The notes under the pieces: generated by a model
The model's database searches: none
What the model was told of the DNA's origin: nothing
The model's input: only the letters and a program-made list of their open reading frames with translations
Source of the DNA: Clostridia bacterium
GTDB lineage: Bacteria; Bacillota; Clostridia; TANB77; CAG-508
Length of the DNA: 39,135 nucleotides
Assembly: GCA_022797215.1 (NCBI GenBank)
Contig: JAAWKD010000021.1
Location: 1-39,135 of the forward strand
Direction of reading: 5' to 3'
Translations under genes and position numbers: made by a program
Shown here: piece after piece, positions 1 through 39,135 of the stretch
Layout of the letters: every line of letters begins with the position of its first letter
Position numbering within the stretch: position 1 is the first letter of the stretch

Positions 1-87
1 TATCAATTACACTTTTATAGTACCAAAATTTCCATAAAAATAAGCCTTAGACTTATTTCTAAATCTAAAGCTGTATTACCTTTTAAA

Positions 88-116
88 TTTTTGCGACACT
101 GTCGCAAAAATTTAAA
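88..116. repeat. GCGACA-n-TGTCGC palindrome downstream of the DUF1016 gene
   Basis: A perfect palindrome with 14-nt arms (AAATTTTTGCGACA) around one central base lies immediately after the DUF1016 stop codon. The same core with 10-nt arms recurs inside the gene near 858-878, where it encodes ATLSQK. On the minus strand it is not followed by a clear U tract, so it is a poor intrinsic terminator. Confidence 0.6.
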
Positions 117-1181
117 CTACTCTTTTCCTTCGTTTCTATTTCTTTGCTCTAATTGTATTTTAGCATTTTTTATACTAGATAAAAATTTCTCCTCTAATAA
201 TGCTTTAGGAACATAATTAGTAAGATATTGTGCAACATGTATTCCACTATTATCTAATTCAAGTAGTTCTGTCATCATATCACTTTTAGTGGCACACAAT
301 ATAATCGCTACTGGTGCTTCTTCTCCTTCTGCCTTTTCATACTTATCAAGCCATTTTAAATATAATTCCACTTGTCCTTTATGTTCTGGTTTAAATTCAT
401 CTAATTTTAATTCAATAACAACTAATCTTTTTAACTTTCTATGGTAAAATAATAAATCCATATAATAATCTCTACCATCTATTGTTATTCTTTTTTGCCT
501 AGCTAAGAATGCAAAATCATTTCCCATTTCTAAAATAAACTTTTCTAATTCATTTATTATTGCATTTTCTAAATCTTTCTCACTATATGTATCTTTCAAT
601 TCTAAGAAATCTAAAATATATGGATCTCTAAAAAATAAATCTGTTGTCATTTTATTTTCATTTGTTAATAATTGTAAATCATTCATTATTGTTTGTTCTG
701 GCTTTTTAGATATAGTTGTTCTTTCAAATAATGCCGAGTCCACTCTTTCTTTTAATGTCCTTACTGACCAATTTTCATTCATACACATTGTTGCATAAAA
801 CTTTCTTTTAATGTCAGTATCCATTTTTACAATTTCTACAAAATGAGACCAACTCAATTTTTGCGACAATGTCGCAAAATTTTCAAAATCTTCAAAATCT
901 TCATTTATTTGTAACATTCTATATAAATTTGAATAGCTGTAACCTCTACCATATTTTTCAGTTAATTTTTTGCTTAGTTCTTTAATAACTCTCTTTCCAT
1001 ATTCTGGTTTTTTGTTATCTAGCAATTCACTTTTTATTCTATTTCCAATGTTCCAGTTCAATATAACAAACTCTGTATTAACATGCGAAACTACTTGAAT
1101 TTTTGCTTTTTCAATCAAATTTGCTACATCATTATAAAGATTATCTACATTTATATTTTCTATATTATCCAATTCGTTCAT
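117..1181 (-). CDS. DUF1016 (YhcG-type) PDDEXK nuclease-like protein
   Basis: This 354-residue protein has the two-part layout of the DUF1016/YhcG family. An N-terminal helical domain (about residues 10-160) carries the family signature ATLSQKLSWSHF. A C-terminal PDDEXK-type nuclease fold (about 175-340) shows the spaced acidic and lysine residues in YYMDLLFYH and VVIELKLDEF. Family members are predicted nucleases often found near restriction-modification or mobile genes; the exact activity is not established. The ATG is preceded by AGAGGA at suitable spacing and by a plausible promoter. It lies beside broken mobile-element genes, so it is probably accessory. A palindrome sits just past its stop, and a near-identical one lies inside the gene at the ATLSQK codons. 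Confidence 0.85.
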   Translation of the reverse strand: MNELDNIENINVDNLYNDVANLIEKAKIQVVSHVNTEFVILNWNIGNRIKSELLDNKKPEYGKRVIKELSKKLTEKYGRGYSYSNLYRMLQINEDFEDFENFATLSQKLSWSHFVEIVKMDTDIKRKFYATMCMNENWSVRTLKERVDSALFERTTISKKPEQTIMNDLQLLTNENKMTTDLFFRDPYILDFLELKDTYSEKDLENAIINELEKFILEMGNDFAFLARQKRITIDGRDYYMDLLFYHRKLKRLVVIELKLDEFKPEHKGQVELYLKWLDKYEKAEGEEAPVAIILCATKSDMMTELLELDNSGIHVAQYLTNYVPKALLEEKFLSSIKNAKIQLEQRNRNEGKE

Positions 1182-1201
1182 ACATTATTCCTCTCTAATT
1201 G

Positions 1202-1218
1202 TGCAGATATTGTCTGCA
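1202..1218. promoter_or_regulatory. Operator-like inverted repeat in the DUF1016 leader
   Basis: TGCAGA-tattg-TCTGCA is a perfect 6-bp inverted repeat between the promoter and the ribosome binding site of the DUF1016 gene. Its position would suit a repressor site or a short leader hairpin. No matching regulator is identified. Confidence 0.3.
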
Positions 1219-1230
1219 TAATTTTGATTT

Positions 1231-1259
1231 ATTATATCACTTATTTTCAAACTTTTCAT
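1231..1259 (-). promoter_or_regulatory. Promoter of the DUF1016 gene
   Basis: On the minus strand, ATGAAA (1254-1259) is followed after 17 nt by TATAAT (1231-1236). A TG at the extended -10 position precedes it. It points at the DUF1016 gene about 50 nt downstream. The -35 is a weak match to TTGACA. Confidence 0.5.
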
Positions 1260-1283
1260 TTAAAATCTAAAAAAAGATAAATT

Positions 1284-1681
1284 TTATACATATACAATCT
1301 CATTTAAAATGATTTCTTCTGCTTTATTTCTAATGTTATTCATTCTCTGCACCCATTCCATTTGATTGTTTACTTTTAATTCCTCTGTTACATTTTCTTT
1401 TTTAGCCATTTGTTTTACTAGAATTTCTAATCTTTCTTTGCATTCATCTTCAATATCTAGTAAATAACTTTTCAGCTCGTTATCTAATAACATTTCTGTA
1501 TATTCTGGTATTTGATATTTTTTCATATAGTCTAGTTTTAATCTTCCATATTTTTTCCTATGTTTCCTATTCTTCTAGCTTTAGGTATCGTTATATTGGG
1601 CATATAGTAATCTCCTTGTAATGTGTATTCTATTCCTGTTATTTCATCAGTAAATCTTTCTTTTAATTCTTTATTTTCCAT
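1284..1681 (-). pseudogene. tnpV: Frameshifted TnpV transposon-encoded protein
   Basis: Two overlapping reading frames together make a TnpV-like protein of about 123 residues. The N-terminal part starts with an ATG at 1679-1681 behind AAAAGGAG and reads through ITGIEYTLQGDYYMPN to RRIGNIGK. Reading then has to shift at the A run (1551-1556 on the plus strand) to continue as YGRLKLDYMKKYQIPEY and on to NQMEWVQRMNNIRNKAEEI, a strongly conserved TnpV segment. TnpV genes are passengers of clostridial mobile elements; their function is unknown. No transposase or integrase is adjacent, so this is a decayed remnant. A sequencing error in the homopolymer could mimic the frameshift. Confidence 0.7.
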
Positions 1682-1778
1682 AGCCTCAAAATCTCCTTTT
1701 TTATTTTATTTTATTTTTCCATAAAAAAATAGAATTATTATCTTTTACAATAACAATTCCATTATAAATCTATATAAA

Positions 1779-1900
1779 TTATAGGCTGAAACCCACTAAA
1801 TTACTATATTTTCTATTCTTGTCATAAGAGACCAAATCCACCACAATTGTTACTACTAACGCAACCAATGTAATGCCAGATGTTGAAATTTTGCTCCTTA
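1779..1900 (-). pseudogene. Remnant of a pilin-like N-terminal (prepilin methylation-type) segment
   Basis: The minus strand encodes STSGITLVALVVTIVV, which resembles the hydrophobic N-terminus following the cleavage site of clostridial type IV pilin-like proteins. The frame then runs into unrelated residues and stops instead of continuing the usual transmembrane helix and head domain. An AAGGAG motif lies just upstream, but the expected start position reads ATT. I interpret this as a gene fragment. Confidence 0.35.
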
Positions 1901-1948
1901 CGGCTGATTTAATTCCTTTGTTTAAATGTAGGCAATTTTTATAATTCT

Positions 1949-2098
1949 TCAATATCAATTGCTTTAATTGGAAATTTAGAAAGTGAAAAAATCTCACAGG
2001 GTATTAGTGTTCTTACTTTATGGAAAATTAGCAAAGCCTTAGAAATACCAATAGAAAGCTTATTTGAAGAAACAAAATCAAAAAGAAAGACTAGTTAA
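1949..2098 (+). pseudogene. C-terminal remnant of an XRE-family HTH regulator
   Basis: The plus strand encodes an open stretch containing IGNLESEKISQGISVLTLWK and then ISKALEIPIESLFEE, ending at TAA. This matches the last two helices of Cro/CI-type HTH domains (the pattern IGNLE-GK-SVLTL-KIAKAL-IP-LF). The first helices are missing and the upstream frame is closed by a stop at 1910, so this is a fragment. It converges with obg, with its stop only 2 nt from the obg stop. Confidence 0.55.
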
Positions 2099-2099
2099 T

Positions 2100-3377
<1,278 letters not shown>

Positions 3378-3434
3378 TTAAATTCCTTTCTTGCTATATT
3401 AAATATATATTTGAAGTACTTATGATTATAATAA

Positions 3435-4451
3435 TTACTCAAAATAATTTAATTTCATAGCTTCTTTTACTTTTCTCATCGTCTCTTTTGCTGTTTGTCT
3501 GGTTTTTTCAATTCCTTCTATTAATATCTTTTCTACTAATTCTGGATGTTCTTCATAATATTTTCTTTTTTCTCTGATTGGAGCTAAAAATTGATTCACA
3601 TTTTGTGCTAATTGTTTCTTACAAGCTACGCACCCTCTAGTACCTGCTTTACATTCTGCACAAACACAATTCACTTCCTCTGTTGTACTAAATAACTTAT
3701 GATAATATGCTACCATACAAACATCAGGATGTCCTGGATCATCTTTTTTTATTCTTGCTGGATCTGTTACTGCACTCATGATTTTTTTGTTGACTTCTTC
3801 TTCCGCATCTGCCAAATAAATAGCATTGCCTAAGGACTTTCCCATTTTTTCATTTCCATCTAAACCTTTGATTCTCTTATATTGAGACAATACTGGCTCT
3901 GGTTCTTCTAAAGTTTCTCCATAAATGCTATTAAATTTTCGTACAATTTCTCTGCATTGTTCAATTAGTGGTAATTGGTCTTCTCCAACTGGTACTATTG
4001 TACCACCTACTACTGTGATATCTGCTGCTTGACTTACTGGATAACCTAAAAATCCATAAGTAACACTTTCTCCAAATATTTCCTTTTTCTGTGCAATTTC
4101 AGTTTTTACAGTTGGATTTCTTTCTAGTCTAGCAATCGTGACTAAATTGGAATAAAATACCGTTAATTCTGCTGTCTCAGGTATCATAGATTGAATATAG
4201 ATTGTGGTTTTCTCTGGGTCGATTCCAATAGATAAATAATCTAAGATAACTTCTTTTACATTCTTTCTTACTTTTTCTGGATTACCAAAATTGTCTGTTA
4301 GTGCTTGAACATCTGCAATTAATATATATGGCTCATATTTCCCACTATTTTGCATTTCTACTCTTGTCTTTAAAGATCCAAAATAGTGACCAATATGTAA
4401 TCTTCCTGTTGGTCTATCACCCGTTAATATACGTTTTTTCTTTTCTTCCAT
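3435..4451 (-). CDS. trpS: Tryptophan--tRNA ligase
   Basis: Class I aminoacyl-tRNA synthetase that charges tRNA-Trp. The HIGH motif is HIGHYFGSL near the N-terminus, and the KMSKS motif appears as KMGKS. A four-cysteine segment (CVCAECKAGTRGCVACKK) in the C-terminal third may bind zinc or an Fe-S cluster, as in a subset of TrpRS enzymes. I prefer the second ATG (338 residues): an AAGGG lies 7 nt before it, whereas the same motif directly abuts the first ATG at 4460. The gene lies between rpmA and obg on the same strand. A terminator behind rpmA separates it from the ribosomal genes, so it may have its own promoter, although I see no convincing one. Confidence 0.96.
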   Translation of the reverse strand: MEEKKKRILTGDRPTGRLHIGHYFGSLKTRVEMQNSGKYEPYILIADVQALTDNFGNPEKVRKNVKEVILDYLSIGIDPEKTTIYIQSMIPETAELTVFYSNLVTIARLERNPTVKTEIAQKKEIFGESVTYGFLGYPVSQAADITVVGGTIVPVGEDQLPLIEQCREIVRKFNSIYGETLEEPEPVLSQYKRIKGLDGNEKMGKSLGNAIYLADAEEEVNKKIMSAVTDPARIKKDDPGHPDVCMVAYYHKLFSTTEEVNCVCAECKAGTRGCVACKKQLAQNVNQFLAPIREKRKYYEEHPELVEKILIEGIEKTRQTAKETMRKVKEAMKLNYFE

Positions 4452-4543
4452 CTCTCTCATCCCTTATTAATCTTATTTCTCTCGCATATCTATTATACTG
4501 GATTTTGCTTGTATTTACAAGATATATTTACAAAATAACAAAA

Positions 4544-4567
4544 ACTCCATAGCCATTGCTATAGAGT
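4544..4567 (-). terminator. Intrinsic terminator after rpmA
   Basis: A 10-bp stem with one mismatch (ACTCTATAGC / GCTATGGAGT as read on the minus strand) with a four-base loop is followed by TTTTTGTTATTTT. It lies 10 nt past the rpmA stop. Confidence 0.8.
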
Positions 4568-4577
4568 CTTTTTACTG

Positions 4578-4850
4578 TTATTTTTTAGCTGTCTCCTCTA
4601 CTGGATAAACACTAACTTTTTTCTTATCTCTGCCAAGTCTTTCAAATTTTACTTTTCCAGTTACTTTAGCAAATAAAGTATCATCACTTCCAATACCTAC
4701 ATTAGTACCTGGATGAATTTTAGTTCCTCTTTGTCTTACTAAGATATTTCCAGCTGGAACAACTTGCCCATCTGCTCTTTTAAGACCTAAACGTTTTGAT
4801 TCACTATCTCTTCCGTTCTTAACACTACCTTGACCTTTTTTATGAGCCAT
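4578..4850 (-). CDS. rpmA: 50S ribosomal protein L27
   Basis: L27 sits near the peptidyl-transferase centre, with its N-terminus reaching toward tRNA. The 90-residue sequence is typical ([40 protein letters not shown]). It begins MAHKKGQGS directly. Most Firmicutes L27 proteins start with an extension ending in FFA that the Prp protease removes; here that extension is absent. An in-frame TAA one codon before the ATG's preceding codon rules out a longer start. No prp gene lies between rplU and rpmA, which agrees. The ribosome binding site is AGGGAG. Confidence 0.97.
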
Positions 4851-4994
4851 GCTTTATCTCACTCCCTTCAATTTATCGGTTTATATCTCTTCCTTTTCTA
4901 AGGTTTCTAATCACGTATACACTTGGGTTGCATAAATCATTCGTATTTACTTTATATGTTTGACTTAAGCTTCTTTTTTTGCTGTATCAGCTTT

Positions 4995-5103
4995 TCACTA
5001 TTTCGTTTCGCTTCATTGCGAAAGTCATCCGTAGTTCACTTCACTACGTTACGCATAAGTTATTCGTAACTCGCTTTGCTCGAACGACTAACTTAACTCC
5101 ATT
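4995..5103. repeat. Hairpin-rich repeat between rplU and rpmA
   Basis: The 253-nt gap between rplU and rpmA has no gene. Its rplU-proximal part is a run of short palindromes: TAAGTTA/TAACTTA, GTAGT/ACTAC and TTTCGC/GCGAAA. Positions 5052-5097 match 17534-17579 at 39 of 46 bases in the same orientation. It starts just after the rplU stop. It may be a small non-autonomous repeat or an RNA structure in the rplU-rpmA transcript. The rest of the gap (4870-4990) shows nothing recognisable apart from the rpmA ribosome binding site. Confidence 0.6.
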
Positions 5104-5496
5104 TTACACGGCTGACTTTTTTGTAACTGGCTTTGCAGATGCTGTTTTTGTTTCTGTTGCTGCTTTATCTTCTGCTTTTGCACTAGCTGTTTTAATACTT
5201 GTAATTTCTACCTTTGTGTATGGTTGTCTATGTCCTTGTGTTCTTCTATAATTCTTTTTCGCTTTATATTTATACACTAGGATTTTTTTAGCTTTACCAT
5301 GAGAAACTACTTTCCCTTCTACCTTAACACCTTTTACATAAGGAGCTCCTACTTCTACTTTTTTGTCATCAGATACTAGAACTACATTATCAAATGTTAC
5401 TTTTTTTCCTTCTTCTACATCTAATTTTTCAAAAAATACTACATCTCCTTCTGTTACTTTGTATTGTCTTCCACAGCTTTCAATAATTGCGTACAT
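5104..5496 (-). CDS. rplU: 50S ribosomal protein L21
   Basis: L21 binds 23S rRNA domain I. Residues 1-103 are a standard L21 ([14 protein letters not shown] at the start; [18 protein letters not shown] near the end of the core). I start it at the ATG preceded by AGGAGGTG rather than at the upstream in-frame ATG (5544), which has no such site. After the core comes a 27-residue lysine/alanine tail in which KTASAK occurs twice. Tails like this occur in some Clostridia and are likely disordered. It has a strong promoter and heads the ribosomal gene pair. Confidence 0.96.
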
Positions 5497-5596
5497 TCTT
5501 CGTACACCTCCTATATTTGCATACTCGCTAAGCATAAATAACAAGGCAATTACTCAAAAAAGTAATATTTAGTTGCCCGACTCAGGCGGCTTACAC
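5497..5596 (-). ncRNA. Structured 5' leader of rplU (L21 leader-like)
   Basis: The transcribed leader of about 100 nt contains a hairpin with two paired blocks (GGCAA with TTGCC, ATTACT with AGTAAT) upstream of the rplU ribosome binding site. Low-GC Firmicutes commonly carry an autoregulatory L21 leader here. I infer the same role by position and structure, not by covariance matching. Confidence 0.4.
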
Positions 5597-5602
5597 TTGG
5601 CT

Positions 5603-5632
5603 ATTATACTACAAATCGCCTAAGATTGTCAA
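5603..5632 (-). promoter_or_regulatory. Strong sigma-A promoter of rplU
   Basis: The minus strand has TTGACA (5627-5632) and TATAAT (5603-5608) separated by 18 nt. Both hexamers match the consensus perfectly, as expected for a ribosomal protein operon. Confidence 0.85.
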
Positions 5633-5684
5633 GTGCTTGTTATCTTTTTTGCAGTCAAAGGCTATAATAGTATTAATTTATTTT

Positions 5685-8600
5685 CTATTCTACACTCTTA
5701 AGAGACTCAATCATATCTATTTTCTTTAAAGCAAAATAAGTAATCACACTAACTATTGCTGCAAATAGCATCGTAATTACAATTCCATATACATAACTTG
5801 CTAGCTTAATTTGTGGATTGAACATGAAAGCATCTAGCTCACAAGTTTTGATAATAAAAGTGGTTAAGAATTTTCCTCCTAGTAATCCACCTAGAATCCC
5901 TATAATTGTTAAAAGAAGTGTTTCTTTTCCTACGTATTCATATACTTCTGGGTGATAAAATCCTAATACTTTAATAGTAGCTAGTTCTCGAATTCTCTCA
6001 CTAATATTCGTATTTGATAAATTATATAGTACAACTAATGCTAATAACCCTGCTGCTATAATTAAAACCCATACTACTAAAGCCATATTATCCATTACTT
6101 CTGAAAAAATAGTTGTTGTCATAGATGTGAACACCACACTTGAAATATTTTTGTTATTTTTTAATATTTCCTTTCCTAAAACATCTTCTTGCTCTTCTGT
6201 TAATTTTTCTGTAATCGCTAAAATTGTATTTGGTCTCATTGTTTGCTCATATAGCTTACTATATAATTGTGGGGCCATATAAATATAATGAGAAAGATAA
6301 TTTTCAGTAATTCCTACTACAGCTGTTTGTATCTCTATTTTATCAATGTTTTTAATTGTAATTTGATCGCCCACTTTAATATCTAATATTTTAGCTAACT
6401 TTTCTGTTATAATAACCCCTTGTTCATCTAATGTATAAACTTCATCTTTCCTATTTCTATTTCGTAACTGAATAAAGTTTTGTAACTGTTCTACACTTTC
6501 TGGTACTATCAATTGAATACTTTGATTATTATTATTTTTTACAACCTCTACAGATTGTTTATTCATTTTAATGGCTTCGTGAATATCTTGTTTATTTACA
6601 ATCTCATCATGTGCACTTTGTATTTCTTTTTGTTTTAAACTATCTTTTAATGTAACTTCTATATTGTAATGAAAAATATCATTATATTGCATTGGTATCA
6701 TACTACTAATTGCATCTCTTAACCCAAATCCTGCTACAATTAGTGAGGTACAACCTGCTATTCCAATAATCGTCATTAAAAATCTCTTTTTATATCGAAA
6801 CAGATTTCTTAATGTTACTTTTTGTGTAAAATTCAAATGTTTCCAAATAAATGGTATTTTTTCTAACAATACCCTTTTTCCTGGTTTTGGGGCTTTAGGT
6901 CTCATTAAGGTTGCTGGAGTAATAGCTAATACCCTTATACAAGAATAAACAGTTGCTCCTACAGTACAAATAGATGCCGCTAGAAGTCCAGCTACTGTAA
7001 GACCTATGTCAAACTCCAACACAGTTTCTGATACTGTATACATCATACTATACATATCGCAAATAATTGCTGGTATTAGATAAAATCCAATACTTACTCC
7101 CAAAATACTGCCTATAATGGTTGCTAAAGATGCATAAATAAGGTATTTACTAGCAATCTGCCTCTTACTATACCCTAGTCCTTTTAAGGTTCCTATCTGC
7201 GCTCTTTGCTCTTCTACCATTCTAGTCATAGAGGTTAAGCTAATTAGTGCTGCTACTACAAAGAAAACCACTGGGAATACACTTGCAATATTGTCAATTC
7301 TGTCTGCATCTTGCAAATAACTAGCATACCCTATATTCTGGTTTCTGTCTAATATATACCAATCTGGCTTTTTAATATCTGCTAATTTCATTTTTGCATC
7401 TTCTATTTCTTCTTGTGCTTTTTCTATCTTTTTATCTATATTTTTTTGCTGTGTCTGTAATTTTGTTTCATTCGTTTTGATTTTATTTTCAGCATCATTT
7501 AATTCTTGTTGTGCTTTTGCAAATTCTTGGTCTGCCATTTTTTGATCGGTTTCATATTGTCTTTTTTTCTCGTTTAAAGTAGTTCTTGCTTGTTTTAATA
7601 ATTGCTCTTGCTGTAATAATTCTTGTTCTACTTGCTCTTTTTGCTCTGGCGTCATAAATTCCAAAGTTGCCTCTATTTTTTGCTTTTCTACCTTAAAAAG
7701 TTTTTCCTTTTCTGTTAGTTCTATTTCTGCCTTGTCTAATTCTTTCTTTGCTTGTGTTAATTGTTCTTTGGTAATTGTCTTTTTATTTTCTAATTCTGTT
7801 TTTCCTGTGCTTACCTGTACTTTAGCATTTTTTATTTGTTGTTTTGCATCTTGAATCTCTTTTTCTGCTTTTGATTTTTGTTCCTTTAACTCTTTTTGGG
7901 CATCTTGAATCTTATCATTTGCACTTTTGTAGAGTTCATCATATCTTGCCTGTCTTCTTGCTTCTGTAATATCTTCTATTCTTGTTTTTACCTCTTCTAC
8001 CTTCTTTTCATATTTCTTCTGATAGCTTTTTAATTCTCTTGTTCCTCTAACTTTCAAATATGCCACTGTTCTAATATTGGTATTAAAGTTCTCAAGTGTT
8101 GTATACATGTAGTAATTAATTTTTCCAGAGCCCAATTTGGTAGTTCCTCTATCACTTGAAATATATAGGGGAGAATGAACAGTTCCTACAATGGTGACAT
8201 CTTTTTCTTTTAATAAAGGTTGGTCTTTTCCCTCCTCATTTTGAATATCTTCTATCTCAATTGTAATGGTGTCTCCTATTTTATGTTCTGTACCATTAAG
8301 AAATCTTGGCTCAACAACACACTCCTTATTATTCTCTGGCAACCTACCTTCTATTACCTTTGGTTTATTTATTTCAGTAGTAAGTGCCATTAATTTAACA
8401 ACTACTTCTTTTTCTTCACTGCTAACTAGTACATCTGTAGAATAACTTGCCTCTACCTTTTCTACCCCTTCTATTTTCTGTAATTCTTCTATATCTTTCT
8501 TAGTAATTCCTAGTGTTGATAAAACTTGAATATCCATAGCCTCATATTCATCAAAAGTTTTATCCAAAGTATTTCTCATATCGGGACTAGTTACTCTAAT

Positions 8601-8708
8601 TCCTGCAAAAAATCCCACACCTAATAAAACGATTAATATTAAAGATAAAAATCGTTTAAAAGTATTTGTTATTTCTTTTACAGTATCCTTTACTAGAGCT
8701 TTTTTCAT
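5685..8708 (-). CDS. ABC transporter permease, FtsX/MacB-type, with coiled-coil insert
   Basis: This 1007-residue membrane protein has two FtsX-like permease modules. A first transmembrane helix lies near residues 18-40 and is followed by a large extracytoplasmic region. About residues 255-450 of that region are a long charged coiled coil rich in K, E and Q. Three helices follow (about 485-610), then a second module (helix near 650-675, outer domain, three helices at about 880-1000). Proteins of this build work with a LolD/MacB-type ATPase, here encoded 36 nt upstream. They move peptides or lipids, or act as mechanotransmitters, rather than importing nutrients. The substrate cannot be told. 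The ATG is preceded by GAGGAAAA. Confidence 0.85.
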   Translation of the reverse strand: MKKALVKDTVKEITNTFKRFLSLILIVLLGVGFFAGIRVTSPDMRNTLDKTFDEYEAMDIQVLSTLGITKKDIEELQKIEGVEKVEASYSTDVLVSSEEKEVVVKLMALTTEINKPKVIEGRLPENNKECVVEPRFLNGTEHKIGDTITIEIEDIQNEEGKDQPLLKEKDVTIVGTVHSPLYISSDRGTTKLGSGKINYYMYTTLENFNTNIRTVAYLKVRGTRELKSYQKKYEKKVEEVKTRIEDITEARRQARYDELYKSANDKIQDAQKELKEQKSKAEKEIQDAKQQIKNAKVQVSTGKTELENKKTITKEQLTQAKKELDKAEIELTEKEKLFKVEKQKIEATLEFMTPEQKEQVEQELLQQEQLLKQARTTLNEKKRQYETDQKMADQEFAKAQQELNDAENKIKTNETKLQTQQKNIDKKIEKAQEEIEDAKMKLADIKKPDWYILDRNQNIGYASYLQDADRIDNIASVFPVVFFVVAALISLTSMTRMVEEQRAQIGTLKGLGYSKRQIASKYLIYASLATIIGSILGVSIGFYLIPAIICDMYSMMYTVSETVLEFDIGLTVAGLLAASICTVGATVYSCIRVLAITPATLMRPKAPKPGKRVLLEKIPFIWKHLNFTQKVTLRNLFRYKKRFLMTIIGIAGCTSLIVAGFGLRDAISSMIPMQYNDIFHYNIEVTLKDSLKQKEIQSAHDEIVNKQDIHEAIKMNKQSVEVVKNNNNQSIQLIVPESVEQLQNFIQLRNRNRKDEVYTLDEQGVIITEKLAKILDIKVGDQITIKNIDKIEIQTAVVGITENYLSHYIYMAPQLYSKLYEQTMRPNTILAITEKLTEEQEDVLGKEILKNNKNISSVVFTSMTTTIFSEVMDNMALVVWVLIIAAGLLALVVLYNLSNTNISERIRELATIKVLGFYHPEVYEYVGKETLLLTIIGILGGLLGGKFLTTFIIKTCELDAFMFNPQIKLASYVYGIVITMLFAAIVSVITYFALKKIDMIESLKSVE

Positions 8709-8744
8709 TTTTCCTCTTTTCCTTTTTACTTGCCAAATACATTT

Positions 8745-9446
8745 TTACCATTCTATATTCTCAATAGGTATTGGATGTTCATTCTTCTGAATGTTATAGG
8801 CAGTACCATTCTTAAAATGAATTACTCTGTCTGCCATTGGAGTCAGCGCTTGGTTGTGTGTAATAATAACAACTGTCATTCTCTCTTTACGACAAGTATC
8901 TTGTAGTAATTGTAAAATTTGTTTTCCTGTTTTGTAATCTAAGGCTCCTGTTGGCTCGTCACATAATAACAATTTTGGATTTTTCGCAATTGCTCTTGCA
9001 ATTGCAACTCTTTGTTGCTCTCCTCCTGATAATTGAGAAGGAAAGTTATTCATTCTCTCCTCTAACCCTACTTTTTTCAAAATTGTTTTAGGCTCTAATG
9101 GCTTTTTACAAATTTGTGTAGCAAGCTCTACATTCTCTAATGCAGTTAGATTCTGTACTAAATTATAGAATTGAAAAACAAATCCAATATCTTCTCTACG
9201 ATATTTAATTAATTCCTTTTCTTTTAGAGAACTAATCTCTTTGTCATCAATAATTACTCTTCCTCGTGTAGTAGTATCCATTCCCCCTAAAATATTTAAT
9301 GCAGTTGTTTTCCCTGCACCACTTGGACCAACAATAACTGCTAACTCTCCTTTTTCTATTTCAAAATTAGTATTATCTAATGCCTGAATCAGCACTTCTC
9401 CCATTTGATATGCTTTTACTACATTTTTAAATTCAATATATGCCAT
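8745..9446 (-). CDS. ABC transporter ATP-binding protein (MacB/LolD type)
   Basis: A 233-residue ATPase with Walker [10 protein letters not shown], signature LSGGEQQR, Walker [13 protein letters not shown] and an H-loop histidine in THNQ. The sequence is typical of the ATPases that partner with FtsX/MacB permeases. I start it at the ATG preceded by GGAGGAAAGA; the in-frame codon four residues upstream overlaps that ribosome binding site. It is the first gene of a two-gene operon with the permease. Confidence 0.93.
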
Positions 9447-9490
9447 TCTTTCCTCCATACAAAAGATTTATGGTTTCATAAGTTATTGGT

Positions 9491-9519
9491 ATTATATTCC
9501 AATTTTTGCCTTTTTTCAA
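9491..9519 (-). promoter_or_regulatory. Promoter of the ABC exporter operon
   Basis: TTGAAA (9514-9519) and TATAAT (9491-9496) on the minus strand are separated by 17 nt, upstream of the ATPase gene. Confidence 0.7.
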
Positions 9520-9555
9520 TTCCTTTTCATAAAGATTTGTGTAAATTTTTAGTCA

Positions 9556-9589
9556 CAAAAAAGAACCCGAAGTTTTTCTCCGAGTTCTT
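9556..9589 (-). terminator. Terminator of the fibronectin type III gene
   Basis: A fully paired 12-bp stem (AAGAACTCGGAG with ACTTCGGGTTCTT, including G-T pairs) has an A-rich loop and is followed by TTTTTTG on the minus strand. It lies 6 nt past the stop codon. Confidence 0.85.
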
Positions 9590-9595
9590 ACATTT

Positions 9596-11422
9596 TTAAT
9601 TTTCTCTAAAGCTTACCATATTAGAATATTCACCATATTTTTTTACACCATTCACATATTTATATGCTCTAACTCTTGCTGTATAATTATATTGTTTCCC
9701 TGTAATTCCTGAAATGTCAATATAATTATTAGTTGTATAATATGGTATACGACCAATTCCTGGAACAGTAAATTCAATTTCATATCCAGCTACATTATTT
9801 GCTCTATTCCAACTTAATCTTACAGTTGTTCTCTTTACATTAGCATTTAAGCCTGTAACTTGTGGAACATTGGCTACATTTGAATTTGCTCTTAAAGTCG
9901 TGAATCCTTGAACTGCTATTTGTTCACTAGTATATTCTTTTCCATTTACAATTTTATAAGCAATTACTCTTACTCTGTAATAAGTATCGGCTTTTAAATT
10001 TGCCAATACATATTTTCTGCCTGCTGTATCTCCATAAAATTTGAAAGTTCCGTTTCCTTCTGCAAGAGAAACATAGTATCCTTGTGCTCCATTAACACTT
10101 GACCAACTTATATCAACACTATTTTGAGTAACCTTGTCAATGTAGATATTTTTTACACTTCCTACTGTAATTTGTTCTTCTTGTGTATAGAAAGATTTTA
10201 CATAAGATATATTTCCATATTGTTTCTTTCCATTTACCCATTTATAGGCAATTACTCTTACACTATATTTACTGTCTGCATCTAGGTTTCCTAAAACTGC
10301 TTGTGTTTTAGTTGTATCATATATAGTTTGGTATTTTCCATTATTTTTAGCAAGGTCAATTTCATATCCATCTGCATTATTTGCTTTTGTCCAAGCTATA
10401 GTTGCCTCTTTTTCTGTAACATTATATACGTCTATTCTACTAATATCTCCAACTACCACTTTCTCTTCTTTTGTTGTAAAGAAAGTGTATGCAGATTCTT
10501 CCCCATATACCTTATTTTTATTTATCCATTTATAAGCAACTACTTTTACTCTGTAATAACTATTTGCACTTAAGTTCCCTAAGCGAACCGCATTTTTCGT
10601 TGTATCATATACTTTTGCATAACTTCCATAGTTTTTAGATAACAATACTTCATATCCATCTGCATTATTTGCTACTGCCCAAGATACATCAGCCATTGTT
10701 TCTGCTATATTATATGCTGTTACATTTGTTACTTTATCAGGTTTAGTTCCATTATTATTGTTGTTATTATTATCATTATTAGTATCATCTTTATTAAAAT
10801 CAATTGTAATATATTGTGCTACTGATTTTGCTCCATAACTTACATTATCAGCATTTAAGGTCTGGCAGGCTCTAACGCTAAATCCATATCTCATGCCATT
10901 TGAGAAACCTTTTAGCATGGCATTAGTTGTAGTTACCTCACCAATATTTACATTTCCAAATCCTGGTACATCTACAAATACTTGATATTTATTTGCATTG
11001 TTTACACTTGACCAATTTAATGTAACATATCCATTTGCTTGTGTTACAGTTAAATTTTGTACCTGCCCTAAATTAGTTTGGTTTGTTGTTGTAGTAAAAT
11101 TGATTTCATTTGAAGTTGCAACTTCCATTTTAGCATGGTCATATGCTGTTACTCTCAAACGATAAGTCGTATTTTCTGTAAATCCAATTAAACTTGCTTC
11201 ATTAGAATTTACAGAACCAATCTTTGTTCCATTAACATATACATTATATCCAGCACTATTTGAAACAGAAGCCCAAGTAAGTTTCATTTGGCTGCCATTC
11301 ATTACAGCTTTAAAGTCACCAATACTTTCTACTAAGCTTACTGCTTGCATTACTGTACTCATCATTAGTAATAGTAAAATTGCTAATGTCATAATTGATA
11401 CAATTTGTTTTTTATAATTCAT
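9596..11422 (-). CDS. Secreted protein with six fibronectin type III domains
   Basis: A 608-residue exported protein. A signal peptide (MNYKKQIVSIMTLAILLLL, about residues 1-30) precedes six Fn3-like repeats at roughly 33-113, 117-207, 226-320, 322-418, 420-510 and 515-608. Each repeat shows the W/Y core residues (LTWASV, VSWAVANNADGYEV, YRVRVIAYK). An asparagine-rich linker separates repeats 2 and 3. Repeats 3-5 are closely similar, suggesting internal duplication. No LPxTG, membrane anchor or catalytic domain is visible, so it is probably a secreted or loosely attached surface protein. I use the ATG behind GGGGAG, because the upstream in-frame codon at 11455 lies inside the promoter. Confidence 0.85.
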   Translation of the reverse strand: MNYKKQIVSIMTLAILLLLMMSTVMQAVSLVESIGDFKAVMNGSQMKLTWASVSNSAGYNVYVNGTKIGSVNSNEASLIGFTENTTYRLRVTAYDHAKMEVATSNEINFTTTTNQTNLGQVQNLTVTQANGYVTLNWSSVNNANKYQVFVDVPGFGNVNIGEVTTTNAMLKGFSNGMRYGFSVRACQTLNADNVSYGAKSVAQYITIDFNKDDTNNDNNNNNNNGTKPDKVTNVTAYNIAETMADVSWAVANNADGYEVLLSKNYGSYAKVYDTTKNAVRLGNLSANSYYRVKVVAYKWINKNKVYGEESAYTFFTTKEEKVVVGDISRIDVYNVTEKEATIAWTKANNADGYEIDLAKNNGKYQTIYDTTKTQAVLGNLDADSKYSVRVIAYKWVNGKKQYGNISYVKSFYTQEEQITVGSVKNIYIDKVTQNSVDISWSSVNGAQGYYVSLAEGNGTFKFYGDTAGRKYVLANLKADTYYRVRVIAYKIVNGKEYTSEQIAVQGFTTLRANSNVANVPQVTGLNANVKRTTVRLSWNRANNVAGYEIEFTVPGIGRIPYYTTNNYIDISGITGKQYNYTARVRAYKYVNGVKKYGEYSNMVSFREN

Positions 11423-11445
11423 TATTAACTCCCCTTTCCGCCTAG

Positions 11446-11474
11446 ATTTTATCATGTTTTATGTTTACTGTCAA
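11446..11474 (-). promoter_or_regulatory. Promoter of the fibronectin type III gene
   Basis: Consensus TTGACA (11469-11474) and TAAAAT (11446-11451) are 17 nt apart, with a TG extended -10. The predicted transcript starts near 11439, which fixes the gene start at 11422. Confidence 0.8.
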
Positions 11475-11509
11475 GTTGCTGCAACTAATCTTAAAAACTA
11501 TTTTAATAA

Positions 11510-12157
11510 TTAATTTAGCATTGTATTGATAAAAGCTAATGCAAGCCCCCAACTCAATATACTACAAACAATATTAGATAAATGCAAATCAAATAACTGT
11601 TTATATTTCTTTTTATCTTTCTTATCTGTAAAATCTATATACTTACCATTAAATTTATTTTTGATATAATCTTTAAATAATTCTTCTTCGTCACCATAAA
11701 ACCCACTTTTATCTATTACCATTCCTCCTGTTTTATCATACATCAAATAAATATATTTATCTGTGTTACAAACGCTTTTTATTGCTTCTGTATTAGTATA
11801 CCAAATTTTTTGTAACACTAAGCCATTATAACTTTGCATATATTTATCCGAAAACTCATATTTACATAATAAATTTTTCGTTCTTTTAGTTTTTCGATTT
11901 GGTAATCTTAACGTTATCAATATAACTACTAAACAACCAAGTATCACTGAAATATTTGAAGACGTAATACTCCCATCATTTCTAATTTGATTTACCATAC
12001 GATATATACCAAGCAATATTAAATTCATAATAGACATGATAACCGCTACCCAATACTCAAAATTATTATATCTTAACCAAATAAACTTCATAAACTCTTT
12101 TTTACATTTTTCATTTATATTAGTTGTATTTTTAAATAATATTTCTTGTTCTTCCAT
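11510..12157 (-). CDS. YcxB-like membrane protein
   Basis: A 215-residue protein with two hydrophobic helices near residues 35-55 and 68-85. A cytosolic domain (about 105-175) resembles the YcxB C-terminal domain (TDKYIYLMYDKTGGMVIDKS, then a segment ending in FKDYIKNKF). A third hydrophobic segment lies at the C-terminus. YcxB proteins have no established function. The ATG is preceded by GGGAGAG, and the gene follows the small membrane protein gene by 18 nt, so the two are probably cotranscribed. Confidence 0.7.
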   Translation of the reverse strand: MEEQEILFKNTTNINEKCKKEFMKFIWLRYNNFEYWVAVIMSIMNLILLGIYRMVNQIRNDGSITSSNISVILGCLVVILITLRLPNRKTKRTKNLLCKYEFSDKYMQSYNGLVLQKIWYTNTEAIKSVCNTDKYIYLMYDKTGGMVIDKSGFYGDEEELFKDYIKNKFNGKYIDFTDKKDKKKYKQLFDLHLSNIVCSILSWGLALAFINTMLN

Positions 12158-12175
12158 TCTCTCTCCCTTTTATTT

Positions 12176-12397
12176 CTATTCAGCAGTTACATTATTAACA
12201 TCTGTATCACCATCTGGAACAATACTAATTCCACTATTTTGATTTGTATTTGCTGCATTTTCAAGTTCTGCTATTCTATTTTCATAATAATAAACACAAC
12301 CTCCTATACCTACTAAAAATAGCAATACTAGTAGACAGATTGTAATAATATATGTTTTTAAATATACTATTTTATTTTCTATTTTCTTACCTCCCAT
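12176..12397 (-). CDS. Small single-pass membrane protein
   Basis: A 73-residue protein with one transmembrane helix (about residues 16-38) and a short hydrophilic outer tail rich in N and D. I recognise no family. The start is uncertain: upstream of the ATG there is no good ribosome binding site, whereas a strong GGGAGG lies inside codons 1-3, followed after 7 nt by an ATA codon. Either the site is coincidental or translation begins at the ATA. It is followed by the YcxB-like gene. Confidence 0.55.
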   Translation of the reverse strand: MGGKKIENKIVYLKTYIITICLLVLLFLVGIGGCVYYYENRIAELENAANTNQNSGISIVPDGDTDVNNVTAE

Positions 12398-12474
12398 TTT
12401 TTTATTTAACTTTTGTTTTAATCTATACTACTGTTCGAACTTGCCATTATAGTTAGATAAAAACTATTATAAAT

Positions 12475-15400
12475 CTAAACTTCCTTAATAACTGCCTTTC
12501 CTTCTCCCACCAAATCCTCAAATTGCTTTAAAATTTCTGGTGTCATATAAATTCCACCTGCTTTATCTATCTTTTCTCCATTGACAATCTGTAACTGAAT
12601 ATTGTTCTTATCTCCTTGAAAGAAGTAAATTGCTCCTTTTAATTTGTTTCTCGTTTCTTCATCTAGTTCTGTAATATCTAATTCAAATACCTTAGCCTTT
12701 GTTTCTGTAAAAGGAGTAATAGTCCTTGCTACAATCTTAGGTTCTTCATCTTCACGAATGCTTAACCTTCCCTCTACAATAACAATATTCTCTTCAATCA
12801 AGCTACTGCTACAAGCTTGGTAACAGCTATCAAATACAATAAACTCTGTTGGACCATATAAATCTTCAATGGTAACAAATGCCATAAGTTTGTTATTTTT
12901 CGTATATTTCTTTTTTACACTTGTTATAATTCCAGCATAAGTAACATTTTGTCCATCTTTAAATTCTGTTTGATGTTCTTCATAAGTTTGCTCTCTTTTG
13001 AATTCTCCTTGTTCTTCTAAGTTCATTTCATTTTCGCTGTTAATTTGCCTTAATTGAAAGGTATTAATATTGGTCTTTGCTTCAATTTGTTCTCTCATAT
13101 TTTCAAGTGGATGACCTGAAATATATAAACCTAGCATTTCTTTTTCCATAGATAGTAAATCTTTGTGTTCATATTCTGGAAGTGTTGTGTAAGTATATTT
13201 CATTTCTTCTACTTCTTTGCTTCCACCCAAATCAAACATAGAAACTTGCCCGTCAAAACTCTTCTTTCCACTATCAGAAATCATATCTATAATTTTTTCA
13301 AAAGATGCAATCAAAGTCTTTCTAGTCTGTCCTAAATTATCAAAGCTTCCAGCTTTTATCAAACTTTCCACACATTTTTTATTAACTCCTAAGTCCTTAA
13401 TTCTTTCACAAAAATCACTAAAATCCTTGTAATCTCCATTTTTTTCTCGCTCTTGCACAATATTGTCTACCGCGTCAGTTCCTACATTTTTGATACTTCC
13501 CATACCAAAACGAATTTGATTTTTATCTACTGTAAATTTCGTATCACTTTTATTAATGTCTGGTTTTAAAATTTCAATAGCTAATCTTTTGCACTCTTCC
13601 ACATATCCTGGAATTTTATCTTGGTTACCTAAAAAGCTATTCAGCATTGCTGCCATAAATTCTGCTGGGTAATATGCTTTTAGGTATGCTGTTCTGTAGG
13701 ATACTACTGCATAAGCTGCTGCGTGCGACTTATTGAAAGCATATTTTGCAAACTCAGCCATCTCATCAAAAATTTTATCTGCTGATCGTTCATCAATACC
13801 ATTTCTCACACAGCCAGGAACAACAACATTTCCATTTTCATCTACTTGTCCATGAATAAAGATTTCTCTTTCCTTTGCCATAACCTCTAGCTTTTTCTTG
13901 CCCATGGCTCTTCTTACTAAGTCTGCTCTACCTAGTGAATATCCTGCTAAGTCCCTTACAATTTGCATAACTTGTTCTTGATAAACCATACAACCATAAG
14001 TAACTTCTAGAATCGGCTTTAAAGATGGGTGAGTATATACAGCATGTTCAGGGTCTTTTTTGTTAGCAATATATCTTGGAATCTGATCCATTGGTCCTGG
14101 ACGATACAAAGACACACCAGCGATAATATCTTCCAAACAGTCTGGCTTTAGTTCCTTCATAAAGTTTGTCATCCCTTGACTTTCAAACTGGAATATTCCT
14201 ACAGACTCTCCATTTTGCCATAACTTATACACTTTAGGGTCATTCATTTTTTCGTCAAATTTCACATCAATTCCTTGATTTTTCTTGACTAAATCAATCG
14301 TATCTTGAATAACTGTTAGCGTACGTAACCCCAAAAAGTCCATCTTTAAAAGTCCTAATTCTTCTAATGTAGTCATAATATATTGTGTGGAAACAATACC
14401 ATCTCTAGCATATAAAGGAACATAATTAACTACTGGTTCTCTTGCAATAATCACACCACAAGCATGAGTTGAAGCCTGCCTTGGCATTCCCTCTAACGCC
14501 ATTGCAATATCCAATAATTTCTTCATCGATTCATCTGACTCATATAAATCTTTTAATTCCCTATTCTTTTCTAGTGCTTTATCAATCGTAATATGTAATT
14601 CGTTTGGTATCATTTTCGCTAGTTTATCCGCTTCTGCATATGGCAAATCTAGTACCCTTGCCACATCACGAATTACCATTCTAGCTGACATGGTTCCAAA
14701 TGTAATAATCTGAGAAACATGGTCTTTTCCATATTTTTGCTCTACATATTCAATTACTTTATCTCTTTTTTCATAACAAAAGTCAACGTCAAAATCAGGC
14801 ATACTAATTCTTTCAGGGTTTAAGAAACGCTCAAAAAGAAGTCCATAGGCAATGGGGTCAATATCTGTAATGCCAATCGCATAGGCAACAATAGAACCTG
14901 CACCTGATCCACGTCCTGGACCAACTGGAATGTCATGTGTTTTAGCATAGTAGATATAGTCCCATACAATTAGGAAGTAGTCCACATATCCCATTTTGTT
15001 AATAACACCTAGTTCAAATTTCATTCTCTCTTGCATTTCTTCTGTGACGTTATCCCCATAACGTTCCTTCATACCGTCCATTGTTAATTTTTCTAAGTAA
15101 TCATAGTGAGTTTTAAATTCTGCTGGCACATCATAATTCGGTAAAATTGTATGTCCAAATTCAAATTCTACATTGCACTTTTCTGCAATCTTTACTGTAT
15201 TTTCAATGGCGTCTGGCACATTGCTAAAAAACTCACTCATTTCTTCTGGTGATTTTACATAGAGTTCATCTGTCTCAAACTTCATTCTATCTTCATCTGT
15301 CATGCGCTTTCCAGTTTGAATACAAAGTAACACTTCATGATTATAGGCATCTTCTCTTTTTAAATAATGAGCATCATTAGTTGCTACTAGTGGAATATCT

Positions 15401-15987
15401 AGTTCTCTCGAAAGTTGAATTAATTTTTGATTAGCAAGCACCTGTTCATTAATACCATTATGCTGAATTTCTAGGTAATAATCCTCTCCAAAAATAGACT
15501 TATGCCATAAAGCCACTTCTTTTGCCTTTTCCATATCATTTGCCAAAATTGCTTGATTTACTTCTCCTGCTAAGCAAGCACTACAGCATACTAACCCCTC
15601 ATGATATTGTTCTAAAGCTTCATGATCAATACGTGGCTTATAGTAAAAACCTTCTGTATAACCTAAAGACACTAATTTTGCTAGGTTTTTATATCCTTCA
15701 TTGTTTTTAGCCAGTAAAATTAAATGGCTATATCTAGTATCTAAATTAGGGTCTTTATCTGTTCTAGAACGTGGTGCTACATAAACTTCGCAACCAATAA
15801 TAGGCTTTACTCCATTTGCTTTACACGCTTTATAAAAATCAATAGCACCAAACATAGCACCATGGTCTGTAATTGCCATCGCGTCCATTCCCAATTCTTT
15901 CGCTCTAACTGGTAAATCTTTTATTCTATTTGCTCCATCTAGTAAACTAAACTCACTGTGGATATGTAAGTGTACAAAATTTGCCAT
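12475..15987 (-). CDS. dnaE: DNA polymerase III subunit alpha (DnaE)
   Basis: A replicative C-family polymerase of 1170 residues. An N-terminal PHP domain carries HLHIHSEFSLLDG and AITDHGAMFG. The palm domain has the catalytic aspartates in MPDFDVDFCYEKRDKV and the third acidic site in LLKMDFLGLRTL. Tandem helix-hairpin-helix motifs and a C-terminal OB fold (about 990-1090, VTYAGIITSVKKKYTKNNK) follow. Firmicutes usually pair a DnaE with PolC; PolC is not in this window. The ATG is preceded by AAGGAG at ideal spacing. The 5' end overlaps the 3' end of the transposase gene upstream by 35 nt. Confidence 0.97.
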   Translation of the reverse strand: MANFVHLHIHSEFSLLDGANRIKDLPVRAKELGMDAMAITDHGAMFGAIDFYKACKANGVKPIIGCEVYVAPRSRTDKDPNLDTRYSHLILLAKNNEGYKNLAKLVSLGYTEGFYYKPRIDHEALEQYHEGLVCCSACLAGEVNQAILANDMEKAKEVALWHKSIFGEDYYLEIQHNGINEQVLANQKLIQLSRELDIPLVATNDAHYLKREDAYNHEVLLCIQTGKRMTDEDRMKFETDELYVKSPEEMSEFFSNVPDAIENTVKIAEKCNVEFEFGHTILPNYDVPAEFKTHYDYLEKLTMDGMKERYGDNVTEEMQERMKFELGVINKMGYVDYFLIVWDYIYYAKTHDIPVGPGRGSGAGSIVAYAIGITDIDPIAYGLLFERFLNPERISMPDFDVDFCYEKRDKVIEYVEQKYGKDHVSQIITFGTMSARMVIRDVARVLDLPYAEADKLAKMIPNELHITIDKALEKNRELKDLYESDESMKKLLDIAMALEGMPRQASTHACGVIIAREPVVNYVPLYARDGIVSTQYIMTTLEELGLLKMDFLGLRTLTVIQDTIDLVKKNQGIDVKFDEKMNDPKVYKLWQNGESVGIFQFESQGMTNFMKELKPDCLEDIIAGVSLYRPGPMDQIPRYIANKKDPEHAVYTHPSLKPILEVTYGCMVYQEQVMQIVRDLAGYSLGRADLVRRAMGKKKLEVMAKEREIFIHGQVDENGNVVVPGCVRNGIDERSADKIFDEMAEFAKYAFNKSHAAAYAVVSYRTAYLKAYYPAEFMAAMLNSFLGNQDKIPGYVEECKRLAIEILKPDINKSDTKFTVDKNQIRFGMGSIKNVGTDAVDNIVQEREKNGDYKDFSDFCERIKDLGVNKKCVESLIKAGSFDNLGQTRKTLIASFEKIIDMISDSGKKSFDGQVSMFDLGGSKEVEEMKYTYTTLPEYEHKDLLSMEKEMLGLYISGHPLENMREQIEAKTNINTFQLRQINSENEMNLEEQGEFKREQTYEEHQTEFKDGQNVTYAGIITSVKKKYTKNNKLMAFVTIEDLYGPTEFIVFDSCYQACSSSLIEENIVIVEGRLSIREDEEPKIVARTITPFTETKAKVFELDITELDEETRNKLKGAIYFFQGDKNNIQLQIVNGEKIDKAGGIYMTPEILKQFEDLVGEGKAVIKEV

Positions 15988-16726
15988 ATTTTTCTCCTTT
16001 TGTCGCTAATTGTCTTTTTTCTATCTTCATTTTTGAAATAATTTCTGCTATGATTTTATCTCTTTTATCTACTTTCTCATTTTGAATAGAAACTATATTT
16101 TCAATATGAAGTAATTCTTTTATTTTTTCAATCGCCTGTTCATCAGATACTTTCACATTTTCAATTTCAAATTCTTCTTTCTCATACCCTTTTATTCTTT
16201 CGTATTCTACATGGAAGTTTTCAAAATCTTTTTTACTCATCTCTGCCATTTTTAGTACTTTCTCAGTCTCAATTAGTCGAGAAAATTGGCTATATTCATG
16301 ATAACTACTCCAACAAAATTTAGAATATTTGCACATTCCAGCCTTTTCAGGGTTAAAATGTATATATCGAATAATATTCAGTAAATATGGCAGATTTTCC
16401 ACATACTTACTTTTAAATCTATTATAAAATACATGTCCTATCCTATTATACTTCTTATTAAAATACAAAGCATAACTAATTGCCAATGACTGAATAGCCT
16501 TAGATAACTTATCTTCTTTATCCATTATTACTAAGTGAACATGATTATGCATTAGCACATAAGCATATAAGTCATAATGATATTTTTCCTTTGTTTCTTT
16601 TAAACACTTTAAAAATTTTCTTCTATCAGTATTATCATAAAATATTTCTTGTTGATTAATACTACGAAGAATAACATGATAAACTCCTGTATAAGATTTC
16701 TGATTTTCTCTACAATCTCGGGGCAT
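15953..16726 (-). CDS. REP-associated tyrosine transposase (RAYT, Y1 family)
   Basis: A 257-residue Y1-type transposase. Residues 60-64 (HNHVH, after YAYVLM) form the HUH metal site. The segment SYALYFNKKYNRIGHVFYNRF carries the family tyrosines and the GH-F-RF pattern. RAYTs cleave single-stranded REP palindromes and are thought to spread them. The family's usual C-terminal helix (RQL-TG-SR-like) is cut short: after KRQLAT the frame reads straight through the dnaE ribosome binding site and into dnaE before stopping. The gene is therefore probably truncated or fused at its 3' end. It lies between rqcP and dnaE; no terminal inverted repeats are obvious at its flanks. Confidence 0.88.
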   Translation of the reverse strand: MPRDCRENQKSYTGVYHVILRSINQQEIFYDNTDRRKFLKCLKETKEKYHYDLYAYVLMHNHVHLVIMDKEDKLSKAIQSLAISYALYFNKKYNRIGHVFYNRFKSKYVENLPYLLNIIRYIHFNPEKAGMCKYSKFCWSSYHEYSQFSRLIETEKVLKMAEMSKKDFENFHVEYERIKGYEKEEFEIENVKVSDEQAIEKIKELLHIENIVSIQNEKVDKRDKIIAEIISKMKIEKRQLATKGEKYGKFCTLTYPQ

Positions 16727-16838
16727 AGTATTCCTACCTTTCCTTTCACTATTTGCCCCCTATTGATTTTTTACTACTATATCATTTTTTCTACTATATT
16801 TCTATATGAGAAATAACTTTATTGCTTTTACTAAGCTA

Positions 16839-17078
16839 TTATTCCTTCATTTTAATTAATGTTTCAATTGGTTCACTTTGTCTTTGTGGAATTCTTAAAA
16901 CTTCAAATTTTGAAATCTTATCTCCAAACCTAATCTCTACAATATCACCTGTCTTAACCTCGTAACTTGGTTTAACTGTTTTTCCATTAACAGAAATTCT
17001 ACCACCATCTGCAGCTTCATTTGCAACAGTCCTTCTCTTAATGACTGTTGACATTTTTAAAAATTTATCTATTCTCAT
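16839..17078 (-). CDS. rqcP: S4-domain RNA-binding protein RqcP
   Basis: A 79-residue S4-domain protein (MRIDKFLKMSTVIKRRTVAN, GRISVNGKTVKPSYEVK, GDIVEIRFGDK) that closely matches Bacillus YabO/RqcP. RqcP works with RqcH on stalled 50S subunits to add alanine tails in ribosome quality control. It lies 6 nt downstream of the MazG-like gene, the same order as yabN-yabO in Bacillus. The downstream yabP/yabQ/divIC neighbours are absent; a RAYT gene occupies that place. Confidence 0.9.
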   Translation of the reverse strand: MRIDKFLKMSTVIKRRTVANEAADGGRISVNGKTVKPSYEVKTGDIVEIRFGDKISKFEVLRIPQRQSEPIETLIKMKE

Positions 17079-17084
17079 CTTTTT

Positions 17085-17432
17085 TCACTTCCATTCTCTA
17101 TTAAAGTTTATTTCTTCCTTATTTTTTAATCCTTTAACAATATCCATATCTATTAACTCACACATTCCCATTAAGCAAATAAATACATCTGTTATTTCAT
17201 TTTCTAGATTAGAGCTATACTGCTTATTGATATCAATTGCTAAATTCTTATCTGTTTTTCTTACTTCTTTTGCTAGCTCACCCATTTCTTCTGTTAATAA
17301 ACACATTCTTTCTAGTAAACTATTTCTAAATCCTCTTACTTGAATCATATCTTTTATATACTTTTGTAACTCTTCTACACTACTTTCTTTACTTAATTTT
17401 TGTAATTCTTCCTTTAATTCATTATTTGTCAT
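17085..17432 (-). CDS. MazG-like nucleotide pyrophosphohydrolase
   Basis: A 115-residue all-alpha NTP pyrophosphatase of the MazG superfamily. The metal-binding pattern EExxE...ExxD is visible as LLTEEMGELAKEV followed by ENEITDVFICL. It is a single small domain, unlike the two-domain MazG or YabN. I use the ATG behind AAGGA; the in-frame ATG at 17453 lacks a ribosome binding site. Such enzymes hydrolyse non-canonical or excess nucleoside triphosphates. It sits between addA and rqcP on the same strand. Confidence 0.8.
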   Translation of the reverse strand: MTNNELKEELQKLSKESSVEELQKYIKDMIQVRGFRNSLLERMCLLTEEMGELAKEVRKTDKNLAIDINKQYSSNLENEITDVFICLMGMCELIDMDIVKGLKNKEEINFNREWK

Positions 17433-17486
17433 CTTTATTCCTTCTTTCAACATTTCTTAAAGATAAAACAGCTTTAAAATGTCATA

Positions 17487-17600
17487 CTAAAGGACACATG
17501 TCGCACTTAACTATACACTTCGCTTTGCTCCATCGCATAAGTTATCTGTAACTCACTTCGTTCGAACAGCTAACTTAACGTCCCCAAGTGCGACACATTG
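17487..17600. repeat. Composite REP-like element at the addA 3' end
   Basis: The outer parts, CTAAAGGACACA on the left and AACGTCCCCAA on the right, match the boundaries of the element at 30730-30790 (CTAAAGG and AACGTCCCCAA). Near-inverted TGTCGCACTT / AAGTGCGACA arms bracket an inner 46-nt repeat (17534-17579) also found at 5052-5097. The addA stop codon lies inside it. Confidence 0.6.
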
Positions 17601-20600
17601 CCACTCACAATTTGCTAAGCATATCTTTGCGCTTGTAACTTTTTTTTCTAATGCTTGTTCTAATGCTTTTTGGTAAATATCCATTTGAACTTGATATTTT
17701 TGAGCCACTTGTTTTTCTTTTCCTTTTGGAACATAGTCTGTTTTGAAATCTACTAAATGTACTTGATCTTGCTCATCAATATAGTATAAATCTATCATAC
17801 CTTGTACTAAAATATTTTTTTCAGAGCCTGCGTCCTTTGCTTCTTTAAAAATTTCTTTTGCTGGTAGATTGATATAAAATGGTTGCTCCTTGTAGATTTG
17901 TTTTGCTTTTTTTAGTTTTTTGAATAATTCTGATCGAGTATAACAATATACTAAATTAGCATCTATCACTTCTGCCTCTAATTGTGTAATAATTTCTTTT
18001 TGTAGTAATTCTTGAATAAGATTTTGAATGTCTTGTAATTCATATTCTTTTCTTTCATCTAATTTTTGGATACATAAATGGACTAAAGTTCCTTTTTGTG
18101 CTGATGTTAATTTTGTGACTTTTTCATTTTCTAATGGTTTTACTTGTATATACTGCAATTGCTTTTCTTCTAATTTTCTACTTACCTTGTTTTCTAAATT
18201 TCCTTCTTTGTCTAGCACATTACTGATTTGATTTTCTTCCTCCCAATTGACTTGGTCTTCTAAAGAAGGAAGCCTATTTTCCTGCTCTTGCTTTAACTTA
18301 GTTACAGAAGTTTTGGTTGGAAGCTTTGTATCCACTTCATAAGCATATTTCCATTCTAGATTTTGCTTTAATCCAGAGATGTCAACATCTTTTTGCTTTT
18401 CTACTTCTTTTTGAATTAATTCAGTAATTTTAGTTTCTTGCTTTTCTTCTGTCACTTGTAATTCCTTGATTAAATCTTGTTTTGCAAAAGTTTGTAAAGT
18501 TATGATATCACTTAATTCTAATTGTTTTCCTTTTAAAGATATCGTTTTTCCCTGATGAAATAGATATACATATTCTAACCAATCTAAATAGGAACTACAT
18601 TTTTTCATCAGCTTATAATCTATCTTAAACGTTTCATCTTCATACATAGCTAAGTTTTTTTCTTTTTCTGCTAATTCTTTTTGAAAATCCTTGCTTCTTC
18701 CTGTGATAATTAGTTTTTCTTTTGCTCTTGTTAAAGCAACATACAAAATTCTTTCTTCTTCTGAAAGAGTTTCTTGTTTTATTTTTAAACTAATAGCTTG
18801 TTTTGCTGCTGTTGTATATTTTAATTTTTTAGTAGTATTAATAAGAGTTGGACCTACTCCTAAATCCTGGTGCATTAAAATGACTTCATTTAAGTCCCTT
18901 AAATTAAACTTTTTATGTGTATGGCTTAGAAATACTACTGGAAATTCTAGTCCTTTACTTTTATGGATACTCATAATACGAATTACATTTGCACTTTCTC
19001 CAATAAGCTTTGCTGAGCTTAGATCTCCATTTTGCTTTTTTAATTTTTCAATAAATTGAACAAAATGAAATAGTCCTTTAAAACTTGCTGTTTCATATTG
19101 CTTTGCTTTTTCAAACAAAGTCTTTAAATTAGCTTGTCTCATTTCTCCATTTGGTAATAGTCCTACATACTGGTAATATCCTGTATCTAAATAGATTTGC
19201 CAAATTAGTTCATCTAAAGGCAAATATTCTGACTGTGCTCTCCATTTTTCTAATTTTTCTAAAATTGCTTCTATCTTGCTTTTTAATGGTTCCTCACAAG
19301 ATATTCTTGTTTTGATAAGGGCTTCATAAAAATTACAATTCCTATCTGTTAATCGAATCGTGATTAATTCATTATCTGTCATTTGCCCAATACTAGACCT
19401 TAGTACTACTACGAGTGGAATATCTTGCATTGGATTGTTAATCAATTTTAGAATGGATAAAATGGTTTCAATTTCTACACTCTCTAAATAGGATGTAGAA
19501 CTATCACTAAATACTGGTAAGTCATAATCTGATAATTCTTTTTCATAAATTGGTGCTAAAGTGCTTGTTGCTCTTAGTAAGATTACAATATCCTTTGGTT
19601 CAATCTGTCTATATCCTTTTTTTCTGTCATATACTTGATAATCACTTTGTAGCAAGTCTTTAATGCGTTTTGCTACAAACCTCGCTTCTAATACATCATC
19701 TTCTATTCTATCGGTATTTTCTTCTTCCTCTTCTTCACCAATAATAGCAGTAATAGTGTCATCTTCTTTCATATCAATGACATTTAATTCTGCTATTCCT
19801 GCATAAGAAGTTTCTTCTTCTGGTTCTGGATAATTTGCTCCATAGTTTAAATATTCATTCTCGTTATAGGTAATATCTCCTAGTTTTTCACTCATAATGG
19901 CTTCAAATACCAAATTTGTAATGTCTAAAATATTATTCCTACTTCTAAAGTTACGGAATAATTGAATTTTTAAATCATCCTTTTCTTGCTTATTTTCTTT
20001 TGTTTGATAGCTTGCATATTTTTGCAAAAACAGTTCTGGTCTTGCTTGCCTAAATTTATAAATACTTTGTTTGACATCTCCTACCATAAAGATGTTGTTG
20101 CCTTTGGAAATACTAGTTAGAATAGCCTCTTGTACTAAGTTACTATCTTGATACTCGTCAATGGCTATTTCTTCAAATCTTTCTTCATATTTTTTGCTGA
20201 CTGGTGTTTTGTTTCCCTGTTCATCTACTAATAATTTTAATGCCAAATGTTCAATATCATTAAAATCTATACAATTTTTTTCTCTTTTCTTTTCTTTAAA
20301 GTTCTCACTAAATTCTAAAATGAGTTTTGCTAATTTTTGCAAAATAGGATAAAGAATTTCAAAGTCTTTTGCTATTTCTTCTGAAGTGCTACTCATTAGT
20401 GGCGTCACTTTTTCTTTGATGTCTTTTTTCACTCTATCTCTAATCTCTTTTGCCTCTTCTTTCATCTCTATTGTTACTTTTTTATCCACTGGCCATTTTC
20501 CAAAACTAATCTGATGAACTTTTTGATATACTTCATCCCATGAATTGTTTATACTTGCTACTTCTCCTATTTGTAAAATATCTTCATTAATGACTTGATT

Positions 20601-21338
20601 AAACTTACTACATTCTGGAAATTTTGCTAACTCTCTTTGTACTTTTTTTAGTTTTAAGAGACTTTCTTGTAGTGCTTCTTGCACTTCTTCTAAAATCACT
20701 TTTCCTAAAGCTGTATGCCCAAAATCCAAAGAAGTATCTACTTCAAATTGTCCCACTTTTTCTTGTAACCATTTTTCTGGAAAAGGACTACTTTGAATAA
20801 AGCGATAGATGGATAAGATCAATTCTTGTAATGGCTCATCCCCACGATATCCTGTATAAGTTTCTAGTAATTCTAAAAAATCGCTATCTTGTTCTATATA
20901 TTTTTGCTCCAATAAATCCTCTAATACTTCTTGTTTTAATAAATCAATTTGGGTTGTATCTGCAATTGTAAAATTACTTGGTAAATCAATTTCATAGAAA
21001 TGATTACGAATTACATCTAAACAGAAAGAATGTATAGTACAAATACTTGCTTTGTTTAACAAGGTAATTTGCCTTTGTAAATGTTCATTTGATGGGTCTT
21101 GTTCTAATTTTTGATAAATGGCTTCTAAAATTCTTTCTCTCATTTCTGCTGCTGCTGCGTTGGTAAATGTTACTACTAACAATTTATCAATATCCATTTT
21201 ATCCTCAATTATTTTATAGATAATTCTTTCTACAAGCACAGCAGTTTTGCCACTACCTGCGGCAGCAGCTACTAAAATATTGGTATCTTTACTTTCAATT
21301 GCTTGTAATTGTTCTGTCGTCCACTTTACCTCTCCCAT
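17553..21338 (-). CDS. addA: ATP-dependent helicase/nuclease subunit A
   Basis: AddA is the UvrD-like helicase-nuclease subunit of the AddAB complex that processes double-strand breaks for RecA. The 1261-residue protein has Walker A AAAGSGKTAVLVERI near the N-terminus, Walker B DEYQDSN, the helicase motif SIHKSKGLEFPVVFL, and a C-terminal RecB-type nuclease with GMIDLYYID and LVDFKTDY. Start is the ATG preceded by AAGGAAG. The last ten residues (GDVKLAVRTK) are encoded by the repeat element at 17487-17600, so the natural C-terminus was altered by its insertion. addB, normally directly upstream, is absent here: a divergent gene occupies that side. Confidence 0.95.
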   Translation of the reverse strand: MGEVKWTTEQLQAIESKDTNILVAAAAGSGKTAVLVERIIYKIIEDKMDIDKLLVVTFTNAAAAEMRERILEAIYQKLEQDPSNEHLQRQITLLNKASICTIHSFCLDVIRNHFYEIDLPSNFTIADTTQIDLLKQEVLEDLLEQKYIEQDSDFLELLETYTGYRGDEPLQELILSIYRFIQSSPFPEKWLQEKVGQFEVDTSLDFGHTALGKVILEEVQEALQESLLKLKKVQRELAKFPECSKFNQVINEDILQIGEVASINNSWDEVYQKVHQISFGKWPVDKKVTIEMKEEAKEIRDRVKKDIKEKVTPLMSSTSEEIAKDFEILYPILQKLAKLILEFSENFKEKKREKNCIDFNDIEHLALKLLVDEQGNKTPVSKKYEERFEEIAIDEYQDSNLVQEAILTSISKGNNIFMVGDVKQSIYKFRQARPELFLQKYASYQTKENKQEKDDLKIQLFRNFRSRNNILDITNLVFEAIMSEKLGDITYNENEYLNYGANYPEPEEETSYAGIAELNVIDMKEDDTITAIIGEEEEEENTDRIEDDVLEARFVAKRIKDLLQSDYQVYDRKKGYRQIEPKDIVILLRATSTLAPIYEKELSDYDLPVFSDSSTSYLESVEIETILSILKLINNPMQDIPLVVVLRSSIGQMTDNELITIRLTDRNCNFYEALIKTRISCEEPLKSKIEAILEKLEKWRAQSEYLPLDELIWQIYLDTGYYQYVGLLPNGEMRQANLKTLFEKAKQYETASFKGLFHFVQFIEKLKKQNGDLSSAKLIGESANVIRIMSIHKSKGLEFPVVFLSHTHKKFNLRDLNEVILMHQDLGVGPTLINTTKKLKYTTAAKQAISLKIKQETLSEEERILYVALTRAKEKLIITGRSKDFQKELAEKEKNLAMYEDETFKIDYKLMKKCSSYLDWLEYVYLFHQGKTISLKGKQLELSDIITLQTFAKQDLIKELQVTEEKQETKITELIQKEVEKQKDVDISGLKQNLEWKYAYEVDTKLPTKTSVTKLKQEQENRLPSLEDQVNWEEENQISNVLDKEGNLENKVSRKLEEKQLQYIQVKPLENEKVTKLTSAQKGTLVHLCIQKLDERKEYELQDIQNLIQELLQKEIITQLEAEVIDANLVYCYTRSELFKKLKKAKQIYKEQPFYINLPAKEIFKEAKDAGSEKNILVQGMIDLYYIDEQDQVHLVDFKTDYVPKGKEKQVAQKYQVQMDIYQKALEQALEKKVTSAKICLANCEWQCVALGDVKLAVRTK

Positions 21339-21369
21339 AAACAAACTTCCTTTTTATTTTTTCGAGTTT

Positions 21370-21398
21370 ATTATATCTTATGGAGAGCTTATTTTCAA
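21370..21398 (-). promoter_or_regulatory. Promoter of addA
   Basis: TTGAAA (21393-21398) and TATAAT (21370-21375) on the minus strand are 17 nt apart, about 30 nt before the addA start. This supports addA as the first gene of its transcript. Confidence 0.7.
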
Positions 21399-21487
21399 TG
21401 TTTTTTGAGTTTTAATTGAGAAAATTAATCAAATAGAAAATATTTTTCTTATCTTTTGGTTACACTATTTTTAAGGAGGCTAAAATT

Positions 21488-21922
21488 ATGGATGAAAATA
21501 TCAATTTAACCATTTTAAATGAAATTGGAAAGGCTGCTAGAATGGGACTTTCTAGCATTACCTTTGTTTCTGAAAAGGTAGAAGATGAAACAATGAAAAA
21601 AGATTTAAGCACACAATACGCAGAATATGGAAAAATATTAGATAAGGTTAATACACAATTTGAAAAATATGGGGAAATTCCAGACGAAGAACCACTTATG
21701 GATAAAATGATGAGTTGGACTGGTGTCCAAATGAATACTATAAAAGATAGTAGTAACTCTCATATTGCTGAATTAATGATACAAGGAAACTTAATGGGAG
21801 TAATTGAAAGTCAAAAATTACTAAATCATAGTCCTGAAATGGAACCTGTTATCAAAGATATTTTAAATGAGTTTATTACAGTTCAAAATAACCATATTGA
21901 GAAAATGAAGACATATTTATAA
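21488..21922 (+). CDS. Uncharacterised four-helix-bundle protein
   Basis: A 144-residue, all-helical, acidic protein with no signal peptide or membrane segment. The pattern of four amphipathic helices with scattered E and H residues (for example SHIAELMIQGNLMGVIE and VQNNHIEKMK) recalls ferritin-like or DUF2383-type bundles. I do not see the paired ExxH motifs of a definite di-iron site. AAGGAGG precedes the ATG. It is a single-gene transcript, divergent from addA and followed by its own terminator. Function unknown. Confidence 0.75.
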   Translation: MDENINLTILNEIGKAARMGLSSITFVSEKVEDETMKKDLSTQYAEYGKILDKVNTQFEKYGEIPDEEPLMDKMMSWTGVQMNTIKDSSNSHIAELMIQGNLMGVIESQKLLNHSPEMEPVIKDILNEFITVQNNHIEKMKTYL

Positions 21923-21927
21923 TATAT

Positions 21928-21948
21928 AAGCAGGGATATACCCTGCTT
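21928..21948 (+). terminator. Terminator of the helical-bundle gene
   Basis: AAGCAGGG-atata-CCCTGCTT is a perfect 8-bp stem 5 nt past the stop codon, followed by ACTTTAATTT on the plus strand. Confidence 0.75.
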
Positions 21949-21971
21949 ACTTTAATTTGAAATCTCTTTAT

Positions 21972-22010
21972 AACAAACAAATGACTAGAATATCATTTCC
22001 ATTCTAGCCA
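21972..22010 (-). terminator. Terminator of spoIIQ
   Basis: On the minus strand, TGGCTAGAAT and ATTCTAGTCA form a 10-bp stem (one G-T pair) with a nine-base loop, followed by TTTGTTTGTT. It lies about 10 nt past the spoIIQ stop and faces the terminator of the convergent gene. Confidence 0.7.
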
Positions 22011-22018
22011 TTATATTT

Positions 22019-22843
22019 TTATTTTTTTAAATATAATTCAGGGTCTTGTTGCTCATTTTCTTTTAGTAATTCAAAATGAAGATGTGGTTCATCTGAAACT
22101 TCAAAAGATGCAGTATTTCCAACTGTTCCTAAACTCTGTCCTTGCTTAATCTCTTCACCCTCTACCACAAATTCTGTACTTAGTAAATTGGCATATATTG
22201 TTTTATATCCATTTACATGTTCTACAATGACAGTAAGACCATAACGTGGATCATTTTTTATTGAAACTACTTTTCCATCTGCTGATGCTTTTACTATAGT
22301 TGTTTTGTCTGCTTTAATGTCAACTCCATTGTGAGTAGCCCATACATCTAGAGTGCTAGAATATACTAATTTATTGTTCGCAAATTCTTTTATAATTTCT
22401 CCTGATACAGGCATTTTGAACTCTGGGTCTTTAACTGGCTGTGTTGTTTTATTAGGTTTGGTTGTTGTATTTCCTTGGTTTTCATTTGGTTTGGTATTAG
22501 TTGTGTGATTTCCTTGAGAAGTTGTATTGTTATTCTCTGTCATTTGACTAGTATTTACTGCTATCTTTTCTGTATTTTGACCATCTGTATTTGATTCTTG
22601 CATCTCATTGACTGTTTTTCCCATAGAGGAGCTTGTCTCCTCTGATGCTACTAAATTTCCAATGGTATTATTATTACGATTCGTTTTAGCTATTCCTGTG
22701 TTATGATTTAGTTTATTTCCATAAATTAAAAAGGTAATAACAAAAACAATAACCGCTAATGCTAGCACACTTCCTGTAATATATAGCATTTTTTTGCCAT
22801 CTAATCCGTCCTCCACTGGTCTTCTTCTATTTTCTCTTCTCAT
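22019..22843 (-). CDS. spoIIQ: Stage II sporulation protein SpoIIQ (M23 peptidase domain)
   Basis: A 274-residue forespore membrane protein. One transmembrane helix (about residues 19-42) is followed by a low-complexity N/T-rich linker (about 50-140). A LytM/M23 domain follows (about 145-270). Both metal-binding motifs look intact: HNGVD and HLHFE. Clostridial SpoIIQ proteins keep these residues, while Bacillus SpoIIQ has lost catalysis. SpoIIQ pairs with SpoIIIAH across the two membranes during engulfment. It follows spoIID directly, the same order as in many spore formers. AGGAGG precedes the ATG. Confidence 0.9.
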   Translation of the reverse strand: MRRENRRRPVEDGLDGKKMLYITGSVLALAVIVFVITFLIYGNKLNHNTGIAKTNRNNNTIGNLVASEETSSSMGKTVNEMQESNTDGQNTEKIAVNTSQMTENNNTTSQGNHTTNTKPNENQGNTTTKPNKTTQPVKDPEFKMPVSGEIIKEFANNKLVYSSTLDVWATHNGVDIKADKTTIVKASADGKVVSIKNDPRYGLTVIVEHVNGYKTIYANLLSTEFVVEGEEIKQGQSLGTVGNTASFEVSDEPHLHFELLKENEQQDPELYLKK

Positions 22844-22924
22844 AAAATTTCCTCCTTATAAATTCTATTTAGTAGCATTATTAACAATTCTGAGAAAATT
22901 ATACAAAAAACAAATAAACAAATT

Positions 22925-23920
22925 TTAAATATCTTTTATCTCTACTCCTGTATAAAAATGATGTATGATTTCTTCATAATTTTTCCCCTGTTTGGCTAAA
23001 CTATCTGCACCTGTTTGGCTCATTCCTACACCATGCCCATATCCTGTTACTTCAAATTTAATATTTTGTTTTTCCATTGTAATTTTAAAATTAGCTGAAC
23101 GTAACCCAAATAAAGTTCTCATTTCAACACCAGATAAAGAAAGGTTCCCTACTTGAATTGTTTTGACGCGGTTTCCATCTGTATACTCTTTTACTTTGAT
23201 ACAGTCTTTTTTACTAAAATCAATTTTAAAGTCTTTATGTTCTTTCAAAATTGTCTCTTCAAATTGTTTTTGCGTAACAGTTACATTAGATGCATATTGA
23301 CTATATGCATCTTCTCCTGCAGTTGAAACAGATTGTAAATAAGGATAGCCACTTCCTCCCCACACATTAATAGGTGCTTCTGTTGCTCCTCCACTATTAG
23401 CATGAAAAAAAGCATTAATTGGCTCATTGTTGTAAGTAATCATTTTACCTTGTGTACTATTTACTGCTTTTACAATTTTATTCCAATACGCTTCTCTTTT
23501 ATTCTCATCCCATTTAGCTAATCTGTCTTCTTTACTAATCCATGCCTGACAGCAAGTAGAATCATCACAAATATCTGCATTTTCATGCTTTTTACTGTTA
23601 TGTACAATTTTGTACAATGTAAATGTCCTTGCCACTACCGCTTGTGCCTTTAAAGCTTCTTCTTCAAAACTTGCTGGCATTTCGCTACTCACCACTCCAT
23701 ACAAGTATTCATCTAAAGAAAGCTCTTCTACTTTTTTTGTTTTTTTATGATATAGTTTCACAGTTTTATATTTTTTATAGTCATAAGTAATTTTAGGTAT
23801 AACTTCTTCATTTTGAGGTATATTAGTTTCTTGTGCCTTTTGGAAAGATTTCGTAAATACTATGGGAATTAGAAAACATGAGGCTAGAAACAAAACCAAG
23901 TAAATTATATATCTTTTCAT
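22925..23920 (-). CDS. spoIID: Stage II sporulation protein D (lytic transglycosylase)
   Basis: SpoIID is a membrane-anchored lytic transglycosylase that cuts septal peptidoglycan during engulfment, together with SpoIIM and SpoIIP. The 331-residue protein has an N-terminal signal anchor (about residues 4-24) and the SpoIID core. The catalytic glutamate lies in VVSSEMPASFEEEALKAQAV, followed by the ARTF motif, and the C-terminal GYGHGVGMSQTGA is also characteristic. The CDDSTCCQAW cysteines match the zinc-binding site known for clostridial SpoIID. AAAGGAG precedes the ATG. It is encoded 55 nt after sigF. Confidence 0.95.
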   Translation of the reverse strand: MKRYIIYLVLFLASCFLIPIVFTKSFQKAQETNIPQNEEVIPKITYDYKKYKTVKLYHKKTKKVEELSLDEYLYGVVSSEMPASFEEEALKAQAVVARTFTLYKIVHNSKKHENADICDDSTCCQAWISKEDRLAKWDENKREAYWNKIVKAVNSTQGKMITYNNEPINAFFHANSGGATEAPINVWGGSGYPYLQSVSTAGEDAYSQYASNVTVTQKQFEETILKEHKDFKIDFSKKDCIKVKEYTDGNRVKTIQVGNLSLSGVEMRTLFGLRSANFKITMEKQNIKFEVTGYGHGVGMSQTGADSLAKQGKNYEEIIHHFYTGVEIKDI

Positions 23921-23944
23921 TAAAAACTCCTTTTATTCAATGAA

Positions 23945-23959
23945 TTAGTAATTTACTAA
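23945..23959. promoter_or_regulatory. Palindrome upstream of spoIID
   Basis: TTAGTAA-T-TTACTAA is a perfect 7-1-7 inverted repeat in the 55-nt sigF-spoIID gap, 25 nt before the spoIID start. It could be a regulator site; by size it is not a terminator. Confidence 0.3.
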
Positions 23960-23975
23960 ATATAATGCTAAAAAT

Positions 23976-24707
23976 TTACACTGCTAGTTTAGTTCTCATT
24001 CTCTCTAAACTTTTCTTTTCTATTCTAGAAACTTGTACTTGTGTAATTCCTAAAATCTTTGCTACTTCTGTTTGCGTCTTTCCTTTATAATATCTTAAAA
24101 CAATAATTTGTTTTTCTTGGTCTTTTAAATTTTTTAGTGCCTCTTGAATACAAATGCTATTGGCAATCATTTCTTCTTGATTATTTCCACTTTCCATTTT
24201 ATCTAATAGGCAAATTCCTTCTTCATCGCCTTCATAAGCTGGTTGATAAATAGATTCCACTGGTCTAAATGCCTCCATTGCTAAAGCTAATTCTTCTTTT
24301 GCAGTATGAAGCATTTCTGATAATTCCTCTATTTTTATTTCTTTTCCTGTCTTCCTAAAATATTCATTTTGGGCCTCTATTGCCTTCATTGCAAGTTCTT
24401 TAATACTTCTACTGATTTTGACTGGTCCATCATCACGAAGATACCTTTTTACTTCTCCTAAAATATAGGGAACTGCATAAGTAGTTAATTGTACTTCAAA
24501 ACTGCTGTCAAAGCGTTTAATACATTTAATAAACCCCATAACTGCAACTTGATACAAATCCTCTAATTCATACCCTCTGTCTTGAAATCTTTTTACAATA
24601 CTCCAAATTAGCCCTTTATTCCTATCAATTAATTTTTGCATTGCTTCTTGATTTCCCTTTTGGGCTTCAATTACATCTAAATTATTATTTGCGTAATCTT
24701 CCTGCAT
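23976..24707 (-). CDS. sigF: RNA polymerase sigma-F factor
   Basis: The first forespore-specific sigma factor. The 243-residue protein has sigma-70 region 2 (IWSIVKRFQDRGYELEDLYQ, TTYAVPYILGEVKRYLRDDG), region 3 (KISRSIKELAMK) and region 4 with the DNA-binding helix-turn-helix (TQTEVAKILGITQVQVSRIE). The GEVKR-LRDDG pattern is shared by SigF, SigG and SigB; its place after spoIIAA-spoIIAB identifies SigF. In the known system SpoIIAB holds it inactive until SpoIIAA is dephosphorylated by SpoIIE. The ATG is preceded by AAGGAGGC. Confidence 0.95.
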   Translation of the reverse strand: MQEDYANNNLDVIEAQKGNQEAMQKLIDRNKGLIWSIVKRFQDRGYELEDLYQVAVMGFIKCIKRFDSSFEVQLTTYAVPYILGEVKRYLRDDGPVKISRSIKELAMKAIEAQNEYFRKTGKEIKIEELSEMLHTAKEELALAMEAFRPVESIYQPAYEGDEEGICLLDKMESGNNQEEMIANSICIQEALKNLKDQEKQIIVLRYYKGKTQTEVAKILGITQVQVSRIEKKSLERMRTKLAV

Positions 24708-24738
24708 AAAAAAAATGCCTCCTTATTTTGCTAACTTA

Positions 24739-25218
24739 TTAGTTTATTAGAGCATTTTTTTCTTCTTCTATTTCTTCTTGTTTTATTTCCTTTTTTATTG
24801 CTTTTTTCATAACTATTTTTGTTCCAATTCCCACAACTGATTGTATTTCTACACTATCCATAAAACTCTCCATAATGGTAAATCCCATTCCAGACCTTTC
24901 TAGATTTCCCTTTGTTGTGTAAAGTGGCTTTCTTGCTAATTCTATATCTTCTATTCCCTTTCCATTATCTGTTATTTCCACCTCTAGCATATTATCTAGC
25001 AATTTTGCCTTTATCTTCACAGTTCCTTCTGTATCTTCATATCCATGTATAATGCAATTAGTTACTGCCTCTGATATAGCTGTTTTAATATCTGCTAATT
25101 CTTCAATGGTTGGATCTAATTGTGCAGCAAATGCAGCTACTGTAATACGCGCAAATGCCTCATTATTAGACTTACTAATAAAACTAAGTTCCATCTCATT
25201 ATCATACATACTTTTCAT
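24739..25218 (-). CDS. spoIIAB: Anti-sigma F factor SpoIIAB
   Basis: A 159-residue GHKL-fold serine kinase/anti-sigma factor that binds SigF and phosphorylates SpoIIAA. The N box is [16 protein letters not shown], the G1 box DNGKGIED and the G2 region [11 protein letters not shown] charged C-terminal tail ([14 protein letters not shown]) extends beyond the core of about 140 residues. The ATG is preceded by GAGGAGAG. It lies 33 nt after spoIIAA and 31 nt before sigF. Confidence 0.95.
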
Positions 25219-25251
25219 TCTACTCTCCTCTTTTCTTTTACTCTCTTTAGC

Positions 25252-25575
25252 CTATCCTACTTTCTGGCTTTCTTCTACAGGAATAATTCTAACTACTCCA
25301 CTCATTTCTAGCATTTTCTTAACTGCTTTACTACTATTTACAATTTTAGTATTCCCACCTAATAATTTGGCTAGTTTGTATCTTCCTATTAGTAACCCTA
25401 TTCCTGCACTGTCCATAAAAGAAACTTTACTAAAATCAAACACAACTTCTCTAGGCATAAATCTTGTAATTTCATAATCCATCTTCCTCCTTAGTTTTTC
25501 TGTAGTATGGTGATCAATTTCTTCTGTTATTTGAATATATAACAGCTTGTCCATTTCATCAAATTCTATATTCAT
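25252..25575 (-). CDS. spoIIAA: Anti-anti-sigma factor SpoIIAA
   Basis: A 107-residue STAS-domain protein that frees SigF by binding SpoIIAB. The phosphorylatable serine lies in SFMDSAGIGLLIGRYK, the hallmark of the family. First gene of the spoIIA operon, with AAGGAGG before the ATG. Confidence 0.95.
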   Translation of the reverse strand: MNIEFDEMDKLLYIQITEEIDHHTTEKLRRKMDYEITRFMPREVVFDFSKVSFMDSAGIGLLIGRYKLAKLLGGNTKIVNSSKAVKKMLEMSGVVRIIPVEESQKVG

Positions 25576-25606
25576 CTTGTGTTCCTCCTTATCTTTTGCT
25601 TGTCCT

Positions 25607-25691
25607 ATTATACATTTTTTTCCAGCTTTTGAATAGAGTAAAAAATCAGAGGTTTTGTCGCTTTTTTAGATTTTATCGACCTTTTTCGACA
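25607..25691 (-). promoter_or_regulatory. spoIIA promoter region with Spo0A-box-like sites
   Basis: On the minus strand a perfect 0A box TGTCGAA (25685-25691) is followed 10 bp further by GGTCGAT (25675-25681), and AGCGACA lies at 25656-25662. A TATAAT sits at 25607-25612, about 30 nt before the spoIIAA start, without a good -35. This fits activation by Spo0A. I could not place a sigma-H promoter with the Bacillus consensus. Confidence 0.45.
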
Positions 25692-25908
25692 TTACTCCTT
25701 AGTAAATATTTTATCTTTTTTGTTATAAAACATTATGCTTTATTTTGTGGTAAAATTTGTTTACGATATACATCAGCAAACAATTTCAGAAAATCACTTT
25801 ATAAGACTTATTTCATTAGAACTTGATCCAAAAGAACGAATTAACAAGTCTAAAAAGCAAAGCTTTTAATATTTGATAACATTCCAATAATTGATAAGTT
25901 TTTCAAAT
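25692..25908. other. Intergenic stretch with no recognised feature
   Basis: Between the spoIIA control region and the mnmA terminator I see no gene with a ribosome binding site and no clear RNA structure. The longest plus-strand frame (25735-25869, 44 codons) lacks a ribosome binding site and resembles nothing I know. Confidence 0.5.
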
Positions 25909-25968
25909 ACAAAATGGAGTTTAATGATGTAACTTTTAAAAAGGTTACACGATTAAACTCCATTTTGT
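25909..25968 (-). terminator. Long hairpin after mnmA
   Basis: Arms ACAAAATGGAGTTTAAT and ATTAAACTCCATTTTGT pair perfectly over 17 bp. Inside them a second helix, TGTAAC/GTTACA, is separated by a small internal mismatch. It lies 23 nt past the mnmA stop. It is longer than usual for a terminator, and its flanking U tract on the minus strand (TATTTG) is weak. Confidence 0.55.
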
Positions 25969-25990
25969 TATTGTGGGGTAAGACAGGTTC

Positions 25991-27061
25991 TTATATAATT
26001 TTCCCTCCACCAAGTACAATATCATCTATATAAAATACAGCTGATTGTCCTGGTGTAATTCTTGCAACTTGTTCATCAAAAATAACTTTGATGGTATCTT
26101 CTTTCAACATCTCTATTGTTGCAAAATATTCTCTACTAGAATACCTCGTTTTTACCATCACTCTCATTTGCTCTTCTAATTTATCTATCAATAGAAAATT
26201 TATGTGATTAACTAACATTTCTTTTTGATAAATTTCCTTTTCTGTTCCAACAATCAATTCATTTTTTTCTGGCTGAAAACCTATAACAAATAATGGTTCT
26301 GAGTAAGCAATTCCTAAGCCTTTTCTTTGTCCTATTGTATATCGATACAAGCCCTGGTGCTTTCCTAAAATTTCTTCTTTTTGATTAACAATATTCCCTT
26401 CTTTTGCTTTTAAATCAGAGTTCTCTTCTAAGAATTTCTTATAATCCCCATCTGGAATAAAGCAAATATCTTCACTATCTGGCTTACTAGCTACTTCTAG
26501 TCCATGTTCCCTTGCAATCTGTCTAATTTCTTCTTTACTCTTCATATTCGCTAGTGGAAATATTACTTTGGAAACTAGGTCCTTTGGTATGTTATACAAT
26601 ACATAGCTTTGGTCTTTTACAATATTATCTGCTTTTTTGATAACATATGCTTGATACTTTTTACTATACTCTACCTTAGCATAATGCCCTGTTGCTATAT
26701 AGTCTATTCCTAGTTCTTTTGCTTTTTCATACATGTAACCAAATTTTAAATATTTATTACATTCAATACACGGATTAGGAGTTCTACAATTTTTGTATTG
26801 ACAGATGAAATCTTGAATTACATACTTTTGGAATAACTCTTTCCCATCTAGTACATAATGCTCTATCCCTAATTTATCACACACTTTTTTTGCATCTTGA
26901 GCAATATCTGTTTCACCATTTTTTTGAGAATCTTCCCATAATTTTAAAGTGATACCATATACTTCATAACCTTGTTCTTGTAACAAGATAGCAGATACTG
27001 CACTGTCAACTCCTCCACTCATACCTAGTAGAACCTTTTTCTTATTGCCTTCTTCTTCCAT
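25991..27061 (-). CDS. mnmA: tRNA-specific 2-thiouridylase MnmA
   Basis: MnmA thiolates uridine 34 of tRNA Lys, Glu and Gln. The 356-residue enzyme has the PP-loop GMSGGVDSAVSA near the N-terminus, the first catalytic cysteine region CRTPNPCIECN, and the second catalytic cysteine in SEDICFI. The conserved GQRKGLGIA motif and the C-terminal barrel ending in GGG are also present. GGAGG precedes the ATG. The sulfur-donor cysteine desulfurase, often adjacent, is not here. It follows valS on the same strand with a 55-nt gap that contains a GGGAC-type repeat. Confidence 0.96.
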   Translation of the reverse strand: MEEEGNKKKVLLGMSGGVDSAVSAILLQEQGYEVYGITLKLWEDSQKNGETDIAQDAKKVCDKLGIEHYVLDGKELFQKYVIQDFICQYKNCRTPNPCIECNKYLKFGYMYEKAKELGIDYIATGHYAKVEYSKKYQAYVIKKADNIVKDQSYVLYNIPKDLVSKVIFPLANMKSKEEIRQIAREHGLEVASKPDSEDICFIPDGDYKKFLEENSDLKAKEGNIVNQKEEILGKHQGLYRYTIGQRKGLGIAYSEPLFVIGFQPEKNELIVGTEKEIYQKEMLVNHINFLLIDKLEEQMRVMVKTRYSSREYFATIEMLKEDTIKVIFDEQVARITPGQSAVFYIDDIVLGGGKII

Positions 27062-27075
27062 CTAATTCCTCCAAA

Positions 27076-27110
27076 TGTTCTGTTTTTGGAAAAGAGAACC
27101 GTCCCATTTT
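27076..27110. repeat. REP-like half palindrome between valS and mnmA
   Basis: Read on the minus strand, GGGACGGTTCTC (27094-27105) is followed by an AGAAC that pairs with its GTTCT. The opposite GTCCC arm is missing. GGGACGGTTCTC is the core of many clostridial REP-like palindromes. It begins 10 nt after the valS stop. Confidence 0.45.
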
Positions 27111-27116
27111 CCACTC

Positions 27117-29795
27117 TTATAAACTTCCTAATCTTTCTTCCACTTTTGCAAGCATTTCTTCATATTTAGCAAGCTTTGTTTTTTCCTCGTTAATCTTAGC
27201 TTCTGGTGCTTTATTTACAAATCCTGGATTAGAAAGCATCTTTTGTCCTCTTGCAACTTCTGCTTCTAATTTTATTTTTTCTTCTTGCAATCTCTTTTTC
27301 TCTTCTTCTAAGTCTACTAAATCTTCTAATGGCATATATAATTCTATATCCTCTTGCATAATAGCAATTGCATTTTCAGGAAGCTGTGTCCTATCTTTTT
27401 GAATAGTTACTTTTGTTCCAAATCCTAACTTTAATAAAATTTCTTCCGCCTCATTAACTTCCTTTTCATACTTTGTAGTTACCAAAATTAATTCTGACTT
27501 TTTAGATGGATGTATATTTCTAGTAGCTCTTACGTTCCTAATTTCAACAATTAATTTCTTTAATTTCTCTACAAATTCTTCTTCTTTATCAAAAATAAAT
27601 TTTTCTCTCGTATCTGGCCATTTAGCAACAATTAGATCTTCTGTTCCAAATACAATTAAATGAGAATAAATCTTTTCTGTGATAAATGGCATAAATGGAT
27701 GTAATAGTTTCAAAGAAGAGGCTAAAATATGACTTAACACATCACTTACAGGAACTTTTATTTTTTCATCTTCACTGTAAATTCTATGTTTTACCATTTC
27801 AATATACCAGTCGCAAAATTCGTTCCAAATAAAGCTATAAATTTTATCAAGTGCAATTCCTAAATCATAATTTTCCATATTTTTAGTTACATCCACTACT
27901 AATTTATCAAATTTATTCAAAATCCATTTATCTTCTAATCTGAAACATGCTGGGTCATATGCCTTATTCTTTTCAAATGCTTCATAACAAAAGTCTCTTA
28001 CTTTTTGTTCATCAGCTAAATTACTACTAACAAACTTTGCTGCATTCCATACTTTGTTAGCAAAGTTAGAAGCTTGTTCTAATTTTTCAGGCATATAACG
28101 GATGTCATTACCTGCTGAAATACCTAATACTAATGAGAAACGTAAAGCATCTGTTCCATATTGGTCAATAATTTCTAATGGGTCAATTCCATTTCCTAAG
28201 CTCTTAGACATTTTTCTTCCTTGACTATCTCTCACAATTCCGTGAATAAACACATCTTTAAATGGTGGCTTTCCTGTATGCTCTAGTGCTGAGAAGATCA
28301 TTCTTGCTACCCAAAAGAATATAATATCATAACCTGTAACTAAAGTACTAGTTGGATAAAAATATTCAAAATCTTCTGTTTTGTCTGGCCAACCTAAAGT
28401 GGAAAATGGCCATAATGCTGAGCTAAACCATGTATCTAGTGTATCTTCATCCTGCTTTAAATGATTACTTCCACATTTCGTACATTTTTGTGGTTCTTGC
28501 TCACTAACCATAATTTCTTCACAGTCCTCACAATAATATGCTGGAATTTTATGTCCCCACCATATTTGTCTGGAGATACACCAATCTTGGATATTTTCCA
28601 TCCAGTTAAAATATGTTTTCTCATATCTTTCTGGTACAAACCTAATCTCTTTGTTCTTAACTGCTTCAATTGCAGGCTTTGCCAAAGGCTCCATTTTTAC
28701 AAACCATTGCTCTGAAATATGTGGTTCAATAGTATGATGGCAACGATAGCACTTCCCTACGTTATGTGTATAGTCCTCTACTTTAATCAAATATCCTTCT
28801 TTTTTTAGTCTTTCCACAATTTTTTGTCTTGCTTCTAATAACTCCATTCCTTGATATTCTGATACTAGATTACCCATTTTGAAGTTTTCATCAAATACTT
28901 CTATAATCTCTAAATTATGCTTTATAGCTGCGCTATAGTCATTAGGATCATGAGCTGGTGTTAATTTTACAACACCTGTTCCAAATTCTGTTTCCACAAA
29001 TTCATCTGCTATAATTGGAATTTCCTTATCCATAATTGGTAAAATTACCCTCTTACCAACTAAGTCTTTATACCTTTCATCGCTTGGATGAACTGCAACA
29101 CCTGTATCCCCAAGCATAGTCTCTGGTCTTGTAGTTGCTACAATAACATATTTACCTTCTTCTCCCTTAATTGGATATTTGATATGCCATAAATGTGTTG
29201 GCTCTTCTTCATACTCCACCTCTATGTCTGAAATAGAAGTATTACAATAAGGGCACCAGTTAATTAATCTTTTTCCTCTATAAATTAATCCTTTTTTATA
29301 TAGCTCTACAAAAACATGCTTTACAGCATTTGATAACCCTTCATCCATAGTAAAACGTTCTCTTGACCAATCACAAGAGCAGCCCAATTTTTTCAATTGG
29401 TTTAAGATAGTTCCACCATACTCTTTTTTCCATTCCCATGCTTTTTCTAAAAAGCCTTCTCTTCCTAAATCTTCTTTTGTAATCCCTTCTTTTTTTAAAT
29501 TCTCTACAATCTTTGCTTCCGTAGCAATTGACGCATGGTCTGTACCTGGTATCCACAATGTGTTATACCCTTTCATTCTTTTATACCTAATTAGAATATC
29601 TTGAAGTGTCTCATCTAAAGCATGTCCCATATGTAATTTCCCTGTAATATTAGGTGGTGGAATTATAATTGTATATGGCTCTTTGCTTTTATCGTCAGAT
29701 GGTTTGAAATATCCTTTTTCATTCCACTCTTGATAAATCTCCTCCTCAAAACTTTTTGGTTCAAACTTTCCTTCTAATGGCTTACGATTACTCAT
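27117..29795 (-). CDS. valS: Valine--tRNA ligase
   Basis: Class I synthetase of 892 residues. HIGH motif is NITGKLHMGHAL and KMSKS is RKMSKSLGNG. The editing (CP1) domain includes TTRPETMLGDTGVAVHP. Cysteine pairs (CPYC, CYRC, CEDC, CTKC) suggest zinc ribbons. The C-terminal coiled-coil arm typical of ValRS starts around residue 820 (EEEKKRLQEEKIKLEAEV). Translation starts at the ATG behind AAGGAGG; an in-frame TTG five codons earlier overlaps that site. Expression is likely controlled by the valine T-box upstream of the preceding DUF1653 gene. Confidence 0.97.
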   Translation of the reverse strand: MSNRKPLEGKFEPKSFEEEIYQEWNEKGYFKPSDDKSKEPYTIIIPPPNITGKLHMGHALDETLQDILIRYKRMKGYNTLWIPGTDHASIATEAKIVENLKKEGITKEDLGREGFLEKAWEWKKEYGGTILNQLKKLGCSCDWSRERFTMDEGLSNAVKHVFVELYKKGLIYRGKRLINWCPYCNTSISDIEVEYEEEPTHLWHIKYPIKGEEGKYVIVATTRPETMLGDTGVAVHPSDERYKDLVGKRVILPIMDKEIPIIADEFVETEFGTGVVKLTPAHDPNDYSAAIKHNLEIIEVFDENFKMGNLVSEYQGMELLEARQKIVERLKKEGYLIKVEDYTHNVGKCYRCHHTIEPHISEQWFVKMEPLAKPAIEAVKNKEIRFVPERYEKTYFNWMENIQDWCISRQIWWGHKIPAYYCEDCEEIMVSEQEPQKCTKCGSNHLKQDEDTLDTWFSSALWPFSTLGWPDKTEDFEYFYPTSTLVTGYDIIFFWVARMIFSALEHTGKPPFKDVFIHGIVRDSQGRKMSKSLGNGIDPLEIIDQYGTDALRFSLVLGISAGNDIRYMPEKLEQASNFANKVWNAAKFVSSNLADEQKVRDFCYEAFEKNKAYDPACFRLEDKWILNKFDKLVVDVTKNMENYDLGIALDKIYSFIWNEFCDWYIEMVKHRIYSEDEKIKVPVSDVLSHILASSLKLLHPFMPFITEKIYSHLIVFGTEDLIVAKWPDTREKFIFDKEEEFVEKLKKLIVEIRNVRATRNIHPSKKSELILVTTKYEKEVNEAEEILLKLGFGTKVTIQKDRTQLPENAIAIMQEDIELYMPLEDLVDLEEEKKRLQEEKIKLEAEVARGQKMLSNPGFVNKAPEAKINEEKTKLAKYEEMLAKVEERLGSL

Positions 29796-29811
29796 ATTTT
29801 CCTCCTTCAAT

Positions 29812-29860
29812 TGTCAATTAGGGAGCTTTAGTTTGCCTGACATCTGTCCCTACTCTGACA
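29812..29860. repeat. REP-like palindrome overlapping the DUF1653 gene end
   Basis: On the minus strand TGTCAGAGTAGGGAC and, inverted, TGTCAATTAGGGAG form imperfect arms around a 20-nt centre. It spans the last codons and stop of the DUF1653 gene and ends just before the valS ribosome binding site. Confidence 0.45.
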
Positions 29861-30104
29861 AGTTATAATCTTTCAAATTCTCTATTAGTTCGAATCTTAC
29901 CTTTTGTCCTGTGACATTATCTTGTCTTTCTGGAATTTCTTCTAAAAACATTTTCTCTGGTCTAACACATATGATATTAGAGCCATCTAAATGCCTGTAC
30001 ACCACCATTCTTTCTCTTGTTTCTGAATCTAATCCCACACAAATAACATAATAAAATGGTCCTTTAAAATGTCTGTACACTTCTCCTTCTTTTACTTCTT
30101 TCAT
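29850..30104 (-). CDS. DUF1653 domain protein
   Basis: An 84-residue protein of the small DUF1653 family (GEVYRHFKGPFYYVICVGLD, MVVYRHLDG, VRPEKMFLE), predicted to be a beta-barrel. Function unknown. It is the first cistron after the valine T-box and precedes valS by 54 nt, so it should be co-regulated with valS. The last four codons lie in a repeat element, which may have changed its C-terminus. AAGGAGG precedes the ATG. Confidence 0.85.
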   Translation of the reverse strand: MKEVKEGEVYRHFKGPFYYVICVGLDSETRERMVVYRHLDGSNIICVRPEKMFLEEIPERQDNVTGQKVRFELIENLKDYNLSE

Positions 30105-30170
30105 AACTTAATTCCTCCTTAATTATATACTTTATCAGTCAAATGAAAACTTAATGGCTTACTTAGATAC

Positions 30171-30428
30171 AACAATAAACCTCCCCCTTATCTTTAAGGG
30201 CGAGGTAATTTTCTCACGGTACCACCTTAATTTTGACCAATAAATTAGTCAAATCTTCAAATCCTTTTAACGCAAGTTACACGGATAAACTTAAGTTTAT
30301 TTTCAGCTTATCAACTCCAAAGTTACGTTCAGTCCTCGTTTCTATAAGAAGCTCTCAGCATATCTACTTCTTTTCTCTTTCTAGCTCGTTTGAACTTACT
30401 TCTCTTTTTCTTCGTTTTTCAAAATTCT
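30171..30428 (-). ncRNA. T-box leader, valine-responsive
   Basis: The 260-nt leader has the T-box sequence AAGGTGGTACCGTG (minus strand, near 30216-30229) followed by the terminator. In Stem I an AAGT-aa-GTTC strand faces GAAC-GTA-ACTT, giving an internal loop with GTA (valine) as the specifier codon at 30324-30326. The opposing AGTA fits the conserved S-turn. Uncharged tRNA-Val is expected to stabilise the antiterminator and allow transcription of the DUF1653 gene and valS. Confidence 0.9.
30179..30206 (-). terminator. T-box regulated terminator
   Basis: ACCTC-g-CCCTTA pairs with TAAGGG-g-GAGGT around an AAGA loop, followed by TTATTGTTG on the minus strand. Its 5' side overlaps the region needed for the competing antiterminator. 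Confidence 0.85.
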
Positions 30429-30434
30429 ATAGTT

Positions 30435-30463
30435 ATTGTAGCACACTATTTTGTAAATATCAA
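30435..30463 (-). promoter_or_regulatory. Promoter of the T-box/valS transcript
   Basis: TTGATA (30458-30463) and TACAAT (30435-30440) on the minus strand are 17 nt apart, just upstream of Stem I. Confidence 0.75.
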
Positions 30464-30495
30464 TATCTTATTCAGCAAATTTCTAAAATATAGTT

Positions 30496-30690
30496 CTATC
30501 TTAAAACTAGATAATATATAATCGCTCCCACTATTGCTACAATAAATCCTAATATTTTAAGACCTAAACTCCCCTCATTTTGGTCACCAAAACTAAATAC
30601 TTTTTTTGTAATCACTCTTGCATCAAAAATGCAAACTACTCCAAGCGCTACTAAAGTTATTGCTATCATTTTTAATATAATTGGTCCCAT
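30496..30690 (-). CDS. Small two-helix membrane protein
   Basis: A 64-residue hydrophobic protein with helices at about residues 5-22 and 44-62 joined by a short charged loop (KKVFSFGDQNEGS). It resembles short clostridial membrane proteins of unknown function. AAAGGAG precedes the ATG. It lies upstream of the valine T-box promoter on the same strand. Confidence 0.7.
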   Translation of the reverse strand: MGPIILKMIAITLVALGVVCIFDARVITKKVFSFGDQNEGSLGLKILGFIVAIVGAIIYYLVLR

Positions 30691-30729
30691 AATTTTTGCT
30701 CCTTTTATATTTATGCTATTTTTTCTTTA

Positions 30730-30790
30730 CTAAAGGTGTGTCCCTAAAACTGACACTTTTGTCAGTTTTAAGGAACGTCCCCAACCTGAC
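30730..30790. repeat. REP-like palindrome after the aldose epimerase gene
   Basis: AAAACTGACA (30746-30755) and TGTCAGTTTT (30760-30769) form a perfect 10-bp stem with a CTTT loop. It is flanked by GTGTGTCCCT on one side and AAGGAACGTCCCC on the other. The edges (CTAAAGG and AACGTCCCCAA) match those of the element at 17487-17600. It abuts the stop codon of the epimerase gene. Confidence 0.7.
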
Positions 30791-30792
30791 AC

Positions 30793-31662
30793 TCACTGAA
30801 ATGTTACTGTATACTTGCACTCAAATGAGTCATTTGGTTTTAGTGAAATTAGATCTCGTTTTTGTGTAAATACTCCTGAACTTTTTACCGTATCTGCTGT
30901 TGAAAACCAAGGCTCTATACAGATAAACGGTGCATTTGGTTTTGACCAAATTGCTAAATAAGGAAAATCGGTAAAGTCCATTGTAAATATAGTTTCTTCT
31001 GTTACTCTCTTTTTTAAACTAATTCTATTTGAAGTAATTCCTTTCATAATCAAGGCATCATTATCAAACGTATGTAAACCAATTGGAATAATTTTTTTGT
31101 TTTCCATTGGATTTTTAGCATATTCTGTTCCAATTAATCCATCTATTAGGTATAAAAAATGTATCTTTTCTTCCTCTTGCTCAAATTCTAAATAGTAATG
31201 TCCTTTTTTTAATTCTTCTTGATCTATTTTAAAAGCAGGATGCCCTCCTATTCCAAAGGGTAAATTAATTAAACCTGTATTGACTACTTTATAAATTGTT
31301 GTTAATTTATTTTCTTCTGTACGATATGTATTATATAACTCAAATTCGTAAGGATATTTTGCCAATGTATATTTATTGCTTTTTAATATGTAAGAATGGA
31401 AATTATCTAATTTTGTAATTGGCTCAAACTCTAAGTCTCTAGCAAATCCATGTTGTGGTAACTCATAAGTTCTTCCACCAATTAAAGTTTGGTTTTTCTT
31501 CAATTTTCCTACAATTGGGAATAATATTGGAGAATGTCTTTTCCAATAAATTTTACCATTTTCATCTATACAGCTCTCTCCTTGATGTATCTTTTCTTCC
31601 CCATTTATCTTAAAGCTAATTAATTCTCCACCTTTATTAGATGTAAGCATTTGTGTATCCAT
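30793..31662 (-). CDS. Aldose 1-epimerase family protein (LacX-like)
   Basis: A 289-residue galactose-mutarotase-like enzyme of the LacX group. Catalytic-type residues are visible in LPQHGFARD, GIGGHPAF and the late glutamate FICIEPW, and SPILFPIVGKL is characteristic. Such enzymes interconvert sugar anomers; the exact sugar is unknown. AAAGGAG precedes the ATG, and the gene has its own promoter. It is not next to sugar-transport or catabolism genes. A REP-like repeat follows its stop. Confidence 0.88.
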   Translation of the reverse strand: MDTQMLTSNKGGELISFKINGEEKIHQGESCIDENGKIYWKRHSPILFPIVGKLKKNQTLIGGRTYELPQHGFARDLEFEPITKLDNFHSYILKSNKYTLAKYPYEFELYNTYRTEENKLTTIYKVVNTGLINLPFGIGGHPAFKIDQEELKKGHYYLEFEQEEEKIHFLYLIDGLIGTEYAKNPMENKKIIPIGLHTFDNDALIMKGITSNRISLKKRVTEETIFTMDFTDFPYLAIWSKPNAPFICIEPWFSTADTVKSSGVFTQKRDLISLKPNDSFECKYTVTFQ

Positions 31663-31688
31663 AGGCTTTTCTCCTTTCTTTTTCCTAT

Positions 31689-31717
31689 ATCATATTTTGT
31701 TTTTATGTAAATGTCAA
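31689..31717 (-). promoter_or_regulatory. Promoter of the aldose epimerase gene
   Basis: Consensus TTGACA (31712-31717) and TATGAT (31689-31694) on the minus strand are separated by 17 nt. Confidence 0.75.
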
Positions 31718-31724
31718 GTCATTT

Positions 31725-33794
31725 TTATAAAGCTATATTCTGTTTTAGCCTGTCATCTACTAACTTTCTAAGTTTTGCATTTTTCTGCGTTTGTAATCCT
31801 TTATCCTCTGTTTCTATCTTTAAAGCTACACTCTGAACTGATTTTAGCATTGGCATATCTACAAATAAATTGGCAATCTTAAACTCAGGAATTCCATGTT
31901 GTTTTGTTCCAAAAAACTCACCTGTTCCTCTAAGTTCTAAATCTTTTTCTGCAATAACAAATCCATCATTAGTTTCTTGCATAGTTTTCATTCTTTCTCT
32001 TCCTACTTGTGAACAATGACTATCATATTTTAAAATACAATAAGACTGGTATTCTCCTCTTCCTACTCTTCCTCTTAATTGGTGTAGCTGTGCTAAGCCA
32101 AACCTTTCTGAATTTTCTACTATCATCACACTTGCATTTGGCACATTGACTCCTACTTCAATAACAGTAGTAGATACTAAAATATCAATCTCACCGTTTT
32201 TGAATTGCTCCATAATTTTATCTTTTTCAGATGGTTTCATCTTACCATAAACACACTCTACTCGGTAGTTTGGGAAAATTTCTTTTTGATATTTTTCTGT
32301 CCATTCTTTTACTGCTTTTAAATCTGCTTTTTGCTCATCAATATCTGTCTCTTCTTTTTCTTCTACTAATGGACATACTACATAAACTTGTCTTCCTTCA
32401 TCAATATTTTTACAAATAAAGTGATTTACTCTTTCTTCCATTCTTTTACTTACTGCAAAAGTTTCTATCTTCTTCCTATTAGGTGGGAGCTCATCAATAA
32501 TAGAAATATCTAAGTCTCCATATAAGATTAGAGCAAGAGTTCTTGGAATTGGTGTTGCTGTCATAACTAATACATCTGGATTAATTCCTTTAGCAGATAT
32601 AGCAGCTCTTTGTCTTACACCAAAACGATGTTGTTCATCTGTTATTACAAGTCCTAATTGGTTGAAAACAACTTTATCTGTAATTAATGCATGTGTCCCT
32701 ATTAATATCTGAATACTTCCATCTGCTAATTGTTCTAATATTTCTTCTCTTTCTTTCTTTTTCGTTGCTCCTAATAGCAAGGAACAACGAATTCCCATCG
32801 GCTCTAGAATTTTTTGAAATTCTTCTAAATGCTGGGTTGCAAGGATTGCTGTTGGTGCCATAATGGCTGCTTGATAACCTGATTTTACTGCCTTATATGC
32901 TGCAATCATTGCTACAACGGTTTTACCAGATCCAACATCTCCTTGTAATAAACGGTTCATCACTTTAGAAGATTCCATATCCTTGTCTATTTCTTCTAAT
33001 ACCCTTAACTGTGCTTTTGTCAAATTAAATGGTAGCTGATTAATTACATCAGACATTTTTGCTCTTTTACTATAGCAAATTCCTGTCTGTGTTTCAGCTT
33101 GTCCTTTTAATTCTAATAAAGATAACTGTAAGCTTAATAATTCTTCAAACACTAATCTTTTACGTGCTTGTATATGTTCTTCTTTTGAACTTGGAAAGTG
33201 AATCTTTTGCAAACTTTCCTCTATTCCTTCTAAGTTATATTCTGAAAGTAAATACTCAGGCAGGGTTTCCTCCATTTTGCTTGCTACCATTTTTAAACTA
33301 TTTTCTACTGCTTGTCTAATTGCTGTTTGTGATAGCTTATATGTTGAAGGATAGACTGGTATTATTTTCCCTGTATTTTTATTTTTACCAATTTCATCAT
33401 AAACTGGACTTCTCAACTCTGTTTGCGTAAAGTTCTTCTCTACCTTTCCAAAAAAACGATAGTTTTGTCCTCTTTTGATTTGCTGTTTTACATATGTCTG
33501 ATTAAACCAAGTAATAAGGCATTTTCCTGTGTCATCTTCTACTGTAGCTTTTAACACTGTCATATTTTTACGAATACGATTTTCAATCACTTCTGAAACC
33601 ACAGTGGCCTCGATAGTAACCTCTTCTCCTTGTTCTAGTTCTCCTATTTTCTTAATTTTGCTTCTATCTTCATACTCACGTGGAAAATAGGTAATTAAAT
33701 CACCTAAAGTATAAATTCCTAAAGTATTTAATAAAGCAGCTCGATTAGGCCCCACCCCTTTTATATATTGTACATTCTGTTTTAAATCAATCAT
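31725..33794 (-). CDS. recG: ATP-dependent DNA helicase RecG
   Basis: RecG reverses stalled forks and branch-migrates Holliday junctions. The 689-residue protein has an N-terminal wedge/OB domain (YIKGVGPNRAALLNTLGI, about residues 10-160). Superfamily 2 helicase motifs follow: Walker A LLQGDVGSGKT, DEQHRFG and TATPIPRTL. The C-terminal helicase half has the RecG-type QLRGRVGRG and the TRG-like motif DGFVIAEKDLELRGTGEFFG. Start is the ATG behind AAAGGA, not the in-frame TTG six codons earlier. Confidence 0.97.
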   Translation of the reverse strand: MIDLKQNVQYIKGVGPNRAALLNTLGIYTLGDLITYFPREYEDRSKIKKIGELEQGEEVTIEATVVSEVIENRIRKNMTVLKATVEDDTGKCLITWFNQTYVKQQIKRGQNYRFFGKVEKNFTQTELRSPVYDEIGKNKNTGKIIPVYPSTYKLSQTAIRQAVENSLKMVASKMEETLPEYLLSEYNLEGIEESLQKIHFPSSKEEHIQARKRLVFEELLSLQLSLLELKGQAETQTGICYSKRAKMSDVINQLPFNLTKAQLRVLEEIDKDMESSKVMNRLLQGDVGSGKTVVAMIAAYKAVKSGYQAAIMAPTAILATQHLEEFQKILEPMGIRCSLLLGATKKKEREEILEQLADGSIQILIGTHALITDKVVFNQLGLVITDEQHRFGVRQRAAISAKGINPDVLVMTATPIPRTLALILYGDLDISIIDELPPNRKKIETFAVSKRMEERVNHFICKNIDEGRQVYVVCPLVEEKEETDIDEQKADLKAVKEWTEKYQKEIFPNYRVECVYGKMKPSEKDKIMEQFKNGEIDILVSTTVIEVGVNVPNASVMIVENSERFGLAQLHQLRGRVGRGEYQSYCILKYDSHCSQVGRERMKTMQETNDGFVIAEKDLELRGTGEFFGTKQHGIPEFKIANLFVDMPMLKSVQSVALKIETEDKGLQTQKNAKLRKLVDDRLKQNIAL

Positions 33795-33825
33795 TTCTTT
33801 TTTCCTTTGCAAAACATTTTTTTCT

Positions 33826-33855
33826 ATTATATAGCAATTTTAAAATAAGACGCAA
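33826..33855 (-). promoter_or_regulatory. Promoter of recG
   Basis: TTGCGT (33850-33855) and TATAAT (33826-33831) on the minus strand are 18 nt apart, about 30 nt before the recG start. Confidence 0.6.
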
Positions 33856-33895
33856 GCATTTTTACAGTTTTTCTGGCAATAAAATTGAGGAGCTT

Positions 33896-34174
33896 CTAAC
33901 TAATCTCCTCTTTTGTACTTCTACAGCTATCTAATCTTGTAGGCAATTTTGTTGCTAATTGTGCTGTCTTTTCATTAAATAATAACTTTGGTATAATATG
34001 AAATGATTTTGCTAAAATATCAAGATTTTTACAAGTTAAATTCACTTTTCCTTTTTCAATTGCACTAATGTATTCTATTTTAAATTTTGTAATATTAGAA
34101 TATTGCTTTTGAGTAATTCTATTTTGATAACGATACCATTTTACATTTAAGCCAATTGTTTCATTTAGATTCAT
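33896..34174 (-). CDS. XRE-family HTH transcriptional regulator
   Basis: A 92-residue Cro/CI-type protein. The helix-turn-helix spans about residues 8-66 (ITQKQYSNITKFKIEYISAI, then EKGKVNLTCKNLDILAKSF). The C-terminal 25 residues have no recognised domain. AAGGAG precedes the ATG. It is divergent from the ribbon-helix-helix-like gene, with a 214-nt gap between them. Target genes unknown; self-regulation is usual for this type. Confidence 0.85.
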   Translation of the reverse strand: MNLNETIGLNVKWYRYQNRITQKQYSNITKFKIEYISAIEKGKVNLTCKNLDILAKSFHIIPKLLFNEKTAQLATKLPTRLDSCRSTKEEIS

Positions 34175-34312
34175 CTTTATTCTCCTTCACCTTAATTCTA
34201 GAAATATTTTTTCTATATATCTTCCCATTCAGTTTTTTTAGTTATTTCTTATTACTTTTTATATTAATGTATATTCATTATTTTATACTTGTCTTTTTTA
34301 AAAGTCAATAGT

Positions 34313-34365
34313 GAATTCACCTTTGAATTCATTTATGAATATATCTACTCAAGAATTCATATAAT
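34313..34365 (+). promoter_or_regulatory. Tandem GAATTCA boxes and promoter before the RHH-like gene
   Basis: GAATTCA occurs at 34313, 34325 and 34353, with a partial copy (GAATA) at 34336. The first three lie 11-12 bp apart, about one helical turn. TATAAT (34360-34365) directly follows the last box, with no good -35. The layout is that of a multi-site operator over a promoter, as used by ribbon-helix-helix autorepressors. A further TTAATGAATTCATTAA palindrome lies inside the gene near 34510-34525. Confidence 0.5.
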
Positions 34366-34388
34366 ACAATTTATAAGAGGTGAAAAAG

Positions 34389-34583
34389 ATGTCTGACTTC
34401 GTAGTCAAAAGTAAAAAGAAAAAAGATTACACACAATTCACAGCACGAATTGAAACTGATGTTTTAGAGAATATCCGAAGAATTGTAGATGAAAATAACC
34501 TAGAATCTATTAATGAATTCATTAATGCTAGTTTAAAATTTGCGATTAAAAATTTAAAAGTTATGGATGAAGAAGATTCTTAA
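34389..34583 (+). CDS. Ribbon-helix-helix-like small DNA-binding protein
   Basis: A 64-residue basic protein with the length and pattern of Arc/MetJ-type ribbon-helix-helix proteins: a short strand (QFTARIE), helix (TDVLENIRRIVDENN) and second helix (INEFINASLKFAIKNL). The N-terminus is lysine-rich. I use the ATG behind AGAGGTG; an in-frame GTG three codons earlier overlaps that site. Tandem GAATTCA repeats upstream suggest autoregulation. No toxin partner follows; the next gene is asd, 50 nt downstream. Confidence 0.65.
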   Translation: MSDFVVKSKKKKDYTQFTARIETDVLENIRRIVDENNLESINEFINASLKFAIKNLKVMDEEDS

Positions 34584-34633
34584 GTAATATGGACAACCTA
34601 TTTTCTCATATAATGAAAACTGAAAGGTGTGAA

Positions 34634-35644
34634 ATGATAATGAGAAAAAATAAATTAGCTGTTGTTGGTGCTACTGGTCTTGTCGGTAAAACTATATTAA
34701 AAATTCTAGAAGAAAAAAAATTACCTATTGAGGAATACGTTTTCTTTGCTTCTAGTAAATCGGCTGGTAAAAAACTTTCATTCTTAGAAAAAGAATATAT
34801 TGTTCAAGAATTAACGCCTACTTCTTTTGATAATACTTTCTCTTATGCCATTTTTTCTGCTGGTAGTATTATTGCTAAGGATTATGCTCCTATTGCAGCT
34901 TCAAAAGGTTGTGTTGTAATTGATAATAGTAGTGCTTTTCGAATGTCTACCAATGTTCCTTTAGTAGTTCCAGAGGTAAATCCAGAAGAGATTAAACATC
35001 ATCAAGGTATTATTGCTAATCCTAATTGTTCTACTATTCAGGCAGTTGTTGCTTTAAAACCTTTAGATACCAAGTATTCTCTTAAAAGGATTATTTATAG
35101 TACCTATCAAGCTGTTTCAGGAGCAGGTCACAAGGGAGTTGTAGATTTAGAAAATGGCATTAAACATAATAGTTCCTATGGATATGAATTACAAAAGTTT
35201 CCTATCCCTATTTTTAATAACTGTTTGCCACATATTGATGTCTTTTTGGAAAATGGCTATACCAAAGAAGAAGAAAAAATGATAAATGAAACTAGGAAAA
35301 TCTTAAAAAAACCACAGCTTGCGATTACTGCTACTACAGTAAGGGTTCCTGTCTTGAACAGTCACAGCGAATCTATTAATGTAGAATTTGAAAAAGATTT
35401 TGAACTGTCTGAATTAGAAGAAATTCTACGAAGATCTCCTGGAATTATTGTAAAAGATAATATCAATTTTGAAGTTTATCCAACGGCTTTAGACGCAAAT
35501 GAGCATGATGAAGTTTTTGTTGGTAGAATTCGCAGGGACTTTAGTGTTCCTTTTGGTGTGAACTTATGGGTAGTTGCTGATAATTTGAGAAAAGGTGCTG
35601 CCAGTAATGCAGTACAAATTTTGGAAAAATTAATAAACTACTAG
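34634..35644 (+). CDS. asd: Aspartate-semialdehyde dehydrogenase
   Basis: Asd reduces aspartyl phosphate to aspartate semialdehyde, the branch point for lysine/diaminopimelate, threonine and methionine. The 336-residue enzyme has the NADP-binding GATGLVGKT, the active-site cysteine in NPNCSTIQAV, and the catalytic histidine region RVPVLNSHSESINVEF. The start is an ATG 6 nt after AAAGG; two ATGs (34634 and 34640) are possible, and the in-frame ATG at 34589 has no ribosome binding site. dapA, the next enzyme on the lysine branch, lies 2.5 kb downstream on the same strand. Confidence 0.95.
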   Translation: MIMRKNKLAVVGATGLVGKTILKILEEKKLPIEEYVFFASSKSAGKKLSFLEKEYIVQELTPTSFDNTFSYAIFSAGSIIAKDYAPIAASKGCVVIDNSSAFRMSTNVPLVVPEVNPEEIKHHQGIIANPNCSTIQAVVALKPLDTKYSLKRIIYSTYQAVSGAGHKGVVDLENGIKHNSSYGYELQKFPIPIFNNCLPHIDVFLENGYTKEEEKMINETRKILKKPQLAITATTVRVPVLNSHSESINVEFEKDFELSELEEILRRSPGIIVKDNINFEVYPTALDANEHDEVFVGRIRRDFSVPFGVNLWVVADNLRKGAASNAVQILEKLINY

Positions 35645-35677
35645 AAATATGTTTTTTAATTCATTATAAAGTACATT

Positions 35678-35723
35678 GAGTCCACATATAGGCTAAGCCC
35701 TATATATGGATTCTTTTGTTGTT
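35678..35723 (+). terminator. Terminator of asd
   Basis: A 15-bp stem with one mismatch (GAGTCCACATATAGG with CCTATATATGGATTC) and a six-base loop is followed by TTTTGTTGTTT. Confidence 0.85.
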
Positions 35724-35739
35724 TCAAAAGCTATTTTTG

Positions 35740-35768
35740 TTGTATTTTCTTGTATTTTGTGCTAAAAT
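35740..35768 (+). promoter_or_regulatory. Promoter of sufCB
   Basis: TTGTAT (35740-35745) and TAAAAT (35763-35768) are 17 nt apart, with an extended -10 TG. The leader to sufC is about 75 nt and shows no clear regulatory structure. Confidence 0.6.
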
Positions 35769-35852
35769 TGTGTTGTTTAAAATATATATTTGTTTGCTAA
35801 ACAGCTAATAGGCTATCTCTATATATTTTGAACAATAAAAATAGGAGGCATT

Positions 35853-36581
35853 ATGTTAGAATTAAAAGACATCTCTTTTGCAAGAGATCATAAACAAATT
35901 TTAAATCACATTAACTTAAAAATAGATAACAGCAAGTTAGTAGCTATTACTGGTCCTAATGGTTCTGGTAAATCCACACTTGCTAAAATTATTATGGGTA
36001 TCTTAACTCCCGATTCTGGTACCATTTTATTAGATGGACAAGATATTACTCATAAAAGCATTACTGATAGAGCTAAACTTGGAATTGGTTTTGCTTTTCA
36101 GCAACCTGTTAAATTTAAGGGATTAACTGTGAAAGATCTAATTGAAATCTCTGCTGGAAATCAACTAAAACTTTCAGAAGCTTGTGATTACTTATCTGAT
36201 GTTGGTTTATGTGCTAAGGATTACTTAAATCGTGAAATTAGTAACTCTTTATCTGGTGGAGAATTAAAGCGTATTGAAATTGCAATGCTTGCAGCAAAAA
36301 AATCAAAACTTACTGTTTTTGATGAACCAGAAGCTGGAATTGATTTATGGAGTTTTAATAGCTTGATTAGCGTATTTGAAAAAATGCACCATGAAATCCA
36401 AAATTCCTCTATTGTCATTATTTCTCATCAAGAAAAGATTTTAAACATTTCCGATGAAATTATTTTGTTAGCTAATGGAGAAATTCAGGCAATTGGTCAA
36501 AAGAAAGAGATTCTTCCCCTTCTCCTAAATCAGACAACAAAACCTTGTAAAGTAATGATTGATAAAGGAGGTAACCATTAA
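35853..36581 (+). CDS. sufC: Fe-S assembly ATPase SufC (SmsC-like)
   Basis: A 242-residue ABC-type ATPase of the SUF Fe-S scaffold. Walker A GPNGSGKST, Q-loop GFAFQQPVKFKG, signature NSLSGGELKRIE and Walker B LTVFDEPEAGIDLW are visible; the PVKFKG and EPEAGID forms are typical of SufC rather than transport ATPases. AGGAGG precedes the ATG. Its TAA shares its last base with the sufB ATG, implying translational coupling. No sufS, sufU or second scaffold gene follows. Confidence 0.92.
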   Translation: MLELKDISFARDHKQILNHINLKIDNSKLVAITGPNGSGKSTLAKIIMGILTPDSGTILLDGQDITHKSITDRAKLGIGFAFQQPVKFKGLTVKDLIEISAGNQLKLSEACDYLSDVGLCAKDYLNREISNSLSGGELKRIEIAMLAAKKSKLTVFDEPEAGIDLWSFNSLISVFEKMHHEIQNSSIVIISHQEKILNISDEIILLANGEIQAIGQKKEILPLLLNQTTKPCKVMIDKGGNH

Positions 36582-37522
36582 TGAGTAACGAAATTGAAAA
36601 TAAATTAGATGCTATTGAGATGAACTTATTAAAGTCTATTGCTGATATTGAAAAAACTCCTATGGGTGCATACAATATTCGTGAAAATGGTAAAGGAATT
36701 GCTAGACAAACTACGAGCAACATTGATATTGTCACTAAACAGGACAAGCCTGGTATTGATATTATTATTAAGCCTAACACGAAAAATGAAAGTGTTCATA
36801 TCCCTGTTATCTTAACACAAGGTGGATTTAATGATGTAGTCTACAATGATTTCTATGTTGGAGAAAATGCTGATGTTGTAATTGTAGCTGGCTGTGGTAT
36901 TCACAATACCTCTTGTGAAACTTCTCAACATGATGGTATTCATACTTTTCATTTAGGAAAAGGTTCTAAAGTAAAATATATTGAAAAACATTATGGTGAA
37001 GGTGACGGAACTGGTGATAAGGTTTTAAATCCTCAAACTATTGTCTACTTAGAAGATGGTAGTAACTTAGAAATGGAAACTGTTCAAATTAAAGGTGTTA
37101 CTTCTACTGTTCGTGAAACAAAAGGAGAACTTGGACCTAACAGTAATTTACTCATTACAGAACGTATTATGACTGCTGGCAAACAAACTGCTAAAACCAT
37201 CTTTAATGTAGACTTAAATGGTGAAAATTCGAGTGTTCGTGTGGCTTCTCGTTCTATTGCACGCGATAATTCTACACAAGAATTTATTTCTAATGTAAAT
37301 GGCAATACAAAATGTTTTGGTCATGTGGAATGTGATGCCATTATTATGGATAAAGCAAAAGTTATTTCTACACCACAAATTATTGCTAATCATATAGACG
37401 CAAGTTTAATTCATGAAGCTGCTATTGGTAAAATTGCAGGTGATCAAATTATTAAACTAATGTCACTTGGCTTAACTGAATCTGAAGCTGAAGAACAAAT
37501 TATTAATGGATTTTTAAAATAA
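36581..37522 (+). CDS. sufB: Fe-S scaffold protein SufB/SufD-like (SmsB-like)
   Basis: A 313-residue member of the SufBD beta-helix family. The core (about residues 80-280) includes VIVAGCGIHNTSCETSQHDG with potential ligand cysteines. The C-terminal LIHEAAIGKIAGDQIIKLMS matches the conserved SufB/D end. It is shorter than classical SufB (about 470) and SufD (about 420) and is the only such gene here. This fits the two-gene minimal SUF (SMS) systems of anaerobes, in which one scaffold protein forms a homodimer with SufC. Overlaps sufC by one base. Confidence 0.9.
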   Translation: MSNEIENKLDAIEMNLLKSIADIEKTPMGAYNIRENGKGIARQTTSNIDIVTKQDKPGIDIIIKPNTKNESVHIPVILTQGGFNDVVYNDFYVGENADVVIVAGCGIHNTSCETSQHDGIHTFHLGKGSKVKYIEKHYGEGDGTGDKVLNPQTIVYLEDGSNLEMETVQIKGVTSTVRETKGELGPNSNLLITERIMTAGKQTAKTIFNVDLNGENSSVRVASRSIARDNSTQEFISNVNGNTKCFGHVECDAIIMDKAKVISTPQIIANHIDASLIHEAAIGKIAGDQIIKLMSLGLTESEAEEQIINGFLK

Positions 37523-37540
37523 TATTCTCTATGTAGAAAA

Positions 37541-37576
37541 AAGGAACCTGAGATGATAAATCACCCCAGGTTCCTT
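37541..37576. terminator. Bidirectional terminator between sufB and the 37.6-kb gene
   Basis: AAGGAACCTG and CAGGTTCCTT form a perfect 10-bp stem. T-rich sequence follows on the plus strand (CCTTTTCC) and a better TTTTTTC on the minus strand, so it can serve both convergent genes. Confidence 0.8.
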
Positions 37577-37587
37577 CCTTTTCCTTG

Positions 37588-37905
37588 TTATCTTTTTACT
37601 TTTTCGACAATTTTCTTAACTCTGCAGCAAAGGGCACATTCTTCATTCTCTGAAATGTAAAGGGTGTAACAACCAGAGTCCACTTCCCTAATACAGAAAG
37701 CCTGATCTCCCTTTTTAGTAATCATCCCCATTTCCTTAGGCATGGTTCCCCTTTCAAAGTATGCATGAAATTTTCTTTGTTGCTTCTCCGAAAAATTCCC
37801 CGCCTTCTGGGTCAGAAAATAAAAAAACAACCTGACCTCAGCCTTGCTCAAGTTGGCTACTGGTTTTACTTCAATTGTCCGTCCATGCTCTGTGTAAGTT
37901 TCCAT
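37588..37905 (-). CDS. Uncharacterised 105-residue protein
   Basis: I do not recognise this protein. It is soluble, with no signal peptide or membrane helix, and has a basic middle (SEKQQRKFHAYFERG) and a C-terminal part with four cysteines (SGCYTLYISENEECALCCR) that might bind metal. GAGGTGGAG precedes the ATG and a terminator follows, so it looks like a real gene. Its codon use differs from the neighbours: AAG, GAG, CAG, CTG and AGG are frequent where adjacent genes use AAA, GAA and CAA. That suggests recent acquisition. Confidence 0.7.
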   Translation of the reverse strand: METYTEHGRTIEVKPVANLSKAEVRLFFYFLTQKAGNFSEKQQRKFHAYFERGTMPKEMGMITKKGDQAFCIREVDSGCYTLYISENEECALCCRVKKIVEKVKR

Positions 37906-38132
37906 CTCTCCACCTCTTTTTATCGTTTTTTAGTAACAAGGTTCTACTTCTGCACATTTGCTAGTAGTATTCTACAGAATGCTTTTTCTATTATAACATA
38001 ATTAGTTTTCTTTTTCAACTTACATTTCCTATTTCTCTTTTTAAACATTTTAAAATTTATTATCATTAAATAATTTTGATACATATTATATTTTAGTTTA
38101 ATTATTGAACTTTTGATAGAGGAGGTTTTATT

Positions 38133-39017
38133 TTGAAAAAAAACTTATTTATTGGCTGTGGTACCGCTTTAGTTACTCCTTTTACCAAAGATGGCATCAA
38201 TTTTGAGGAGCTAAAAAAACTTTTAGAATTTCAAATTGAACAAGGTGCTGATAGTATTATTATTTGTGGTACTACTGGTGAATCTTCAACTATGTCCTTA
38301 GAAGAAAAGAAAAAAGTCATTGATTTTACAGTTCAAATTGTACACAAAAGAATTCCTGTAATTAGCGGTACAGGTGGAAATAACACGCAAGAAGTAATTG
38401 CACTTTCGCAGTATGCAGAAAGTGTCAGTGTAGATGGCTTATTATTAGTCACACCTTATTATAATAAGACAACACAAGCTGGTCTTGTTGCACATTACTC
38501 GGAAATTGCAAAAAATGTTACTCTACCTATTATTCTATACAATGTACCTAGTCGAACAGGAGTAAATATAGAACCTAAAACCTGTCTTGCCCTCTCTAAA
38601 ATTCCAAATATTGTTGGAATTAAAGAAGCTAGTGGAAACCTTTCTCAAGTAGCTGAAATTGCTTCTCTTTGTGGAGATGACCTCTGGATTTATTCTGGTA
38701 ATGATGATCAAACTCTTCCTATTCTTTCTCTAGGTGGCATCGGTGTTATTTCTGTACTTTCTAATCTTGCACCAAAATTTGTACATAATATGGTATTTGA
38801 TTACTTAAGTGGTAATTTCACTTTAGCAAAAGATTCTCAAATTAAATGTATCCCTCTTATTCATTGCTTATTTAGTGAAGTAAACCCTATCCCTGTAAAA
38901 GCTGCACTCAACAAAATGGGATACCAGGCTGGTCTACCTAGGTTGCCGCTAATTCCTCTATCTATTGCAAATCAACAACATTTAGAAGAAGAATTGAAAA
39001 AGCTTAAACTTATCTAG
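38133..39017 (+). CDS. dapA: 4-hydroxy-tetrahydrodipicolinate synthase
   Basis: DapA condenses aspartate semialdehyde with pyruvate, the first committed step to diaminopimelate, lysine and, in spore formers, dipicolinate. The 294-residue TIM barrel shows GTTGESSTMS, the YNVPSRTG tyrosine motif and the Schiff-base lysine in IVGIKEASGNL. It starts at TTG preceded by GAGGAGG at 9-nt spacing; no closer ATG exists. It lies downstream of asd and sufCB on the same strand, separated from them by the convergent 37.6-kb gene. I see no lysine riboswitch in its leader. Confidence 0.96.
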   Translation: MKKNLFIGCGTALVTPFTKDGINFEELKKLLEFQIEQGADSIIICGTTGESSTMSLEEKKKVIDFTVQIVHKRIPVISGTGGNNTQEVIALSQYAESVSVDGLLLVTPYYNKTTQAGLVAHYSEIAKNVTLPIILYNVPSRTGVNIEPKTCLALSKIPNIVGIKEASGNLSQVAEIASLCGDDLWIYSGNDDQTLPILSLGGIGVISVLSNLAPKFVHNMVFDYLSGNFTLAKDSQIKCIPLIHCLFSEVNPIPVKAALNKMGYQAGLPRLPLIPLSIANQQHLEEELKKLKLI

Positions 39018-39030
39018 TAAGCATAAAAAA

Positions 39031-39082
39031 GCGATATTAACAACTTCTAAATGCTAAAGCATTAAGAAGTTGTAACAATCGC
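39031..39082. terminator. Large hairpin after dapA
   Basis: Nested helices GCGAT/ATCGC, ACAACTTCT/AGAAGTTGT and ATGCT/AGCAT form one long stem-loop 13 nt past the dapA stop. On the minus strand it is followed by TTTTTT, so it can stop leftward transcription entering the window. On the plus strand the U tract is poor. Confidence 0.65.
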
Positions 39083-39103
39083 AATAATTATCTTCTACGT
39101 CAC

Positions 39104-39134
39104 TTACACAAATCGTTAAAACGATTTGGTGTAA
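39104..39134. repeat. Second palindrome at the right edge
   Basis: TTACACAAATCGT and ACGATTTGGTGTAA pair over 13 bp with one bulge around a TAAA loop. It lies at the window edge, so its role is unknown. Confidence 0.5.
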
Positions 39135-39135
39135 T

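Follow-up and report, generated by a model that had tools for sequence, protein, structure and literature searches.

The 3' end of addA in a contig of an uncultured gut Clostridia bacterium (GenBank assembly GCA_022797215.1, contig JAAWKD010000021.1) raised the question of whether the last residues of a core protein can be supplied by mobile repeats. We call the window the whole stretch of 39,135 nt that was analyzed, and G000 the genome to which it belongs; the other G numbers are genomes of relatives, which are metagenome assemblies. A first-pass annotation of the window had proposed that a REP-like outer element surrounding a 46-nt inner repeat rewrote the end of AddA. The addA gene (Gram-positive type) lies at 17553-21344 of the minus strand and its product matched TIGR02785 with 1120 bits over residues 7-1243 of 1263, so the new tail falls outside the modelled protein. 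The composite repeat, in the same strand, had been placed at 17600-17487; it exists there, with true limits at 17595 and 17480 (116 nt), and consists of an outer REP-type palindrome with a nested inner palindrome. Set against these limits, the translation showed that it encodes 13 residues, VALGDVKLAVRTK (AddA 1251-1263), and not the final ten as first claimed, plus the stop codon; the last base of the Cys1250 codon is possibly also derived from the composite.

Read on the minus strand, the outer element runs from 17595 (TGTCGCACTTGGGGACG...) to 17480 (...GTATGACA). Its left half (TGTCGCACTTGGGGACGTTA, 17576-17595), which includes the target TTA at 17576-17578, codes for V-A-L-G-D-V and supplies the Lys1257 codon with its first base. 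The inner element (AGTTAGCTGTTCG...GTGTA, 17514-17575) has 62 nt and an 11-bp hairpin with compensatory changes, and codes for KLAVRTK followed by the stop TGA (17555-17553); only this heptapeptide comes from the inner part. The right half of the outer element (TAGTTAAGTGCGACATGTGTCCTTTAGTATGACA) occupies 17480-17513. Without its insert the outer element is a 51-nt REP-type palindrome, TGTCGCACTTNGGGACGTTAGTTTGTGCGACATNTGTCCCNAAGTGCGACA, and the second palindrome sits at its TTA. The 46-nt inner repeat of the first-pass annotation was recovered at 17534-17579 (85% to 5052-5097), overlapping the 62-nt insert, and our inner model R1 matched 17509-17577 at 86.3 bits. Used as a query, the composite gave 38 matches in the G000 genome at E<=1e-3, itself included, and its folding z score was -3.0, with none of 200 shuffles as low; the composite repeat is thus real and far above chance. 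A second inner-repeat array of the window (5002-5097, minus strand) lies at the 3' end of rplU (bL21, 5104-5544); repeat-like sequence supplies the tail of its product, KKSAV (here and below, protein ends are given as the residues that precede the stop).

We read the AddA C-termini of 24 relatives and, separately, those of 79 named addA loci whose stop could be read (80 were fetched, one of them cut off); most genomes of the genus belong to both sets. The same composite with the same tail was found in a single relative, G015, both among the 24 relatives and again among the 79 loci, so that the composite at addA is present in assemblies of two species. An orthologue lacking the repeat and having the same terminal residues would have spoken against an insertion; excepting the G015 record, none of the 78 other loci with a readable stop ended in KLAVRTK. 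In repeat-free relatives AddA stops a few codons past a conserved Trp, with unrelated residues: NWKQVSI in G028, DWKLVTI in G001 and NSNWELF in G010. As empty sites these three are cleaner than G005, which was dropped because the DNA downstream of its addA fails to align. These differing ends support the proposal that insertion of a repeat would have rewritten the C-terminus of AddA and supplied its stop. The opposite direction, a native AddA tail from which the repeat copies were seeded, would agree with the composite being about as alike between G000 and G015 (95% identical) as the 300 nt of addA that precede it (93%). We consider it very improbable, given the unrelated ends of the repeat-free relatives, the absence of the tail from the 78 other loci, the roughly 71 sites of the inner element, almost all by other genes, and the outer copies that share the left arm without any addA sequence. 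The same two percentages lend no support to a special constraint on the new tail, which is probably tolerated rather than useful.

Other relatives had REPs or REP-like stretches at the addA end. At the very same junction G003 had a simple REP that lacks the inner part and has arms of a different type (TGTCAGTTTAGGGACGTTAGTTTAACTGACA); its AddA tail is CVSLGTLV. REPs also lay inside the addA frame of G009 (SVLGR) and G007 (VSVLGRSSKLTICQS), a REP-like stretch formed the addA end of G012 (QLVPIVTQITERK), and in G018 we saw by eye a GGGACGGGGGTTTTGTC stretch (NGTGVLS) unmatched by the REP motif used. Since G002 and G011 have Cys at the position of Cys1250 (WNCYE), the REP may share its TGT with a native codon. 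Overall, the REP motif occurred within 60 nt of 8 of the 79 addA stops vs 26 of 7800 control windows. Within the genus 5 of 23 addA stops vs 6 of 162 other stops had it (p 0.005), but we do not claim addA as a preferred target because the finding itself led to the choice of addA, and species that are related do not count independently. The AddA tree was (G015,(G005,(G000,G003))): the two species sharing the composite are not sisters, so their common composite needs loss in G005, replacement in G003, or recombination. With this tree, arrival of the REP, insertion of the inner element and a possible recombination at addA may have followed one another in more than one order.

The outer element was dispersed. 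A 19-nt pattern of its left end, allowing one mismatch, gave 21 matches in G000 and none when reversed; the strict pattern was found in 6 of the 30 genus genomes. Three outer copies of G000 lacked the inner part (C10:6333, C48:53244 and C53:13632, the last with a one-base loss); they read GACGTTAGTTTGTGCGACA, in full TGTCGCACTTGGGGACGTTAGTTTGTGCGACATCTGTCCCTAAGTGCGACA at C10:6333, and have the left arm in common with the copy at addA but none of the addA sequence. They present GACGTTAGTTT where composites have GACGTTA-inner-(T)TAGTTT, the composite layout being GACGTTA-(AGTTAGCTG...)-(T)TAGTTTGTGCG, with the inner element at the central TTA. As to the CGTC tag that other REPs have at one end of the palindrome, the other strand of the outer element reads AACGTCCC, though inside the 51-nt unit, whose limits may differ from those of the functional unit. 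The outer ends are TGTC...GACA with GTTAG internal, so there is no terminal GTAG tag. The element shows two features of RAYT-associated REPs: it is a dispersed palindrome, and inverted copies flank a Y1 transposase gene.

Such a gene is found close to addA. The window encodes a RAYT-like protein (Y1 HUH transposase; 15953-16726, minus strand) with 46.1 bits to PF01797/Y1_Tnp (cut-off 23) and 57.4 bits to the NCBIfam model NF047646 REP_Tyr_transpos, below its cut-off of 80; the second G000 copy scored 60.9. The gene starts 827 bp downstream of addA and is altered at its C-terminus: its frame ends differently from that of G009 and runs into the start of dnaE (12475-15987, minus strand), overlapping it at 15953-15987. 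Y1_Tnp matches numbered two in G000, both RAYT-like, and 21 of the 30 genus genomes had such matches. The REP motif was beside 15 of 27 genus RAYT loci, on both sides in 12 (either orientation), vs 31 of 779 control windows of 1200 nt; this survey covered 27 of 33 listed places, the other six including the high-scoring Y1 matches L249-L251, and three rows that took the wrong ORF were scored as misses. The inverted order was read directly in G009 and G015, in each of which the paired REPs share the arm type; the second RAYT of G000 also had inverted copies, at C53:40765 (~0.9 kb before) and C53:42589. From these associations the outer element was most likely moved by a RAYT. Two further features of these genes were observed: the RAYT frame of G015 ends within a REP (CRTKRQMSHLTNVP), and in the leader that RAYT genes have in common (window 16705-16760, minus strand; L036 1430-1475) GGGGCAAA stands before and TATGCCCC at the start codon, forming a possible hairpin over the translation start.

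The REP at the addA end may have come not as a solo element but with a RAYT unit that entered between addA and dnaE and whose left terminal repeat it would be, a reading to which we give somewhat less than even odds. It fits the order in G009 (addA-REP-RAYT-inverted REP-dnaE), the REPs on both sides also in G003 and G015, and the fact that all four of the 30 genus genomes with a RAYT beside addA (G000, G003, G009 and G015) have a REP-made AddA tail. Nonetheless, an S4-domain gene separates the addA-end REP from the RAYT in G000, G003 and G015, the last being otherwise arranged as G009; the REP of G003 is 502 nt from the RAYT start vs ~140-320 nt in most of the remaining RAYT loci where a REP lies upstream; G007 and G012 have an addA-end REP and no RAYT there; and in L162, outside the genus, a RAYT match lies 3.8 kb from addA on the other strand with no REP motif at the stop. 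In G000 the RAYT lacks a REP on the dnaE side, its C-terminus is altered, and two genes lie between it and the composite, which is therefore not part of a clean RAYT unit: the S4-domain gene (16839-17078, minus strand), which adjoins addA in several relatives, and a MazG-like ORF between addA and the S4 gene (17085-17453, minus strand; PF03819, 20 bits, just below cut-off), with low-identity windows in G003 and G015.

The inner element likewise had many copies. At E<=0.01 model R1 matched 58 times in G000, 61 in G015, 45 in G005, 10 in G003 and none in G028; at E<=1e-5 it was present in 9 of the 30 genus genomes, with single matches in 3 of 66 genomes outside the genus. The fetched stretches of four genomes (G000, G005, G003 and G015) contained 122 arrays, or ~71 distinct sites after merging by likeness of the flanks, a rough rule that sometimes joined unlike sites (tpiA of G000 with dnaK of G005; RNase R-like with DGR-type). 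The nested structure recurred in these stretches as 14 composites: four in G000, three in G005, three in G003 and four in G015. The composites on C10 and C73 of G000 have in common six consecutive gap columns in the inner loop, absent from the rest of 37 aligned copies, which makes it probable that the composite has at least once spread as a unit. The best copies have TTA on both sides of the inner element; the TTA is clearly doubled in some copies only, and many right ends are blurred. Non-autonomous elements of the IS200/IS605 type have no terminal inverted repeat, subterminal hairpins and a fixed short target beside the insertion; the inner element has one hairpin, with TTA on both sides in the best copies and blurred right ends. 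No transposase was tied to it, the two Y1_Tnp matches of G000 being both RAYT-like; we infer that it moves by a similar single-strand cut-and-join at TTA. We dropped a reading of the hairpin as an integron attC site, since its copies are either scattered or grouped in short clusters, with no cassette genes in between.

Folding of the inner element is conserved: 27 cells changed on both sides of the stem, against a shuffled mean of 7.6 (0 of 500 shuffles as high) and 1 to 9 for slid structures. This kept hairpin and the one-sided position of the element at the 3' ends of co-directional genes (see below) would both be expected of a selected RNA 3'-end element (stabilizer, processing site or terminator), the tails being a side effect. 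We regard such a role as unlikely: among the non-Watson-Crick cells of the stem G-U and A-C were about equal (11 against 12), as a DNA palindrome would have them and selection on RNA would not, a terminator-like site was absent from window positions 17000-18000, and the distribution is patchy, sister species often lacking the element at the same gene ends. At gathering thresholds Rfam gave a T-box alone in the whole window, a leader at 30193-30421 (minus strand, 111.5 bits). Other structures seen in the window were direct repeats with a spacing of 288 nt at 9939-10715 inside ORF 9596-11455, palindromic arms containing GCGACA at 81-112 and 856-887 (743 nt apart), and a hairpin at 25904-25973 (34 nt, 85% complementary).

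The mobile reading of the inner element extends to gene ends beyond addA. Genes near inner repeats were called with a simple codon-usage caller, and stop positions were counted under three rules, taking the smallest, median or largest distance per merged site. The stop of the co-directional upstream gene fell inside the inner element at 23, 21 or 18 of 46 sites, respectively, and at the other end none of 18 convergent genes stopped inside it (Fisher p 8e-5, 2e-4 and 1.3e-3). Where a gene ends inside the inner element, the stop-bearing end faced that gene at every counted site. Of the 46 upstream sites, two more had frames running deeper, 2-5 ended at most 10 nt before the element, and at 4-6 counted sites the stop was a TAA at its very edge, likely the old stop regained. 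The first 27 nt usually hold TAA, TAG and TGA, one per frame, so that the tail depends on the frame of entry: the edge TAA, an added LS, or an added KLAV/KSAV. Ends of this last type, foreseen in the first-pass annotation as related tails in other genes, do exist. With usually only a short tail gained, these stops would explain why the element is tolerated at gene ends.

We compared 16 such gene ends across species by reading, most of the genes being named by eye. Ten were changed (transketolase-like, histidine kinase, RNase R-like, MATE-like, AsnB-like, AlaRS-like, PheS, SerRS, L10 and L21), four unchanged and two, a second kinase and a signal peptidase, unclear. The transketolase-like gene gained 26 and 40 residues from a two-copy array, and L10 was shortened by one residue. 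Species with the element vs those without it ended in RRIDFQLAVSAGTNCTDN vs RRIDFEAI (RNase R-like), FLKQLR vs FLKQF (PheS), TPKVS vs IPKK (SerRS) and EYFKSAV vs EYFINA (AsnB-like). The protein ends of dnaK, mraY, yebC and tpiA were unchanged despite the element or a REP, the tpiA stop lying in a REP in two species. As at addA, the ends of dnaK, pheS, yebC and tpiA have a REP in some species and the inner element in another.

The inner repeat was also seen in a different setting. Seventeen places in G000 (L317-L333), among them C8:493, C37:34134, C37:55376, C39:5824, C53:20535, C64:930, C64:16776, C65:21479 and C46:1802, look by their pattern like the variable-region ends of targets of putative diversity-generating retroelements (DGRs). 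The repeat follows RGVAV at 9 of the 17, plus one decayed, and the others read on to a GTGL-like end. G000 has six RVT_1 matches, one ~1.1 kb after a DGR-like place on C45.

Taken together, the comparisons argue that two kinds of small non-autonomous mobile palindrome took over the end of addA, to which we give a probability of about 0.87. The REP-type outer element (51 nt) would have entered the last codons of addA, most likely via the RAYT HUH transposases of the genus; a second hairpin of ~62 nt (AGTTAGCTG...GTAAACC) would have inserted at the TTA in its middle; and translation would now enter the composite, read VALGDV in the outer element and next KLAVRTK in the inner one, and stop at the inner TGA. 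More tentatively, and at odds clearly below even, the inner repeat may seek gene ends by joining at TTA, which overlaps TAA stops and the middles of REPs, so that REPs would serve as landing pads and the C-termini of core proteins would be remade without killing the host. Many cases are available here of core genes whose protein C-termini short mobile DNA has rewritten. Because filled, half-filled and empty sites occur among close relatives, rates, targets and tolerance are measurable. The TGTC...GGGACGTT palindromes of gut Clostridia are also connected here with RAYTs, and a caution applies: C-terminal differences between such genomes can stem from repeats and not from protein evolution.

Stop-supplying REPs and REP-RAYT units have already been published; judged from sequence, what appears new here is that a second element is nested in the REP, that it has stops in three frames and that it adjoins the 3' ends of genes with one side only, and a literature search, with subscription papers outside its scope, found no paper on this element. 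The REPs and RAYTs of Nunvar 2010 (PMC2817692) are like ours in that short palindromes lie scattered between genes and inverted copies flank Y1 transposases; ours are clostridial, have TGTC...GGGACGTT arms instead of a GTAG-type tag, and their RAYT hits are below the NF047646 cut-off. Di Nocera 2013 (PMC3733652) describes REPs with GTAG or CGTC tags that terminate ORFs or are located within them, with repair genes, recB for one, among the targets, and reports that no RAYT flanked by CGTC units was found. There the REP end gives a TAG, whereas here the nested second element gives 7 of 13 residues and a TGA. Finally, the MITEs RPE, ERIC/RU-1 and YPAL (Delihas 2007, PMC2229807) are likewise small hairpins fused in frame to conserved genes; they measure ~100-200 bp, many with open frames, whereas the inner element has ~62 nt and three-frame stops near its left end.
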